Shown in pieces: positions 1 to 57,271 of a stretch of DNA of 57,271 nucleotides. Within the stretch, counting starts at the first letter, position 1. Each line of letters starts with the position of its first letter. The translations under genes were made by a program, and so were the position numbers. The DNA is taken from positions 42,420-99,690 of the forward strand of contig PKTT01000030.1 in NCBI GenBank assembly GCA_002869015.1, written 5' to 3'. The DNA is from Deltaproteobacteria bacterium (lineage in GTDB: Bacteria; Desulfobacterota; Deferrisomatia; Deferrisomatales; BM512). The notes beneath the pieces were generated by a model that did no database searches, had not been told where the DNA came from, and saw only the letters and a list, made by a program, of their open reading frames with translations.

Positions 1-690
1 GACGCCCCCGCGCTCAAGGAGCTCGGCGCAAAGTTCCCGCTCACTATCGCCTCCAACCATCACCGGTAAGACCCTACCCTCTTTGGCTATGGTGCGGATA
101 AGCTCCACCCACTTGGTTTTGGGCCAGCCCTTAGTCGCCCACCTCGCGCCCGGCGCCAGCGCGACCGGCGTCTTTAATTCATTGAGCTCACCTCCAAGGA
201 GGGTTGATGCCAACTCTTCATCCTCGCGGGATGGGTACAGCCTGGGCAGGGTTATTCCTACTGGAACGCCAAGCGGGGCAAAGGCCGCCGCGTACCGTTC
301 AACGACATGGGTTTCCGCCAGCCTTCCGGGAGCCCTGAGGGCTACCGCGCAGCGCCTCCTCAATGAGCCCTTTTTGTAAACGCTCCATTTTACACCCCGG
401 ACCAGAAAGCGGAGCGCGCGGGTACGCAGATTGTCGTGAAGGTCTATTATGTAGTCATATTGACGTGTTCGGAGTTTTTTCGCCATCGCAAGGGGCGACT
501 CATCCGCTTCCCAGGTGAGCACCTCTCCCACTGCCGGGTTGCCCCTGAAAACCTCCTTAAAGGCGGGCTTAGTGAGGATATCCAGCCTCTCTCCGGGCCT
601 AGTCGAGGCGAAGGCCTCCACCGCCGAAGTGGAGAGGACTACATCGCCAAGGGAGGAGAGGCGAATCATCAAAACGCGGGGGTTAGCCAT
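1..690 (-). CDS. Glycosyltransferase family 9 (LPS heptosyltransferase-like), C-terminus cut by window edge
   Basis: The reading frame opens with ATG at 690-688 and runs off the left edge, so about 230 N-terminal residues are present. It begins MANPRVLMIRLSSLGDVVLS, the typical GT9 start that binds ADP-heptose in WaaC/WaaF/WaaQ-type enzymes. Later it has a YDYIIDLHDNLRTR stretch and an APGARWATKGWP motif that opens the C-terminal Rossmann lobe. GT9 enzymes add heptose to the LPS inner core at the cytoplasmic face of the inner membrane. The start overlaps the end of the preceding glycosyltransferase gene by 8 bp, so translation is probably coupled. Family assignment is firm. Which core position it modifies cannot be told. 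Confidence 0.85.
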   Translation of the reverse strand, partial: MANPRVLMIRLSSLGDVVLSTSAVEAFASTRPGERLDILTKPAFKEVFRGNPAVGEVLTWEADESPLAMAKKLRTRQYDYIIDLHDNLRTRALRFLVRGVKWSVYKKGSLRRRCAVALRAPGRLAETHVVERYAAAFAPLGVPVGITLPRLYPSREDEELASTLLGGELNELKTPVALAPGARWATKGWPKTKWVELIRTIAKEGRVLPVMVGGDSERELCAELLERGGV

Positions 691-1774
691 CGCCAAGCTC
701 TCTGTAAAGGGCGAGGTTTCCCTCCATCATCGCCTTGGCGCTAAACTTTTCAACTACCCGTTTACGGCCCTCCGCTGCATGTGAAACGGCGAGCTCCTCA
801 TTGCCGATTAGCTCCAGAACTGCGTCGGCGATGGCAGAGGGGTCTTTGGGCGGAACCAGAATTCCGGCGAGGCCATCCTCGCCAATAATCTCGGGTATTC
901 CCCCGGCGCGCGTTGCAACCACAGGCTTCGATGCCGCTAGGGCATCCATCACTATCGTTCCAAGCCCCTCCATGTGCGAGGACATAACGAAGATATCAAG
1001 GGCGTCCATAATCTCGTCGACGTCGGTGCGAAACCCCGTAAAGGCAAGGGACCCCTCAAGGCCAAGTCCTGCCGCGCGGGATTTAAGCTCCTCCTCAAGC
1101 TCGCCCGAGCCGACTATGACGAAGCGCGCCTCCGGGACATCGGAGAGTATCTTGGGCATGGCTTCAATAAAATAGCGCTGCCCCTTATGGTCGGTCAGCG
1201 CTGATATGTTGCCGACCAGCGGAGTCCTCGGCCCAACGCCCAGCTCGCTGCGAAAGGGGTCGCCGGAGCCGGGTTTTATCCGGTCCGGGTCCACCCCGCT
1301 GTTAACCAGCGATATCTTCTCTTCAGGAACACCGTAGGAGAGGAGGATCTCTTTAATTGCTTCGCTAATCGCGACGAAACGCCGCACCCTGCTGCCATAT
1401 TTTATGCGGTTCAGTGGCCCCTTTTTAGGCTCGAAATCAACTCTACGGGTAACTATGACGTTACTGAAACCTGATAGCATAGCCGCGATTACGCCAATGC
1501 CTTGAGCGTGGCTAGAGTGCAGGTGCAGGTGGGTGAAGTTGCCTCGCTTAATTGCCGCCGCAACTTTAACGGCGGAATATAGGTCCCACTCGCCGAGGAG
1601 CGGGAGTCCTTCGGCGGAGAGGTCCGCCATTTTGGAGCGCTTCAAAAGCTCCCCGCCACTCTGGGTTATCAGGTGCGACTACACCCCGGCGCGGGTCAAC
1701 TCAAGGTGCAGGTTGAAGACCTGCTGCTGGCCGCCGCGCCAGCCCTTGCCGGTATCGATATGAAGTATCTTCAC
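683..1774 (-). pseudogene. GT4 glycosyltransferase interrupted by an in-frame TAG codon
   Basis: The intact frame should start at GTG 1774-1772, which overlaps the TGA of the upstream heptosyltransferase by 4 bp (GTGA). The first residues read MKILHIDTGKGWRGGQQQV, a typical GT4 N-terminus. After AGV a TAG lies at 1679-1681, and the same frame continues SHLITQSGGELLKRSKMADL and on to the C-terminus. The rest is a complete GT-B enzyme with a DHKGQRYFIEAMPKI lobe and an EGLGTIVMDALAASKPVVAT nucleotide-sugar motif. A single C-to-T change (CAG Gln to TAG) explains it. Restart at the TTG near 1645 would remove about 43 residues, including the glycine-rich acceptor loop. The gene may be a recent pseudogene, a strain variant, or a consensus error. 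Normal function would be adding a sugar to the LPS core. Confidence 0.8.
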
Positions 1775-2793
1775 CTTACCCCCTCAAGCTCTTCAAGCGC
1801 GCTGAGCACCGCTTCAGGGGTTATGAGCCCCATGCAGTCGAAGTGCCCCTCGGGGCATTTGTCCCCCCCGTGGAGACCGCAGGGGCGGCAAGGCAGGTCA
1901 TGCTCAACCAATCTGGAATTCTCATGAAATGGGTAAAAGCCAAGCTCTCTTACGGTCGCCCCGAAAATGGCGACGGTGGGGATCCGGCGCGCTGCGGCTA
2001 CGTGGAGGGGCGAGGAGTCGTTGGTGACGAAGAGGGAGAATGAATCGAGCCAGGCAGGGAGCGCCTTCAGGGGTGTTTTTCCCGCCGCATTTAGAACACC
2101 CTCACCGATTAGCTCCTCGACAGCGCATGCAGTTTCAACGTCGTCAGGGCCTCCTATTATGACGATTCGGTAGCCTCTGCCCTTAAGCTTCTTAGCAACC
2201 TCGGCGAAACCCTCTGCGCGCCACCTTTTTGTGGCCCATACGGAACCGGGAGCGAGGCCAAGTATCTTCTCGCCGGGCGCAAAGCCTGCCTCTTTTAAGA
2301 GGGAGTCCACCAGCTCCCGCTCCTCCCAAGTGTAGCCGGCGTAAAGTTCCCTGTCCGACTCCTCAACCTTGACCCCCAGCGGGGTCAAGAGCGCCAGGAT
2401 GCGGTCTACCTCATGGAGCTCCATGGGACGCGATACCCGGCGGTTATATGCTAGGGGAAAACCAGCTTCGCGGTATCCCACCCGCACTTTTATTCCTGAG
2501 AGCATCGCTATGATTGAGGTGCGGTGGCTCCTGTGGGGAGAGAGGAGCAGATCGTAGCGGCCCTTCCTGACTCGGGATATTATGGAGGTCATTGCCTCCC
2601 CGCCCTTCTTGTCGAAGGTGATTATCTCATCTAGATGCGGGTTCTCCTCTACGAGCGGTTTAGCCGCCGGGGTTGTTAGGAGGGTGAGATGGGCTTGGGG
2701 ATAGAGGCGCTTTACCGCGCGAAAGAGGGGCGTGGTTAGCACCACGTCGCCCAGAAAAGCCGTCTGAAATATTAGGATGCGGTTGAAATTCAT
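1771..2793 (-). CDS. waaF: LPS heptosyltransferase, GT9 (WaaF-like)
   Basis: This 340-residue GT9 enzyme would transfer heptose from ADP-heptose to the LPS inner core. Seen: an N-terminal RILIFQTAFLGDVVLTTPLF motif, an APGSVWATKRW motif near mid-protein that starts the donor-binding domain, VTNDSSPLHVAAA (the family's conserved D-S-P-H segment) and a Cys-rich C-terminal stretch (CRPCGLHGGDKCPEGHFDC) usual in heptosyltransferase II relatives. I place the start at MNFNRIL (2793). A longer frame starting 51 bp upstream would bury the TATAAT box. The gene overlaps the next one by 4 bp. WaaF rather than WaaC or WaaQ is inferred from overall resemblance. Confidence 0.8.
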   Translation of the reverse strand: MNFNRILIFQTAFLGDVVLTTPLFRAVKRLYPQAHLTLLTTPAAKPLVEENPHLDEIITFDKKGGEAMTSIISRVRKGRYDLLLSPHRSHRTSIIAMLSGIKVRVGYREAGFPLAYNRRVSRPMELHEVDRILALLTPLGVKVEESDRELYAGYTWEERELVDSLLKEAGFAPGEKILGLAPGSVWATKRWRAEGFAEVAKKLKGRGYRIVIIGGPDDVETACAVEELIGEGVLNAAGKTPLKALPAWLDSFSLFVTNDSSPLHVAAARRIPTVAIFGATVRELGFYPFHENSRLVEHDLPCRPCGLHGGDKCPEGHFDCMGLITPEAVLSALEELEGVR

Positions 2794-2802
2794 CTCTTCC
2801 CG

Positions 2803-2825
2803 ATTATACACCAGCTTCACGGTGC
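2803..2825 (-). promoter_or_regulatory. Possible promoter of the waaF-like operon
   Basis: A perfect TATAAT hexamer occupies 2808-2803 on the minus strand, 9 nt before the ATG at 2793. The -35 side is weak (TTTTGG with a 16-bp spacer). Initiation about 7 nt downstream of the hexamer would leave a leader of only 2-3 nt, so the mRNA would be almost leaderless. Confidence 0.35.
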
Positions 2826-2868
2826 CAAAACAATTTGCTTTCATTAGCCCTTGGATTCAATAGAATGA

Positions 2869-3717
2869 ATGAAGCGACTTATAAATGCAACAAAACCGGA
2901 GCCACCTTCTAACCCATTGATGAGCATGAAGATTCCATTTTTAAATTCCCTTAGAAAGCCTGCCCCCGAAAGGTGCATTGACGGAGGCGCTGTAAAGCTC
3001 TACTGGTTCTCCGGGCTTAAAAACCTGGGAGATGTAATCTCCCCCCTCATAGTCTCCCACTTCACCGGCAGGGAGGTAGTAAGGGCCGGGAAAAGGCAAT
3101 CGCCAAAGATGCTGGCGGTGGGCTCGGTCCTCAATCAGGCTAGAGCGGGTGACGTTGTATGGGGAACCGGCTTTATAGGCGAGGCGGCGACGCTCCGCTC
3201 AAAGAACATCCTAGTTTCAGCAGTTCGCGGGCCGCTTACGAGGGCCAGGCTCATATTGGAGGGCGTTGAGTGCCCTGAATGCTATGGCGACCCGGCGATC
3301 CTCCTCCCGTTAATCTATCCACCCTTCAAAAACCCTGAAAAAAAATACCGCGTCGGGTTCATCCCCCACTACAGAGACCATGAGGCTTCGCTACCAACTG
3401 ACCCTGCTTTCAAGGTCATCGACATACTCTCTACGCCGGAGGAATTTATCGAGGCGCTCTTCTCCTGCGAGAGGGTTGTCTCCTCCTCTCTTCACGGAGT
3501 CATAATAGCCGAGAGCTATGGGATACCGGCTGATTGGATGACCCTCTCGGATAAGGTAGTAGGCGGCAAATTCAAGTTTCATGACTACTATCTTTCGACT
3601 GGGAGGGACGCGCCCGAGCCCTTGGCGTGGGGGAACCTCTTGGAGGAGAGGGCGTGGAGAGAGCCCGCTTTCAGGCGGGAGGAGCTTATCAAAGCGCTCC
3701 CGATCAAGCCCGGCTAG
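2869..3717 (+). CDS. Polysaccharide pyruvyl transferase family protein
   Basis: This 282-residue protein resembles the polysaccharide pyruvyl transferase family (PF04230), which adds pyruvate ketals or related groups to surface glycans. Seen: KLYWFSGLKNLGDVISPLIV near residue 43, the family's N-terminal Asn-x-GD motif; SAVRGPLTRARL near residue 116 (the R-G-P-x-S/T motif); YGDPAILLP near 139; and CERVVSSSLHGVIIAESYGIP near 200 (the S-x-H-G motif). It is transcribed opposite to the LPS genes around it and ends 1 bp from the end of the converging GT2 gene. The shared 75-bp upstream region with the waaF-like gene suggests a divergent promoter. The modified glycan is unknown. Confidence 0.75.
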   Translation: MKRLINATKPEPPSNPLMSMKIPFLNSLRKPAPERCIDGGAVKLYWFSGLKNLGDVISPLIVSHFTGREVVRAGKRQSPKMLAVGSVLNQARAGDVVWGTGFIGEAATLRSKNILVSAVRGPLTRARLILEGVECPECYGDPAILLPLIYPPFKNPEKKYRVGFIPHYRDHEASLPTDPAFKVIDILSTPEEFIEALFSCERVVSSSLHGVIIAESYGIPADWMTLSDKVVGGKFKFHDYYLSTGRDAPEPLAWGNLLEERAWREPAFRREELIKALPIKPG

Positions 3718-3718
3718 A

Positions 3719-4558
3719 TTATTTAAGGATTTTTACGGTGTACCGGTCAGGGTCAAAGGTGTTCTCTATACCGTTTTCGGCGCGGACATCTCCAGCCTTT
3801 ATCTCCTTGCGCCTTGCCCGGTAATACTCCTTGTTGGTCCGCGTCGCCGCCTTGCTCTCATGCCAGAGGTGTATTGGCACCTCTCGGCGGGTGACGTTCC
3901 TGCCCCTCACCCCGGCGTAGTGCAGCCTCCACCCCAGGTCGTCGTCTTCGTTGCCCCACCCCTTGTATTTCTCGTCAAACCCGTTAACCAGTAGAAGGTC
4001 ATCGCGCCAGATGGCAAAAACCCCTGAACGAAGCTTCGGCCCAATCGGCCTCAGCCCAAGGCGCTTTAAGAGGGTATAGAGCCGGTCTTTGCGACAAAGC
4101 TTGGCAACCTCAGCCAGCTTCTCCTCCGAAAGCAACGCTGAATAATCGCACCTATCCACCATCTCGCTGGTTACGCGCTCACTCTCTTCTTGAGTCAGGC
4201 GCAGAGGATGAGAGACCAGGAACTCACCCTTGCGGCAATTTTCCGCGAAGGTTTTGACGTAATTTCTTGTGAAGATTAGGTCCTGATCGGCGAAGACGAG
4301 AAAATCTCCGCGCGCTTCCCTCACCCCGTTATTCCTTGCGCGGGCGGCCCTAAAACCCAGGTCCTCCTGCCATACGAATTTTACCGAAAATGGCAACTTC
4401 GACAGGAGGCCCTCCAGCGCAGCCGGAATATCAACAGATGAGCCGTCATCCGCGATGACCACCTCATCGACAACCAGTGACTGCGCGGCAAAGGAAGAGA
4501 GCGTCTTTGAGAGAAGGTCGGGGCGGTTATAGGAGGGTATTATCGCTGTAATACTCAT
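3719..4558 (-). CDS. Family 2 glycosyltransferase with GT7C-like C-terminal region
   Basis: A 279-residue GT-A enzyme. MSITAIIPSYNRPDLLSKTL opens the nucleotide-binding domain, ADDGSS and ADQDLIF (DxD-type) bind the UDP-sugar and metal, and NGFDEKYKGWGNEDDDLGWR near residue 200 is the acceptor and catalytic-base region seen in galactosyltransferase-type (GT7C) domains. It lies 16 bp after the WaaE-like gene and is probably co-transcribed. I chose the ATG at 4558; an in-frame ATG at 4570 is an equally possible start. Its role is most likely extension of the LPS core or a surface glycan. No membrane segment is evident. Confidence 0.75.
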   Translation of the reverse strand: MSITAIIPSYNRPDLLSKTLSSFAAQSLVVDEVVIADDGSSVDIPAALEGLLSKLPFSVKFVWQEDLGFRAARARNNGVREARGDFLVFADQDLIFTRNYVKTFAENCRKGEFLVSHPLRLTQEESERVTSEMVDRCDYSALLSEEKLAEVAKLCRKDRLYTLLKRLGLRPIGPKLRSGVFAIWRDDLLLVNGFDEKYKGWGNEDDDLGWRLHYAGVRGRNVTRREVPIHLWHESKAATRTNKEYYRARRKEIKAGDVRAENGIENTFDPDRYTVKILK

Positions 4559-4574
4559 TAATTCGCCCATACCG

Positions 4575-5342
4575 CTAACGCTGCCTCTCCCGGGCCGCCT
4601 TATTTCGCTTTGCCTCCAGCGCCATCGCATACTTCATATACGCGCCAAATGCTGAAATAACAGAGACATTGAGCCCGTCCAGCCCCTGCATTATTCCACC
4701 CCGCAGGATGTACTGCTTAAAGAATCTGCTTATGCCGTGGAGGAGCGGAGAGAGCGGGGATATTCTTCCTCCGCGAGCGAGGAGCTGCTTTGCGCCGCGC
4801 GCGGCGAATTTGTCCACCCTCTTTACGATATCGCTGTAATCGGCATAGGAATAATGGAGCAGGTCGCATGGCAGCTTCTTTATACGCCCGCCCTTTACGG
4901 AGGCGTGCCCGATGCTCTCCTCATAGGCGCAAAGACGCCGGTCGTAGAGGCGCGTGACCCAATCGGGGTACCAGAGCTTTATCCAACGGTCGCCTATAAA
5001 GGTCTTCCTCCGAACCGCATAGGCGTCGGCGTCGGGGTGCTCAAGGTCAAGCTCCAGAAGAGTTTTTACTGCGGAATCCTCAAGCCTTTCGTCGGCGTCG
5101 ATGGAAAAAATCCAGTCGTTTTTGGCGTACTTGACCCCATAATTTTTCTGCGGCCCATCACCAAGATATGGCTGCACGAATACACGCGCCCCCGCAGCCT
5201 CGGCCAGCTCCACAGTGCGGTCCGTGGAGGCTGAGTCCACCACTATAACCTCATCACAAAAACGAGCGGCGGAGGCAACGACAGCTTCAATATTGGCCTC
5301 CTCGTTCAAGGTTATGATGGTCGCGGTGACTGGCTTTGTCAT
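4575..5342 (-). CDS. Family 2 glycosyltransferase, WaaE/KdtX-like
   Basis: A 255-residue enzyme starting TATIITLNEEANIEAVVAS, with VVDSASTDRTVELAEAAGA and FSIDADERLED (the DxD donor site) and a WYPDWVTRLYDRR motif. This pattern is characteristic of the WaaE/KdtX branch of GT2, which adds a beta-glucose to the first heptose of the LPS core. The C-terminus (SRFFKQYILRGGIMQGLDG) is amphipathic and probably sits at the inner membrane, as in relatives. The ATG directly follows the TAA of the Trm112-like gene, so the pair is probably translationally coupled. Confidence 0.8.
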   Translation of the reverse strand: MTKPVTATIITLNEEANIEAVVASAARFCDEVIVVDSASTDRTVELAEAAGARVFVQPYLGDGPQKNYGVKYAKNDWIFSIDADERLEDSAVKTLLELDLEHPDADAYAVRRKTFIGDRWIKLWYPDWVTRLYDRRLCAYEESIGHASVKGGRIKKLPCDLLHYSYADYSDIVKRVDKFAARGAKQLLARGGRISPLSPLLHGISRFFKQYILRGGIMQGLDGLNVSVISAFGAYMKYAMALEAKRNKAARERQR

Positions 5343-5525
5343 TTACTCTCCACCATCTAGCGGGAGCGCCTTGTCTATTATGAGAACCGGTATATCACCC
5401 TCGACCGGGTAGCGAAGCTCACAGCTTAAGCAATCAAGCGACGGGACCTCTTCTTTATAGATAAGTTCGCCCTTGCACTTCGGGCAAACTATAAGCTCAA
5501 GGACTTCAGCTTTAAGCGCCATCAC
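5343..5525 (-). CDS. Trm112-like (YcaR family) zinc-ribbon protein
   Basis: A 60-residue protein with the Trm112/UPF0434 signature: VLELIVCPKCKGELIYKEE, then LDCLSCELRYPVEGDIPVLI. The two CxxC-type pairs form a small zinc ribbon. Bacterial homologues are often found beside LPS or lipid A genes, as this one is, and their biochemical role is not well defined. The start ATG overlaps the stop of gmhB by 4 bp (ATGA) and the stop abuts the next start, so it sits tightly inside an operon. Confidence 0.85.
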   Translation of the reverse strand: MMALKAEVLELIVCPKCKGELIYKEEVPSLDCLSCELRYPVEGDIPVLIIDKALPLDGGE

Positions 5526-6082
5526 TGCTCCTTTGCCCCGCCAAGAAGGGCTTCAGTGAATTTGCCGATATCATCGAAGACACCATCTGGAATGACCCCC
5601 TTCTTCTTCATCGTGCTCTCGAAGGATTTGCCATAGCCCGTTCTAACCAGCGCGGTGTGGGTGCCCGCGCTTCTCCCCGCCTCGATATCGGAGAGCTTGT
5701 CGCCCACCATCCAGGACGCGGAGAGGTCAACATTAAGCTCACGGGCCGCAGCCAGGATCATTCCGGGAGAGGGTTTTCGGCAACCGCACCCGCCCGAGAA
5801 GTCAGGGTGGTGGGGGCACCAGAGAAACATCTCAACCTTTGCTCCGGCGGCATTAAGCTCTTTTGCCAAGGCGACGTTTATCCGCTCCACTGCGCCGTCG
5901 TCGAAGAGGCCGCGCGCAACCCCCGACTGGTTGGAGACAACTATCAATAGGTACCCCGCCTCCCCCAGCCTGGAGAGCGCCTCTGCGGAGCCTTCAATAA
6001 GCTTCATATTTTTTACTTTAGAGAGAAACTCGACCTCTTCGACAATTGTGCCGTCCCGGTCGAGAAATACCGCTTTCTTCAT
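5522..6082 (-). CDS. gmhB: D-glycero-D-manno-heptose 1,7-bisphosphate 7-phosphatase
   Basis: A 186-residue HAD-family phosphatase. KAVFLDRDGTIVEE carries the DxD catalytic pair at its start, VVSNQSGVARG is motif II, CRKPSPGM supplies the Lys of motif III, and WMVGDKLSDIEAG is motif IV. The CPHHPDFSGGCGCRKP segment supplies the Cys and His residues of the structural zinc site that separates GmhB from HisB-N relatives. It removes the 7-phosphate during ADP-heptose synthesis, which fits the heptosyltransferases nearby. Length is normal. Confidence 0.92.
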   Translation of the reverse strand: MKKAVFLDRDGTIVEEVEFLSKVKNMKLIEGSAEALSRLGEAGYLLIVVSNQSGVARGLFDDGAVERINVALAKELNAAGAKVEMFLWCPHHPDFSGGCGCRKPSPGMILAAARELNVDLSASWMVGDKLSDIEAGRSAGTHTALVRTGYGKSFESTMKKKGVIPDGVFDDIGKFTEALLGGAKEQ

Positions 6083-6099
6083 ATGTGAACCCTCACTCC

Positions 6100-7236
6100 C
6101 TACACCTTGCGGTAGGGGTCGAATAACCTGCTGTGTTCCTCAATACACTCCCTGTCCGTCATCGAGGCGATCATATCGCAAACCGTGCGCTCAAGCCCCC
6201 AACGCTCTACGCTAGCCGACAAACTTCTTGGCAAAAGTCCCGGATTTTCTATGCACGCTGAAAATAGCGCGGTCAGTATGGACTCAGCTTTAAAGCGCAT
6301 CGTCTCTACCTTTGGGTGGCGGTACAGCGAATTATATAGAAACTCCTTTAACTCCCGGTTCTTCTCCTCCATCTTCGAAGAGCGCTTTACCAGCCTTCCG
6401 GCACCTCCCACCTCCTCCGGTGAGATAATACCGGCAGCCGATATCGCCGAGGTGGTTTCATCCACCAAATCGGCCATCATCACGCCGATGAGATATGAGA
6501 TTGTCTGGCTCACCTTGGCTGGACCGTCTATTGACGGCATAGCCCTCTCAACGGCTTCAGTGACCTCTCGCCAAAGGGGAACCTCCAGAAGCTCCTCGCC
6601 GGTTATGTAGCCCGCCTCCAACCCGTCATCTATATCGTGGTTGTTATAGGCTATCTCATCCGCGAAGTCGATGATTTGCGCCTCTAAAAGGGGCTGGCGC
6701 TCTGGGTCGTAGCCCTCCGCCGCGATTATATCAGGTGAATCCCAGCTGGAGGAGTGCTTAACAATCCCCTCACGCACCTCCCACGTAAGATTTAAACCAT
6801 CGAAGTCGGGGTGGCGCTTTTCAAGGAGCGTAACTACCCGGTGGCCCTGAAGGTTATGCTCAAAGCCACCGTAATCTTTCATAAGGGAGTCCAGAACATC
6901 CTCACCGGTGTGGCCGAAGGGGGTATGCCCAAGGTCATGCGCAAGCGCCAGAGCCTCCGAGAGCTCCTCGTTAAGGCCAAGCCTGCGCGCTAAACCCCGC
7001 GCGATCTGGGCGACCTCAAGGCTATGGGTTAGGCGGGTTCTGTAGTAATCGCCCTCATGGTTTACGAAGACCTGCGTCTTGTACTCAAGGCGCCTGAATG
7101 CCGCGCAGTGAATGACCCTGTCCCTGTCACGCTCAAAAGCCGGACGGTTGTCCTTTAAAGCCTCTTTGTGCTCGCGCCCGCGGCTCAATACGCTCTTTGC
7201 GGCGTAGGGGGCGAGGTCCGTTCTTTCGCCTCTCAT
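6100..7236 (-). CDS. dgt: Deoxyguanosinetriphosphate triphosphohydrolase-like protein
   Basis: A 378-residue HD-domain protein. FRRLEYKTQVFVNHEGDYYRTRLTHS is the dNTPase N-terminal signature. LTHSLEVAQIARGLARRL gives the first metal-binding His and LAHDLGHTPFGHTGE the HD pair, with a further Asp in EIAYNNHDIDDG. Enzymes of this group hydrolyse dNTPs to deoxynucleoside and triphosphate. The length matches the type-2 dGTPase-like family. It heads the gmhB operon with an 18-bp gap, and this looks like simple co-transcription rather than shared function. Confidence 0.88.
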   Translation of the reverse strand: MRGERTDLAPYAAKSVLSRGREHKEALKDNRPAFERDRDRVIHCAAFRRLEYKTQVFVNHEGDYYRTRLTHSLEVAQIARGLARRLGLNEELSEALALAHDLGHTPFGHTGEDVLDSLMKDYGGFEHNLQGHRVVTLLEKRHPDFDGLNLTWEVREGIVKHSSSWDSPDIIAAEGYDPERQPLLEAQIIDFADEIAYNNHDIDDGLEAGYITGEELLEVPLWREVTEAVERAMPSIDGPAKVSQTISYLIGVMMADLVDETTSAISAAGIISPEEVGGAGRLVKRSSKMEEKNRELKEFLYNSLYRHPKVETMRFKAESILTALFSACIENPGLLPRSLSASVERWGLERTVCDMIASMTDRECIEEHSRLFDPYRKV

Positions 7237-7293
7237 CGCTGATGATTTTCTCTCGTTTAGGAAGTTAATTATATGGAGGATTAAAGCTAACAG

Positions 7294-7337
7294 ATACCCC
7301 CCTAACGGGCAACACGAATGGGCCGCAAGGGGGGTAT
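7294..7337 (-). terminator. 9-bp G/C inverted repeat between the small membrane protein gene and dgt
   Basis: ATACCCCCC at 7294-7302 pairs perfectly with GGGGGGTAT at 7329-7337 around a 26-nt loop. It lies downstream of the 7390-7743 gene and 58 bp upstream of dgt. No clear U-tract follows on the minus strand, so it may act as a transcript end or a leader structure rather than a classic terminator. Confidence 0.35.
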
Positions 7338-7389
7338 TGAATTTTTACAATAGATAATTAAAGGCAGGGTCTGGATAAAGTAGCCTTTG

Positions 7390-7743
7390 CTATACAATTA
7401 GCCAGAGCGCTGTACCCATCCCCGTGGCGCCGAGAAGAAAAGAGCCGAAGAAGAGGAGCGGCGCGAGAACTGTCCCGACGGAGGAGTATATGGCCGTATC
7501 ACTGCTAGCCCTCATCTTCAAGGCCGCCTTTGTACGTGCCCTGTCGCGTTCACGCTTTGTAGATGAAGTTACCAGCATCAAAAGCATCAGCGCATAAACG
7601 CCCATCGCCGCCCCCAGGAGTCCGCTGTTATCCAGAATAAGAGCCGGCAGATCGCTCCCCGCCCAGCGGTGCAAAGTCCAAAGGAACCCTATGAAGAAGC
7701 CAACTCCGGCGAGTGAAATCTTAAAGAACTTTGAAAACATCAT
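7390..7743 (-). CDS. Small hydrophobic membrane protein of unknown function
   Basis: A 117-residue protein I do not recognise. Hydrophobic segments lie at about residues 7-26 (ISLAGVGFFIGFLWTLHRWA), 42-60 (LLGAAMGVYALMLLMLVTSS) and 86-115 (a long hydrophobic stretch with Gly breaks, perhaps two helices). A basic loop (TKRERDRARTKAALKMR) lies between the second and third and is probably cytoplasmic. It is single-copy here, 43 bp downstream of lexA on the same strand, so it could be read from the lexA promoter and be damage-inducible. That is inference only. Confidence 0.6.
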   Translation of the reverse strand: MMFSKFFKISLAGVGFFIGFLWTLHRWAGSDLPALILDNSGLLGAAMGVYALMLLMLVTSSTKRERDRARTKAALKMRASSDTAIYSSVGTVLAPLLFFGSFLLGATGMGTALWLIV

Positions 7744-7786
7744 TAACCTCCGTAGCTCATAAGCTCATATTCACTGACAAGGTTGT

Positions 7787-8398
7787 TTAGCAATGGCGGA
7801 TGACTCCGACCACAATGCCCTCGATTCTGAAATCGTTATCTGAAGTAACGTTTATGGTAGGTACAAGGGGGTTGGCGCTTCTAAGTTCAATGCCGCCCTT
7901 TACACGGTGAAAATGTTTTACTGTTGCCTCACCATCAACCATAGCCACTACTGTTTGACCGTTATTTGCATGGGATGATTTGGTTACCACGACCATATCT
8001 CCATCCAAAATTCCATCGCCCACCATTGAGTCTCCCTGCACTCGCAAGACGAAGTTCTCCCCTCGCCCGACCATCGTATGCGGAACCTCAAGGGTGTCTG
8101 GGGACTCTACGGCTTCGATAGGCCTACCCGCAGCTACGAAGCCGAGCATGGGAAGCTCATATCCACCGCCTGCGGGGGCGGCTCCAATGGTTTTCAAGGC
8201 ACGCTTTGCGTTCCAGCTGCGCTCAAGCCACCCTGCCCTCTCAAGGCGCACTAAGTAGTTCTGGATAGTGCCCAAGGAGGAATACCCGAAGTGGTCGGCT
8301 ATCTCTCGCTGCGAGGGTGCATAACCCACGCTCTCCGTAAACTCGCGGATATAGTCGAGCATCGCCTTTTGCTTTGGTGTAATCGCGCCCTTTTCCAT
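7787..8398 (-). CDS. lexA: SOS-response transcriptional repressor LexA
   Basis: 203 residues, the normal length. The N-terminal winged helix (about 1-70) includes GYAPSQREIADHFGYSSLGT, the DNA-recognition region. The self-cleavage site is Ala90-Gly91 in LGFVAAGRP. The catalytic dyad is Ser124 (QGDSMVGDGI) and Lys161 (GEATVKHF). All autoproteolysis residues are present, so the repressor should respond to RecA filaments. The ATG at 8398 lies about 7 nt from the -10 box, so the transcript may be leaderless. The tandem repeat in the promoter spacer is the probable autoregulatory operator. Confidence 0.95.
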   Translation of the reverse strand: MEKGAITPKQKAMLDYIREFTESVGYAPSQREIADHFGYSSLGTIQNYLVRLERAGWLERSWNAKRALKTIGAAPAGGGYELPMLGFVAAGRPIEAVESPDTLEVPHTMVGRGENFVLRVQGDSMVGDGILDGDMVVVTKSSHANNGQTVVAMVDGEATVKHFHRVKGGIELRSANPLVPTINVTSDNDFRIEGIVVGVIRHC

Positions 8399-8405
8399 GC
8401 CTTCG

Positions 8406-8434
8406 ATATTATGCGTAAGTTATGCGTAAGTCAA
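8406..8434 (-). promoter_or_regulatory. lexA promoter, strong sigma-70 type
   Basis: On the minus strand TTGACT (8434-8429) and TAATAT (8411-8406) are separated by exactly 17 bp. The -10 ends 7 nt before the lexA ATG, which predicts transcription starting at or next to the start codon. No usable Shine-Dalgarno spacing is available, which fits a leaderless mRNA. Confidence 0.7.
8409..8430. repeat. Two tandem 11-bp repeats in the lexA promoter (probable LexA operator)
   Basis: TTATGCGTAAG occurs twice with no spacer (8409-8419, 8420-8430). The 11-bp period places both copies on the same face of the helix. Each contains TTA-N-GC-GTAA, an imperfect palindrome, and recalls the TTAC-N3-GTAA type of LexA box I remember from Bdellovibrio. 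The pair covers the promoter spacer, where a bound repressor would block RNA polymerase. Confidence 0.6.
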
Positions 8435-8523
8435 GAAGAATATTGTTATGACTCAATTTTTCACCGCTCAAATTTCAAATTATTAAATAAGTTGCGTGGT
8501 ATATTTGACCGATTGGAGGAGAG

Positions 8524-9330
8524 ATGAAGCGACCGGAATTGACCAGAGAGTTCCTCGAAGAGCTCTATCGAAAACACCACAGACTAGAAAATTTAAACCC
8601 CGATCCGCTCATCTTCGCCAGGGGCTACGATGACCCTTTGGAGGGCGAGATCGCAGGGCTGATTGCAGGGGTTTTTGCTTATGGCAACGTAAAACAGATA
8701 GTAAAAAACCTTACCCTTATCTTTGATGAACTTGGCGAAAAGCCGAGGGAGGCAATTCTCTCTACCGAGCCTAACGAGTGGCCAAAACGTTTTCCAAAGT
8801 TCGCTTACCGCTTCCATAAAACCCAAGATATATCGCTCTTCTTTTGGCTATTGCGCCAAGCGCTTGAGCAAAACAGCTCTCTTGTTAACATTTTCACTAA
8901 AGCGCGGTATACTTCAATAAGTGAAAATTTGAGCGCCTTCACAGCGCAGCTTTTATCAGGCGATGCGCGCCCTCTTCTCCCGGTAGCCGAGCTGCCCAAG
9001 GGGCACCCGGTAAGGCATCTTGTATCCTCACCTGCTAATGGCGGCGCAGCTAAGCGTATGTGTCTTTTTCTAAGGTGGATGGTTCGTAGCGACGCCCTTG
9101 ACCCTGGCTATTGGCATGGCTTGGTAGCGTCCGATGAGCTAGTTGTTCCCCTGGATGTGCACGTGGGACGCGTAGGAAGGCACTTCGGCCTAACCCGCCT
9201 AAAGAGCCCAGGGTGGAAGATGGCTAAAGAGATAACCGAATCTCTTAAGGAGTTCGACCCTGAAGACCCGCTGCGTTATGACTTCACCCTTTTCAGGTAT
9301 GGCATGGAGGAGATTCCGCCCGAAAAATAG
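8524..9330 (+). CDS. TIGR02757/DUF2400 family protein
   Basis: A 268-residue protein matching the DUF2400 (TIGR02757) family: DPLIFARGYDDPLEGEIAGLIAGVFAYGNVKQI near the start, KRMCLFLRWMVRSDALDPGYW in the centre and LVVPLDVHVGRVGRHFGLTRLK towards the end, then YDFTLFRYGM. Family members look like distant relatives of helix-hairpin-helix DNA glycosylases, but no activity is established to my knowledge. It is divergent from lexA with 125 bp between, so the two may share regulation. GGAGGAGAG just before the ATG is a strong ribosome site. Confidence 0.82.
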   Translation: MKRPELTREFLEELYRKHHRLENLNPDPLIFARGYDDPLEGEIAGLIAGVFAYGNVKQIVKNLTLIFDELGEKPREAILSTEPNEWPKRFPKFAYRFHKTQDISLFFWLLRQALEQNSSLVNIFTKARYTSISENLSAFTAQLLSGDARPLLPVAELPKGHPVRHLVSSPANGGAAKRMCLFLRWMVRSDALDPGYWHGLVASDELVVPLDVHVGRVGRHFGLTRLKSPGWKMAKEITESLKEFDPEDPLRYDFTLFRYGMEEIPPEK

Positions 9331-9500
9331 AGACTTTTCCGCACCAACACTATTTTTGGCCTTTAAAGTGTAGATAAATACAGCTGGCGATTGAACAGAG
9401 ATAGACCAAGTTTCCTAAGTTATTGATATTACAGCTTATTTTATTTGCACAAAATTTAATCACCTTAGATAATGCGTCCTGTTTTTAGCGATTTTTTGAG

Positions 9501-9547
9501 TTTTCTACAGACTTTTCTGCAAGTTATCCACAATGCGTGGTGGAAAA
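9501..9547. other. DnaA-box cluster beside an A/T-rich stretch
   Basis: The 290-bp gap between 9330 and 9621 has no gene. It holds a perfect DnaA box TTATCCACA (9524-9532), two near boxes TTTTCTACA (9501-9509) and TTTTCTGCA (9513-9521), and an inverted TTTTCCACC (9547-9539). The preceding 120 bp is markedly A/T-rich. This could be a DnaA-regulated promoter or titration site, or part of an origin. Confidence 0.45.
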
Positions 9548-9558
9548 GCGTCAGAGGG

Positions 9559-9589
9559 CCTTGAAAGGCTCTGATTTTCAAGGTTTTTT
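9559..9589 (+). terminator. Intrinsic terminator upstream of the NRDE gene, with a competing hairpin
   Basis: CCTTGAAA (9559-9566) pairs with TTTCAAGG (9576-9583) and is followed by six T. Overlapping it, TCAGAG (9551-9556) can pair with CTCTGA (9569-9574), which would break the terminator stem. It lies 32 bp before the start of the NRDE gene, so it may be an attenuator. Confidence 0.5.
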
Positions 9590-9620
9590 CTTACCAAGGA
9601 CTAGATAGGAGCCCTTAAAA

Positions 9621-10364
9621 ATGTGCACCCTTCACCTACTCTTCAAATGCGCGCCGGATGAGCCACTGATCTTCGCGGCCAACCGTGACGAGTTCCTTGC
9701 GCGTGAATGGGAGTGGCCTGGCGAGCTTTCGCGTCTTCCGGCAATATACGGCCCCCGTGACCTTGCTGGCGGCGGCACCTGGACAGGGGTAAACGAATGC
9801 GGCCTCCTCGTAGCCCTTGCAAACCATGAGGGCACCCTCTCCTCCGGCGGCTCACTCTGCTCCCGGGGCTACGTGGTAAAGGAGACGCTCCGCCACGAGA
9901 GCGCAGCCGAAGCGGTGGACTTTGCCCGTGCAATTGCCCCAGCATGCAAGTCCTACACAATGCTGATAGCAGACCCAAACGTCGCCTTCGTGGCGGAGAA
10001 CGCAATGGGAGAGCTTAGACTTCATCCCCTGAAGCCTGGTCCCCACGTAATAACAAATCGCCGCTTCGGTGAAAATGGAGACACCAAGGCCGAGCGGTCC
10101 ATCTCCAAACTTAAAGCCCTAATTGATGATGGTCGCCTTGGCGACGGTGACCTCGCCAATTTCCTCGGCGACCACCACCTGGCAAAGGGACAGCTGACCC
10201 CCCTTTGCGTTCACGATGAGGGGCCGCCGGGCTTTGGCACCTCTTCATCCACAATAATAAGAGTGGACTCTATGAGCAGGGTCTCCAAATACCTTTTTGC
10301 CCCCGGCCACCCATGTACGACTGAATTTGTTGACGTCACGCCGGATTTCCAGCGATTTTTTTGA
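9621..10364 (+). CDS. NRDE/TANGO2 family protein
   Basis: A 247-residue protein beginning MCTLHLLFKCAPDEPLIFAANRDEF. The NRDE motif at about 21-24 and Cys2 are hallmarks of the TANGO2/T10 family, whose fold resembles Ntn hydrolases with an N-terminal Cys. GGGTWTGVNECGLLVALANHE follows near residue 50, and CTTEFVDVTPDF closes the protein. Eukaryotic members have been linked to haem or lipid handling, but the bacterial role is not settled. It follows a terminator/antiterminator-like structure. No Shine-Dalgarno is strong; AGGAGCCC lies about 7 nt before the ATG. Confidence 0.85.
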   Translation: MCTLHLLFKCAPDEPLIFAANRDEFLAREWEWPGELSRLPAIYGPRDLAGGGTWTGVNECGLLVALANHEGTLSSGGSLCSRGYVVKETLRHESAAEAVDFARAIAPACKSYTMLIADPNVAFVAENAMGELRLHPLKPGPHVITNRRFGENGDTKAERSISKLKALIDDGRLGDGDLANFLGDHHLAKGQLTPLCVHDEGPPGFGTSSSTIIRVDSMSRVSKYLFAPGHPCTTEFVDVTPDFQRFF

Positions 10365-10385
10365 GCTTTTCCACCATCGATGGGG

Positions 10386-10415
10386 TTGACAGACCGCTCG
10401 CCGTGGTGTTAGATA
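10386..10415 (+). promoter_or_regulatory. rpsT promoter
   Basis: A consensus TTGACA (10386-10391) is followed after 17 bp by TTAGAT (10409-10414; TAGATA if the spacer is 18). It lies about 55 nt before the rpsT start and is the expected strength for a ribosomal protein gene. Confidence 0.65.
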
Positions 10416-10467
10416 TGCGGCTCTCAAAAAAACACGAAAAAATCCGTTTGCCACGGGAGGTTTGATT

Positions 10468-10734
10468 TTGGCTAACCATAAGAACGCTTTAAAGAAGATT
10501 CGCCAGGACAAAAAGCGCAACGAGCGCAACAAATCAGTCCGCACACGCTACAGGAACCTCATCAAGGCCGTGCGCGTCGCGGTTGATGGCGGTGACAGCG
10601 CCCAGGCGAAGGATGCCCTGAAGGCAGCCGCGCCTTACTTGCAGCGCGCAGCATCCAAGGGCGTAATACACGCCAACAAGGCAGCGAGACATATCTCCCG
10701 CCTCACCAAGCAGGTGGAGGCGATGGAGGGTTAA
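10468..10734 (+). CDS. rpsT: 30S ribosomal protein S20
   Basis: 88 residues, MANHKNALKKIRQDKKRNER onward, rich in Lys and Arg with the usual S20 three-helix pattern and the KAVRVAV and SKGVIHANKAARHISRL segments. It binds 16S rRNA early in 30S assembly. The start is TTG at 10468, not the TTG two codons upstream: GGGAGG at 10455-10460 has a 7-nt spacing to the former and only 1 nt to the latter. S20 genes are often started at UUG, which supports autoregulated translation. It is a single-gene transcript with its own promoter and terminator. Confidence 0.97.
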   Translation: MANHKNALKKIRQDKKRNERNKSVRTRYRNLIKAVRVAVDGGDSAQAKDALKAAAPYLQRAASKGVIHANKAARHISRLTKQVEAMEG

Positions 10735-10759
10735 TCGTCCCGCGCTTTTACAGCTCCTT

Positions 10760-10797
10760 GAGAGCCCCGGTCCTTAAAGCCGGGGCTCTCTTTTTTT
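10760..10797 (+). terminator. rpsT terminator
   Basis: A perfect 11-bp stem GAGAGCCCCGG (10760-10770) / CCGGGGCTCTC (10780-10790) with a 9-nt loop is followed by seven T. A classic Rho-independent terminator. Confidence 0.95.
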
Positions 10798-10856
10798 GAT
10801 TTTTGAGTTATCTTTATCGGGTACCCCCTTAAAACCCCTCTTGATGGGAGTAGCCA

Positions 10857-11642
10857 ATGAACAGGATGCCGGCACTCTTCATCGGCCACGGAAGTCCGAT
10901 GAATATGGTTTTGGACAACGAATACACCCGCAGCCTGATTTCCTTAAAAGAGAAGCTCCCCCGCCCCAGGGCTATAGTGATCGTCTCGGCGCACTGGCAG
11001 ACGGCTGGGACTCGAATCAGCGCTTCGCCCAAGCCTCGGCAGATTTACGACTTTTACGGATTCCCACCCGAGCTTTACAACATACGCTATGAGCCGGTGG
11101 GCGCGCCCTCCATAGCTGGGCGCGCCCATGAACTAATGGGGGGAGACGCAGAAGGCGTCCTTGTAGATAACAGCTGGGGCGACGACCACGCGGGGTGGGC
11201 TGTGCTTAAATTCCTCTACCCCGGCGCGGAGATCCCCATCACCGTCATCAGCGTCGATATGGCAGCCCCCGCCAGCCGCCACGCCGAGCTTGCCGCGCGT
11301 TTAGCCCCCCTGCGTGACGAGGAGGTGCTTGTTCTGGCAAGCGGCAACCTCGTCCACAACCTCTTCGATGCCGATATAATGCATGAAGACGCTTCCCCTG
11401 ACCCGCGCGGTGTACGCTTTGACGCCATAGCCAAGCGCGCCCTTTTGGAGGGGGACCTGGAATCCATAGTCCACTATGAACGCTTCGGCGACGATGCCCG
11501 CTACAGCATCCCCACAAGGGACCATTACCTGCCGCTCATCTGGGCGGCAGCCCTTCGTTTACCGGAGGATAGCGTCACCTTCCCCTGCGAAATAATGCAA
11601 AACAGGAGCGTCTCCATGCGCTCGGTGGCATTTGGCCTTTAA
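10857..11642 (+). CDS. ygiD: 4,5-DOPA dioxygenase-like extradiol ring-cleavage enzyme (YgiD family)
   Basis: A 261-residue class III extradiol dioxygenase. MPALFIGHGSPMNMVLDN gives the first zinc His, VIVSAHWQT the second, SWGDDHAGWAVLKFLYP is the family's conserved G-x-DHG-like motif, and LASGNLVHNL lies near residue 160. YgiD-type enzymes bind zinc or iron at these His residues and cleave catechols such as DOPA. The physiological substrate here is unknown. The gene stands alone after the rpsT terminator. Confidence 0.85.
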   Translation: MNRMPALFIGHGSPMNMVLDNEYTRSLISLKEKLPRPRAIVIVSAHWQTAGTRISASPKPRQIYDFYGFPPELYNIRYEPVGAPSIAGRAHELMGGDAEGVLVDNSWGDDHAGWAVLKFLYPGAEIPITVISVDMAAPASRHAELAARLAPLRDEEVLVLASGNLVHNLFDADIMHEDASPDPRGVRFDAIAKRALLEGDLESIVHYERFGDDARYSIPTRDHYLPLIWAAALRLPEDSVTFPCEIMQNRSVSMRSVAFGL

Positions 11643-11711
11643 GAAGGGGCAGCGGACTACCCTTACGCACCTGCTACTCCTGTGCTATCTTGTGAATAAG
11701 TAGCTGAAGTT

Positions 11712-11751
11712 ACGCCTTCACTCCAAAGGTCAAGGCTGTAGGCGTTTTTTT
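11712..11751 (+). terminator. Weak terminator-like hairpin after the ygiD gene
   Basis: ACGCCT (11712-11717) pairs with AGGCGT (11740-11745) around a 22-nt loop and is followed by a seven-T run starting at 11745. The long loop makes this a modest candidate. The 190-bp gap otherwise shows nothing I can name. Confidence 0.35.
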
Positions 11752-11833
11752 AATCAAACAAAGCGCCAAATCCGGTGTCTTTGAGCGAGGATAAAACGCT
11801 TGGCCCTGCCCTCAAGGGGAAAGGACCACGACC

Positions 11834-14623
11834 TTGTCTATAGAGACCCAGGTAGTGACATTAAAGCGCTCCACCCTCCTCCTTGCCATAATCTGGACTG
11901 CGCTGTCGCTGGTCTCCTTTTTCTGGGACTCCTACTCCAACCGTAGCAATATGCTCTCTATAGCCAAGCAGCAAGCTGAGCTGGTTCTTGAAAAAGACTT
12001 CACCCTTAGGCGCTGGGTACTTGCGCACAACGGCATCTACGTTGAGACCGGCGAAGAGACTCCACCAAACCCCCAGATACCAGAAAATAGCGATAAGTAC
12101 GCAACGACTGATAGCGGCAAGCGCTTGACGCTGATGAATCCGGCCTATGTCACACGCCAACTGCATGAACTTGGTGGGATGACCGGCGGAATCAGAGGCC
12201 ACCTCTCCAGCCTTGACCCTCTGAGAGAAGAGAATGAGCCAGACCCGTGGGAGCGGGCGGCCCTTGAGAGTTTCACCAGCGAAGGTCAGGAAATCGAAGG
12301 ATTTTCAACTATAGAGGGTGAACCTTATTACAGGGTCATCAAACCGGTCGTAGGTAAAGCGGCATGCACCAAATGCCACGTCGGCGAGGGAGGAAGCGAG
12401 GAGTATATCAGGGGTGGGATAAGTGTTTCAGTGCCGATGCGCGAATACTTCAACCTCCACTATCTAAGAGCGTTACAGATGGGGGGACTCCACTTCGTAA
12501 TCTGGGCGCTGGGGATGATTGGCCTCTTCGCTGGCTCCCGCAATATCAGGGAGAAGATGCTGAGCCAGGCGGAGACTGAGGAGGCATGGCTCAAGAGCGC
12601 CTCCATGCTTGAAAGCGTTTCCCGAGTTGCGCCGGTAGGTATAGGGGTAGTCGTAAAGAGGGTTATTACCTGGGCAAACAGACAGCTACAGGTCATAACC
12701 GGCTATTCAGAGGAGGAGCTATTGGGCAACAGGGGCCGCCTCCTTTACAACAGTGATGAGGAATACAGGGCGGTCGGCCTTAAGCTCCAGGAGCAGATAT
12801 CTAAGGGAGGGCTAGGCTCTATTGAGACTCGCTTTAAGAGAAAGGACGGGGAGCTTGTCGATATCTTTTTAAGCAGCACCCCCATAGATGCAAATGACTT
12901 TTCCAAGGGTATAACATTCACAGCCCTCGATATCACCGAAATCAAGGAGAGCGAGGCGAAGCTACGGCGTTCAAAGGAGTTTTTGCAAACGATAATCGAC
13001 AGCTTCCCCGAATCTATTTTGGTCATCAACGCAGATTACTCCATTGCGATGATGAATCAGGCGGCGAAGGAGAGGAGCTTATCGGGAACACAGGAAGCGG
13101 ACGACCTTTGTTGTTTTAAGGTCAACTATGGCAAGGATGGCCCCTGCATCGAAGAGGGACGGGATTGCCCCCTGGATATTATCTTCAAGACTCGCAGTAA
13201 GTTTACCACTGAGCACATCTATCTTGACAAGGAGGGCAAAGAGCGGGTCTCCGAGGTGATAGCAGCGCCTATATTCAATGACGATGGCGATGTGGTCCAG
13301 ATTATCGAGTCCTGCATAGACATAACCAGCCGCAAGAGGGCGGAGGAGGAGCGGCTTAAGCTACAGCGCCAGGTGGAGCATGCTCAAAAGCTGGAGAGCC
13401 TTGTGGTACTTGCGGGGGGCATAGCGCACGACTTTAACAACCTCCTCGTAGGGGTAATGGGCAACGCAGAGATGGCCCTCACCAACCTTAGCGACCAAAG
13501 CACGGTTCGCGGCTACCTTGAGAGCATTCTGACCTCCGCCATTAGAGCGGCGGACCTAGCAAAGCAGATGCTCGCGTACTCCGGCAAGGGCCATTTTGTT
13601 GTCGAAACTATGGATGTCAACAAAATGGTTATAGAGATGACCACCCTTCTGGAGGCGAGCACAAAAAAGAGAGCCTCCCTACATTTCAACCTCGCAGAGC
13701 AGCTGCCCGCCATAGATGCAGATGCGACCCAGATAAGGCAGGTTTTTATGAACCTTATCACCAACTCCGCCGAAGCGATGGATAGCGGCAAGGGAGAAAT
13801 AAGGGTCTCCACGGGAACCCTTAGGCTCAGCCGAAGCGAACTTGAGAAGATGTCCGCCAGCGAAAATGCCGAGGAGGGGCTTTTCATCTACATAGATGTC
13901 GCAGATACGGGTTGCGGCATGGACGAGGACACCCTCGAAAGAGTTTACGAGCCCTTCTATACCACCAAATTTGCCGGCCGCGGACTGGGGCTTGCTGCAA
14001 CTCTCGGTATTGTACGCGGGCACAGGGGGGCCATAAATATTGAGAGCGCCCTCGGTAAGGGAACCTCTATAAGGGTTTTTCTCCCTGTTTCTACTGAAAA
14101 ACTTGAGGAGCCTGAGGAGGAGCCCTCAACAAAGGCTACAGAGGATGTGGAGCACCTTAACGCAAGAGTCCTTGTAATAGACGATGAGTCTATGGTGCGA
14201 GAATTTGCAAAGAGCGTCCTCGAACGAATCGGCCTTGAGGTTGTGACGGCGATAGATGGCGTCGAGGGCATTGAGATTTTCAGTAAAGCCGAGCAGCCCT
14301 TCGACCTTGTGTTGCTCGATATGGTTATGCCGAGGATGGGGGGAGAGGAGACCTATGGAGCGCTTAGAAAGTTAAACTCCTCCATAAAAATTATCCTCTC
14401 AAGCGGATATGGTGAGCAGGAAACAACTCACCACTTCGACGGAAAGGGGCTATCAGGCTTCATCCAGAAACCCTACAGGCCAAACGAGCTTACTAGTATG
14501 GTTCGTAAAATACTCAAGGGAACTACATTACCGGGTGACACAAAAGCTCCGCCCGCTCCCCACCGGTTTTATTCCGAAAAATATAATTTTTTCACGTGCA
14601 ATGGGTGGCTTCGCGCAGCATAA
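11834..14623 (+). CDS. Hybrid sensor histidine kinase with haem-motif sensor domain, two PAS domains and receiver
   Basis: 929 residues. A membrane anchor lies at about 12-31, then a periplasmic DUF3365/Tll0287-like sensor domain (about 45-205) that contains one c-type haem motif, C178-T-K-C181-H182. A second membrane helix is at about 215-234. Two PAS domains follow (about 255-372 and 383-500, the second with a Cys-rich insert CIEEGRDCP), then HisKA with His532 in GGIAHDFNNLL, an HATPase domain (ADTGCGMDED, GRGLGLAATLGI) and a C-terminal receiver with LVLLDMVMP. The haem suggests redox or gas sensing. TTG at 11834 is used as start after AAGGA. The last 25 residues are unlike a receiver tail. 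No partner gene is evident. Confidence 0.88.
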   Translation: MSIETQVVTLKRSTLLLAIIWTALSLVSFFWDSYSNRSNMLSIAKQQAELVLEKDFTLRRWVLAHNGIYVETGEETPPNPQIPENSDKYATTDSGKRLTLMNPAYVTRQLHELGGMTGGIRGHLSSLDPLREENEPDPWERAALESFTSEGQEIEGFSTIEGEPYYRVIKPVVGKAACTKCHVGEGGSEEYIRGGISVSVPMREYFNLHYLRALQMGGLHFVIWALGMIGLFAGSRNIREKMLSQAETEEAWLKSASMLESVSRVAPVGIGVVVKRVITWANRQLQVITGYSEEELLGNRGRLLYNSDEEYRAVGLKLQEQISKGGLGSIETRFKRKDGELVDIFLSSTPIDANDFSKGITFTALDITEIKESEAKLRRSKEFLQTIIDSFPESILVINADYSIAMMNQAAKERSLSGTQEADDLCCFKVNYGKDGPCIEEGRDCPLDIIFKTRSKFTTEHIYLDKEGKERVSEVIAAPIFNDDGDVVQIIESCIDITSRKRAEEERLKLQRQVEHAQKLESLVVLAGGIAHDFNNLLVGVMGNAEMALTNLSDQSTVRGYLESILTSAIRAADLAKQMLAYSGKGHFVVETMDVNKMVIEMTTLLEASTKKRASLHFNLAEQLPAIDADATQIRQVFMNLITNSAEAMDSGKGEIRVSTGTLRLSRSELEKMSASENAEEGLFIYIDVADTGCGMDEDTLERVYEPFYTTKFAGRGLGLAATLGIVRGHRGAINIESALGKGTSIRVFLPVSTEKLEEPEEEPSTKATEDVEHLNARVLVIDDESMVREFAKSVLERIGLEVVTAIDGVEGIEIFSKAEQPFDLVLLDMVMPRMGGEETYGALRKLNSSIKIILSSGYGEQETTHHFDGKGLSGFIQKPYRPNELTSMVRKILKGTTLPGDTKAPPAPHRFYSEKYNFFTCNGWLRAA

Positions 14624-14639
14624 TGAATAGCTATTCATT
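14622..14639. repeat. 18-bp perfect palindrome at the kinase stop codon
   Basis: AATGAATAG is followed directly by its reverse complement CTATTCATT. It overlaps the TAA of the sensor kinase and lies 27 bp before the thioesterase start, so it could be an operator for that gene. Confidence 0.45.
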
Positions 14640-14665
14640 TAAATTTCAACAGGGAGCGCCGCTTC

Positions 14666-15070
14666 ATGAAGGTAAAAACGGAGATCGCGGTTAGAGGCTA
14701 TCACCTCGACATGTATGGGCATGTTAATAACGCAAGGTATTTAGAGTTTCTGGAGGAAGGGCGATGGCAATGGTTTGAGCGGGTCGGCTCCTTTGAGAAT
14801 GTGGTCAAAGAGGGGCTTGGGTTCACCGTCGTAAATATAAATATCGATTATCGCCGCCCCGCATTTCAGGGTGAGGTCATTGAAATTTATACGGAGTTGA
14901 TTTCAACGGGCAACAGGAGCGCCGTCATACACCAGCTGGTCCTGCTGAAGGGTAGCGAAAAGGTGGTAGCAGATGCAAAGGTCACCTTCGTCATGGTATC
15001 GCTTAAGACAGGGCGGCCTGTGGAGCTTACCCAAAAGCTCCTCGATGACCTTGGGTTAAAGGTGGAGTGA
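14666..15070 (+). CDS. Acyl-CoA thioesterase, 4-hydroxybenzoyl-CoA type
   Basis: A 134-residue hotdog-fold protein. RGYHLDMYGHVNNARYLEFLEEGRW carries the catalytic D-x-x-G-H-V-N-N motif of the 4HBT/YbgC class, in which the Asp attacks the thioester. FTVVNINIDYRRPAFQGEVI forms the central strand region. Such enzymes hydrolyse short- or medium-chain acyl-CoA in the cytoplasm. The substrate cannot be inferred from neighbours. It lies 42 bp after the sensor kinase and may be co-transcribed. Confidence 0.85.
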   Translation: MKVKTEIAVRGYHLDMYGHVNNARYLEFLEEGRWQWFERVGSFENVVKEGLGFTVVNINIDYRRPAFQGEVIEIYTELISTGNRSAVIHQLVLLKGSEKVVADAKVTFVMVSLKTGRPVELTQKLLDDLGLKVE

Positions 15071-15125
15071 ATCAAGGGGAGCAGCAAAATTTACCATGGC
15101 CCTTATGGAAACGCTGTGGGGTCAG

Positions 15126-15593
15126 CTACTCCCGCCCCTCGGGTTTTGGCCTCCAATCCTTCCCCTCAAGCCAGCCGTTTGAGGCACCCTCTACGCCATC
15201 AAACTTGGGCGCATAGGGTTTTATGTCAATAAGGGGGGTGCCATCCAAAACATCGATGCCCTTCACCGTCAGGACGTTACCCTGCCGCTCAACCAGCTCC
15301 ACGATTGAGAGGCCGAGCGGTGTCGGCCTGCATGGGTGGCGCGTGGCAAAGATTCCGTGGGGCTCGTCGTCGAGGAAGGGGTGTCGTATAAGCTCAACCT
15401 CCCCTGCCCGGTCAAAGATGTAAAAGAGGTATAAGTGGGTGAAGAGCTCTATATCCTTAAGACCAGGCGCGAGCTCAGGCAAAAGCTCAACGCTCCCCAC
15501 CGCCTCGCCTGCCGCGCCAGTCTGAACAGGGCATTGGGACTTCTCTTTAAAGGGGGTATGAATTGTTCCTATTGGGGATATCTCAAAGTTCAT
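15126..15593 (-). CDS. trmO: tRNA (N6-threonylcarbamoyladenosine(37)-N6)-methyltransferase TrmO
   Basis: A 155-residue protein of the TrmO/TsaA/UPF0066 family: ISPIGTIHTPFKEKSQCPVQ at the start, then VELLPELAPGLKDIELFTHLYLFYIFD and FATRHPCRPTPLGLSIVELV, the conserved R-x-P-x-R-P-N/T-P-x-G-L-S motif, followed by GIDVLDGTPLIDIKPYAPKFD. It methylates t6A37 of tRNA using S-adenosylmethionine with an unusual beta-barrel fold. Some TrmO proteins carry a C-terminal extension; this one is the short form. It converges on the thioesterase gene. Confidence 0.9.
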   Translation of the reverse strand: MNFEISPIGTIHTPFKEKSQCPVQTGAAGEAVGSVELLPELAPGLKDIELFTHLYLFYIFDRAGEVELIRHPFLDDEPHGIFATRHPCRPTPLGLSIVELVERQGNVLTVKGIDVLDGTPLIDIKPYAPKFDGVEGASNGWLEGKDWRPKPEGRE

Positions 15594-15831
15594 GCTGGTT
15601 CCGTCTCATAACACGCCGCAAGATTTCTTTTTAGGTAAAGGGCACTTCTCCATTCTTACTTCCGCCGGTCAAAGAGGTCAACTTAAACCCCTGCTTTTGA
15701 TGATAACAAAATGCATATGCGCTCCAATATGGCGAGGTCTTGTTAGCCGTGATAAGGTTTAAACTTTGAAAGAGTCAGTGTCACGCTAATTGATAGGTGA
15801 TGACCAAGCGTACGCCAAGAAAAGGGCAAAG

Positions 15832-16635
15832 ATGGATGACCTTAAAATCAATCAAAGCTGTTGAGCCCCTGAGGATGGTGCCGGTCGGCACTCCGAAGCT
15901 GATTCAATTATTGCTACAGATCAAAAGACCACCCACTGCACGGCTTGCGGTTCACCCCTTGAGTACCTCACCTCTTCTGTAACTCTAAAATGTGACAGCT
16001 GCGGCATGGAGTCGCTGGCGCATATTAGATGTCCGGAGGGACACTTTGTTTGCGACGGATGTTACAACATCGATGCCCCCGAGCACTTTAAGTTATTAGT
16101 TTTATCGACCATCACGGAAGATCCGATATTGTTGGCAGAGGAGATGTTCAGCAACTCCAAACTGCCGATGCTGGGGTGCCAGCATGCATATATCGCAGCG
16201 GGAGCCCTGCTTGGAGCTCTCCGGGTTGGCGGTAAGGCCATGATAGCGGAGGATGAGATTTCCGAGGTTTTCTCAAGGCTGGACAAACAAGCCATAGGGG
16301 GCTACTGCGGCCTTACCGGGGTTTGCGGAGTAACGCCTGCCATCGGGGCGGTTTTCGCCTTGCTTACAGGCTCAAGGTGCGGCACTGACCGCGAACAGCG
16401 CATTACGATGGAGGCTGCGACACGCGCATCGAGGGCTATAACCGAGCTAACTGGGCCTAGCTGCTGCAAAGCATACGTGCTTGGCGCAATAAGGGTAGCG
16501 GTAGATTATCTGGAGGAGGCCCTTGGAATTACCCTGCCCCTCTCCGAAGCCAGAGCTTGCAACTTCAGCCAAGCCCATCCCCATGGATGCCGTGAAGCCG
16601 CTTGCCCTTTCTTCGCTGTCGCTGAGAGGTGTTAG
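15832..16635 (+). CDS. DUF5714-family selenoprotein with in-frame UGA (Sec11)
   Basis: The frame starts at ATG 15832 after AAGGG and reads MDDLKINQSC, then UGA at 15862-15864, then APEDGAGRHSEADS and on to TAG at 16635: 267 residues with selenocysteine at 11, next to Cys10. A SECIS hairpin follows the UGA at the right distance. The first zinc ribbon (Cys36, Cys39, Cys54, Cys57) lies between the UGA and the next ATG at 16006, and no ATG, GTG or TTG occurs in this stretch, so a start at 16006 would delete half of a conserved domain. Later come CPEGHFVCDGC, LGCQHAYIAAGALL, GGYCGLTGVCGV, TGPSCCK and CNFSQAHPHGC, the DUF5714 Cys/His pattern. Function is unknown; metal binding and redox chemistry are likely. 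Confidence 0.88.
15862..15894 (+). promoter_or_regulatory. Bacterial SECIS element with UGA selenocysteine codon
   Basis: UGA at 15862-15864. Inner stem GTGCC (15878-15882) / GGCAC (15887-15891) closes the tetraloop GGTC (15883-15886), and an outer stem GGA (15873-15875) / TCC (15892-15894) is separated by a bulge containing U. The loop begins 18 nt after the UGA. A GGUC loop and bulged U are the SelB-binding features known from E. coli fdhF, where I recall the same 18-nt spacing. Confidence 0.88.
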
Positions 16636-16640
16636 GGCTG

Positions 16641-17546
16641 ATGGTGGAGAGAGGAGGCCGCTTCTGTGAAAGGTTGGTCATATTGCTAGCCTTTGTTCTA
16701 ATGGCCCTATTGATTGTCAACGCCAGCTGGGCAACTGAGGAGTTCGCCCTTGAGAGCAACGAGCCATGCAAGACCTGCCACCTGGATGAAACGGGTGGAG
16801 GCACACTCACCCCAGTGGGCGAAGCTTTCCTCTCCTCCGGCTACAAATGGCCCCCGCCCCAATCCTCCATAGGCGCCCCAAAGACTTTTGGCGAGCGAAT
16901 TTTCAAAATGCTCCTTGGCATGGCACACCTTATCGCCGCCTTCGCCTGGATTGGTACGATACTCTATGTCCATCTGGTCCTTAAGCCAAAGTACGCGAAG
17001 GGGGGCCTTCCAAAGACAGAGATGCGCATAGCCTTTATCTCCATAATCATACTTGGCGTCACAGGAGTAATCCTGACAAAGATGCGCTATCATCACCCTG
17101 CCGCGCTCCTCGATTCTACCTCCGGCAAGCTCCTGCTGGTAAAGATCGGCCTCTATCTCTTCCTGGTCTTATCGGCGCTCTACGTCTCTCAAGTGCTTAG
17201 CCCGAAGCTGAAAAAACTTCGCGCCGGATGGCAATCAAATGACGGCGTTGATGGGCGGCCTGCGTGGGTCAAGGTTGAAGAGGCTCTTTATGATTTGAGC
17301 ACCAGCGAGAGGTGGAAGGACGGAAACCATTTCGGCCGTCACCAGGCTGGAGAGGATATGACAGAGGCACTTAAGGGAGCTCCGCACGGCGTCGAGAAAT
17401 TGGAGGGTTTCCCAACCTTCTCAATGGCGAACGGTGATCTTAATAGGGAATCGAAAGAGGTCCGGCTGCTTTATATGATGGCCTACGTAAACCTGGGGGT
17501 AGCTTTCGGGATACTGCTGGTAGTGGGTATGTGGAGATTCTGGTGA
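16641..17546 (+). CDS. Membrane redox protein: CxxCH haem motif, CopD-like helices, cytochrome b5-like region
   Basis: About 301 residues. A signal or anchor segment lies at 12-31, then a short exported region with one c-type haem site, C43-K-T-C46-H47. Three helices (about 92-110, 126-148, 158-184) resemble the CopD/DUF2214-type membrane domain and carry His residues suited to haem b. A soluble stretch (about 210-255) reads VEEALYDLSTSERWKDGNHFGRH and then GAPHGVEKL, the spacing of a cytochrome b5-like haem pocket. A last helix is near 278-298. It follows the selenoprotein with 5 bp spacing, or overlaps it if GTG 16629 is the start. It probably moves electrons across the inner membrane; partners are unknown. 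Confidence 0.72.
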   Translation: MVERGGRFCERLVILLAFVLMALLIVNASWATEEFALESNEPCKTCHLDETGGGTLTPVGEAFLSSGYKWPPPQSSIGAPKTFGERIFKMLLGMAHLIAAFAWIGTILYVHLVLKPKYAKGGLPKTEMRIAFISIIILGVTGVILTKMRYHHPAALLDSTSGKLLLVKIGLYLFLVLSALYVSQVLSPKLKKLRAGWQSNDGVDGRPAWVKVEEALYDLSTSERWKDGNHFGRHQAGEDMTEALKGAPHGVEKLEGFPTFSMANGDLNRESKEVRLLYMMAYVNLGVAFGILLVVGMWRFW

Positions 17547-17548
17547 CT

Positions 17549-17581
17549 CTTCGGGCGGGTAATTCCCGCCCGAAGGTTTTT
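17549..17581. terminator. Terminator between converging genes
   Basis: A perfect 11-bp stem CTTCGGGCGGG (17549-17559) / CCCGCCCGAAG (17565-17575) with a TAATT loop and a T-run. It ends the selenoprotein operon and may also serve the converging 17591-18037 gene. Confidence 0.92.
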
Positions 17582-17590
17582 AACTATCTC

Positions 17591-18037
17591 TTAACCTTCG
17601 GCGCAGCACATAAGCTTCAGGCCATCTTCGAAGAGCACACGCATCCTGCCAGCGCCAAGATTCTGCCTTACAATACCAATGCCGAATTTCTTATGGTTTA
17701 TCAATGAGCCGTTTTTGTACTCATTGGTCATGCTATAGCCCCCAGCCTTGGACTCATCCCACTTCTGAGATAGTCTTAGCCACTCCTCAGCATCCGGGTT
17801 TTTCTTTTTGCTTCCGGCGGTGCGGGCCTTTGTCTCCGGGCGGTAGAGATGTGAGCGACCGCATTTATAGCAGCGGACCTGTAGCGGCACCTTCTTCTCA
17901 TTCATAGAGACGACGATGTGCGTACAAAGCTCCTTACACGCTCCACATTTAGACTTTACATCACTACCTACTTTAATCTCTTTTTTCTGTGCTTTGGTTT
18001 CTTTTTCCAAAAGCGGCCTCACATATTGGAGGTTCAT
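17591..18037 (-). CDS. Zinc-ribbon protein with CarD/SH3-like C-terminal motif, function unknown
   Basis: 148 residues. The N-terminal half carries SKCGACKELCTHIVVSM and VRCYKCGRSHLYR, two CxxC pairs that form a zinc ribbon similar to a nucleic-acid-binding ribbon. The middle is basic and low in complexity (KARTAGSKKKNPDAEEW). The C-terminal LINHKKFGIGIVRQNLGAGRMRVLFEDG resembles the beta-strand motif found in CarD-like and helicase-associated small barrels (H-x-x-F-G-x-G-x-V). I do not know a characterised member. Transcription or RNA-related binding is a reasonable guess. It lies 29 bp downstream of rhlE on the same strand. Confidence 0.7.
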   Translation of the reverse strand: MNLQYVRPLLEKETKAQKKEIKVGSDVKSKCGACKELCTHIVVSMNEKKVPLQVRCYKCGRSHLYRPETKARTAGSKKKNPDAEEWLRLSQKWDESKAGGYSMTNEYKNGSLINHKKFGIGIVRQNLGAGRMRVLFEDGLKLMCCAEG

Positions 18038-18066
18038 AAAAAAAGCGGCTCAAGGGAATCGTGTCG

Positions 18067-19194
18067 TCAGGCTGCGTTACTTGTCAGCCCTTCAACTGCG
18101 CGTCTTTCAATCTTAGCCCTCAGTATCTTCTCAATCTGCCTAACGACCGCGCGGTCATCTCCGGTAATCATCGAGAAGGCATCGCCAGAGCGACGCGCCC
18201 GGCCTGTACGGCCAGTGCGGTGAGTGTAATCTTCCACTGTTCTCGGCATGTCATAGTTTATGACGTGGGAAACTGTGGCGATGTCTATGCCTCTCGCTGC
18301 TATGTCGGTGGCGACCAGTATTGTATAGGTTCCATCCTTGAAGCCCTTCATTGCAGCCTGCCGCCTGTTTTGGGAGAGGTTGCCCTGTAGGGAGGTAGCT
18401 TTGTGCCCCTTTTTGGCGAGCTTCTCCGCTATCCGCTGCGCCAAGTGCTTTGTGCGCGTGAAGATTAGCACGGATTTTGTATCGGTAGTCGCCAAAAGCT
18501 CCAGGAGGAGTGCACCCTTCTTGTTCTTGTCTACAGGAAAGAGCGAGTGCCTTACGGTGTCCGCCATCGCTGTCTGGGATACCTTTACGGTCTCCGGATT
18601 TTTCAGAACCTCATCCGCGAGATGTCTTACCTCGTTGGGCATGGTCGCTGAAAAGAGGAGGGTCTGGCGTGCCTCGGGCAGAAGCTTTGCTATCTTGCGT
18701 ACCTCCGGCAAAAAACCCATGTCGAACATTCGGTCCGCCTCGTCCAACACCAGCACCTCTACACCCGAGAGGTTTATTGTCTTGCGCCCTGCGTGGTCTA
18801 GCAGACGGCCGGGGCATGCGACGACTATCTCAAAGCCACGGCGCAGCTTGTCCACCTGCGGCTGAAAACCAACGCCGCCGTAAATTGTCATGCTGCGGAG
18901 GCCGGTCTTGCGTCCGAGCTCGGCGATGCTCTCATGTATCTGTTCAGCAAGTTCTCTGGTCGGCGCAACGATAAGCGCGCGGACCTTGTTCCTTGGCCCA
19001 TTAATAAGGCGCTGAAGGATGGGCAGCACAAAAGCCGCCGTCTTGCCGGTACCCGTTTCTGCTATGCCTAGAATATCCTGGCCACTAAGCGCCATTGGGA
19101 TTGACGCGGCCTGTATGGGGGTGGGTTGTTCGTAACCCGCCCTCTTTATATTAGAAGCTATCTTTTCATGTAGCTGTAATGATTTAAAACTCAA
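18067..19194 (-). CDS. rhlE: DEAD-box RNA helicase, RhlE-like
   Basis: 375 residues. Q-motif (GYEQPTPIQAASIPMAL), Walker A AETGTGKTAAF, PTRELAEQ, CPGRLLDH, motif II VLDEADRMFD, motif III FSATMP, LIFTRTKHLAQ, VATDIAARGIDIATVSHVINYD and HRTGRTGRA are all present and in order. It unwinds structured RNA with ATP, in ribosome assembly or cold adaptation. It is shorter than many RhlE proteins because it lacks the basic C-terminal tail. It follows the cold-shock gene on the same strand, with a terminator between. Confidence 0.93.
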   Translation of the reverse strand: MSFKSLQLHEKIASNIKRAGYEQPTPIQAASIPMALSGQDILGIAETGTGKTAAFVLPILQRLINGPRNKVRALIVAPTRELAEQIHESIAELGRKTGLRSMTIYGGVGFQPQVDKLRRGFEIVVACPGRLLDHAGRKTINLSGVEVLVLDEADRMFDMGFLPEVRKIAKLLPEARQTLLFSATMPNEVRHLADEVLKNPETVKVSQTAMADTVRHSLFPVDKNKKGALLLELLATTDTKSVLIFTRTKHLAQRIAEKLAKKGHKATSLQGNLSQNRRQAAMKGFKDGTYTILVATDIAARGIDIATVSHVINYDMPRTVEDYTHRTGRTGRARRSGDAFSMITGDDRAVVRQIEKILRAKIERRAVEGLTSNAA

Positions 19195-19217
19195 TATGAA
19201 GTCCTTGGATGGTTTGT

Positions 19218-19252
19218 AATAAGAAAAGCGGCCCGTAAACGAGCCGCTTTTC
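19218..19252 (-). terminator. Terminator of the cold-shock gene
   Basis: A perfect 10-bp stem GAAAAGCGGC (19223-19232) / GCCGCTTTTC (19243-19252) with a 10-nt loop. On the minus strand it is followed by TTATT. It sits between csp and rhlE and may be partly read through. Confidence 0.85.
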
Positions 19253-19266
19253 CAATTGGAGCGTAT

Positions 19267-19470
19267 TTAGTTGGGGCGTACGTTGGTGGCCTGGGGGCCT
19301 TTCTGGCCCATACCCTCGTCGTACTCTACCGGCTGACCCTCTGCGAGGGTTTTGAAGCCGTCGCCCTGAATCGCGCTGAAGTGCACGAAAAGGTCGCTGC
19401 CGCCGTTATCTGGTGTGATGAAGCCGAAACCTTTCTGATCGTTGAACCACTTGACTGTACCTTTTGCCAT
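19267..19470 (-). CDS. Cold-shock family nucleic-acid-binding protein
   Basis: 67 residues, a single CSD domain: [20 protein letters not shown] carries RNP1-like [15 protein letters not shown] is RNP2, and [20 protein letters not shown] closes the barrel. It acts as an RNA chaperone. The leader between the gene and the small RNA terminator is about 145 nt and contains a GGCGTGA/TCACGCC hairpin at 19592-19610, which could be a temperature-responsive 5' leader as in cspA. Gene symbol is left blank because Csp paralogues cannot be told apart. Confidence 0.95.
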
Positions 19471-19617
19471 TTTGACAACCTTTCATTGCAGGGCATCTTC
19501 GTCCCATGCTTACGCAACTGCGATGGTAGAGAACACTGCAAGACAGGTTGGTCCCATAATTGTGTGCATATCCATCCAATTGCTATTATTGGCGTGAGAA
19601 ATTCACGCCGGAAAACT

Positions 19618-19707
19618 AAAAAAAGGGAGAGGCTTCTGTCGCCTCTCCCTTTTGGTGTCGTAAACAGTGCGTTTCTCTCCGGCCCAAATGGTGCGGGCCT
19701 GAATGTG
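19618..19707 (-). ncRNA. Candidate intergenic small RNA, about 90 nt
   Basis: A sigma-70 promoter (TTGCTA-N17-TATTGT, 19742-19714) is followed about 95 nt later by a strong Rho-independent terminator with a 13-bp stem (19641-19653 / 19621-19633) and a T-run to 19618. No ORF lies between. Inside there is a GGCCC/GGGCC hairpin. The terminator could also serve the ABM monooxygenase gene upstream, so the RNA is a prediction. Confidence 0.5.
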
Positions 19708-19713
19708 ATGCGG

Positions 19714-19742
19714 ACAATAAACTCTTTTTAAAGTAATAGCAA
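19714..19742 (-). promoter_or_regulatory. Promoter of the candidate small RNA
   Basis: TTGCTA at 19742-19737 and TATTGT at 19719-19714 with a 17-bp spacer. The spacer is A/T-rich. It lies just past the end of the ABM monooxygenase gene. Confidence 0.5.
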
Positions 19743-19771
19743 GATAATTATTTCAGCCCTAAACCACCCTT

Positions 19772-20077
19772 TTAAGCAGCGGTCAAAATTTTAACCGAAG
19801 TTTCGATGACAAGCTCCTCCGTCTTCTCCCTGAAGGATACCATGTGCGGAGAGGAGAGGTGCTCCTTTAGCGCGTCAAGGCTCTCCCACTTCTCGATTAT
19901 CGTAACCACATTGATATCCAGAGCCTGAACGGGCCACTCGGTATCCAGGTCCACCATCGGCGCATACTCAAGGCACCCCTCCTCCGCCATCACCGAGGGC
20001 ACGTTGGCTTTAAAGGCCGTTAGAAACAGGTCCTTGCAGCTGGGCTTAACTTTTATGGAGGCTATTACACTTATCAT
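19772..20077 (-). CDS. Antibiotic biosynthesis monooxygenase domain protein (YgiN-like)
   Basis: 101 residues, a single ferredoxin-like ABM domain: MISVIASIKVKPSCKDLFLTAF, EEGCLEYAPMVDLDTEWPVQAL, VVTIIEKWESLDALKEHLSSPHM (the conserved E-x-W-x-x-x-x-x-x-H-x-x-x-x-H pattern). Members act as cofactor-free quinol monooxygenases or bind haem or signalling molecules. The substrate cannot be told. It is 40 bp after the GNAT gene and probably co-transcribed. Confidence 0.83.
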   Translation of the reverse strand: MISVIASIKVKPSCKDLFLTAFKANVPSVMAEEGCLEYAPMVDLDTEWPVQALDINVVTIIEKWESLDALKEHLSSPHMVSFREKTEELVIETSVKILTAA

Positions 20078-20117
20078 TGCATGCTCCTTAATGATCTTTG
20101 AGATTGATGTACGAGGG

Positions 20118-20540
20118 CTACTCTGTGAAGCCGCGCTCCCTCATATAATCGTTTTTCAAAAAGCGGGCCATCCCCGTCCTCATCCTGCTCAGCCCCATCT
20201 TCTCATAGAACCCCTCTTTGCCGGGCCGCGCATAGAGTATGAAATTCACCCCCGGGATGGCATTAATAAGATTTTCGATTATAAGCCGGCCCCCGCCGCT
20301 GCCCTGATACTCGGGCCTCAAAGCCACGTCATATATCGCGGCCTCATGGACTCCATCGGAGAGTGCCCTGCCAAACCCTGCCAGCCGCCCCTTGCTGAAG
20401 AGAAAGACCTTGGCGTAGCTGGCCTCAAAAGCTATTTTTCTTATCTCGGGGCCCAAGTTGCCCATCCCGACCTCCTCAAGGATGCCGGCGACCTCCACCC
20501 AATCTATTGAGGAACAATCCCTCACCACCTCGAAATCCAT
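20118..20540 (-). CDS. GNAT family N-acetyltransferase
   Basis: 140 residues from ATG 20540, chosen because AGAGGGG stands at correct spacing before it; a longer frame from 20588 has no such site. VYDVALRPEYQGSGGGRLIIENL-type motif A is present as AIYDVALRPEYQGSGGG (acetyl-CoA pyrophosphate loop Q/R-x-x-G-x-G/A), and FYEKMGLSRM is the C-terminal motif B. It acetylates an unknown small molecule or protein amine. The short N-terminus lacks extra domains. Confidence 0.82.
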   Translation of the reverse strand: MDFEVVRDCSSIDWVEVAGILEEVGMGNLGPEIRKIAFEASYAKVFLFSKGRLAGFGRALSDGVHEAAIYDVALRPEYQGSGGGRLIIENLINAIPGVNFILYARPGKEGFYEKMGLSRMRTGMARFLKNDYMRERGFTE

Positions 20541-20590
20541 AACCCCTCTTCTAAAAATAAAATCGCCCCAAAGCGCCGGGGCCAACAACC

Positions 20591-21184
20591 TTAATAAATA
20601 AGCACAAGCCCATAGACGCTTGCCAGCTTCTCACCGCCATCCTCAGGCTGAACTCCGCTCCAGGAGAGTTTCCACCCCGCCTCGGCGGCAAGTGCCGTAA
20701 CATCTACTCCATATCCTGACATAGAACGCCTCGCGAATCTCGGCTGCCTGCACGCCCCGCCAGAAAGAGCTTGGCAACGCTCCTCCTCGCCACAGAAGAT
20801 GACCTTGCAGGAGCCCCCCGTATAAGCCTCAGCCTCTCTAAAACCCAGCTCTTTTGCCAGCTCCTCTGCCCCAACAGCAAGCTCGCTTAGCCTCTTAAAT
20901 GCCGTGTAAGACTCCTTTGAATTGAGGAGCTTAAGAGGAACGTCCAGCTTTAGGGTGACCGCCTTTTCAAAGCGCTTAAGCTTCTCCCGCATGCCCTCTG
21001 GGCCCTCGACGTTTGGGGGACAGCTGAGCGCGAGGCCATAGTTTGGGCATTTCGGCTCAAGGCATCTTGCAGCCAGAGCTTCATCTACAATTATTTTAGA
21101 GACATCCACAACGCGGGCATCCGAGGCTCCTGCGCGCTTTAAGCTCCTAACGAGTTCAGCAAGCTTTTGGAGTTTATCTTCCAT
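20591..21184 (-). CDS. DUF2284 metal-binding protein
   Basis: 197 residues of the DUF2284 family, which appears to be a predicted metal-binding protein of anaerobes and archaea. ARCLEPKCPNYGLALSCPPN near residue 40 has the C-x-x-C-x(n)-C-P-P motif, and GGSCKVIFCGEEERCQALSGGACRQPRFARRSMSGYGVDV near 125 has a second Cys cluster. Nine or more conserved Cys suggest a Zn or Fe-S site. Biochemical role unknown. It lies 50 bp upstream of the GNAT gene on the same strand. Confidence 0.85.
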   Translation of the reverse strand: MEDKLQKLAELVRSLKRAGASDARVVDVSKIIVDEALAARCLEPKCPNYGLALSCPPNVEGPEGMREKLKRFEKAVTLKLDVPLKLLNSKESYTAFKRLSELAVGAEELAKELGFREAEAYTGGSCKVIFCGEEERCQALSGGACRQPRFARRSMSGYGVDVTALAAEAGWKLSWSGVQPEDGGEKLASVYGLVLIY

Positions 21185-21236
21185 CTGTATCCGTTGCTTT
21201 CATTAATTTAGCGTGGATAGGTGGGGGACTAACCGC

Positions 21237-22193
21237 TCAGGTGCAGAGGTCTATGACCAGCTTCTCCACGACCTCCTCCTTGCCGCCGCTCTTAAGCATA
21301 TAATCTGCATGGAGGAGCTCCCGCACGACCCTGTCCAGGCGGTCCCAGCTCCACTTAGCCGCCTGATCCATTGCTTTCCTCGCTACGAAAGGGGGCACGC
21401 CGAGGCTCGAAGCGGCTTCACCGGGGTTAACCCTGCCGCCCCGCTCCTTAAGGTATCTTGCTTTAGTAAGTATCCTGAAGTGGCGGGCTATCATGTAGAC
21501 TATCTTGACCGGGGCTTCGCCAAGCTCAAGAAGCTTTCTAAGCGCTTTGAGGGATGGTCCAAGCTGCCTCATCCCAAGGGCGTCACACAATACGAATACG
21601 GTGGTGCCGCGGGATTCGCCGACCAGCACCTCAACATCCTCCACCGTCACCCTGCCCTTATCTCCCGCGAAAGCCTGGAGCTTAAGTATCTCCCTGTAGA
21701 GGAGCTGAAGGTCCGGTCCTACTCTCAGCACCAGCGACTGCGCTACGTTGGCGCCGACCTCGAAGCCAGCCTCCTGGGAAATTCGCCTTATCCAGCCGGT
21801 GAGCTCGCTATCCGAGGGCTTGACGCATTCAACTATATGGGCGGATTTTTTCAGGGTCTTCCAGTAGGAGCGGCGCTTATCAATCTTCTCGGCGATTAAA
21901 ACAAGCGTTGTGGATGGGTTGGGCTTTTCCAGGTATGCGGTGAGGGTATCCCACTGGGAGGCGCTCCACTTATCCACCGCTTTTACGATTATGAGGCGAC
22001 GGGAACCTAAAAAGGGCAGTGTCTTTGCCGAGTTGACCACCTCCCCCACATTGCTCTCCGCTGCATCGAAAACCTGGCGGTTCATATCCTCCGGGGAGGT
22101 TATCTCCGATGCGGCTTCAATGGCTTTAAGCTCCCTGTCAACGAGAAAGGATTCATCGCCTAAGAGGAGGGCTACCGGTGGAAGATTGCTCAT
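21237..22193 (-). CDS. holA: DNA polymerase III subunit delta
   Basis: 318 residues. VALLLGDESFLVDRELKAI near the start, PFLGSRRLIIVKAVDKW, TLVLIAEKIDKRRSYWKTLKK and ELTGWIRRISQEAGFEV are typical of HolA; the C-terminal third is helical with SLGVPPFVARKAMDQAAKW. Delta opens the sliding clamp in the clamp-loader complex during replication. The gene overlaps lptE by 4 bp, the common leuS-lptE-holA order seen in many diderms. Confidence 0.92.
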   Translation of the reverse strand: MSNLPPVALLLGDESFLVDRELKAIEAASEITSPEDMNRQVFDAAESNVGEVVNSAKTLPFLGSRRLIIVKAVDKWSASQWDTLTAYLEKPNPSTTLVLIAEKIDKRRSYWKTLKKSAHIVECVKPSDSELTGWIRRISQEAGFEVGANVAQSLVLRVGPDLQLLYREILKLQAFAGDKGRVTVEDVEVLVGESRGTTVFVLCDALGMRQLGPSLKALRKLLELGEAPVKIVYMIARHFRILTKARYLKERGGRVNPGEAASSLGVPPFVARKAMDQAAKWSWDRLDRVVRELLHADYMLKSGGKEEVVEKLVIDLCT

Positions 22194-22696
22194 TTGCTGC
22201 GCTCCCCCCTGGACATTGCCAGGGTGGCGCGAACTAGAATTTTATCTGCGAGGGTCTTTGCGAGCCTTCTGAGCCCCGCCTCCTTGAAGGAGCGTGTCGC
22301 GTTTATGTCGAGCCCCGCCGCAAACTCCTGCTCGGCGCTCACTCCGGTCTCCTTGAAGATCGTCTCGCCGCCCCTTATGAGGGTGTAATCCGCTACGGCG
22401 GTGAGCAGGTACTCGCGGGGAATATCACCAACCACATAGGCCCTCGCGCGCTCATCAACTCGGTGTAGGAAGACTGATATAGTAATGTCTCCAGCCCCTC
22501 CGCGCTCCACTATCCGGGAGGCAAGCGCCGCCCGCATGTAGGGCCCGAAGAGAGGCTCCCGGCTCAAATCGTCCACCGGCCCCGCCGCGAAGCCGCTACC
22601 CCCGGAGAGTTCACTCCCCACTAGATGGTAGCCGCACCCCGAGAGGGCGATAAGCACCATTAAAAGAGAGGCGGCGAGGAAGCGGGCTTTTGTCAT
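22190..22696 (-). CDS. lptE: LPS-assembly lipoprotein LptE
   Basis: 168 residues. The N-terminal signal ends in a lipobox LSGC with Cys21 followed by GYHLVGSE, the LptE signature. The body includes [35 protein letters not shown] and [18 protein letters not shown]. LptE plugs the LptD barrel at the outer membrane and helps deliver LPS to the surface. It overlaps both leuS and holA by 4 bp. Presence of lptE confirms a diderm with LPS. Confidence 0.9.
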
Positions 22697-25263
22697 TTAA
22701 CCACTATATTGAGGAGCCTCCCCTTGACGTAGACGACCTTGACGACCGTCTTGCCCTCAAGGTGGCGTACAACGTTCTCATCGACGCGGGCGGCAGCGTC
22801 AACCTCCGCCTGCTCTGCTTCAGGTGAAACCTCAAGGCGTCCCCTCACCTTGCCGTTAACCTGCACGACTATCGTTATGGCATCCTTGACGAGGGCGGCC
22901 TCGTCGGCCTCGGGCCAGCTAGAGTCGAAGAGGCGGGTCTCGCCTCCCAGCGCCTCCCACAGCTCCTCCGCAAAGTGGGGAACCATCGGGGATAGAAGGG
23001 TGACGAGTATATCCATCGCCTCGCGGAATACTGCACGGTCAGTCTCACTCTCAGGGGTGAAGGAGGAGAGGTCGTTTACGAGCTCCATCGCTGCGGAGAT
23101 AGCCGTATTGAAGTGAAAGCGATCCTCGATGTTGCCGGTGACCCTTACGATAGTCTCGTGGGCCTTTCGGCGTATATCCTTGGCGCTGCCGTCAACCTCA
23201 CCGCCAGTAAAAGGTGCGGTGCCGATTAGCCACTCCTGATTGTCGGCGGCGAGCTTCCATACGCGCCTCAGGAACCTGTATGAGCCCTCAACGCCCTGCT
23301 CCGACCATTCAAGGTCCTTCTCCGGCGGGGCGGCGAAGAGGCTGAAAAGTCGCGCGGTGTCCGCGCCGTAACCTGCGATGAGCGCTTCGGGGTCGACGAC
23401 ATTCTTCTTTGACTTTGACATCTTCTCCGTGCGCCCGAACTCTACATCCTTACCGCATTTGACGCACTTATTGTCCTCCGCAACCTCTTCGGGCAGAAGC
23501 CAGCCATGCTCGGGGCACTTTACGGTCTCCTTGCAGACCATCCCCTGCGTTAGGAGGTTGGTGAAGGGCTCGCCGAAGGAGACTATCCCCATGTCGCGCA
23601 GCACCTTGGTGTAAAAGCGCGAGTAGAGAAGGTGCAGCACCGCATGCTCTACGCCGCCTATGTACTGGTCAACGGGGAGCCAGTAGTCCACCGCCGCGCG
23701 GTCGAACATAGCCTCATCGAAGTTTGAGCAGGCATAGCGAATGTAGTACCAGGAGGACTCGACGAAGGTGTCCATCGTGTCTGTTTCGCGCCTCGCCGCG
23801 CCACCGCAGGAGGTGCAGGTAGTCTCATAGAAGGAGGGTATCTCGGCAAGTGGCAGCACCCTGCCCTCGGGGAACTCCACATCCTCGGGGAGCCTTACCG
23901 GAAGTTCGCTCTCCGGCACGGGCACAACTCCACACTTCTCACAATAAACAATGGGGATGGGCGCGCCCCAGTAGCGCTGGCGGGAGATGCCCCAATCCCT
24001 GATGCGGAAGTTAACGGTCTTCTCGCCTAGTCCCTCGCCATCCAGATAGGCGGTGATATCCTCAATGGCCTGCTTGTTGGGGGTGCCGTCAAATTGCGCG
24101 GAGTTGACGAGCACGCCGGGATCGACGTAGGCCTCTTTCAAGGCCGCCGAATCAAGGGCCTCTCCCTCAGGCTGAATTACCACCTTTATCGGGAGGTCAT
24201 ACTTCTTGGCGAACTCAAAATCGCGCTGGTCGTGGGCGGGAACGGCCATAACAGCGCCGGTGCCATAGTCCATCAGGACAAAGTTCGCGACATATACCGG
24301 CACCTCATCTCCGGTGAGGGGGTTCTTTACGTAGGCGCCGGTAAATACGCCCTCCTTCTCATAATCGTCGGCGGTGCGCGATATCTTATCCTCGCCCTTG
24401 ACCTTGTTGACGAAGGCCATCACCTCGGCCTCATGCGCGGTGCCGGCGACAAGCTCCTCTACCAAGGGATGCTCGGCGGCAAGGCTCATGAAGGTGACGC
24501 CGTAGAGGGTGTCCGGGCGGGTTGTGAAGACCTCGACCTCTCCCTCCCGTCCTACCCAAGGGAAGCGAACTGCGGAGCCGTAGGACTTGCCAATCCAGTT
24601 TCTCTGGCTCGCCAGGACGTTCTCAGGCCATCCCCCCATATCATCGATACAGGCGAGCAGCTCATCTGCGTAATCGGTGATCTTAAAGAACCACCCGTAG
24701 AGGTCTTTTTGACGGACCACCGAGGAGCAGCGCCAGCATAGCCCCTGCTCCACCTGCTCGTTGGCGAGGACAGTGGCGCAGTCGTCGCACCAGTTGACGC
24801 TGGTCTTTTTGCGGTAGGCGAGCCCCTTCTCAACCATCTTGAGAAAGAGCCACTGCTCCCACTTGTAATACTCAGGGTCGCAGGTGGCGAGCTCGCGCTC
24901 CCAGTCGTAGGAGAAGCCCATCCTTTTGAGCTGTCCGCGCATGTAAGCTATATTCTCGCGGGTCCACTTGGCCGGGTGGACGCCCCTGTCTATCGCCGCG
25001 TTTTCCGCCGGCATGCCGAAGGCGTCCCACCCCATCGGGTGTAGGACGTTATAGCCCCGCATGGACTTATACCGGGCAACCACGTCTCCAATTGTGTAGT
25101 TCCTGACGTGACCCATGTGTATGCGCCCCGATGGGTAGGGGAACATCTCCAGGACATAGTATTTATCCCGCTCTTTGTCCTCGGTTACGGCGAAGGTCTG
25201 CTCCTCATCCCACCTTCTCTGCCACTTCTCTTCAATCTCTTGGGGGCGGTACTTTGAATCCAT
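22693..25263 (-). CDS. leuS: Leucyl-tRNA synthetase
   Basis: 856 residues, full length. Class I motifs are [12 protein letters not shown] (HIGH) near residue 50 and EKMSKSKKN (KMSKS) near 615. The CP1 editing domain contains [13 protein letters not shown] and the threonine-rich site, and the zinc-binding insertion includes [21 protein letters not shown]. It charges tRNA-Leu and edits misactivated norvaline. The product starts the leuS-lptE-holA operon. Confidence 0.97.
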
Positions 25264-25345
25264 GAATCACAATCTCCGAAAGCGAAGGTAAAATTAGGGG
25301 CCGAACAGGCATAACCATCCGGCGAAAACTAGCATATCAGCAAGC

Positions 25346-25380
25346 TAAAAACAAGGAAGCGACCCCATTAGGGCCGCTCC
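25346..25380 (-). terminator. Terminator between nfnL and leuS
   Basis: On the minus strand GGAGCG (25380-25375) pairs with CGCTTCC (25361-25355) with inner CCC/GGG pairs around TAAT, followed by TTGTTTTT to 25346. The stem has one or two mismatches but the U-rich tail is good. Confidence 0.65.
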
Positions 25381-25401
25381 CGTTTGCCTATATTTCAACT
25401 T

Positions 25402-25477
25402 CTGCCGACACGCCCTATGGATGTGCTTTCCCCATGGGGCAAAAGCACTCAAAGGGGGGTGTCGCATAGGGCGGCAG
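25402..25477. repeat. Nested inverted repeats with two competing pairings, 3' of nfnL
   Basis: CTGCC (25402-25406) pairs with GGCAG (25473-25477), CGCCCTATG (25411-25419) with CATAGGGCG (25465-25473), GTGCTTT (25423-25429) with AAAGCAC (25442-25448), and the centre is palindromic CCCCATGGGG. CGACAC (25406-25411) can instead pair with GTGTCG (25459-25464). The competing stems would give a switchable hairpin in the nfnL 3' region. Confidence 0.6.
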
Positions 25478-25484
25478 GGCCGCC

Positions 25485-26885
25485 TTATTTGCCCTTCAAA
25501 TACTCGTCTATGGCGGTTGCGGCCTTGCGGCCTGCCCCCATCGCGAGGATTACGGTAGCCGCGCCGGTAACTACGTCACCACCCGCGTATACTCCCTCCA
25601 TGGTCGTCTTACCCGTCTCCTCGTCGGCGATGATCGTGCCCCATTTGGAGGTCTCAATCGCCGGTGTGGTAGCGGGGATGAGGGGGTTTGGAGAGTTGCC
25701 GATAGCTATAACGACTGTATCCACCTCAAGGACGAACTCGGAGCCCTTGATGGGCTGCGGGCGCCTGCGGCCCGAGTCGTCTGGCTCGCCAAGCTCCATC
25801 TGGATGCACTCCATCCCGGAGACGCGGCCCATCTCGTCGCCGATGATCCTAATCGGGTTGGTGAGGAGATTCAGCTGGACCCCCTCCTCCTCGGCGTGAT
25901 GAATCTCCTCGGAGCGGGCGGGCATCTCTTCCCGGCCTCGACGATAGACGCAGATGGAAGCCTCCGCGCCTAGCCTTAAGGCCGTGCGCGCCGAGTCCAT
26001 CGCGACGTTGCCGCCGCCGAGTGTGGCGACGCGCTTGCCGCGGGCTACCGGCGTATCGTATTCGGGGAAGAGGTAAGCCTTCATAAGGTTTGAGCGAGTA
26101 AGGTATTCGTTTGCGGAGTAGACGCCGTTAAGGTTCTCACCATCGATGCCCATGAATGTGGGAAGACCTGCGCCGGAGCCGACGAAGACTGCATCGAACC
26201 CATCCTCCTCCATTAGCTCCTGGAGGGTTCGGGTCTTTCCTATAACCGCATTTACCTGGATTTTGACGCCCATAGACTTCAGGTATTCAACCTCCGCCTG
26301 CACTATGGCTTTGGGGAGGCGGAACTCGGGGATACCGTAAACGAGGACGCCGCCCGGCTTATGCAGCGCCTCGAAGATGGTGACCTCGTGACCCATCTTA
26401 ATAAGGTCGCCGGCGACGGTGAGCCCTGCGGGGCCTGCGCCTATAACCGCTACCTTTTTACCTGTTGCGGGGGCGAGCTCGGGAATCTCTACCTTGCCCT
26501 CATTGCGCTCCCAATCGGCGGCGAAGCGCTCAAGCCTGCCTATGGCGACGGGCTCCTCCTTCTTGCCGAGGATACATAGCTCCTCGCACTGCGTCTCCTG
26601 GGGGCAGACGCGGCCGCAGACGGCGGGGAGGCTGTTCTTCTCTTTTAAGGTTTTTGCCGCTCCGGCGAAATCACCCTCGGCAATCTTGCCTATGAACTGT
26701 GGGATCAAAACTTCCACCGGACAACCCTGGCGGCACTTTGGCTTTTTGCACTGTAGGCAGCGCTTCGCCTCTTTAATGGCTGTCTCATGGGAATAGCCAA
26801 GGGGCACTTCATCAAAATTTCGCGCTCTTACCTTGGGCTCCTGTTCGGGCATCGGCTGGCGCGGCGTCTTCTCTCTCGGGGCCAT
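25485..26885 (-). CDS. nfnB: NADPH-dependent glutamate synthase-like large subunit of Nfn transhydrogenase
   Basis: 466 residues. The N-terminal Fe-S region has CLQCKKPKCRQGCPVE and CGRVCPQETQCEELC, and two Rossmann folds begin VIGAGPAGLTVAGDLIKMG (FAD) near 149 and TLGGGNVAMDSARTALRLG (NADPH) near 285. It ends with VYAGGDVVTGAATVILAMGAGRKAA. Alone this is the family of homotetrameric GltA; with the adjacent FNR-like small subunit it forms the NADH-dependent ferredoxin:NADP+ oxidoreductase (Nfn) that bifurcates electrons. It lies 26 bp after the small-subunit gene. Confidence 0.87.
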   Translation of the reverse strand: MAPREKTPRQPMPEQEPKVRARNFDEVPLGYSHETAIKEAKRCLQCKKPKCRQGCPVEVLIPQFIGKIAEGDFAGAAKTLKEKNSLPAVCGRVCPQETQCEELCILGKKEEPVAIGRLERFAADWERNEGKVEIPELAPATGKKVAVIGAGPAGLTVAGDLIKMGHEVTIFEALHKPGGVLVYGIPEFRLPKAIVQAEVEYLKSMGVKIQVNAVIGKTRTLQELMEEDGFDAVFVGSGAGLPTFMGIDGENLNGVYSANEYLTRSNLMKAYLFPEYDTPVARGKRVATLGGGNVAMDSARTALRLGAEASICVYRRGREEMPARSEEIHHAEEEGVQLNLLTNPIRIIGDEMGRVSGMECIQMELGEPDDSGRRRPQPIKGSEFVLEVDTVVIAIGNSPNPLIPATTPAIETSKWGTIIADEETGKTTMEGVYAGGDVVTGAATVILAMGAGRKAATAIDEYLKGK

Positions 26886-26911
26886 TATAAAATCCTCAAT
26901 ATATAAACGGG

Positions 26912-27772
26912 CTATTCCCAGCAGCGCTTGCCGCCGTGGCTCGCCTCCTCATAAATTTTCATTGCGCGGGCCTCGCTCTCTTTATACATGGCGAGGCGCT
27001 TTGTGAGCTCATCGAAGTCGACCTTGTGCCCATCGAACTCGGGGCCGTCGACGCAAGCGAACTTGGTCTCGCCGCCCACGGTTACGCGGCAAGCGCCGCA
27101 CATGCCAGTGGCATCGACCATGATGGGGTTGAGGCTAACCTCAGTGTGTACGCCGTAGGGCTCGGTGGTCTTGGCGCAAAAGCGCATCATCGGGACGGGG
27201 CCGATGGCGACGACGAGGGCCACGTTCTCTTTGCCCTCCCGCCTTATCACCTCATCGAGGGCCTCGGTGACGAAGCCCTGCTTGCCGTAGGAGCCGTCGT
27301 CGGTGCAGACTATGAGCTCGTCGCTCGTCGCCTTCATCTCCTCCTCCATTATGAGGAGCTCCTTTGAGCGAGCGCCGATGATTGAGATTACGCGGTTGCC
27401 GATATCCTTGAGGGCGCAGGCTATGGGGTGGACGGGGGCTACACCTATGCCGCCGCCAACGCAGACCACTACGCCGTTGAACTTTTCGATGTGGGTCGGC
27501 TTACCAAGGGGGCCTACGAAGTCAAGGAGAGAATCGCCTTCGCAGAGCTCCGCGAGCTCGGCGCTGGTCTTGCCGACCGCCTGAAATACTAGGGTAACGG
27601 TCCCCTTCTCGGCGTCCTTGTCAGCGACGGTGAGGGGGATACGCTCTCCCTCTTCATTGATCCTCAACATGATGAAATTGCCCGCCTGATGTTTCCTGGC
27701 GATATCAGGGGCGGCTATATCCATCCGAAAGACGGCTGGCCCCAACTTCTCTTTGGAGACTATCTCGAACAC
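26912..27772 (-). CDS. nfnA: Nfn small subunit, sulfide/dihydroorotate dehydrogenase-type FAD/NAD-binding protein
   Basis: 286 residues from GTG 27772, chosen over the TTG at 27787 because GGAG precedes it at good spacing. FEIVSKEKLGPAVFRMDI begins the FAD domain; VGGGIGVAPVHPIACALKDIG is the NAD-binding loop; the C-terminus DATGMCGACRVTVGGETKFACVDGPEFDGHKVDFDEL holds a [2Fe-2S] ligand set. It takes electrons from NADH and passes them to the larger partner. Together they balance NADH, NADPH and ferredoxin in anaerobic metabolism. Cytoplasmic. Confidence 0.87.
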   Translation of the reverse strand: MFEIVSKEKLGPAVFRMDIAAPDIARKHQAGNFIMLRINEEGERIPLTVADKDAEKGTVTLVFQAVGKTSAELAELCEGDSLLDFVGPLGKPTHIEKFNGVVVCVGGGIGVAPVHPIACALKDIGNRVISIIGARSKELLIMEEEMKATSDELIVCTDDGSYGKQGFVTEALDEVIRREGKENVALVVAIGPVPMMRFCAKTTEPYGVHTEVSLNPIMVDATGMCGACRVTVGGETKFACVDGPEFDGHKVDFDELTKRLAMYKESEARAMKIYEEASHGGKRCWE

Positions 27773-27897
27773 ACTCTCACTCCACAAAAATTAAAAGTTG
27801 GCGAAAAACGCGATTGGAATTAGGCGCGAAAGCGCCCGGCATTGTGAACCGTGGAACTCTACTCCCCAGAAAAACACGTGTCAAGGCGGGGAATGAT

Positions 27898-29943
27898 TCA
27901 TTTTAAAAGCCCCTCGGGGTCCATCCTGCCATAGGCATCAAGCGCCGTAAAAACCTTCTTTACGTATCTTCGCGTCTCCCGGTAGGGGATCAACTCGATA
28001 AAAACCGCCTCGTCAATGCCTGGGCGGGCCTTACGCCACTTGGTCACCGCCGCTTCGCCGCCGTTATAAGAGGCTATGGCGCTCACCAGATTCCCATCAA
28101 ATTTATCGAGGAGATTCCTTAGGTATCTACCACCGAGGAGCAGCGCCGTCCGGGGCTTGAAGAGCTCATCCTGACTAAAATTCGTAAGGCCCAGTTCATC
28201 TGCGATACGTTTAGCCGTGGCGGGTATAAACTGCATCAGCCCACGAGCCTCCCACAAAGAGTAGGCGTCCTGGTCGAAGTGGCTTTCGGTGCGCGCTATA
28301 GCGAGGAGAAGGTGCTGGTGCACCCCGGCGTCCCTCGCCGCGGACATAACAGACGCTGGAAATGCCGGGTTAAATGAAAGCTGGCAATCCTCGCCGACAC
28401 CGCCCCCATCGCCTCCGGGCCAGTCGTACCATGCGCAGGAGGCATCCTCGACCGCGCCATGAAAATCCTCGGCCCAATACCGTAGCCAACCCGAGGCGGG
28501 GCCGCGCCTGCCTATCCTATCCAGCTCATAGATGGCGGCCTCCGGGTAACCAAGACGAAGGTATTGTGCCGGAGCCGAGAACTCTTCAACCGCTAACGCA
28601 GCGTCAAATTTCTCTCTATTAGCAACAACCGTGGTCTCTTTGAAGGTTCTGGCATCAAGATAGTCAAATGCGTCTTCACCCTTAAGGTCAGCCCTGGCAA
28701 GGCGGGCGTAGTAGCCGAGCGGGACCTCGCTTAAAAGCAGCTCATAGACCAGCCGCGACCGCTCCCCTTCGCCACCCTCGGACAGGGCGCGGGCGCCCCA
28801 GTAGAGCGCTCTGGAGCGCTGCCATCCCTCCCTGATATCCGCGACTGAGTCGGTGAGGAGTTTTCCCGCCTTCAGGAAATCTCCATTTCTATAGAGCCTC
28901 CATCCCTCGTCCCAACGGACATCCACCGCCTCATAGGAGTTGGGGTAACGGCTCATAAGCTTCTTCTTGGCGCGGGAGGACTCGTCATACATCTTTCTGC
29001 CGAGGAAGACCTTGTATGCCTGATATAGCCACATCGGCGCCTGCCCGGCGCGCTTGTGCTTATCTGCCAGCTTGACAAGGTCGGCGGCGCCCTCATCGCC
29101 GCGGTCAAGGCCAAAGAGTGAACGGGCGCGGTAAAAGCGGGCCTGCCATTCGATTTTTGCATCAACCGCTCGCTTTGCAGCCCGCCCAAGCGGCTCCAGC
29201 GCCTCATCGTACCTCCTTAAAAGGTAGAGAGCTTTACCGAGGCCCATATCGAGCTCCGGCAGGAACTTTGTGCCATTTAGTAGACGCGGTCTAAGTTTGG
29301 TAAAGAGCTCGACAGCCTCGGCGCGGCTCCCCTTTTCCAGGAGTTTTTTGCCTCGCATGAATATCTTCTCGCCTGGAACAGGCTTAAAGGGGTCTCCGGT
29401 TTTCCGTGCAAGGTAAATATCCGCCTCGGCGGATTGGGGCAGGTGCGCATACTCCGTCCAGAGGGTTATCGCCACCCTTGTAGCTCCAGCCTCATCACCC
29501 GCTTTGTCAAGGGCGCCCAAGAGCCGTGACAGCGCCTCGGCAATCTCCTTCTCATCCGTGATGATTTTTGGAAGACGAGCGAGCAGCGGCACCGCCTCCC
29601 ACCACTCTCCGGCATCCTCAAAGCGCTTTGCCAGGAGCGAGATTGCCGCCGCTCCGAGGGGTGACGCGGGAGAGTTCTCGGAAATCGCCTTTAAATGGGC
29701 TTCGCCCTCAGCTATCGGGAGCAGCTTGGAGAGTTCCCAGTGAACGAGGTCCGCCGGAACGCCGCCGCTCTTTAAAAAACCCTCAAGGTTCGCCAAGTCA
29801 CCAGCCTCAACTGCGGAGAGAAAGGAGCTCTCTTGGGGTGTGAGCGGCTTTGTTGTAGGGGAGTCGAATTCACCGGCGATGGATGTTGTCGTCGCAAGGA
29901 GGAGCAGGGCTGTAAGATAGGAGGCTATAAACTTCATGTTCAT
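27898..29943 (-). CDS. slt: Soluble lytic murein transglycosylase
   Basis: 681 residues with a signal peptide (MNMKFIASYLTALLLLATTTSIAG). A long TPR-like alpha-superhelix follows and the C-terminal SLT domain includes LLLAIARTESHFDQDAYSLWEARGLMQFIPATAKRIADELG, with the catalytic Glu in RTESHFD, and then LGGRYLRNLLDKFDGNLVSAIASYNGGEAAV. Slt70-type enzymes act in the periplasm to cleave murein and release 1,6-anhydro-muropeptides, which feed the nagZ, amgK-like, ldcA and mpl genes elsewhere in the window. Confidence 0.92.
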   Translation of the reverse strand: MNMKFIASYLTALLLLATTTSIAGEFDSPTTKPLTPQESSFLSAVEAGDLANLEGFLKSGGVPADLVHWELSKLLPIAEGEAHLKAISENSPASPLGAAAISLLAKRFEDAGEWWEAVPLLARLPKIITDEKEIAEALSRLLGALDKAGDEAGATRVAITLWTEYAHLPQSAEADIYLARKTGDPFKPVPGEKIFMRGKKLLEKGSRAEAVELFTKLRPRLLNGTKFLPELDMGLGKALYLLRRYDEALEPLGRAAKRAVDAKIEWQARFYRARSLFGLDRGDEGAADLVKLADKHKRAGQAPMWLYQAYKVFLGRKMYDESSRAKKKLMSRYPNSYEAVDVRWDEGWRLYRNGDFLKAGKLLTDSVADIREGWQRSRALYWGARALSEGGEGERSRLVYELLLSEVPLGYYARLARADLKGEDAFDYLDARTFKETTVVANREKFDAALAVEEFSAPAQYLRLGYPEAAIYELDRIGRRGPASGWLRYWAEDFHGAVEDASCAWYDWPGGDGGGVGEDCQLSFNPAFPASVMSAARDAGVHQHLLLAIARTESHFDQDAYSLWEARGLMQFIPATAKRIADELGLTNFSQDELFKPRTALLLGGRYLRNLLDKFDGNLVSAIASYNGGEAAVTKWRKARPGIDEAVFIELIPYRETRRYVKKVFTALDAYGRMDPEGLLK

Positions 29944-30356
29944 GAGTCTACCGGAGCGGCGCGCTCCGGGGCAACAGTAGAAGCCAGAGAATAGCGCAGG
30001 GATAAAAATATTTTCATGCTCGGGGAAAAGCGCCCTATAAAGGAGGCGATTTTACAGCAATAAGATAGTGGAATAATCACCCGCCACATGCAGCCCTTTA
30101 GTCGTGATTAGCCCTCATTTCCTAGAAATGCTCGTCTTGTTTGGGGTTTTTAATTCTAAAGCAAAACGTCTCCACAGGGGCTGTAGAGAGGCTGTTGAAA
30201 ACTCTGTGGATTACGCTGTGGATAACCCCCACTCCCCGTGAAATAAGCGGGGAGCGCTTTCATTGCACATTTTTTGTTCACCAAGGGGCGTCAAAAATAG
30301 CGCCCGCTATGTTTTCAATATTTTCAACTACTTACAGAAGTGGAGTCCCTGCCGCT
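29944..30356. other. 413-bp intergenic block with origin-like DnaA boxes
   Basis: No gene. DnaA boxes on the minus strand read TTATCCACA (30225-30217, perfect) and TAATCCACA (30213-30205, one mismatch), followed by GTTTTCAACAG, with a further GTCTCCACA on the plus strand near 30168-30176. Two hairpins follow (CTCCCCG 30232-30238 / CGGGGAG 30248-30254 and GGGCG/CGCCC near 30284-30304). The tandem boxes followed by TTTTCAACAG are typical of bacterial oriC. An A/T-rich stretch around 30000-30070 could be the unwinding element. Confidence 0.4.
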
Positions 30357-31487
30357 TTACCCCTTTGGGCCGGAGGAGTCGCCCAGATAGCGCTGGTAAA
30401 AGTTGCGCTTGAATGGTTTAAAGCGGTCTTCGACGATGGCGAGACGCGCCTGAGCCACCAAGTCCATATAAAAATGGATATTGTGGATAGTCCCGAGGGT
30501 CTTGCCCAGGGGCTCATCTATTGTGAAGAGGTGGTGCAGATACGCCCTGCTAAAGCGCTTGCAGGTGGGGCACTCACATGAGGTGTCTATGGGGTAGCGA
30601 TCTTTTCTGAATGACTTTTTGTGTATGCGAAGCTTCCCGGTAGGGGTAAAGAATACACCGGCGCGGCCAAAGCGCGTTGGGATGATGCAGTCGAAGATAT
30701 CGATACCGCGAGTTATAGCTTCGAGGATATCCTCAGGCCGACCCACCCCCATGAGGTAGCGGACCCGGTCCTCCGGCAGGAATGGTATTGAATATTCGAC
30801 TGCGCGCTGCATGAGGTCGTGACCCTCGCCGACTGAAACGCCTCCCACTGCGTAGCCGGGGAAGTCCATCTTCACGAGCTCACGCGCGCACCTTTCCCTC
30901 AGATCGGGGTAAACGGAGCCCTGCACTATCCCGAAGAGCCCCTGCTCGCCGGGCCGCTTGTGCGCCTTCTTGGAGCGCGCCGCCCACCGGAGTGTCCGCT
31001 CAACCGATTCGGCGGCGTAGCCATACTCCGCAGGGAATGGAATACACTCGTCAAAGGCCATAATGATATCTGCGCCGAGGTCATTCTGCGCGCCTATAGA
31101 CTCCTCGGGCCCCATGAAGATTGGCTTGCCGTCCTTTTCAAAGGAGAAGGTGACGCCCTCCTCCGTTATCTCCCTGTCAGGGAGGCTGAAAACCTGAAAG
31201 CCCCCCGAATCAGTTAAAATGGGTCCGTCCCACCCCATGAAGGAGTGGAGCCCGCCAGCCCGCGCGACGATATTGGTCCCGGGCTGTATAAAGAGGTGGT
31301 AGGTGTTCGCGAGGACGATTTTAGCGCCCGCCGCCTCGGCATGGTCCGGGTGGAGGGTCTTTAACGCCCCCTGCGTTCCGACCGGCATAAAGAGCGGCGT
31401 AGGGACTGTACCATGCGGCGTCTTTAAGTAACCTGCTCGCGCCTTTGTCCAGGAGTCTGTTTTTTCAAGGGTGAATGTCACCGCCAT
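30357..31487 (-). CDS. tgt: tRNA-guanine transglycosylase
   Basis: 376 residues, full length. NTYHLFIQPGTN and ILTDSGGFQVFSL hold the base-recognition and active-site Asp, DIFDCIIPTRFGRAG carries the nucleophilic Asp, and CECPTCKRFSRAYLHHL gives the zinc ligands near residue 310. It exchanges guanine 34 for preQ1 in queuosine tRNAs. The other queuosine genes are not in the window. The gene is read from 3' of the sigma-54 regulator with a 1-bp gap. Confidence 0.96.
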   Translation of the reverse strand: MAVTFTLEKTDSWTKARAGYLKTPHGTVPTPLFMPVGTQGALKTLHPDHAEAAGAKIVLANTYHLFIQPGTNIVARAGGLHSFMGWDGPILTDSGGFQVFSLPDREITEEGVTFSFEKDGKPIFMGPEESIGAQNDLGADIIMAFDECIPFPAEYGYAAESVERTLRWAARSKKAHKRPGEQGLFGIVQGSVYPDLRERCARELVKMDFPGYAVGGVSVGEGHDLMQRAVEYSIPFLPEDRVRYLMGVGRPEDILEAITRGIDIFDCIIPTRFGRAGVFFTPTGKLRIHKKSFRKDRYPIDTSCECPTCKRFSRAYLHHLFTIDEPLGKTLGTIHNIHFYMDLVAQARLAIVEDRFKPFKRNFYQRYLGDSSGPKG

Positions 31488-31488
31488 A

Positions 31489-33069
31489 TCATTTATCTCT
31501 CTTCGCCAACTTGGCGTATAAGGTGTTTCGATTTATCCCTAAAATTCGTGCTGCGGCGAGCCTGACATTGCCGGTTTTCGCCAACGCCTCATCTATCAGC
31601 ATATCCTCTACCCGGTCCACGATGTCATGGTAGACACCCCGCTCCGGCGGGTTGCTGAAAAGATAGGAGGCGAGCCCCTTTATCATCGCGTCAAGCCCCT
31701 CCCCGCTGGCGGCCTGCGGATTTAGATTCGCCAGAATTTCCCCCGGCAGGTCAACCTCCGTAAGCTGGCTTCCCCTTGAGAGGACCACCATCCGCTCCAC
31801 CATATTCTCAAGCTCGCGAACGTTGCCGGGCCAATCGTATTCGACGAGCCTCGCCATCGCCTCGTGGGTGAACCCCTCCACCTTGCGCGAGTTCTCTTCG
31901 CAGAACTTCTTCAGGAAGTGGTAAGAGAGCAAGGGGATATCCTCCTTGCGCTCCCTTAAGGGCGGCAATTTGATCGGCACAACGTTGAGGCGGTAAAAAA
32001 GGTCCTCTCTGAAGCGTCCCTTGGCGACCTCCTCCGAGAGGTTTCTGTTGGTGGCGGCGATAATTCTGACGTCGACCTTTATAGGCTCCTTGCCCCCAAG
32101 CCGCTCAAACTCACGCTCCTGAATCACCCTTAGGAGCTTGACCTGTATATTGGGCGGTATCTCTCCGACCTCATCAAGGAAGAGGGTGCCGCCGTGGGCG
32201 AGCTCAAAGCGCCCCTTTTTGAGCGCGGTCGCCCCGGTGAAAGCCCCTCGCTCATGGCCGAAGAGTTCATTCTCAAGGATGCTCTCTGGAAGGCTCGCGC
32301 AGGAAAAACCGATGAAGGGCGCCTTGCTCCTCGCAGAATTATAGTGAATGCCCTTCGCGGCGAGCTCCTTTCCGGTTCCCGACTCTCCTGTCAGGAGAAC
32401 GGTCGCGCGGGATTTCGCCACAAGCATTATCTGCTCGAAGACCTCCTTCATCGGGGTCGAAGCGCCTATGAAATTCTTTATACGGTACTCACCCTCTAGG
32501 GCTCGGCGAAGATGGAGGTTCTCATCGGCAAGCACCGCTTTTTCAGACTCGACCATCCGGTGAATCCGCACCGCCTGCGCCACATATCCCGCAACCACCG
32601 CAAGGAGGCGCTCATCCTCATCTAAAGCGATCTCCTCCTCAAAGGGCAGGTCTACGGAGAGCGCCCCTACCGTCTCCCCCTCAAGATTCACGGGGACGCA
32701 TATGAAGGATATCTGAGATTTCCTAAGGTCGCCTCGGGAGCGGGTCCTATTAAGGAAGAGCGGCTCTTTCCCCACGTTTGGGACGATCATCGGCTCGCCT
32801 GTTTCAAGCACCCTGCCAACTACCCCCTCACCGGTACGGTAGCGGCCCCGCCTGATCTCATCCTCACTCATATTGTGGGCCACCTCGATGGTAGCCTCCT
32901 GCGTGGAGGGGTCAGCGAGCACCAACATGCCCCGCTCAATGCCCAACCCTTCGGCGAGCGCACGAAGAGTTGCCCGAAGCGCCTCCTTCTGATCCAGCGA
33001 GGAGGTTACAGCCTGTGACACCTTATAAAGGGCGGTTATCGCCTCAAATCCGCTAAGCCGTTTATTCAT
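31489..33069 (-). CDS. Sigma-54-dependent transcriptional activator with GAF sensor (NifA/NorR-like)
   Basis: 526 residues. A GAF domain lies at about 20-170, the AAA+ domain at about 200-430 with GESGTGKELAAKGIH (Walker A), ELFGHERGAFTGAT (the GAFTGA loop that contacts sigma-54), GTLFLDEVGEIP (Walker B) and RLNVVPIKLPPLRER, then a Fis-type HTH (LAAARILGINRNTLYAKL) at the end. It activates sigma-54 promoters in response to a small ligand or redox signal bound by the GAF domain. No sigma-54 promoter that it must control is obvious nearby. Ligand unknown. Confidence 0.88.
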   Translation of the reverse strand: MNKRLSGFEAITALYKVSQAVTSSLDQKEALRATLRALAEGLGIERGMLVLADPSTQEATIEVAHNMSEDEIRRGRYRTGEGVVGRVLETGEPMIVPNVGKEPLFLNRTRSRGDLRKSQISFICVPVNLEGETVGALSVDLPFEEEIALDEDERLLAVVAGYVAQAVRIHRMVESEKAVLADENLHLRRALEGEYRIKNFIGASTPMKEVFEQIMLVAKSRATVLLTGESGTGKELAAKGIHYNSARSKAPFIGFSCASLPESILENELFGHERGAFTGATALKKGRFELAHGGTLFLDEVGEIPPNIQVKLLRVIQEREFERLGGKEPIKVDVRIIAATNRNLSEEVAKGRFREDLFYRLNVVPIKLPPLRERKEDIPLLSYHFLKKFCEENSRKVEGFTHEAMARLVEYDWPGNVRELENMVERMVVLSRGSQLTEVDLPGEILANLNPQAASGEGLDAMIKGLASYLFSNPPERGVYHDIVDRVEDMLIDEALAKTGNVRLAAARILGINRNTLYAKLAKRDK

Positions 33070-33107
33070 GGTACTCAGAATATTACTCCACCAATCCGCG
33101 ATGGGCT

Positions 33108-33146
33108 AAAAGAAGAGGGCGTGTGATCGTTTTCTCACACGCCCTC
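33108..33146 (-). terminator. Terminator after the 33178-33756 gene
   Basis: A perfect 12-bp stem GAGGGCGTGTGA (33115-33126) / TCACACGCCCTC (33135-33146) with an 8-nt loop. On the minus strand it is followed by a TTCTTTTA tail. Confidence 0.85.
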
Positions 33147-33177
33147 CATCGGATCAAGCGATTGGGTGTGGGGCCTC

Positions 33178-33756
33178 TCAGGCGAGCCTCTTTGCCGGGG
33201 GAGGCCCGATCTCAAACATTGAGCGCACGTTTATGTATACGCAGTTATCCATCTTTGCGTCACCCGCGTAAAAATGACCATCATCGGAGTATATGTTTAT
33301 ACCGAGGGGCCGCATATCCAAATGGGTCACCACCAGCTTGCCGCCCTGCTCGATGTAAGCGGCAAGGAGTGGGACTGAACGCTTCTTAACCAGAACGCTG
33401 TGCTCCTCCGTGTTTGCCAACACCCTGATCGCCGAAGAGGCGCTCACACCTTGATTTACGACCCAACGCCATGGAGCGTCCGGCTCCTCAGTTACCTGCG
33501 CCATCCACACCAGGGGAGCCTCACCCATGCCTATGAGCACCGGAGGAAAGCCTTCCGCCTCCACAATATACTCTACGTTGCGGCCTTTAATACCGCACAC
33601 CTCGACATTCGCAAAGGGGCGATAGTCGTCGGGAGGAGTAAACGCGACTATAGCATCGGGTTTTTGCTGAATCATAAAAAAAGCCCTGTCGCCAATATGG
33701 TTATAGTCCCGCCGCAAATAGCCCGGCAGGCACCGGTGAAATTTCAAAACGAGCAT
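33178..33756 (-). CDS. Hypothetical protein, 192 residues
   Basis: Not recognised. A soluble acidic protein with no obvious signal peptide or membrane segment. Features seen are IQQKPDAIVAFTPPDDYRPF, VEYIVEAEGFPPVLIGMGEAPLVWMAQV, and SVPLLAAYIEQGGKLVVTHLDMRPLGINIYSD. The alternation of hydrophobic strands and short turns suggests a beta-rich fold. The start is uncertain: ATG 33675 (MIQQKPDA) also has a purine-rich AGGG upstream at workable spacing, and would remove 27 residues. The terminator downstream and the separate strand from livF indicate a monocistronic unit. Confidence 0.6.
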   Translation of the reverse strand: MLVLKFHRCLPGYLRRDYNHIGDRAFFMIQQKPDAIVAFTPPDDYRPFANVEVCGIKGRNVEYIVEAEGFPPVLIGMGEAPLVWMAQVTEEPDAPWRWVVNQGVSASSAIRVLANTEEHSVLVKKRSVPLLAAYIEQGGKLVVTHLDMRPLGINIYSDDGHFYAGDAKMDNCVYINVRSMFEIGPPPAKRLA

Positions 33757-33881
33757 ATCTTACAGAATAAAAGCGACACTTCGCAACGTCATTTTTCCAA
33801 TACACTTAAGGACTTTTCACTACAGTGCTTTAAGTATAGAATGGCTCTTTCGCATCGGCGCTGGGATAGAGCCGCTTTGCC

Positions 33882-33910
33882 TTGACCTCGGGGGGCAATA
33901 TGTTTAGTAT
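33882..33910 (+). promoter_or_regulatory. Probable livF promoter
   Basis: TTGACC (33882-33887) and TAGTAT (33905-33910) with a 17-bp spacer. The -10 ends 47 nt before the livF ATG. The 200-bp intergenic region also has short inverted repeats (ACTTAA/TTAAGT near 33805-33835). Confidence 0.6.
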
Positions 33911-33957
33911 CGTCGAACTTTCCGGGACAACTCTTAAAAAACAAAGAACCACGTAAA

Positions 33958-34665
33958 ATGCTCAAGATAGACAATATCAAGACCTTCTACGGGAATATCC
34001 AGGCGCTTAAAGGCGTTACCATTGAGGTGTCGGAGGGCGAAGTCATTACCCTCATAGGGGCCAACGGCGCTGGAAAGACGACAACCCTGATGTCAATATC
34101 AGGGGTCGTGCCGCCGCGCTCAGGCGAGATAACCTTCCAGGGCGAGAAGATACATAAAAAATCACCCGACGAAATAGTCAAGCTGGGCATCTCCCAAGTA
34201 CCAGAGGGCCGCCGAATTTTTCCGGGGCTCAGCGTCATGGAAAACCTGGAGATGGGAGCTTTTTTACGCACAGACAAGGCGGGCATCAAAGAGGACCTTG
34301 ATTATGTTCTGGACCTCTTCCCAATTTTGGCCGAGCGAAAAAGCCAGGCGGGAGGCACCCTCTCCGGCGGCGAGCAGCAGATGCTGGCAATATCCCGCGC
34401 CCTTATGGCGAAGCCAAAGCTCCTGCTCCTTGATGAGCCCTCACTCGGCCTCGCCCCGCTTATCGTAAAGCGCATATTCGACATCATCACCAAAATCAAT
34501 CAGGAGCACAACACAACGATATTCCTTGTGGAGCAGAACGCCAACATGGCGCTTCAGGTTGCGCATCGCGGATATGTTATGGAAAACGGGATGATAACCC
34601 TTGTTGACGACGCGAAAAAGCTGGCCGCCAACGAGGAGGTCAAGAAAGCGTATCTGGGTATTTAA
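33958..34665 (+). CDS. livF: Branched-chain amino acid ABC transporter ATP-binding protein LivF
   Basis: 235 residues. LIGANGAGKTTTLMSISG (Walker A), LSGGEQQMLAISRALMAKPKLLLLDEPSLGLAP (signature and Walker B) and FLVEQNANMAL (the H-loop is replaced by Gln in this family, as usual for LivF). It hydrolyses ATP to drive import. It precedes livK and is separated from its own operon partners by the binding-protein gene. Confidence 0.93.
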   Translation: MLKIDNIKTFYGNIQALKGVTIEVSEGEVITLIGANGAGKTTTLMSISGVVPPRSGEITFQGEKIHKKSPDEIVKLGISQVPEGRRIFPGLSVMENLEMGAFLRTDKAGIKEDLDYVLDLFPILAERKSQAGGTLSGGEQQMLAISRALMAKPKLLLLDEPSLGLAPLIVKRIFDIITKINQEHNTTIFLVEQNANMALQVAHRGYVMENGMITLVDDAKKLAANEEVKKAYLGI

Positions 34666-34684
34666 AAAAGCGTCAAACATTTTA

Positions 34685-34712
34685 TTGACGTAATTTGGTC
34701 ACACCATATAAT
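34685..34712 (+). promoter_or_regulatory. Strong livK promoter
   Basis: TTGACG (34685-34690), a 16-bp spacer and a perfect TATAAT (34707-34712). It lies 65 bp before the livK ATG and gives livK its own start site. Confidence 0.75.
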
Positions 34713-34777
34713 TAGGCGTTAACCAAGGATTTTCCGGGCATTTGGCCCAACCAGTTACTGGCATAGGAGGAATTGAG

Positions 34778-35890
34778 ATGAAGAAACTTATGACTATCTC
34801 CATAGCCGCCCTGGCCCTCTCCCTCGCGGGAAGCGCCCTGGCAGCCGACACAATCAAGTTGGGCGTAGCGGGCCCCCACTCCGGCGACCTCGCTTCCTAC
34901 GGCATCCCCACCGTACGCGCAGCTGAGCTTGCCGTAGCCGACATCAATGCCGCCGGCGGCGTCCTCGGCAAGCAGGTAGAGCTTCTCGTAGAGGATGATG
35001 TCTGTAAGCCCGAAATCGCAACTAACACCGCCTCCAAGCTCGTCTCCGACGGCGCGGTAGTAGTCCTCGGTCACATTTGCTCCGGCGCGACAAAGGCAGC
35101 CCTCGGCATCTACAATGACGCCAAAATCATCGTTATGTCACCCTCCGCCACCAACCCCGCCCTCACACAGTCGGGGGACTACCCCAACTTCTACCGCACC
35201 ATCGCCTCCGATGATCTCCAGGCCAAGCTCGGCGCAGAGTTCGCGGTTAACACCCTCGGCGCGAAGAAGATCGCAGTCATCCACGACAAGGGCGACTACG
35301 GCAAGGGCTACGCAGAGTTCGCCAAAGCCTTCCTTGAGAAGATGGACAACGCAGAGGTCGTCCTCTTCGAGGGCGTAACCCCCGGCGCGGTTGACTACTC
35401 CGCTATCGTACAGAAGATCAAGCACTCCGGCGCTGACGCGGTCATCTACGGCGGCTACCATCCTGAGGCTTCCAAGATCGTTACCCAGATGAAGAAGAAA
35501 AAGATGGACACCTACTTCGTCTCCGACGACGGCGTAAAAGATGAAACCTTCATCAAAGTCGCCGGTGAGTTCGCAGAGGGCGTTTACGCCTCCGGTCCGA
35601 TGGACGTCTCCAACCTCCCCCTCTTCCAGAAGGCTCTTAAAGAGCACAAAGACAAGTTCGGTGAAGATCCCGGCGCCTTCTTCAAAGAGGGTTACGCCGC
35701 CACCGTCGCGCTCATGAACGCTATCGAGAAGGCCGGCTCCACAGAGTACGCCGCAATTGAGGCGAAGCTCCGCAGCGAGTACGTGGACACCCCCGTCGGG
35801 AAAATCTCCTTCGACGAGAAGGGTGACGCAATCGGCGTCGGCTTCTCCATGTACAAGGTCATTGACGGCAAGTACGTCGAGCAGAAGTAA
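34778..35890 (+). CDS. livK: Branched-chain amino acid ABC transporter substrate-binding protein
   Basis: 370 residues from ATG 34778, which follows AGGAGG. MKKLMTISIAALALSLAGSALA is a signal peptide, so the mature protein is periplasmic. DTIKLGVAGPHSGDLASYG, ADINAAGGVLGKQVELLVEDD and HICSGATKAALGIYNDAKI match the LivJ/LivK type I fold, with the usual ligand segments around residues 100-120. It binds branched-chain amino acids or related compounds. A short 5' leader and its own strong promoter suggest high expression. Actual ligand unknown. Confidence 0.93.
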   Translation: MKKLMTISIAALALSLAGSALAADTIKLGVAGPHSGDLASYGIPTVRAAELAVADINAAGGVLGKQVELLVEDDVCKPEIATNTASKLVSDGAVVVLGHICSGATKAALGIYNDAKIIVMSPSATNPALTQSGDYPNFYRTIASDDLQAKLGAEFAVNTLGAKKIAVIHDKGDYGKGYAEFAKAFLEKMDNAEVVLFEGVTPGAVDYSAIVQKIKHSGADAVIYGGYHPEASKIVTQMKKKKMDTYFVSDDGVKDETFIKVAGEFAEGVYASGPMDVSNLPLFQKALKEHKDKFGEDPGAFFKEGYAATVALMNAIEKAGSTEYAAIEAKLRSEYVDTPVGKISFDEKGDAIGVGFSMYKVIDGKYVEQK

Positions 35891-35913
35891 CAGGTAATAT
35901 TGTAGGACTCAAC

Positions 35914-35946
35914 GGGGAGAGGCGAAAAGCCTCTCCCCTCTCTCGT
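35914..35946 (+). terminator. Attenuating terminator between livK and livH
   Basis: A perfect 10-bp stem GGGGAGAGGC (35914-35923) / GCCTCTCCCC (35929-35938) with a GAAAA loop, followed by TCTCTCGTTT. The T-run is imperfect. It probably limits read-through so that livK exceeds the permease genes. Confidence 0.75.
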
Positions 35947-35988
35947 TTAACTGGGGCGCTTTAATGCCCCCGAATAAGTAGAAACGAT

Positions 35989-36891
35989 ATGGAATATTTC
36001 TTTGAATTATTCCTCGGCGGTTTGACGCGAGGCTCCATCTACGCGCTCATCGCGCTGGGGTACACAATGGTCTACGGCATCATCGAGCTTATAAATTTCG
36101 CCCACGGTGAAATTTATATGATAGGCGCGTTTACAGCCCTTATAGTCGCCTCCCTACTGACAATGGCGGGCATGGACGGCATGGCGGTACTCGCCCTCTC
36201 AATGGTGGTCGCAATCATCTACGCGGGCGCATACGGCTTGACCATCGAGAAGATAGCTTACAAGCCGCTTAGGCAGGCGCCGAGGCTCAGCCCTCTCATT
36301 AGCGCCATCGGCATGTCTATTTTCCTCCAGAACTACGTGCTTCTCGCGCAGACCTCCGACTTCCTTCCCTTCCCGTCGCTAGTGCCGGAGTTCTCCTTTA
36401 TGGAGCCCTACGAACACATCTTCAGCTCTTCGGAGTTGATGATTGTTGTGGTAACGGCGGTGTCGATGCTGGTTTTGACCTACCTAATCAAGTTTACAAA
36501 GATGGGCAAGGCGATGCGCGCCTCCGCGCAGGACAGGACGATGGCGATGCTTGCGGGCATCAACGTCAACCGCATCATCTCGACCACCTTCATCATAGGC
36601 TCCACGTTGGCAGCTGTGGGCGGCGTCCTTATAGCCTCCCATATCGGCCAGATAAATTTCTACATCGGGTTCATCGCGGGGATCAAGGCGTTCACCGCCG
36701 CAGTCCTCGGGGGCATAGGATCAATACCCGGCGCCGTACTTGGCTCACTCGTGCTGGGTTGGACCGAGTCCTTCGCCACGGGGTATGTCTCAAGCGATTA
36801 CGAGGACGTTTTCGCCTTTACCCTGCTTGTGTTGATCCTCATCTTCAGGCCCGCCGGCATACTCGGCAAAACCAAGACTCAGAAGGTCTAG
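35989..36891 (+). CDS. livH: Branched-chain amino acid ABC transporter permease LivH
   Basis: 300 residues, multi-spanning inner-membrane permease with about eight hydrophobic segments. GLTRGSIYALIALGYTMVYGIIELINFAHGEIYMIGAF is the conserved N-terminal signature, RASAQDRTMAMLAGINVNRII the cytoplasmic coupling region, and AAVLGGIGSIPGAVLGSLVLGWTE the end motif. It pairs with LivM. It starts 98 bp after livK, past the terminator-like hairpin. Confidence 0.94.
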   Translation: MEYFFELFLGGLTRGSIYALIALGYTMVYGIIELINFAHGEIYMIGAFTALIVASLLTMAGMDGMAVLALSMVVAIIYAGAYGLTIEKIAYKPLRQAPRLSPLISAIGMSIFLQNYVLLAQTSDFLPFPSLVPEFSFMEPYEHIFSSSELMIVVVTAVSMLVLTYLIKFTKMGKAMRASAQDRTMAMLAGINVNRIISTTFIIGSTLAAVGGVLIASHIGQINFYIGFIAGIKAFTAAVLGGIGSIPGAVLGSLVLGWTESFATGYVSSDYEDVFAFTLLVLILIFRPAGILGKTKTQKV

Positions 36892-36918
36892 GCCGACCCC
36901 GACGAGGCGACGAAAGAC

Positions 36919-38124
36919 ATGAAGAACTTAAAGCAATCTATACTAATCTCGCTATGGTTTATCTTCCTCACCTTCCCCCTAATGGTGATCCGCGTGAACA
37001 CCGTCGAGCAGGAGGTAGAGTGGCGCTGGATTAATATGGCCTTCATCGGAGTGGGCGCCTTCATCTGCTCCTATATCTGGCGTTACCTGATGGCGAGGAA
37101 GGAAAAAGGTGGCAACGAGGAGGAGAGCAAGACCTCCTGGCACCAGACCCTGACCATGGACAAGAGGTACGCTATCCCAGCGGCGGCGCTCATCCTCACC
37201 TTAGCGATAATATTCCCGAACATAGTCTCCGAATACCGTATCAACACGATGATAAGCGCGCTTATCTATGTTGTGCTCGGCCTGGGGCTCAATATAGTTG
37301 TTGGACTGGCGGGGCTCCTTGACCTAGGCTACGTCGCTTTCTATGCGGTGGGCGCTTACAGCTATGCACTCTTAAACCACCACTTCGGCCTCTCCTTCTG
37401 GGCCTGTCTACCCCTTGGAGCGCTACTCGGCGCCTTTTTCGGGATACTTCTCGGCATCCCGGTGCTCAGGCTCCGCGGTGACTATCTGGCTATCGTAACC
37501 CTTGGGTTCGGCGAGATAATCAGGCTTATCTTGGAGAACTGGAACGAGTTTTCCTTCGGTCCGTCGGGCATCGCAAATATCTCCAACCCCACCTTCTTTG
37601 GTCAGGAGATATCGCGCTCCAGCGGCATCCTCTTCATCTACTACCTGATGATTGCGCTTGTCATCTTCACCATCTTCGTCGTCAATCGCCTCCAGAATTC
37701 ACGCCTGGGACGTTCATGGGTGGCGCTTAGAGAGGACGAGATTGCGTGTCAGGCGATGGGCATCGACAGGATGAAGACAAAACTGGCGGCCTTCGCCCTG
37801 GGCGCGACCTGGGCGGGCATGGTCGGGGTAATATTCGCCGCGAAGACCTCCTTCATAAACCCGGCGTCCTTTACATTCCTGGAGTCGGCTATTATCCTCT
37901 CCATAGTCGTTCTTGGCGGTATGGGCTCGATATTGGGTGTTATTCTGGCGGCCTTCGTCCTCATCCTCCTACCTGAGGAGCTTCGGGCGTTCTCCGAATA
38001 CCGCATGTTGATCTTCGGCGCATCCATGGTGTTGATGATGGTCTTCCGTCCGCAGGGGATCATCGCCAATGTCCGCCGTTCATATGAATATCACGGCCTC
38101 GATGGGGCCGAAGAAGCTAAGTAG
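36919..38124 (+). CDS. livM: Branched-chain amino acid ABC transporter permease LivM
   Basis: 401 residues. The N-terminal 90 residues form two extra hydrophobic stretches, then the permease proper begins: MISALIYVVLGLGLNIVVGLAGLLDLGYVAFYAVGAYSYALL, GIPVLRLRGDYLAIVTLGFGEIIRLI, and ALREDEIACQAMGIDRMKTKLAAFALGATWAGMVG (coupling helix). It ends GGMGSILGVILAAFVLILLPE. Longer than LivM of E. coli relatives lacking the N-terminal insert, but within the family. It is 27 bp after livH. Confidence 0.93.
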   Translation: MKNLKQSILISLWFIFLTFPLMVIRVNTVEQEVEWRWINMAFIGVGAFICSYIWRYLMARKEKGGNEEESKTSWHQTLTMDKRYAIPAAALILTLAIIFPNIVSEYRINTMISALIYVVLGLGLNIVVGLAGLLDLGYVAFYAVGAYSYALLNHHFGLSFWACLPLGALLGAFFGILLGIPVLRLRGDYLAIVTLGFGEIIRLILENWNEFSFGPSGIANISNPTFFGQEISRSSGILFIYYLMIALVIFTIFVVNRLQNSRLGRSWVALREDEIACQAMGIDRMKTKLAAFALGATWAGMVGVIFAAKTSFINPASFTFLESAIILSIVVLGGMGSILGVILAAFVLILLPEELRAFSEYRMLIFGASMVLMMVFRPQGIIANVRRSYEYHGLDGAEEAK

Positions 38125-38129
38125 AGATC

Positions 38130-38912
38130 ATGGCAGATAAGGTTCTGGACGTAAAAGCGCTGACAAAAACCTTCGGTGGCCTAAAGGCGGTCGATTCGGT
38201 TGACCTCGACGTTAAGAAGGGGGAGATAGTAGCCCTAATCGGGCCAAACGGCGCTGGCAAAACTACATTTTTCAACTGCATCACCGGCATCTACACCCCG
38301 ACCGGGGGTGACGTGATGATAATCCCTCCCGGTGATGCCCCCGAGAGAATCAACGGGCTAAAGCCCAACAAGATAACCGCCAAGGGCATGGCGCGCACCT
38401 TTCAGAATATCCGCCTCTTCGGCAACATGACCGCGCTGGAGAATGTAATGGTTGGCTGCCACTGCCGGACTAAGGCAAACATAATCGGCGCCATCTTCCG
38501 TGGCCCCTCGACACTCAGGGAGGAGCGGGAGACGATTCAAAAGAGCTATGACCTCTTAAAAGAAGTTGGTCTCACAGAGTTCGTCAATGAGCAGGCGAAG
38601 AACCTCCCCTACGGCGCACAGCGCCGCCTTGAGATCGCCCGCGCCATGGCAACGGACCCCTTTTTACTCCTGCTGGACGAGCCCGCAGCAGGGATGAATC
38701 CGCAGGAGACCCGCGACCTTGACGAACTCATAACGAAACTTCGAGTCGATTACGAGCTTTCAATCCTTCTCATAGAGCACGACATGAAGCTCGTTATGAA
38801 CATCTCCGACCGCATCTTCGTCGTCGACTACGGCAAGAAAATAGCCGAGGGCACGCCTCAGGAGATCAAGGACAACCCCGCAGTGATAAAGGCATATCTA
38901 GGCGAGGATTAA
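38130..38912 (+). CDS. livG: Branched-chain amino acid ABC transporter ATP-binding protein LivG
   Basis: 260 residues. IGPNGAGKTTFFNCITGIY (Walker A), ARTFQNIRLFGNMTALENVMVG (Q-loop region), LPYGAQRRLEIARAMATDPFLLLLDEPAAGMNP (signature and Walker B) and LLIEHDMKLVMNISDRI (H-loop His). It forms the ATPase heterodimer with LivF. It lies 5 bp after livM and ends before a strong bidirectional terminator. Confidence 0.94.
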   Translation: MADKVLDVKALTKTFGGLKAVDSVDLDVKKGEIVALIGPNGAGKTTFFNCITGIYTPTGGDVMIIPPGDAPERINGLKPNKITAKGMARTFQNIRLFGNMTALENVMVGCHCRTKANIIGAIFRGPSTLREERETIQKSYDLLKEVGLTEFVNEQAKNLPYGAQRRLEIARAMATDPFLLLLDEPAAGMNPQETRDLDELITKLRVDYELSILLIEHDMKLVMNISDRIFVVDYGKKIAEGTPQEIKDNPAVIKAYLGED

Positions 38913-38949
38913 GAAATACTACTTGCCCGGCTATGAAGGTTAGACAAAA

Positions 38950-38979
38950 AAAGAGCCCCGCCGTTTGGCGGGGCTCTTT
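38950..38979. terminator. Bidirectional terminator between livG and thiC
   Basis: A perfect 13-bp stem AAAGAGCCCCGCC (38950-38962) / GGCGGGGCTCTTT (38967-38979) with a GTTT loop. A- and T-rich flanks make it usable on both strands. Confidence 0.94.
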
Positions 38980-39006
38980 CAATATTATGAGAATAATTAA
39001 AACCCC

Positions 39007-40368
39007 TCAGACCTCTTTAAAGGGAGTTTTTTTGCCGTTGCTTTTGCTGACGGCCTTCTCTTTGACCGCTACCTCTTCCTTTTTGCTTTTGCACCCCTCC
39101 GAGTAGACCTTAACCGCGCAGAACTCTCCGCACATCGTGCAGACATCCGTATCGGCAGGCATCATCGACTCACGGCGCTCGCGGGCTCTTGCTGGGTCCA
39201 TTGAGAGGCGGTACTGCCCATCCCAATCAAGCTCCGCCCGCGCCTTTGACATTTTGCGGTCCCACTCGATCGCGCCGGGCACGCCTTTGGCTATATCGGC
39301 CGCGTGGCCCGCTATGCGGGAGGCGATAACCCCCTGACGCACGTCCTCAAGGTTGGGAAGCCCAAGATGCTCCGCCGGAGTCACGTAGCAGAGGATATCG
39401 GCCCCTGCGCGGGCGGCCAGCGCCCCGCCGATAGCCGAGGTGATATGGTCGTAACCCGGCGCTACATCGGTGACTAGGGGGCCGAGGACGTAGAAGGGCG
39501 CTCCATGGCAGAGGCGTTTTTGCAAAATGATGTTGGCCTCTACCTGGTCCATCGGCACATGGCCCGGGCCCTCAATCATAACCTGGACCCCGGCATCCCA
39601 GGCGCGAAGGGTAAGCTCACCCAGGGTCATCAGCTCATGGATCTGCCCACGGTCGGTAGCGTCCACAATGGCGCCCGGACGGAAGCCGTCGCCAAGGCTG
39701 AGGACCACATCGTACTCACGGCAAATCTCAAGGAGCCTGTTATAGTGCTCAAAAAGCGGGTTCTCCGCGTTGTGCTTGCGCATCCAGGCAACAGTAAAGG
39801 AGCCGCCCCTGCTGACGACGCCGATAAGGCGTTCGTGGCCCTCTAGCCGCTCCACCGCCTCACGGGTTATGCCGCAATGGACAGTCATAAAATCGACTCC
39901 CTCGCGGGCCTGCTCCTCAATTACCCGGAAGATATCCTCAACTGTGAGAGAGAACATCTCTCCATGGCCCCTCGCCGAGGACTCCGCGATCGCCTGATAT
40001 AGGGGCACCGTGCCCAGCGGAACAGGGCACTGTGAGATAATCTTGCGCCTAATCTCAGCCAGCGGGCCGCCGGTGGAGAGGTCCATAACCGTATCAGCGC
40101 CGACCTCCAGGGATACCCTGAGCTTCTCCAGCTCCTCTTCCGGGTTCATCTGGTCCTTTGAGGTGCCTATATTGGCGTTGACCTTTGTCCTCAGCCCCTT
40201 GCCGATGGCGAGCGGCTTAACGTTGCCGCGAACCCGGTTTTTGCAGACAATGGCGGTCCCTTCGGCGACAAGCGCTGCAAGCGCCTTTGGCTTTATACCC
40301 TCCGCTTTGGCGGCTTTACGCACGGCATCGGGGATATGTCCCGCCCTAACCTCTTCCAATATCGTCAC
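39007..40368 (-). CDS. thiC: Phosphomethylpyrimidine synthase ThiC
   Basis: 453 residues. ANIGTSKDQMNPEEELEKL, GADTVMDLSTGGPLAEIR, DFMTVHCGITREAVERL, SRGGSFTVAWMRKHNAENPLFEHYNRLLEICREYDVVLSLGDGFRPG and HVPMDQVEANIILQKRLCHGAPFY are conserved, and CTMCGEFCAVK near 418-430 supplies the C-x2-C-x4-C [4Fe-4S] motif of this radical SAM-like enzyme. It turns aminoimidazole ribotide into HMP phosphate. A short, Lys-rich tail follows. It overlaps thiDN by 4 bp. Confidence 0.96.
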   Translation of the reverse strand: MTILEEVRAGHIPDAVRKAAKAEGIKPKALAALVAEGTAIVCKNRVRGNVKPLAIGKGLRTKVNANIGTSKDQMNPEEELEKLRVSLEVGADTVMDLSTGGPLAEIRRKIISQCPVPLGTVPLYQAIAESSARGHGEMFSLTVEDIFRVIEEQAREGVDFMTVHCGITREAVERLEGHERLIGVVSRGGSFTVAWMRKHNAENPLFEHYNRLLEICREYDVVLSLGDGFRPGAIVDATDRGQIHELMTLGELTLRAWDAGVQVMIEGPGHVPMDQVEANIILQKRLCHGAPFYVLGPLVTDVAPGYDHITSAIGGALAARAGADILCYVTPAEHLGLPNLEDVRQGVIASRIAGHAADIAKGVPGAIEWDRKMSKARAELDWDGQYRLSMDPARARERRESMMPADTDVCTMCGEFCAVKVYSEGCKSKKEEVAVKEKAVSKSNGKKTPFKEV

Positions 40369-41717
40369 TTAAGCTTCTCCCTTAGTTTATTCCAGATATC
40401 GCCGACGATCTTAACAACCTCTACCGCATCGACGCCAAAGACCCTAATCATTGGCTCCTTGCCACGGTCGCCCTCGTCAAAGATTACGCGTGGCGCTTCT
40501 CCGCCCCGCGCCAAAACGGAGCCCGTCCCCCACTCAAGGGTTGAACCCTCCGCCTCCTTGACTTCCAGGGGCTCGTCATCTCGTGAGAAGGAGTCAATAG
40601 AAAGCCCCAGCTCCTTGCAGGCAGCCAAGACATCTGCGCCATAGCGTATATTCATAACCGCCCTGAAGGGCGAAGCGTGACGCTGTGAGGCGAGGAGTAT
40701 CTTAGCCATGTGCCGTGAACCCCCGAAGCGAGGTCCCTCCGTGTGGCGAACACGCTCACCGGCCTTTGTAATTCTTCCGGGGAAGGCGGCAACGTCATTA
40801 AAGGATTCCGCTCCCTCATGCGCCTCGGCCAGATTTGACTGCACCTCCGGGATTAGACCCCAGGGGTTAATCTCCTCAAGGAGCTCCCACCCTTTATGTA
40901 GCCGCTCCAAGAGAGCGCGGTCGCTGCCTCCCATAGCTGCGGCGTAGGGATTTGTCGGCCCATGTCCCGCTCCAAGGTCATAGGAGCTGGCTATCGCCCG
41001 CGCCAGGAAGGAATGCGCCGCGCGCACAGCTTCCGCGAGGTCAAGGCCCTTGGCAAGATAAGCTGCTATCGCCGCAGAGAGGGTGCAGCCCGTGCCGTGG
41101 GTGTTCTTGGTAGCAACCCTTGTCGTAACGAATCGCCGCTCTTCTCCCCGGTCTGTCAGCAGGAGGTCGGTGACAAGCTCACCTTCGGCGTGTCCGCCCT
41201 TTAGCAGCACGGCGCCGGCCCCGAGGTCTAAAATCGCCCTGGCGGCGCGGAGGGCAGAGTCTTCATCGACGATTTTGATGCCGGTAATGGACTCTGCCTC
41301 GGGGATATTGGGGGTTGCAAGGTAAGCCTTAGGTAAAATCAGCTTTATGAGGGCTGCCCGCGCCTCATCCTTAAGGAGTGGCGCGCCGCCCTTGGCGACC
41401 ATTACCGGATCCACGACAAGCCTTTCGACAGGATATTTGTCAAGGGCGCCTGCTACGGCCTTAATTATCTCCTCTGAAAAAAGCATCCCAGTCTTTGCGG
41501 CATCTGCGCCAATATCTGAGAGCACGGCGGTAACCTGCGCCGCCACCCCCTCTGGCTCGACAGGGTAAATCGCCTCGACGCCCATTGAGTTTTGGGCGGT
41601 AATAGCTGTTATCGCAGAGGCTCCGTGGCAGCCCAGCAGAGAGAAGGTGCGTATATCAGTCTGCACCCCGGCCCCGCCGCCCGAGTCCGATCCGGCGATG
41701 GTGAGAACTCTCTTCAT
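40365..41717 (-). CDS. thiDN: Bifunctional HMP(-P) kinase and thiamin-phosphate synthase ThiDN
   Basis: 450 residues from ATG 41717, preceded by AAAGGA; a longer frame to 41762 has no site. The N-terminal 265 residues are ThiD: IAGSDSGGGAGVQTDIRTFSLLG, GAITAITAQNSMGV-type segment, VVDPVMVAKGGAPLL and THGTGCTLSAAIAAYLA. The C-terminal 170 residues are ThiN: INPWGLIPEVQSNLAEA, DVAAFPGRITKAGERVRHTEGPRFGGSRHMAKILL and NIRYGADVLAACKELG. ThiN replaces ThiE activity in many archaea and some bacteria. It couples HMP phosphorylation to thiamin phosphate formation. Confidence 0.94.
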   Translation of the reverse strand: MKRVLTIAGSDSGGGAGVQTDIRTFSLLGCHGASAITAITAQNSMGVEAIYPVEPEGVAAQVTAVLSDIGADAAKTGMLFSEEIIKAVAGALDKYPVERLVVDPVMVAKGGAPLLKDEARAALIKLILPKAYLATPNIPEAESITGIKIVDEDSALRAARAILDLGAGAVLLKGGHAEGELVTDLLLTDRGEERRFVTTRVATKNTHGTGCTLSAAIAAYLAKGLDLAEAVRAAHSFLARAIASSYDLGAGHGPTNPYAAAMGGSDRALLERLHKGWELLEEINPWGLIPEVQSNLAEAHEGAESFNDVAAFPGRITKAGERVRHTEGPRFGGSRHMAKILLASQRHASPFRAVMNIRYGADVLAACKELGLSIDSFSRDDEPLEVKEAEGSTLEWGTGSVLARGGEAPRVIFDEGDRGKEPMIRVFGVDAVEVVKIVGDIWNKLREKLK

Positions 41718-41724
41718 AGATCCT

Positions 41725-42336
41725 TTACTCCTTGAATACTTTGACAGCCTCAACCCACTCACGGCCCCTAACGGCTATCTCATCTGACAGAAAGAGGTCC
41801 CCCGATACGGCGACCCCAAAAGCACCTGCCTCATAAAGTTTACTCGCAGCTTCGGGCGTCATCCCGCCAAGCGCAAGGAGGGGCAAGGAAACCTTGGCGG
41901 CTATGGCCTCGAAACCCTGAGCGCCAAGCGTCGGCAAATAGGTTTCCTTTGAAGTAGGCTTAAAGACCGGACTTAAGAAACCGTAATCCGCTCCTGCTGA
42001 TTGAGCTGCCAGCGCCTCTCCAAGGTCATGGCAGGAAACTCCAGCGACAAGGTCAGCGCCCTCAACTGGTGCCACCCCGGAAGCGTAGTGGCAACCGGAA
42101 GCGCCAAGCTCAAGAGCCAGCTCCGGGTCTCCATGAATAGAGAGGGTTATCTCAGGCAAATCGCTCAAAAGCCTTGACGCAAAGGAACGCACCACCTCGC
42201 GGCGGAACCCCTTTGCCCTTAGGAGAAACCACTCAACCCCGCCCTCGGCCGCAGAATTAACGGCGCCAAGCAGCCCCTCCCCTAAGAGAGAGAGGTCAGC
42301 TATGGCGAGGAGTCTGGAGGGTAATGGCCTACGCAC
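41725..42336 (-). CDS. Divergent ThiE/TenI-like protein
   Basis: 203 residues. It has the ThiE TIM-barrel outline: LAIADLSLLGEGLLGAVNSA, EWFLLRAKG, GADYGFLSPVFKPTSKE and LLALGGMTPEAASKLYEAGAFGVAVSG. The normal ThiE G-V-H-L-G-Q segment is replaced by SGCHYASG near residues 80-87. With a ThiN domain already present in the next gene it is more likely TenI-like or a duplicate than the main thiamin-phosphate synthase. It overlaps the CooT-like gene by 8 bp. Confidence 0.75.
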   Translation of the reverse strand: MRRPLPSRLLAIADLSLLGEGLLGAVNSAAEGGVEWFLLRAKGFRREVVRSFASRLLSDLPEITLSIHGDPELALELGASGCHYASGVAPVEGADLVAGVSCHDLGEALAAQSAGADYGFLSPVFKPTSKETYLPTLGAQGFEAIAAKVSLPLLALGGMTPEAASKLYEAGAFGVAVSGDLFLSDEIAVRGREWVEAVKVFKE

Positions 42337-42520
42337 TCTCCACGAAGAGTATCTTGTGGTTGAGGAGGTTTATTTCATCGATGGCGCCGTTGACGGTCAT
42401 CTCGTCTCCAAGTAGGCCGATTAGCTTGTAGCCGCCCTCAACGGGCTCTACGCGTGCAACCTCTGCCAAAATGAGCTCTTCAGCGTCACCTCGTTTTACA
42501 TATGCATTTGATTCACACAT
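42329..42520 (-). CDS. CooT-like nickel-binding protein
   Basis: 63 residues from ATG 42520: MCESNAYVKRGDAEELILAE then VEPVEGGYKLIGLLGDEMTVNGAIDEINLLNHKILFVESA. Cys2 and the M-C-E-S-N-A-Y start are the signature of the CooT family, small dimeric nickel-binding proteins studied with CO dehydrogenase in Rhodospirillum. A 13-codon longer frame exists but would hide this N-terminus. No CODH gene is in the window, so its client here is unknown. It precedes the thi genes and overlaps the first of them. Confidence 0.85.
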   Translation of the reverse strand: MCESNAYVKRGDAEELILAEVARVEPVEGGYKLIGLLGDEMTVNGAIDEINLLNHKILFVESA

Positions 42521-42622
42521 CTTTGTCTCTTCCCGACCGGCGCAAAAGCGCAAGTTCAATGTACCCGCAAAGCGGGGCTTCTATAAGGATACCACCCTTG
42601 GTAACCGATGGGGAAAGCGGTG

Positions 42623-43630
42623 TCAAGGATTCCATACCACCGGGCAAAGCAGGGAGCGCTCAATGAGCGCGGAGAGGATTGGATAGTCTCCATCGGTGCG
42701 CGCCAACTGGTGCGCAAGGTGCCTTAGCCCGGCGGGTATGTGTTCGATAAAACCCGGCTTTTTAAAGCGTCCGCCGAGCTTTGCGTAAGCGCCCAGCGCC
42801 TGCATCAAACGAAATGCGCCGATTGCCCCCCAGGAGTCCCTTACCGGGTCCGGGTCGACCCCCCACTCCGAGGAGAGAAGACGGCAATATTCATCGAAAA
42901 GCCCGCCGGACACCTCTAGCGGCAACTCTACATAAGGGTCCAAAAGGAGCGCGGCGGCATCATAGGCAAGGGGCCCAGGTATTGCGCCCTGGAAGTCAAT
43001 AACAATCCACTCATCCCTGTGGCACATCAAATTTCGTGATTGAAAGTCACGGTGCAGGAGATATCCGGCGGGAGCCTCAGAGGCTTCACAAGCAAGGGTT
43101 TCAAGCTCGTAACGCACTCCATGTGGTTCTTCAAGCCCCAGATAGCCGTCAATAAGCTCTTTCAAAAAGTAAAGGGCCTCCTGCTCCATCATTACCCCCC
43201 TGTTATAGGGGGCGCTACCAAAGCCGGTCTTGAGGGTGAACCCCTCCGCGCAGCCGACCTGCATCCGGCAAAGCACTCGCAGCACATTCCGGTAGCACTC
43301 AACAGCTTCATCGAGGCCAAGCTCTTCTTTGACCCTTGAGAAGAGGGTGACATCGCCTAGGTCCTCCAAAAGGATCAGTCCACGCTCCTCATCTGCCGCT
43401 TCCACCTTCGGCACCCTTACCCCGCCGCGTGAAAGGTGCTCGTTAACCCTTAGCCAGGCCCCGTTCTCCTCACGGTCAGGCCCTTCCAGCAGGATGAAGG
43501 TTCCATTCGACGTCCGCACCCGGTAATAGCGGCGCACAGAGCCATCACCGTGGAGCGGCGCGAACTCCGATATTCCTCCTCCAACAAGGGCCTCAACTAT
43601 CTCAAGCTCAGGGAGCGGCGCATTTTCCAT
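42623..43630 (-). CDS. amgK: Aminoglycoside phosphotransferase-family kinase, AmgK-like
   Basis: 335 residues, APH fold. GDGSVRRYYRVRTSNGTFILLEG forms the N-lobe; GYLLHRDFQSRNLMCH carries the catalytic His-x-Asp-x(4)-Asn and WIVIDFQGAIPGPLAYDAAALL the metal-binding Asp. AmgK phosphorylates N-acetylmuramic acid at the anomeric position in Pseudomonas-type recycling. It overlaps nagZ by 34 bp. The cluster context (nagZ, ldcA, mpl, namZ) is what argues for AmgK rather than an antibiotic kinase. Confidence 0.78.
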   Translation of the reverse strand: MENAPLPELEIVEALVGGGISEFAPLHGDGSVRRYYRVRTSNGTFILLEGPDREENGAWLRVNEHLSRGGVRVPKVEAADEERGLILLEDLGDVTLFSRVKEELGLDEAVECYRNVLRVLCRMQVGCAEGFTLKTGFGSAPYNRGVMMEQEALYFLKELIDGYLGLEEPHGVRYELETLACEASEAPAGYLLHRDFQSRNLMCHRDEWIVIDFQGAIPGPLAYDAAALLLDPYVELPLEVSGGLFDEYCRLLSSEWGVDPDPVRDSWGAIGAFRLMQALGAYAKLGGRFKKPGFIEHIPAGLRHLAHQLARTDGDYPILSALIERSLLCPVVWNP

Positions 43631-44586
43631 AGCCTCTGGATCCTCTTATTTATCTTTTCTGAAAGCACTTCTCTTGCCAACCCCTCTACGAGGTTGAATA
43701 TATCAACGCGCTCCCCAAGCATCCCTCCATATATCAGGAGGTCACAGCCGGCGTTTATCGAGTCGGCAGCCACCGCTACAGGGTCCGCCCCTTCGCGGGC
43801 GCCCACCATCTCCATGTCATCGGAGATAGTTACGCCATCAAAAGCAAGGCGGTTTCTCAGGATCTCAATTAGCCAGAACTCCGAACGGGTAGCCGGACGC
43901 GGGTCTACCGCCGAGTAGATTATGTGAGATGCCATAACCATTGGAACCCCGGCCTTCACCACTCGCTTGAAAGGAGCAAGGTCCCTCTTCTCGATGGAGG
44001 TCAACCCTCGTCCATCCATCGCAACACCAAGGTGGGTATCCACGGTCGATGAGCCGTGGCCCGGGAAGTGCTTGGCGCAGCTTCCAATGCCTGCGGCTGT
44101 AAGGCCCCGCACAGCTGCCGCGCTATAGTTTCCTACTACATGGGGGTCCTCACCAAAGGAGCGGTCACCAATTACACCTGACTCCCCCACGGACAGAACA
44201 TCGCATACGGGAGCTAGGTTCACCTCCACCCCAAGCATCCTAAGCTCCATGCCCTGAATCTTTGAGAGGGTCTCCACCTCTTCAAGCGACATCCCCGATA
44301 GCGCAGCAGCAGCGGGCATATGAGAGACCCCCCTCTTTATCCGCTCTACGCGCCCGCCCTCCTGATCGACCATGACAAGGGGCGTCCAGCCGTCGAGGTG
44401 GTCTGTGAGTTTGGCTTTAGCCTCCTCTGCCAATGACTTTACGGTTTTGGCGTCGGGGCAATTTCGAGCAAAGAGGATGATACCACCCAGCCCATATTTA
44501 TCGGCAAACCCCTCAAGCCACCCGGGGATTTCATACCCATCGAACCCGATGACGAGTAGCCTTCCGTAGCGAGGTGGATGGTTCAT
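43597..44586 (-). CDS. nagZ: Beta-N-acetylhexosaminidase NagZ
   Basis: 329 residues, GH3 domain. LVMVDQEGGRVERIK near 90, CAKHFPGHGSSTVDTHLG near 190 (the K-H-F-P-G-H-G catalytic His motif), HIIYSAVD and GVTISDDMEM with the nucleophile Asp. It removes GlcNAc from anhydro-muropeptides in the cytoplasm. It overlaps ldcA by 4 bp and the amgK-like gene by 34 bp. Confidence 0.92.
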   Translation of the reverse strand: MNHPPRYGRLLVIGFDGYEIPGWLEGFADKYGLGGIILFARNCPDAKTVKSLAEEAKAKLTDHLDGWTPLVMVDQEGGRVERIKRGVSHMPAAAALSGMSLEEVETLSKIQGMELRMLGVEVNLAPVCDVLSVGESGVIGDRSFGEDPHVVGNYSAAAVRGLTAAGIGSCAKHFPGHGSSTVDTHLGVAMDGRGLTSIEKRDLAPFKRVVKAGVPMVMASHIIYSAVDPRPATRSEFWLIEILRNRLAFDGVTISDDMEMVGAREGADPVAVAADSINAGCDLLIYGGMLGERVDIFNLVEGLAREVLSEKINKRIQRLWKMRRSLSLR

Positions 44587-45506
44587 AGGACCGCCGGCTC
44601 CAGAAACTCAAGGCTACCGTTTGAGGGGTCAAGTCTTGCAATAGGGCCAAATGGAAGGGTGCGGTTTGGTGTCACATGCCCGCATGGCAGCCCTGTCAGA
44701 ACTGGAAGATCTACTGCCTCGGCGAACTCCTCTATAACCGGCGCAATGTCATTCACCCCAATACCCTCGGGGAGAAAAGCTTTGAGCTCCCCAAAGACAA
44801 CCGCCCTTACCCCATCAAGCGCCGAGGAGTTGATTAGATGCCATAGCATCCTATCGATGCGGTATGGGTATTCCCCTACCTCCTCGATAAAGAGAATATG
44901 GCCCTCCATCTTGAAGCCGTAGGGGGTACCTATTGAGGATGAAAGCAGTGAGAGGCACCCTCCGCAAACCGGTGCCTCCACAACTTTGCCGCCCTTAATG
45001 GCAGTTAGCCCTTCAAAAATAGGCCGCATTGCTTCCCCAAAAAGTCCAAGGCAGGAGAGGAGCTCTTCAGAGTCCGCCACCTCCTCCTGCGTCCCTCTCC
45101 GTATGTGGGGACCGTGCAGGGTGGCCCAGCCTGCTATCTCGCGAAAGGCTCCGAGAAGCGCTGTGTTATCGCTAAAGCCAACAACCACTTTGGGCTCTAT
45201 ATCCTCACCAAGCGGCAGGCGGGGAATGATCCGTTGAGCACCATAACCCCCGCGAGCCAGGAATATAGCCTTTATCTCAGGGTCGCGGAGAACGCGGGTA
45301 AGTTCCTCCACGCGGCGGTCGTCGCTTCCAGCCAGATAGCGGAAACGGGAGTCGGCATCGCTACGCATCTCGACCAGGAGACCGCGCTCCTCAAGGAATG
45401 CCTTCGCATCCACTAAGAGCGCCCTCTCCAATGGACCCGACGGGGTGACTATCGCAACTTTGTCCCCTCGCTTTATCGCCCTTGTAAACTTAATTGCTCT
45501 TTGCAT
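44583..45506 (-). CDS. ldcA: LD-carboxypeptidase (murein tetrapeptide carboxypeptidase)
   Basis: 307 residues from ATG 45506; a longer frame starting at 45548 lies inside the upstream gene. IFLARGGYGAQRIIPRLPL near 86 is the nucleophile elbow region, PKVVVGFSDNTALLGAF the nearby Ser motif, and LPVLTGLPCGHVTPNRTLPFG the catalytic His segment near the end. It trims D-Ala from tetrapeptides so that Mpl can use the tripeptide. Overlaps the GHL10-parvulin gene by 17 bp. Confidence 0.9.
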   Translation of the reverse strand: MQRAIKFTRAIKRGDKVAIVTPSGPLERALLVDAKAFLEERGLLVEMRSDADSRFRYLAGSDDRRVEELTRVLRDPEIKAIFLARGGYGAQRIIPRLPLGEDIEPKVVVGFSDNTALLGAFREIAGWATLHGPHIRRGTQEEVADSEELLSCLGLFGEAMRPIFEGLTAIKGGKVVEAPVCGGCLSLLSSSIGTPYGFKMEGHILFIEEVGEYPYRIDRMLWHLINSSALDGVRAVVFGELKAFLPEGIGVNDIAPVIEEFAEAVDLPVLTGLPCGHVTPNRTLPFGPIARLDPSNGSLEFLEPAVL

Positions 45507-47340
45507 TGGGATTTTCCGTCTCTTTTGAGGAGAGCTCCGCCCCGCCACTTTGAATGGCAGCCGAAAGCTCCCCTAGAAACCTGATGCGCCGCTCCTCCCA
45601 TTCAATTTTATCATAGGAGATATCCTTGCCTCCCCCCTTTTCAAGAACCTTGTACAGCCAGTAACCATTGGATACACGGACCGGCGGCGTCACCCCTCCC
45701 ACAGGGGTTTCGGCGAGCAGCTTATCTACCTCCTCCCCGGGGCGCAGATATCTTCTTGGCAAGACTCCCCCAAAGGCTTTTGTACCACCCTGAGAATATT
45801 CTGCGGCTACCTCATCGAAAGCGGCACCGGATAATAGCTTCTCCCTCGCTTCATCAATAAGCTCCAGCTGCTCATCAACTCTTTCCGGCAGATCGAGGGG
45901 ATGCAGGTAACGGAAAACTCCCGCCAGCTCCTCCCACTCCATCGAGCGGTGCTCCTTACCGGAGATCCCTTTGAGGAGGGCGGGGATTATTTTGGCGACT
46001 ACTACATCAAATTCTCGCCTCCTGGCCTCCACCGAACTTTCCCAATCGGCTGGTAGAGTCTCCCCCGGAAAGGCCTTCAAGACAGCCAACTTTAAGGGGT
46101 CCAAACCTTCGCTGCCTATAAGAAGAGAGCGCCCCTCATCCAACGCGCCATTTACTTCGCCGCGCACCTCTCTCAGATATCCGCCTACACCTCCCTCGAC
46201 TTCACGGATACTTCCACAATCGAAGAGGCATATTCCATCATAGCCTAGGTCACGGGCTATCTTAGCCTCCTCGGCAATAACCGAGGGCTCCTTTATATAT
46301 GCGCCAAGCCCCGCCCACAACTTGACGTTTGGCGCAATCGCCCTGGCCTCGCTCCTAATCTTCTTAAGCTGGCCACCAACTCTTTCCGGTGAACCGAAGT
46401 AGGACATAGGATAAATGGCATCAATCAGCCCCTCCATCATCCAGCCACGCCAATCCTGACCCTTCTCAAGAAATGCCGCCGGGGCATCGGGGACCACAGC
46501 AGCGGATATCTCTATATCCGCGTTAAGCTCCTTAACTGATTTTCTAACGTCTCGCAAAAGAGCCGTAACGCTATCGGCGCGCATCCCTGCCCACAGCAGC
46601 TTGGCTGTGGTTATAAAAGAGATGGCCGGGGTCATCTCACCGGCCAGCCAACCCTCTATGTCCAATCCGCCAAAGGTCGCGGGCAGGTAACGGGCGTCGA
46701 ACCCATAGCGGTTGAACCATGCCGCGCCAAGGAGGCCACCCTGCCCATAAGCGGGACCGGGGTAGCGTATGAAATCGAGGTGGAGCCCATTTACGGGGTA
46801 CTTTTCCACCACCTCACGTGCCAGGCGGACAAAATGAGCGCGGTAACCGGGTGAGGCCGGGTCTGCATAAACCCCCTCAATCCACCCCATAGCGCGGTCA
46901 AGCAGCGTGTACTCCGAGACTGGCCTACCGTCACGGTCGGTAAGCTGCCACTCAGGGGAGGCATTTACTGGGTGCTCCGGTGAAAGGGGCGGTTCGATAT
47001 CGCCCCAGAGGTAGTAGACGTTAAGCCACGCTATCTGCCGCTCAGCTTGGCAGGCATCAAGAAAGGCTCTGTAAGGGTCGTAGGGTGGTGGCGCAAGTAT
47101 CTCCTCCGCCCTTGGCGCGAGGTCCGTATCATAATATGCGTCGGCGCGACCCCTTATCTGGACCAATGCTGTCTCGACGCCTGAAATTTTCAGCTCCTCA
47201 CAGAGGGGGGCGATGTTAGAGGGGTCCGCCAGCTGGTCCCTCACGATCCACGCACCCGTTTCGACCTGGGCGCTGGATAAAACCGACGAGGGAATCGATG
47301 CAAGGAGCAGCGCCGTTAGAACGAGGAGCCTCTTCAACAT
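45490..47340 (-). CDS. GHL10-type glycoside hydrolase-like protein fused to a parvulin domain
   Basis: 616 residues. A signal peptide (MLKRLLVLTALLLASIPSSVLS) leads to a GHL10 domain (about 25-330): GAWIVRDQLADPSNI, GVETALVQIRGRADAYYDTDL, VEKYPVNGLHLDFIRYP and MMEGLIDAIYPMSYFG. The C-terminal third has a PpiC-like domain: ELIDEAREKLLSGAAFDEVAAEYSQGGTKAFGGVLPRR then PVRVSNGYWLYKVLEK. GHL10 is usually found alone; a parvulin tail suggests the enzyme assists folding or is itself cell-envelope associated. It sits in the murein cluster and overlaps mpl by 7 bp. Substrate unknown. Confidence 0.75.
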   Translation of the reverse strand: MLKRLLVLTALLLASIPSSVLSSAQVETGAWIVRDQLADPSNIAPLCEELKISGVETALVQIRGRADAYYDTDLAPRAEEILAPPPYDPYRAFLDACQAERQIAWLNVYYLWGDIEPPLSPEHPVNASPEWQLTDRDGRPVSEYTLLDRAMGWIEGVYADPASPGYRAHFVRLAREVVEKYPVNGLHLDFIRYPGPAYGQGGLLGAAWFNRYGFDARYLPATFGGLDIEGWLAGEMTPAISFITTAKLLWAGMRADSVTALLRDVRKSVKELNADIEISAAVVPDAPAAFLEKGQDWRGWMMEGLIDAIYPMSYFGSPERVGGQLKKIRSEARAIAPNVKLWAGLGAYIKEPSVIAEEAKIARDLGYDGICLFDCGSIREVEGGVGGYLREVRGEVNGALDEGRSLLIGSEGLDPLKLAVLKAFPGETLPADWESSVEARRREFDVVVAKIIPALLKGISGKEHRSMEWEELAGVFRYLHPLDLPERVDEQLELIDEAREKLLSGAAFDEVAAEYSQGGTKAFGGVLPRRYLRPGEEVDKLLAETPVGGVTPPVRVSNGYWLYKVLEKGGGKDISYDKIEWEERRIRFLGELSAAIQSGGAELSSKETENPNAKSN

Positions 47341-48743
47341 GACCCCTCCAACCTTTTAAGAAGCCTCTGGTGAATCCCCTCGAAGCCGCCGTTTGAGAGG
47401 ATGACAACAACATCCCCCGGCGAAGCCTCCGCTGATATGGCATCAATGATAGCCCCTGCGTCGTGGTGAGCGGTTGCCTTGGTGCCCCGTAAAGAGACCT
47501 CTCGGGCAAGCTTCTTCACGTCGAGCACGCCATCGGCTCCGCACTTTTCAGGGTTTGGAACTTCCCTTATAAACAAGCGGTCCACAGCGCCAAAGGCCCC
47601 TGTAAGGGGCGCCTGGAAAACCGGGCGGCGCATCGTGTTTGAGCGCGGCTCGACCACGGCGAAAATCCTTCTTTCAGGGTAAGTATCGCGAAACCCCTCA
47701 AGGGTGGATTTAATAGCCGTCGGGTGGTGCGCGAAATCATCGTAAACCTTGACCCCGCCCTTCTCGCCACGAAGCTCACCGCGACGCTTTACCCCCGTGA
47801 AGGTAGCAACACCCCCGGCTATAACCTCAGCCGAGAGCCCGAAAGCCTTCGCCCCGGCGATTGACGCCAAGAGATTCCAACCCTGGTGGCGGCCTATGAG
47901 GTTGTGCGAGGTCTCCAGATAAAAGCCCTCCGGCCCGCTGACTTTGAGCTTGCCCCCCTCCTCCGCTCCGCTCCATTCAGCATCACGCTGCCTTAAGGAG
48001 TAGCGCTCCACAGGCGTAAAGGCGCCCTCAACAAGGCGCATCACCTCCCCATCATCGGCGTTGGCAATTATAAGGCCATTCCCAGGCACCAACCGTATGA
48101 GGTGTCTGAAAACTTCCCTAAGCCTCTCCATATCCGGGTAGATATCGGCGTGGTCATATTCTAGGTTGTTCAAGATGAGAATCTTCGGGCGGTAATGTAT
48201 GAATTTCGGCCGTTTATCGAAAAATGCGGTGTCGTACTCATCACCCTCAAGGGCAAAGGGCGCACCACCATTCGACTGAAAGCCCGAAGGCAGCCCCGCC
48301 GGCACCCCGCCTATCAGCCATGAAGGGTTTAGGCCACCCTCTCTCAGGAGCCAAGTTACAAGCGCGGTGGTTGTAGTTTTGCCATGGGTCCCGGTGACTA
48401 CTACGGGAGTCTTGGCTGGAAGAAAGTGCTCCCCGATCAAGACGGCAAGCGCGGTATATGGATAGCCCTCATTTAGCACACGCTCGACCTCCGGGTTGCC
48501 CCGGCTAACGGCGTTGCCTATTATCGTTAGGTCGGGCTGCTCAGGAATATTGGCCGCAGCATAACCCTCCATAACCTCTATGCCGCGCTCCGCGAGAAGG
48601 GTAGACATTGGCGGGTAGGCACCCGAATCCGAGCCTGTCACCTGAAAGCCATCACCTGCTAGGGCCGCCGCCACATTCGCCATTGCGGTGCCGCAGATGC
48701 CGACAAAGTGTATATGCGCGCCCGGCTTTAATAGATGAGGCAT
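47334..48743 (-). CDS. mpl: UDP-N-acetylmuramate:L-alanyl-gamma-D-glutamyl-meso-DAP ligase Mpl
   Basis: 469 residues, Mur ligase fold. IHFVGICGTAMANVAAALAGDG opens the UDP domain, VVVTGTHGKTTTTALVTWLL is the ATP loop, EGDEYDTAFFDKRPKFIHYRP and ILNNLEYDHADIYPDME are typical of Mpl, and VKVYDDFAHHPTAI gives the C-terminal domain. It joins recycled tripeptide to UDP-MurNAc. It overlaps the namZ-like gene by 16 bp. This is the step that returns recycled murein peptides to synthesis. Confidence 0.92.
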   Translation of the reverse strand: MPHLLKPGAHIHFVGICGTAMANVAAALAGDGFQVTGSDSGAYPPMSTLLAERGIEVMEGYAAANIPEQPDLTIIGNAVSRGNPEVERVLNEGYPYTALAVLIGEHFLPAKTPVVVTGTHGKTTTTALVTWLLREGGLNPSWLIGGVPAGLPSGFQSNGGAPFALEGDEYDTAFFDKRPKFIHYRPKILILNNLEYDHADIYPDMERLREVFRHLIRLVPGNGLIIANADDGEVMRLVEGAFTPVERYSLRQRDAEWSGAEEGGKLKVSGPEGFYLETSHNLIGRHQGWNLLASIAGAKAFGLSAEVIAGGVATFTGVKRRGELRGEKGGVKVYDDFAHHPTAIKSTLEGFRDTYPERRIFAVVEPRSNTMRRPVFQAPLTGAFGAVDRLFIREVPNPEKCGADGVLDVKKLAREVSLRGTKATAHHDAGAIIDAISAEASPGDVVVILSNGGFEGIHQRLLKRLEGSC

Positions 48744-49900
48744 TCAGCCCTCTCCTCCATAAAACTCAAAAGCCCCTCTCGGCCGAATTCATTAAGCTCT
48801 CCATTTGGCGCCCCCGCCTCAATCATCTCCCGCAAAGAGGACGAACCCAGAAGCATGTGTATGGGAAGCATATCCTCCTCATACTCATAGGGCGGTTCAT
48901 TCCACCAAAAGCCCGCATCTTTATAGAGCCCCCATAACTCCCTGAGTAAAACCAACCCGGTGAGCCATGGGCTAAACTCCACTGGGTTAGTTACGTGTAG
49001 CTGCATGCCATTCACGGTGACCCCTCCCCACTTCTGAAAGGTCGGCTGAAAGTCGTGGGGTCTGAAGCGGACACCAGGAAGGCCCTGCCCCTCCATGACT
49101 TTTGCTAGATCACCGCTTTGCCCCCATGGCCCCCCCACAAGCTCAAAGGGGCGTGTAGTGCCCCTGCCCTCCGAAGCGTTGGTTCCTTCGAGGAGCACAG
49201 TGCCGGGGTATACCGACGCCGAGTCGAAGGTGGGGAGGTTGGGTGAGGTAAGCACCCATTCGCGCCCAAACTCACGCCAAAATTTATCCCGCCTGTACCC
49301 CCTTAAGGGCACTACCTCAACTGAACACTCAACACCCCTGCACCTTAAAAACCATATCGCCAGCTCGCCGATTGTCATCCCGTGGCGCATAGGAATAGGC
49401 TCCATGCCCACGAAGGAGAGGAACTCCTGCTCAAGAAGAGACCCCTCAACCTTAGCGCCGCCAATGGGATTTGGGCGGTCGAGGATGAGCACCTTTACCC
49501 CTGCCTCGCCGCAAGCCTCCATTAAAAGGCGCAGGGTCCAGATGTAAGTATATACGCGGGTTCCGACATCCTGGAGGTCAACGATAATGGTGTCCAGCCC
49601 CTCCAGCATCTCGGGGGTGGGCTTTCTCGTTTCGCCGTAGAGGGAGTAGCAAGGGATATCCAGGCGCGGGTCGACAGCATGGTCCGTCTCCACCATATTG
49701 TCCTGAACATCCGAGCTTACGCCGTGCTGTGGTCCGAAGAGGGTGTATAGGTCATCGCCTGCGACTTCGCTGACCACGTCCCTTGAGAGGAGAAGCCTCG
49801 CGTCAACGCTGGCGGCATTGTATAGGAGCCCCAACCGCTCGCCCTCCATTATGAAGCGGCGCGGCTCCTCCCTTAGATATTCCAGACCTACGCTTAACAT
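48728..49900 (-). CDS. namZ: DUF1343 protein, exo-N-acetylmuramidase NamZ-like (GH171)
   Basis: 390 residues of DUF1343. LGLLYNAASVDARLLLSRDVV, LYTLFGPQHGVSSDVQDNM, IPCYSLYGETRKPTPEMLEGLDTIIVDLQDVGTRVYTYIWTLRLLMEA, LDRPNPIGG and PNLPTFDSASVYPGTVLLEGTNASEGRGTTRPFELVG are conserved. Bacillus subtilis NamZ of this family removes terminal MurNAc from peptidoglycan. No signal peptide is seen here, so action may be cytoplasmic on recycled fragments. It heads the minus-strand murein-recycling run. Confidence 0.85.
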   Translation of the reverse strand: MLSVGLEYLREEPRRFIMEGERLGLLYNAASVDARLLLSRDVVSEVAGDDLYTLFGPQHGVSSDVQDNMVETDHAVDPRLDIPCYSLYGETRKPTPEMLEGLDTIIVDLQDVGTRVYTYIWTLRLLMEACGEAGVKVLILDRPNPIGGAKVEGSLLEQEFLSFVGMEPIPMRHGMTIGELAIWFLRCRGVECSVEVVPLRGYRRDKFWREFGREWVLTSPNLPTFDSASVYPGTVLLEGTNASEGRGTTRPFELVGGPWGQSGDLAKVMEGQGLPGVRFRPHDFQPTFQKWGGVTVNGMQLHVTNPVEFSPWLTGLVLLRELWGLYKDAGFWWNEPPYEYEEDMLPIHMLLGSSSLREMIEAGAPNGELNEFGREGLLSFMEERAECLIY

Positions 49901-49919
49901 AAAAACTCCTTGGATTTAT

Positions 49920-50375
49920 TCACACTTCAATCTTCGTCTTTTTAAAGACCGTCCTCAAGGAGAAAGCGGAGTGCACACGCGCAACTCCCGGCAGCGCAGT
50001 CAACTTGTGGTGCACACGCTCATAATCTGGGCCACCTCCGACTATTACCCTAAGGAGGTAATCTACGTCACCCCCCATAAGGTAACACTCCATAACCTCC
50101 GCAACCGAGCTGACAGCTTCCTCGAAACGGGCCAGCCGTTCCTTTTGCTGGCTTTCCAGAGAGATGGATACAAAGACGTTACCAGGCTTACCAGCCGCGG
50201 CCTGATTGAGGATCATCGCGTAGCCATCCACAAGGCCCGAATCCTCAAGGTTTTTGACTCTCCTCAAGGTCGCCGATTCGGAGAGCCCTACCCGAGCGGC
50301 AAGCTCTACGTTGGATAGGCGACCCTCCTCCTGAAGCGTGGAAACGATCGCACGATCATGGGCATCTAATTTCAT
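49920..50375 (-). CDS. Lrp/AsnC-family transcriptional regulator
   Basis: 151 residues. HTH: LSNVELAARVGLSESATLRRVKNLEDSGLVDGY (about 17-52). RAM ligand domain: VFVSISLESQQKERLARFEEAV, VMECYLMGGDVDYLLRVIV and LPGVARVHSAFSLRTV, with the typical Lrp/AsnC layout. It is divergent from ald, and Lrp-type proteins commonly respond to amino acids and control such a neighbour, so alanine control of ald is a likely inference. Confidence 0.9.
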   Translation of the reverse strand: MKLDAHDRAIVSTLQEEGRLSNVELAARVGLSESATLRRVKNLEDSGLVDGYAMILNQAAAGKPGNVFVSISLESQQKERLARFEEAVSSVAEVMECYLMGGDVDYLLRVIVGGGPDYERVHHKLTALPGVARVHSAFSLRTVFKKTKIEV

Positions 50376-50410
50376 AGGCGCAACTTTCTGCGTGTTTTTT
50401 TGGTTTATAC

Positions 50411-50429
50411 AGAATTATATTTCGATTCT
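50411..50429. promoter_or_regulatory. Candidate Lrp-type operator between lrp and ald
   Basis: AGAAT-N9-ATTCT inverted repeat (50411-50429), resembling the Lrp/AsnC box. A second, weaker pair CGCAA / TTGCG lies at 50450-50454 and 50471-50475, nearer to ald. Confidence 0.4.
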
Positions 50430-50523
50430 AAGTCAATTACCCTCAACTTCGCAAGAACATACACTGAATTTTGCGATATCCTTCTATGGAGTAGTGAACA
50501 CAACTTGAGCAAAGGAGCTTGAG

Positions 50524-51630
50524 ATGAATATCGGAGTACCCAAAGAGATCAAGAACAGGGAATACCGCGTTGGCCTTACCCCCGCCTCGGTGCGCGAACT
50601 GACCTCATGCGGACACAACGTATTTGTTGAGAAGGAGGCAGGTTTCGCCATAGGTTACGACGACGCCATGTATGAAGGCGCAGGGGCCAGGATAGCGGCC
50701 TCGCCAGCGGAGGTCTACGCGCAGGAGCTGGTTATCAAAGTCAAGGAGCCGCAGCCCTCGGAGATAGCGATGCTAAGGAAGGGGCAGCTTCTCTTCACCT
50801 ACCTCCACCTGGCCCCAGACCCGGCTCAGACCCGAGGGCTTCTTGACTCCGGCTGCATTGGGATAGCCTATGAGACAGTTACCGACCCATTTGGCGGCCT
50901 TCCCCTCCTCGCGCCGATGTCCGAGGTCGCGGGGAGGCTCTCCATTCAGGCTGGAGCACACTGCCTTGAGCTGGCGCAGGGTGGCATGGGGACCCTTCTG
51001 GGAGGCGTTCCCGGCGTCGCGCCCGGCAAGGTGGTCATAATCGGCGGCGGCGTCGTAGGAGAGAACGCGGCTAAGATGGCTACAGGGCTGGGGGCAGACG
51101 TAACCGTTATAGACAAATCCGTGAGGCGCCTGAAATATCTGGACGAGCTCTTCGGAGGCAGGATAAAGACCCTATACTCAAACACCGATACCATTGAGAG
51201 CGAGGTACTTAAGGCTCACCTGGTGATAGGCGCGGTCCTGCTGCCCGGCGCATCAGCGCCGAAGCTGGTCACAGCGGATATGGTCAAGAGCATGAGACGC
51301 GGGGCGGTCTTGGTTGATGTTGCTATCGATCAGGGCGGCTGCTTCGAGACCTCCCACCCTACCACCCACGAGGAGCCCACCTATACCGTGGATGATGTAG
51401 TACACTACTGCGTAGCCAATATGCCCGGCGCGGTAGCGCGCACCTCCACCCAGGCCCTCAACAACGCTACCCTCCCCTTCGCTTTGAGGCTCGCCAATGA
51501 GGGTGTCGCCGCGCTTAAAAATGACGCGCACTTCCTGGGTGGACTGAATGTTCATACAGGCAAGGTCACACACGCGGCGGTAGCATCCGCGCAGGGGCTT
51601 GAGTTCACCGAACCCCTCTCGCTCCTCTAA
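50524..51630 (+). CDS. ald: Alanine dehydrogenase
   Basis: 368 residues. [58 protein letters not shown] (active-site His in the H-L motif), [36 protein letters not shown] (Rossmann) and [24 protein letters not shown] are conserved. It interconverts L-alanine and pyruvate with NAD(H). Near the murein-recycling run, it can use alanine released from peptides. AAAGGAG precedes the ATG. Confidence 0.96.
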
Positions 51631-51647
51631 GAGAACAGCGTCAAAGA

Positions 51648-51680
51648 AAAAGGCCGCTCCAAAAGAGCGGCCTTTTATTA
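51648..51680. terminator. Terminator between ald and sucD
   Basis: A perfect 12-bp stem AAAAGGCCGCTC (51648-51659) / GAGCGGCCTTTT (51665-51676) with a CAAAA loop. Flanking A and T runs let it work for both converging genes. Confidence 0.94.
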
Positions 51681-51701
51681 TCAGTTATTGATTCCGAGTG
51701 T

Positions 51702-52571
51702 TTACTTCAAAAGCCCCTGCATGGTCTTGCCAAGGTCTGCAGGAGATTTTACCACCGCGCAGCCGGCCTCTTCCAGGGCCGCCATCTTTTCGGCGGCTGT
51801 GCCCTTTCCGCCCGCGATGATAGCCCCGGCGTGGCCCATGCGTTTCCCTTTGGGAGCGGTCTGCCCTGCTATGAAGGAGACTACAGGCACGTCGATATTT
51901 TCCTTGATGTAAGCAGCGGCCTCCTCCTCTGCGGAGCCGCCAATTTCGCCGATCATGATTATCCCCTCGGTCTCCGGGTCATCCTTGAAGAGAGAGAGGG
52001 CATCGATGAAGCTGGTGCCGATAATGGGGTCGCCGCCGATTCCGATGCAGGTTGTCTGACCAATGCCGAGCTCGGTCAGCTGCCCCACCGCCTCATAGGT
52101 AAGGGTGCCTGAGCGGGATATTACACCCACCGGCCCCTTCATGTGGATATGGCCCGGCATGATGCCCGCCTTACACTCCTCGGGGGTTATGACGCCTGGG
52201 CAGTTGGGCCCGATGAGGTGCACCTTCCTGCCGGAGAGGGCGCGCTTCACCCCCACCATATCGAGTGCGGGTATACCCTCTGTTATGCATACTATTACCT
52301 CGATGCCCGCGTCGGCGGCCTCAATGATCGCGTCGGGTGCGAAGGGCGCGGGTACGAAGATCATCGTCGCGTTTGCCCCCGCCTCGCGGACTGCCTGGTC
52401 TACAGTATCAAATACCGGTACGCCGAGGACCTCCTGAGCGCCCTTGCCGGGAGTCACCCCGCCGACGAGGTTGGTTCCATACTTAAGGCACTGCTCGGAG
52501 TGGAACATGCCGTTGGCCCCGGTTATGCCCTGGGTGATAAGTCGTGTCTCTTTATTTACGAGGATACTCAT
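51702..52571 (-). CDS. sucD: Succinate-CoA ligase alpha subunit
   Basis: 289 residues. [36 protein letters not shown] binds Co[59 protein letters not shown] is the core; [16 protein letters not shown] holds the phosphorylated active-site His. It pairs with SucC to convert succinyl-CoA and ADP or GDP to succinate and NTP. It starts 25 bp after sucC. Confidence 0.96.
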
Positions 52572-52595
52572 TTAATCAGCTCCATTTCGCCGGGG

Positions 52596-53759
<1,164 letters not shown>

Positions 53760-53817
53760 GGTTCCTCCGGAAACTTATCTATCGGTTTTCGTAAATATCA
53801 TTAAGCGTGTTTAGGGT

Positions 53818-53859
53818 AAAAAGGGCCCGCCACTTGCCAGCTCGGCCCGCGGCGGACCC
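53818..53859 (-). terminator. Terminator of the fumarate reductase operon
   Basis: GGGTCCGCC (53859-53851) pairs with GGCGGGCCC (53831-53823) with one G-U pair and a 19-nt loop, then TTTTT to 53818. It lies between the flavoprotein gene and sucC. Confidence 0.7.
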
Positions 53860-53894
53860 CCTTTGGGACAATTTATGTTCCTAGCGCCGATGCG

Positions 53895-55580
53895 CTAGCG
53901 CAGTGTGCCCTCATAGTGGGCGGTGAGCTGATGCTTATGCACCTCCGGCGTCGTGTAGTCGGGGAGGAGAATTGGGGCTATGCGCCCCTCGGGCACGTCG
54001 CCAAGCGCCTTAATCTCCTCAACGAAAGCGGTGACGTGGTCCATCGTGGGCGCGCCAAGCTCACCATCTAGCCCCTTTACGTATGCGGAGGCATTGTGCC
54101 CTGCGCGTCGTCCAAAGACGGTGACGTCGAGGAGGGAGTTACCCATCAGGCGGTTCTCGCCATGGACGCCGCCGGTTACCTCACCGGCCGCGAAGAGGCC
54201 CGGAACGCCTGTCTCGGTCTTGTCGTTAATCTTTATGCCGCCATTTTGGTAGTGGAGGGTGGGGTAGATGAGCATCGGCTCTTTTCTTATGTCTATACCG
54301 TAGCGCATGAACTGCATGAACTTGGCGGGCAGCTCACGCTCAACGGTGCCGGGGCCCTCAAGCATCTCAATCATCGGCGAGTCAAGCCAGGCGCCGAGGC
54401 GGCCGACGGGGGTCGTGATGCCGTTGCCCCGCTCGGTGCATTCGCGGATAATCGCTGCGGACTCAACGTCTCTGGGTTCGCGCTCAAAGACAAACTGCTC
54501 TCCGTGAATATTGAGGACGTTTGCCCCTAGCCCGCGCACCTTCTCGGTAATAAGAAGGCCTACATTCTGCTCCGGGAAGGCGGCGCCCGTCGGGTGGTAC
54601 TGGGTGGAGTGGAGGAAGGCGAAGGAGGCACCAGCGCGGTAAGCCATAACAAGGCCGTCGGCGGTGGCGCCGTAGTGGTTGGTGCAGGCGAACCCCTGTA
54701 TATGGAGCCTGCCGTTGCCGCCGGTGGCTATTACCACCGCTTTCGCCTTGATAACGAAATACTCCTCCGTTTCAAGGTTGTACATGAGGGCGCCTGCGGC
54801 GCGGCCACTTGAATCCTTCAAGATTTCCACCGCCGCCGCGAACTCTATTACCTCTATCTTCTCCTTGTGGCTACGGGATTCGTCGCGTAGTACGCGCATG
54901 ATCTCCGAGCCGGTCATATCACCAGCGGAGTGCATACGCTTCCTGCAAGTCCCGCCGCCATGGCGTACCATCATGCGCCCGTCCTCTTTCTTGTCGAACA
55001 TCATCCCCAGCTTTTCAAGCCAGCCGATGACGATTGGCGCGTCGTGGGTGAGCGCGGCGACGAGCTCTGGGGTGTTGGTGAAGTGGCCGCCGCCAATGCA
55101 GTCGAGGTAGTGGTAGTAGGGGCTGTCCACCTCGTGGTCCGCGCCCTGAATGCCTCCCTCTGCCATTACGGTATTGGCGTCGCCGTGGCGTAGCTTGGTG
55201 GCGAGGATGACGTTTAGGCCGTTTTCCGCCGCCATCAGCGCCGCGGATGTCCCGCCGCCGCCGCCGCCGATTACGAGAATGTCGGCGCTCTTCATCTCAA
55301 GCTCATCGAGCTTCACCTGTCCGGGCATGATGCGGGGGTAGGACTCTATGCACGCCACAACCTCCTCGGGGTACACATCGCCTTTATTTGCGCCGACCCT
55401 TACGGGGATGCGCCCCTTCTCCATATAGTCCGGGTGAAACTTGCTCAAGACGTCATGGCGCTCGTCGAGCGTCATGGGGGTGAAGTACTCTCCGCGCTGT
55501 GTGCGCTCGACGCGCTCCTGCCTGGTGGCCTCTACGCGCTTTATCAGTTCTTTCATCTCGGGCGTGTAACCCATAGTCAA
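53895..55580 (-). CDS. Fumarate reductase / succinate dehydrogenase flavoprotein subunit
   Basis: 561 residues. ADILVIGGGGGGTSAALMAAENGLNVILATK (FAD dinucleotide motif) starts near residue 99. HGGGTCRKRMHSAGDMTGSEIMRVL, STQYHPTGAAFPEQNVGLLITEKVRGLG, IRECTERGNGI and FAAGEVTGGVHGENRLMGNSLLDVTVFGRRAG are the conserved substrate and FAD segments. The usual R-S-H-T-V covalent FAD His is replaced by ANTV (DANTVMAEGG), so FAD is probably non-covalent, as in soluble types. An unusual 95-residue N-terminal extension precedes the FAD domain. Succinate oxidation or fumarate reduction cannot be told apart. Confidence 0.88.
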   Translation of the reverse strand: MTMGYTPEMKELIKRVEATRQERVERTQRGEYFTPMTLDERHDVLSKFHPDYMEKGRIPVRVGANKGDVYPEEVVACIESYPRIMPGQVKLDELEMKSADILVIGGGGGGTSAALMAAENGLNVILATKLRHGDANTVMAEGGIQGADHEVDSPYYHYLDCIGGGHFTNTPELVAALTHDAPIVIGWLEKLGMMFDKKEDGRMMVRHGGGTCRKRMHSAGDMTGSEIMRVLRDESRSHKEKIEVIEFAAAVEILKDSSGRAAGALMYNLETEEYFVIKAKAVVIATGGNGRLHIQGFACTNHYGATADGLVMAYRAGASFAFLHSTQYHPTGAAFPEQNVGLLITEKVRGLGANVLNIHGEQFVFEREPRDVESAAIIRECTERGNGITTPVGRLGAWLDSPMIEMLEGPGTVERELPAKFMQFMRYGIDIRKEPMLIYPTLHYQNGGIKINDKTETGVPGLFAAGEVTGGVHGENRLMGNSLLDVTVFGRRAGHNASAYVKGLDGELGAPTMDHVTAFVEEIKALGDVPEGRIAPILLPDYTTPEVHKHQLTAHYEGTLR

Positions 55581-55609
55581 TCTCCCAATGATAATTCGGC
55601 GCGCGCGCC

Positions 55610-56374
55610 TTACAGGTTGGCCTTGTCTTCAGGTTCCCACCCCTCGGAATCGAAGGGCTCTGCTTCGCGTGCGACGTAGAGCTCTTTTAGCTCTTCGGCG
55701 CTCATCTTGGTAAGGGCCTCAAGGGCTGAGTCGTACTTGCCCTCTTCCACCTCGGCAACCCTCGACGCGGTGTGTTTGGCTGCGGGAACGATGTACTTTG
55801 CGTAGAGGCGGCGGCAGAGCTGCGCCACGTGGTAGTGGGCTATCTGCGCGGGGCATCTTGCGGAGCACATCCCGCACTGGATGCAGTCGAAGGATTTCTT
55901 CGCCGCACGCCCGACGTCGCCGCGCATGGCGTTATTTATGTAGCCCATAACGTCGATGTCCATCGGGCAAGCGCGGGTGCAGGTGTTACAGCCGACGCAC
56001 TTTAGTATCTCCGGGTAGAGCGCCACGAGGGTCTCGGCGGTCGGGGCCAGCTCTTCAAGCTTGTACTCAGCGCGGTTCGCCGGGAAGAAGGGGAGCTGCG
56101 CCAACACCATGTTCTCTTCAATGACGGTCTGGCAGGCGAGGCCGAAGTGGAGCTGGTAGTCACCCATCGTGCGCCAGACCGTTGGGCACGCTCCGCAGAT
56201 GCCGCCACGGCAGCCGCAGGCGCGTATATACTGGTACCCTGCGTATTCGATCGCTTTTTGGATCGTCAGGGTCTCGGGCAGCATGTACTTCTTCCCCATC
56301 ACGTAGACGGGGATCATCCGCGTACCCTCGGGCAGGATCGTCCTGTCGCCGCTGGCGATGGTTTGAGTGCTCAT
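55610..56374 (-). CDS. Fumarate reductase / succinate dehydrogenase iron-sulfur subunit
   Basis: 254 residues. The [2Fe-2S] region CGCRGGICGACPTVW lies near residue 53, and two 4Fe-4S-type motifs follow: CVGCNTCTRACP near 140 and CIQCGMCSARCP near 174. This matches the TfrB/SdhB layout with a ferredoxin-like C-terminal domain. The subunit passes electrons between the FAD subunit and the next carrier. It is followed by the flavoprotein gene after 29 bp. No cytochrome b anchor gene is present in the window. Confidence 0.87.
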   Translation of the reverse strand: MSTQTIASGDRTILPEGTRMIPVYVMGKKYMLPETLTIQKAIEYAGYQYIRACGCRGGICGACPTVWRTMGDYQLHFGLACQTVIEENMVLAQLPFFPANRAEYKLEELAPTAETLVALYPEILKCVGCNTCTRACPMDIDVMGYINNAMRGDVGRAAKKSFDCIQCGMCSARCPAQIAHYHVAQLCRRLYAKYIVPAAKHTASRVAEVEEGKYDSALEALTKMSAEELKELYVAREAEPFDSEGWEPEDKANL

Positions 56375-56402
56375 ATCTCTTCCTCCTGAAAGGTTCTAAA
56401 AT

Positions 56403-57271
56403 CTATTTGCCGCTGCCCGATTCCGCCTGGAGTTCATCTTCGCGGAACACGGAGAGTGGGATATCGTCGTCAAGGCTCCTGCCCGGCTGGTACTCGAACA
56501 TCTCCTGAACCCCCTTGGCGACCTTGCGAAAGAGGGTCGCGACGGGCAGCCCCATCGGACATGCCGTATCGCAAACGCCGCAGCCGATGCAGGAGGAGGA
56601 CATGTGGTTTAACCTCGTCATATGAAAGAGCATCGTCTCCGTGGGGAGCTTCTGTACGCCCTTACGCATAGCCCACGCGGCGTATTTGTCGCCGGTATGT
56701 TCGAAAGTCGGTGATTTGAAGATGCACACCTTGCAGTAGCAGATTGGGCAATTCTCCATACAGTTGTAGCAGCGTATGCACGTGGAGAAGGATTCTTTGA
56801 GCTTTTCCAGGCTTCCTGTTTCAGCGTCGAATTTTGTGAACAGCTCGTCACGGGCCTTAATCCGCTCCGCCTTTAGCGCCTTTACCGCCTCATCACGCCC
56901 TGCTATGCCCGCTCCCGAGAAGGTAACTACTCCCGCCTCCTCAAGCTTCACCGCAACTTCATCTTCCGCCTCGATTGCAACCTCTCCACCGCCGAAGATG
57001 TGGAGCCTTATCTCACCTACCTCCGCCGCTGGGTTCTCACATATTGAGCATGCGGTGCGGAGGTTGTTCCCCTCCGGGACCTTGCCTGATATAAGCTCTT
57101 TCGCACCCTCGACTTCATCTACGCCGCTCTCCTTGTAGGCAGCTACCTCGCAGGTGCCGGGGCAATCGACGGTGATAAAGAGGATGTTCTCGGGGACAAT
57201 CTGCTTTAGCTTGATAAGCTCCACGGAAGCCCTGGCCTCACAGGGCCTCAACACGACGCCGGTCTTTACCC
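56403..57271 (-). CDS. 4Fe-4S dicluster protein with FrhB-like N-terminal region, 5' end cut by window edge
   Basis: The frame continues to the window edge (VKTGVVLRPCEARASVELIKLKQIVPENI), so the N-terminus is missing. GVVLRPCEARA and the FrhB-like KLKQI region resemble the F420-hydrogenase beta family. A 2[4Fe-4S] part follows: CIRCYNCMENCPICYC near 165 of the visible part, and CIGCGVCDTACPMGLP near 232. It is 28 bp upstream of the Fe-S subunit gene and probably the third member of the complex, feeding electrons from a reduced carrier. Exact role unknown. Confidence 0.75.
   Translation of the reverse strand, partial: VKTGVVLRPCEARASVELIKLKQIVPENILFITVDCPGTCEVAAYKESGVDEVEGAKELISGKVPEGNNLRTACSICENPAAEVGEIRLHIFGGGEVAIEAEDEVAVKLEEAGVVTFSGAGIAGRDEAVKALKAERIKARDELFTKFDAETGSLEKLKESFSTCIRCYNCMENCPICYCKVCIFKSPTFEHTGDKYAAWAMRKGVQKLPTETMLFHMTRLNHMSSSCIGCGVCDTACPMGLPVATLFRKVAKGVQEMFEYQPGRSLDDDIPLSVFREDELQAESGSGK

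Follow-up and report, generated by a model that had tools for sequence, protein, structure and literature searches.

A predicted stand-alone DUF5714 selenoprotein with an N-terminal Cys-Sec arm, related to the first half of the double selenoprotein MbdU

The closest described system to the gene studied here is the metal-binding double selenoprotein MbdU (NCBIfam NF045648), which joins a DUF5714 half to a DUF2284 half carrying a second Sec. A 2026 review lists MbdU with the motif CU and two Sec and credits Haft & Tolstoy 2025 for it (PMC13188914). SaoC also presents a CU motif, but it is a separate family in the same listing (PMC13188914). The deep-Sep paper (PMC12013277) does not mention the DUF5714/MbdU family, and no curated NCBIfam model covers a stand-alone, single-Sec DUF5714 form.

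Three other groups are related more loosely. Radical SAM–ArsM-like proteins with a C-terminal DUF5714 domain (PF18978) share the core and the zinc ribbon and often display CC before the ribbon, but they have Cys instead of Sec and group in a clade of their own (support 100). The families NF041536 (ArsM/DUF2284) and NF041537 (ArsM/AhpD) contain Sec-bearing DUF2284 and AhpD domains, which are fused to DUF5714 in relatives of our protein; by model, however, they are not DUF5714 proteins, and they include a catalytic ArsM domain that is absent from the protein described here. Finally, a TsoA-like gene of the Tso type (three selenoprotein operon) adjoins DUF5714 in about 15 loci, whereas our gene has no Tso neighbor.

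We analyzed a window of 57,271 nucleotides (the whole stretch of DNA under study) from a deltaproteobacterial genome. The selenoprotein gene spans 15832..16635 on the + strand and encodes 267 aa with TGA read as Sec: a Cys-Sec arm, a zinc ribbon, and a DUF5714 domain. The reading frame runs from ATG 15832 to TAG 16633-16635 with a single in-frame UGA (15862..15864, + strand), codon 11, immediately 3′ of the Cys10 codon. The predicted zinc-ribbon ligands (C36, C39, C54, C57 and C67, H71, C74, C77; 15937..16065, + strand) are invariant in 50 homologues, and the helical, Cys-rich DUF5714 core (16099..16614, + strand) matched PF18978 with 144.6 bits (E 2.8e-42), above the Pfam gathering score of 26.2 bits. 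Nine core cysteines (C116, C159, C165, C183, C211, C212, C243, C253, and C258) are also invariant in the 50 homologues. The original prediction placed the start at ATG 15832 and the in-frame UGA at 15862, with no other start before 16006, and the sequence agrees on each point: no in-frame ATG, GTG, or TTG was found between the TGA and 16006. Starting at 16006 (Met59) would remove C36, C39, C54, and C57.

Against NF045648, the protein matched with E 4e-100, its residues 5-264 aligning to model positions 3-269, but its 336 bits are below the curated cut-off of 600 bits. It shares with MbdU the N-terminal DUF5714 half, with the same CU arm (residues 10-11), zinc ribbon, and core. It lacks the C-terminal DUF2284 half and the second Sec, as the frame stops after residue 267 and holds one UGA. 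For comparison, a Nitrospirota fusion (L068) scored 823 bits and contains the second Sec in ...GVTUPSGE.... The protein is thus a stand-alone, single-Sec relative of the MbdU N-terminal half. It had been proposed as a novel selenoprotein family, and this was too strong: the protein falls outside MbdU and yet has MbdU's first Sec, which was already in NF045648 and in the 2026 listing (PMC13188914). What lies outside the curated models is the stand-alone, single-Sec DUF5714 form; the family core and the first Sec were known from MbdU.

The genome is equipped to decode UGA as Sec, since it harbors SelA (574 bits), SelB (379 bits), SelD (357 bits), and a tRNA-Sec (selC) with a TCA anticodon; all four genes had been named for a search, and all were present. 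None of selA, selB, and selD lies in the neighborhood of the tRNA-Sec gene; they are located on other contigs. The SelD of this genome (L061, G000:C56:16519-17445) has an in-frame TGA itself and is probably a selenoprotein too. TGA is the ordinary stop in 13 of the 41 long ORFs of the window, so there is no wholesale recoding in this genome. Codon-position bias 5′ of the UGA was modest among relatives (45 of 89 differences at third positions in 11 pairs), and the comparison of the window with its sister species (L063) offered too few differing sites for this measure.

Downstream of the UGA, a bacterial SECIS hairpin, GGUGCC-GGUC-GGCACU, was located at 15877..15892 (+ strand). Positions 15877-15882 pair with 15887-15892 in a 6-bp stem, which carries the GGUC loop at 15883-15886. 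The loop sits 18 nt past the UGA codon, as first described, and the hairpin (MFE -12.4 kcal/mol over 44 nt) fits the published bacterial SECIS model: loop of 3-9 nt, stem of 4-16 bp, spacing of 16-37 nt, G in the first two loop positions, and MFE <= -7.5 kcal/mol. Taken alone, it was no better than chance, either against dinucleotide shuffles (z 0.03) or against synonymous recodings (p 0.16), and support for the SECIS therefore comes from the relatives. In 56 relatives, the stretch just 3′ of the UGA forms a more stable fold than its synonymous recodings do, with a combined z of -11.8 over sites that are not independent.

Covariation reached 0.937 in 39 distinct, loop-aligned homologous hairpins, vs. 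0.231 +/- 0.032 in shuffles, with two-sided (compensatory) changes at 6 of 6 stem pairs, and the signal was lost once the partner was slid by one base. Standard pairs filled 90.6% of the pair cells vs. 52.2% when shuffled, a somewhat flattering figure because the loop position was picked from four registers per sequence –a choice that slides and shuffles did not have– and because 7 of 46 distinct hairpins were excluded, most of them having no 4-nt loop with a long stem in those registers. Altogether, UGA 15862 is almost certainly decoded as Sec via SelB, tRNA-Sec, and the SECIS, a reading that is computationally well supported. The original proposal, a DUF5714-family selenoprotein that combines a Cys-Sec motif with a SECIS, is upheld by conservation, covariation, and the Sec machinery.

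At the position equivalent to Cys10-Sec11, the Cys-Sec pair is invariant in 10 stand-alone homologues, one of them with reversed order: Thermosulfurimonas dismutans (L133 4965) presents Sec-Cys (GUCH), and its SECIS-like hairpin is still there. The tail UGA occurs in nearly all subfamily relatives, across several phyla. Both a conserved N-terminal segment and either Sec or Cys at that position had been expected in DUF5714 homologues, and both were seen. Among 15 sister DUF5714 proteins examined, many of which are radical SAM–ArsM-like fusions, seven show Cys-Cys at a distance of 20-40 residues ahead of the ribbon and three more have CxC.

Of the 83 cores placed in a tree, 73 formed one clade (support 100), separate from the ArsM-type sisters. 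The N-terminal pair was found in 51 of these 73 members and a C-terminal Sec in 16. The remaining six are L067 (C-terminal DCU), L077 (its arm carrying two UGAs, GUDU, in place of CU, at 4890), L107 (GU), L089 and L137 (cut by the contig end), and L112. In this last locus, CGC (Arg) replaces the UGA at the Sec codon (2849) and the hairpin is partly kept, a possible loss of Sec. Stand-alone proteins outnumber every other architecture in the sample (36/73), and they occur in a Bacillota branch and across the tree. Members come mainly from metagenome assemblies, with Clostridium and Desulfosporosinus among the cultured ones; the named ones include Clostridium carboxidivorans P7 (L134, a cultured strain with the short form), C. 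drakei, Desulfosporosinus, and Acetoanaerobium.

A set of 17 Nitrospirota loci lacks the N-terminal arm and has a UGA 1-3 codons ahead of the terminal stop (...GGSCUR, ...ACVTUKP). Most of the 15 C-terminal-type loci that we read display a strong 3′UTR hairpin past the stop, for example GCGUCC-CGUC-GGGACGC and CCGUCC-GGUC-GGACGG, in a region free of protein constraint. The C-terminal position of the arm needs two changes on the tree, and the nearest neighbors of the window protein include one C-terminal-arm group (support 92, in a quick tree). Two types were observed. Six loci (L095, L096, L100, L101, L108, and L109) have an armless N-terminus, end in ...CUR/K-stop (~5736-5772 or equivalent), and carry a SECIS-like hairpin in the 3′UTR. 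The second type ends in CxxU, then KP or RP, and the stop (e.g., ACVTUKP), with a hairpin downstream in those checked (loci L097, L098, L105, L106, L111, L116, L119, L127, L128, L130, and L131). In other proteins, DUF5714 is fused to an AhpD/CMD domain that carries a Sec itself, in GCxPUT (L087 2106-3311, L067, and L126); these fusions reach three Sec, as L087 has three in-frame UGAs in total.

The gene directly downstream of ours (16641..17546, + strand) starts 5 nt 3′ of it and encodes a CopD-like membrane protein (PF05425, E 3.4e-10) with a CKTCH motif, possibly an operon partner. It is also directly downstream in L063, and was not seen in loci beyond these two. The other neighbors are, by eye, a thioesterase-like and a TrmO-like gene. 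No metalloid operon was seen around the gene, with no flanking ArsR, Tso gene, or metal exporter. A search for TsoA had no match in this genome, and the same search matched in no control genome either; the only ArsM-like methyltransferases encoded there do not reach the family cut-off.

Across the wider family, the proposal of soft metal or metalloid chemistry draws on domain partners, regulators, and transporters. DUF5714 is fused to an arsenite-methyltransferase-like (ArsM-like) domain together with radical SAM, to DUF2284, or to AhpD/CMD. An ArsR-type regulator is present in the fetched flanks of 20 loci (the one checked, in L068, is ArsR/TsoR-like), and ArsP and ACR3 transporters occasionally appear, at L110 and L140.

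At the structural level, an AlphaFold2 model (mean pLDDT 81, pTM 0.80) presented disordered residues 1-31, followed by the zinc ribbon and a helical core. Searching the PDB with the core gave no match to a solved structure (best E 0.7), so the metal site is read from conserved Cys and His alone. Cys10-Sec11 sits on a disordered N-terminal arm, about 30 residues long, ahead of the zinc ribbon and a Cys-rich DUF5714 core, where we propose a binding site for a soft metal or metalloid. By moving into this site, the arm would capture, reduce, or pass on a metal(loid) or organo-metal(loid), the selenolate acting as soft ligand or nucleophile and the Cys as resolving or second ligand. As the pair moved to the C-terminus in some Nitrospirota, it would work from either end.

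Judged from the sequence, the function of the window protein is uncertain, and we give the mobile Cys-Sec arm serving a Cys-rich metal(loid) site roughly an even chance. Our best explanation as a whole –a genuine single-Sec relative of the MbdU half with a metal(loid)-serving arm– seems reasonably probable. More tentatively, DUF5714 selenoproteins might be a broad, mostly unannotated superfamily, with the Cys-Sec arm at either end or joined to further Sec domains, in which the arm carries out a novel step, connected with ArsM-like chemistry, that transfers or reduces metalloids or organometals.

The main rival to a metal(loid) function is a plain redox role. The protein would then be a thiol/selenol redox enzyme that needs zinc only for its structure and uses a Cys-Sec selenenylsulfide cycle to reduce sulfur compounds, disulfides, or peroxides. 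Neighboring Cys and Sec residues are known to act as redox dyads, the AhpD/CMD domain of the fusions is of the peroxidase type, and the CopD-like protein directly downstream in this genus carries a CxxCH haem motif. Such an enzyme would nevertheless have far more invariant core Cys than a structural zinc ribbon needs, and it sits poorly with the wider family, which is tied to ArsM-like domains, to DUF2284 metal-binding domains, and to regulators of the ArsR type. We regard a plain redox enzyme as rather unlikely.

Two further alternatives concern the gene itself. It could be a decayed or split MbdU, with the DUF2284 half lost or supplied by the DUF2284 gene at 20591..21184, 4 kb off on the - strand, which matches MbdU positions 282-449. 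We rejected that gene as the missing C-terminal half: it matched with 32 bits only (over MbdU positions 291-449) and is of the Cys type, with no Sec motif and no UGA replacing the second Sec. Because stand-alone forms are common in the clade, and L063 likewise has the short form only, a decayed or split MbdU is improbable. It is even harder to sustain that the UGA is a true stop, followed by a downstream restart or leaving a pseudogene. The window hairpin by itself would allow it, but the first available start codon lies beyond most of the zinc ribbon, the UGA is conserved across many genera beside an invariant Cys, and a covarying SECIS goes together with a full Sec machinery; we consider a true stop extremely improbable. 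The reading of a single-Sec relative of the MbdU half is the one we retain.

Genes of this kind are easily missed or clipped in annotation, since the Sec UGA lies within the first few dozen or the last few codons and the single-domain form is outside every curated model. The shift of the arm between the protein ends, with the SECIS following, provides a natural test of the role of the Cys-Sec pair. Moreover, a large set of candidates, some from cultured strains, joins the emerging metal- and metalloid-related selenoproteins.

Apart from the gene described here, the surveyed loci contained two further arrangements. In L068 (4578-4847) and about 14 other loci, the TsoA-like ORF beside DUF5714 spans model positions 66-144 only, and such short ORFs, holding just the C-terminal part, are consistent with a Sec UGA of their own further upstream. 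In L053 (3197-6385), a protein of about 1060 aa fuses radical SAM, an ArsM-like methyltransferase, and DUF5714; it lies beside glycosyltransferase-like and FAD-oxidoreductase-like genes, and the whole looks like an organoarsenic cluster.
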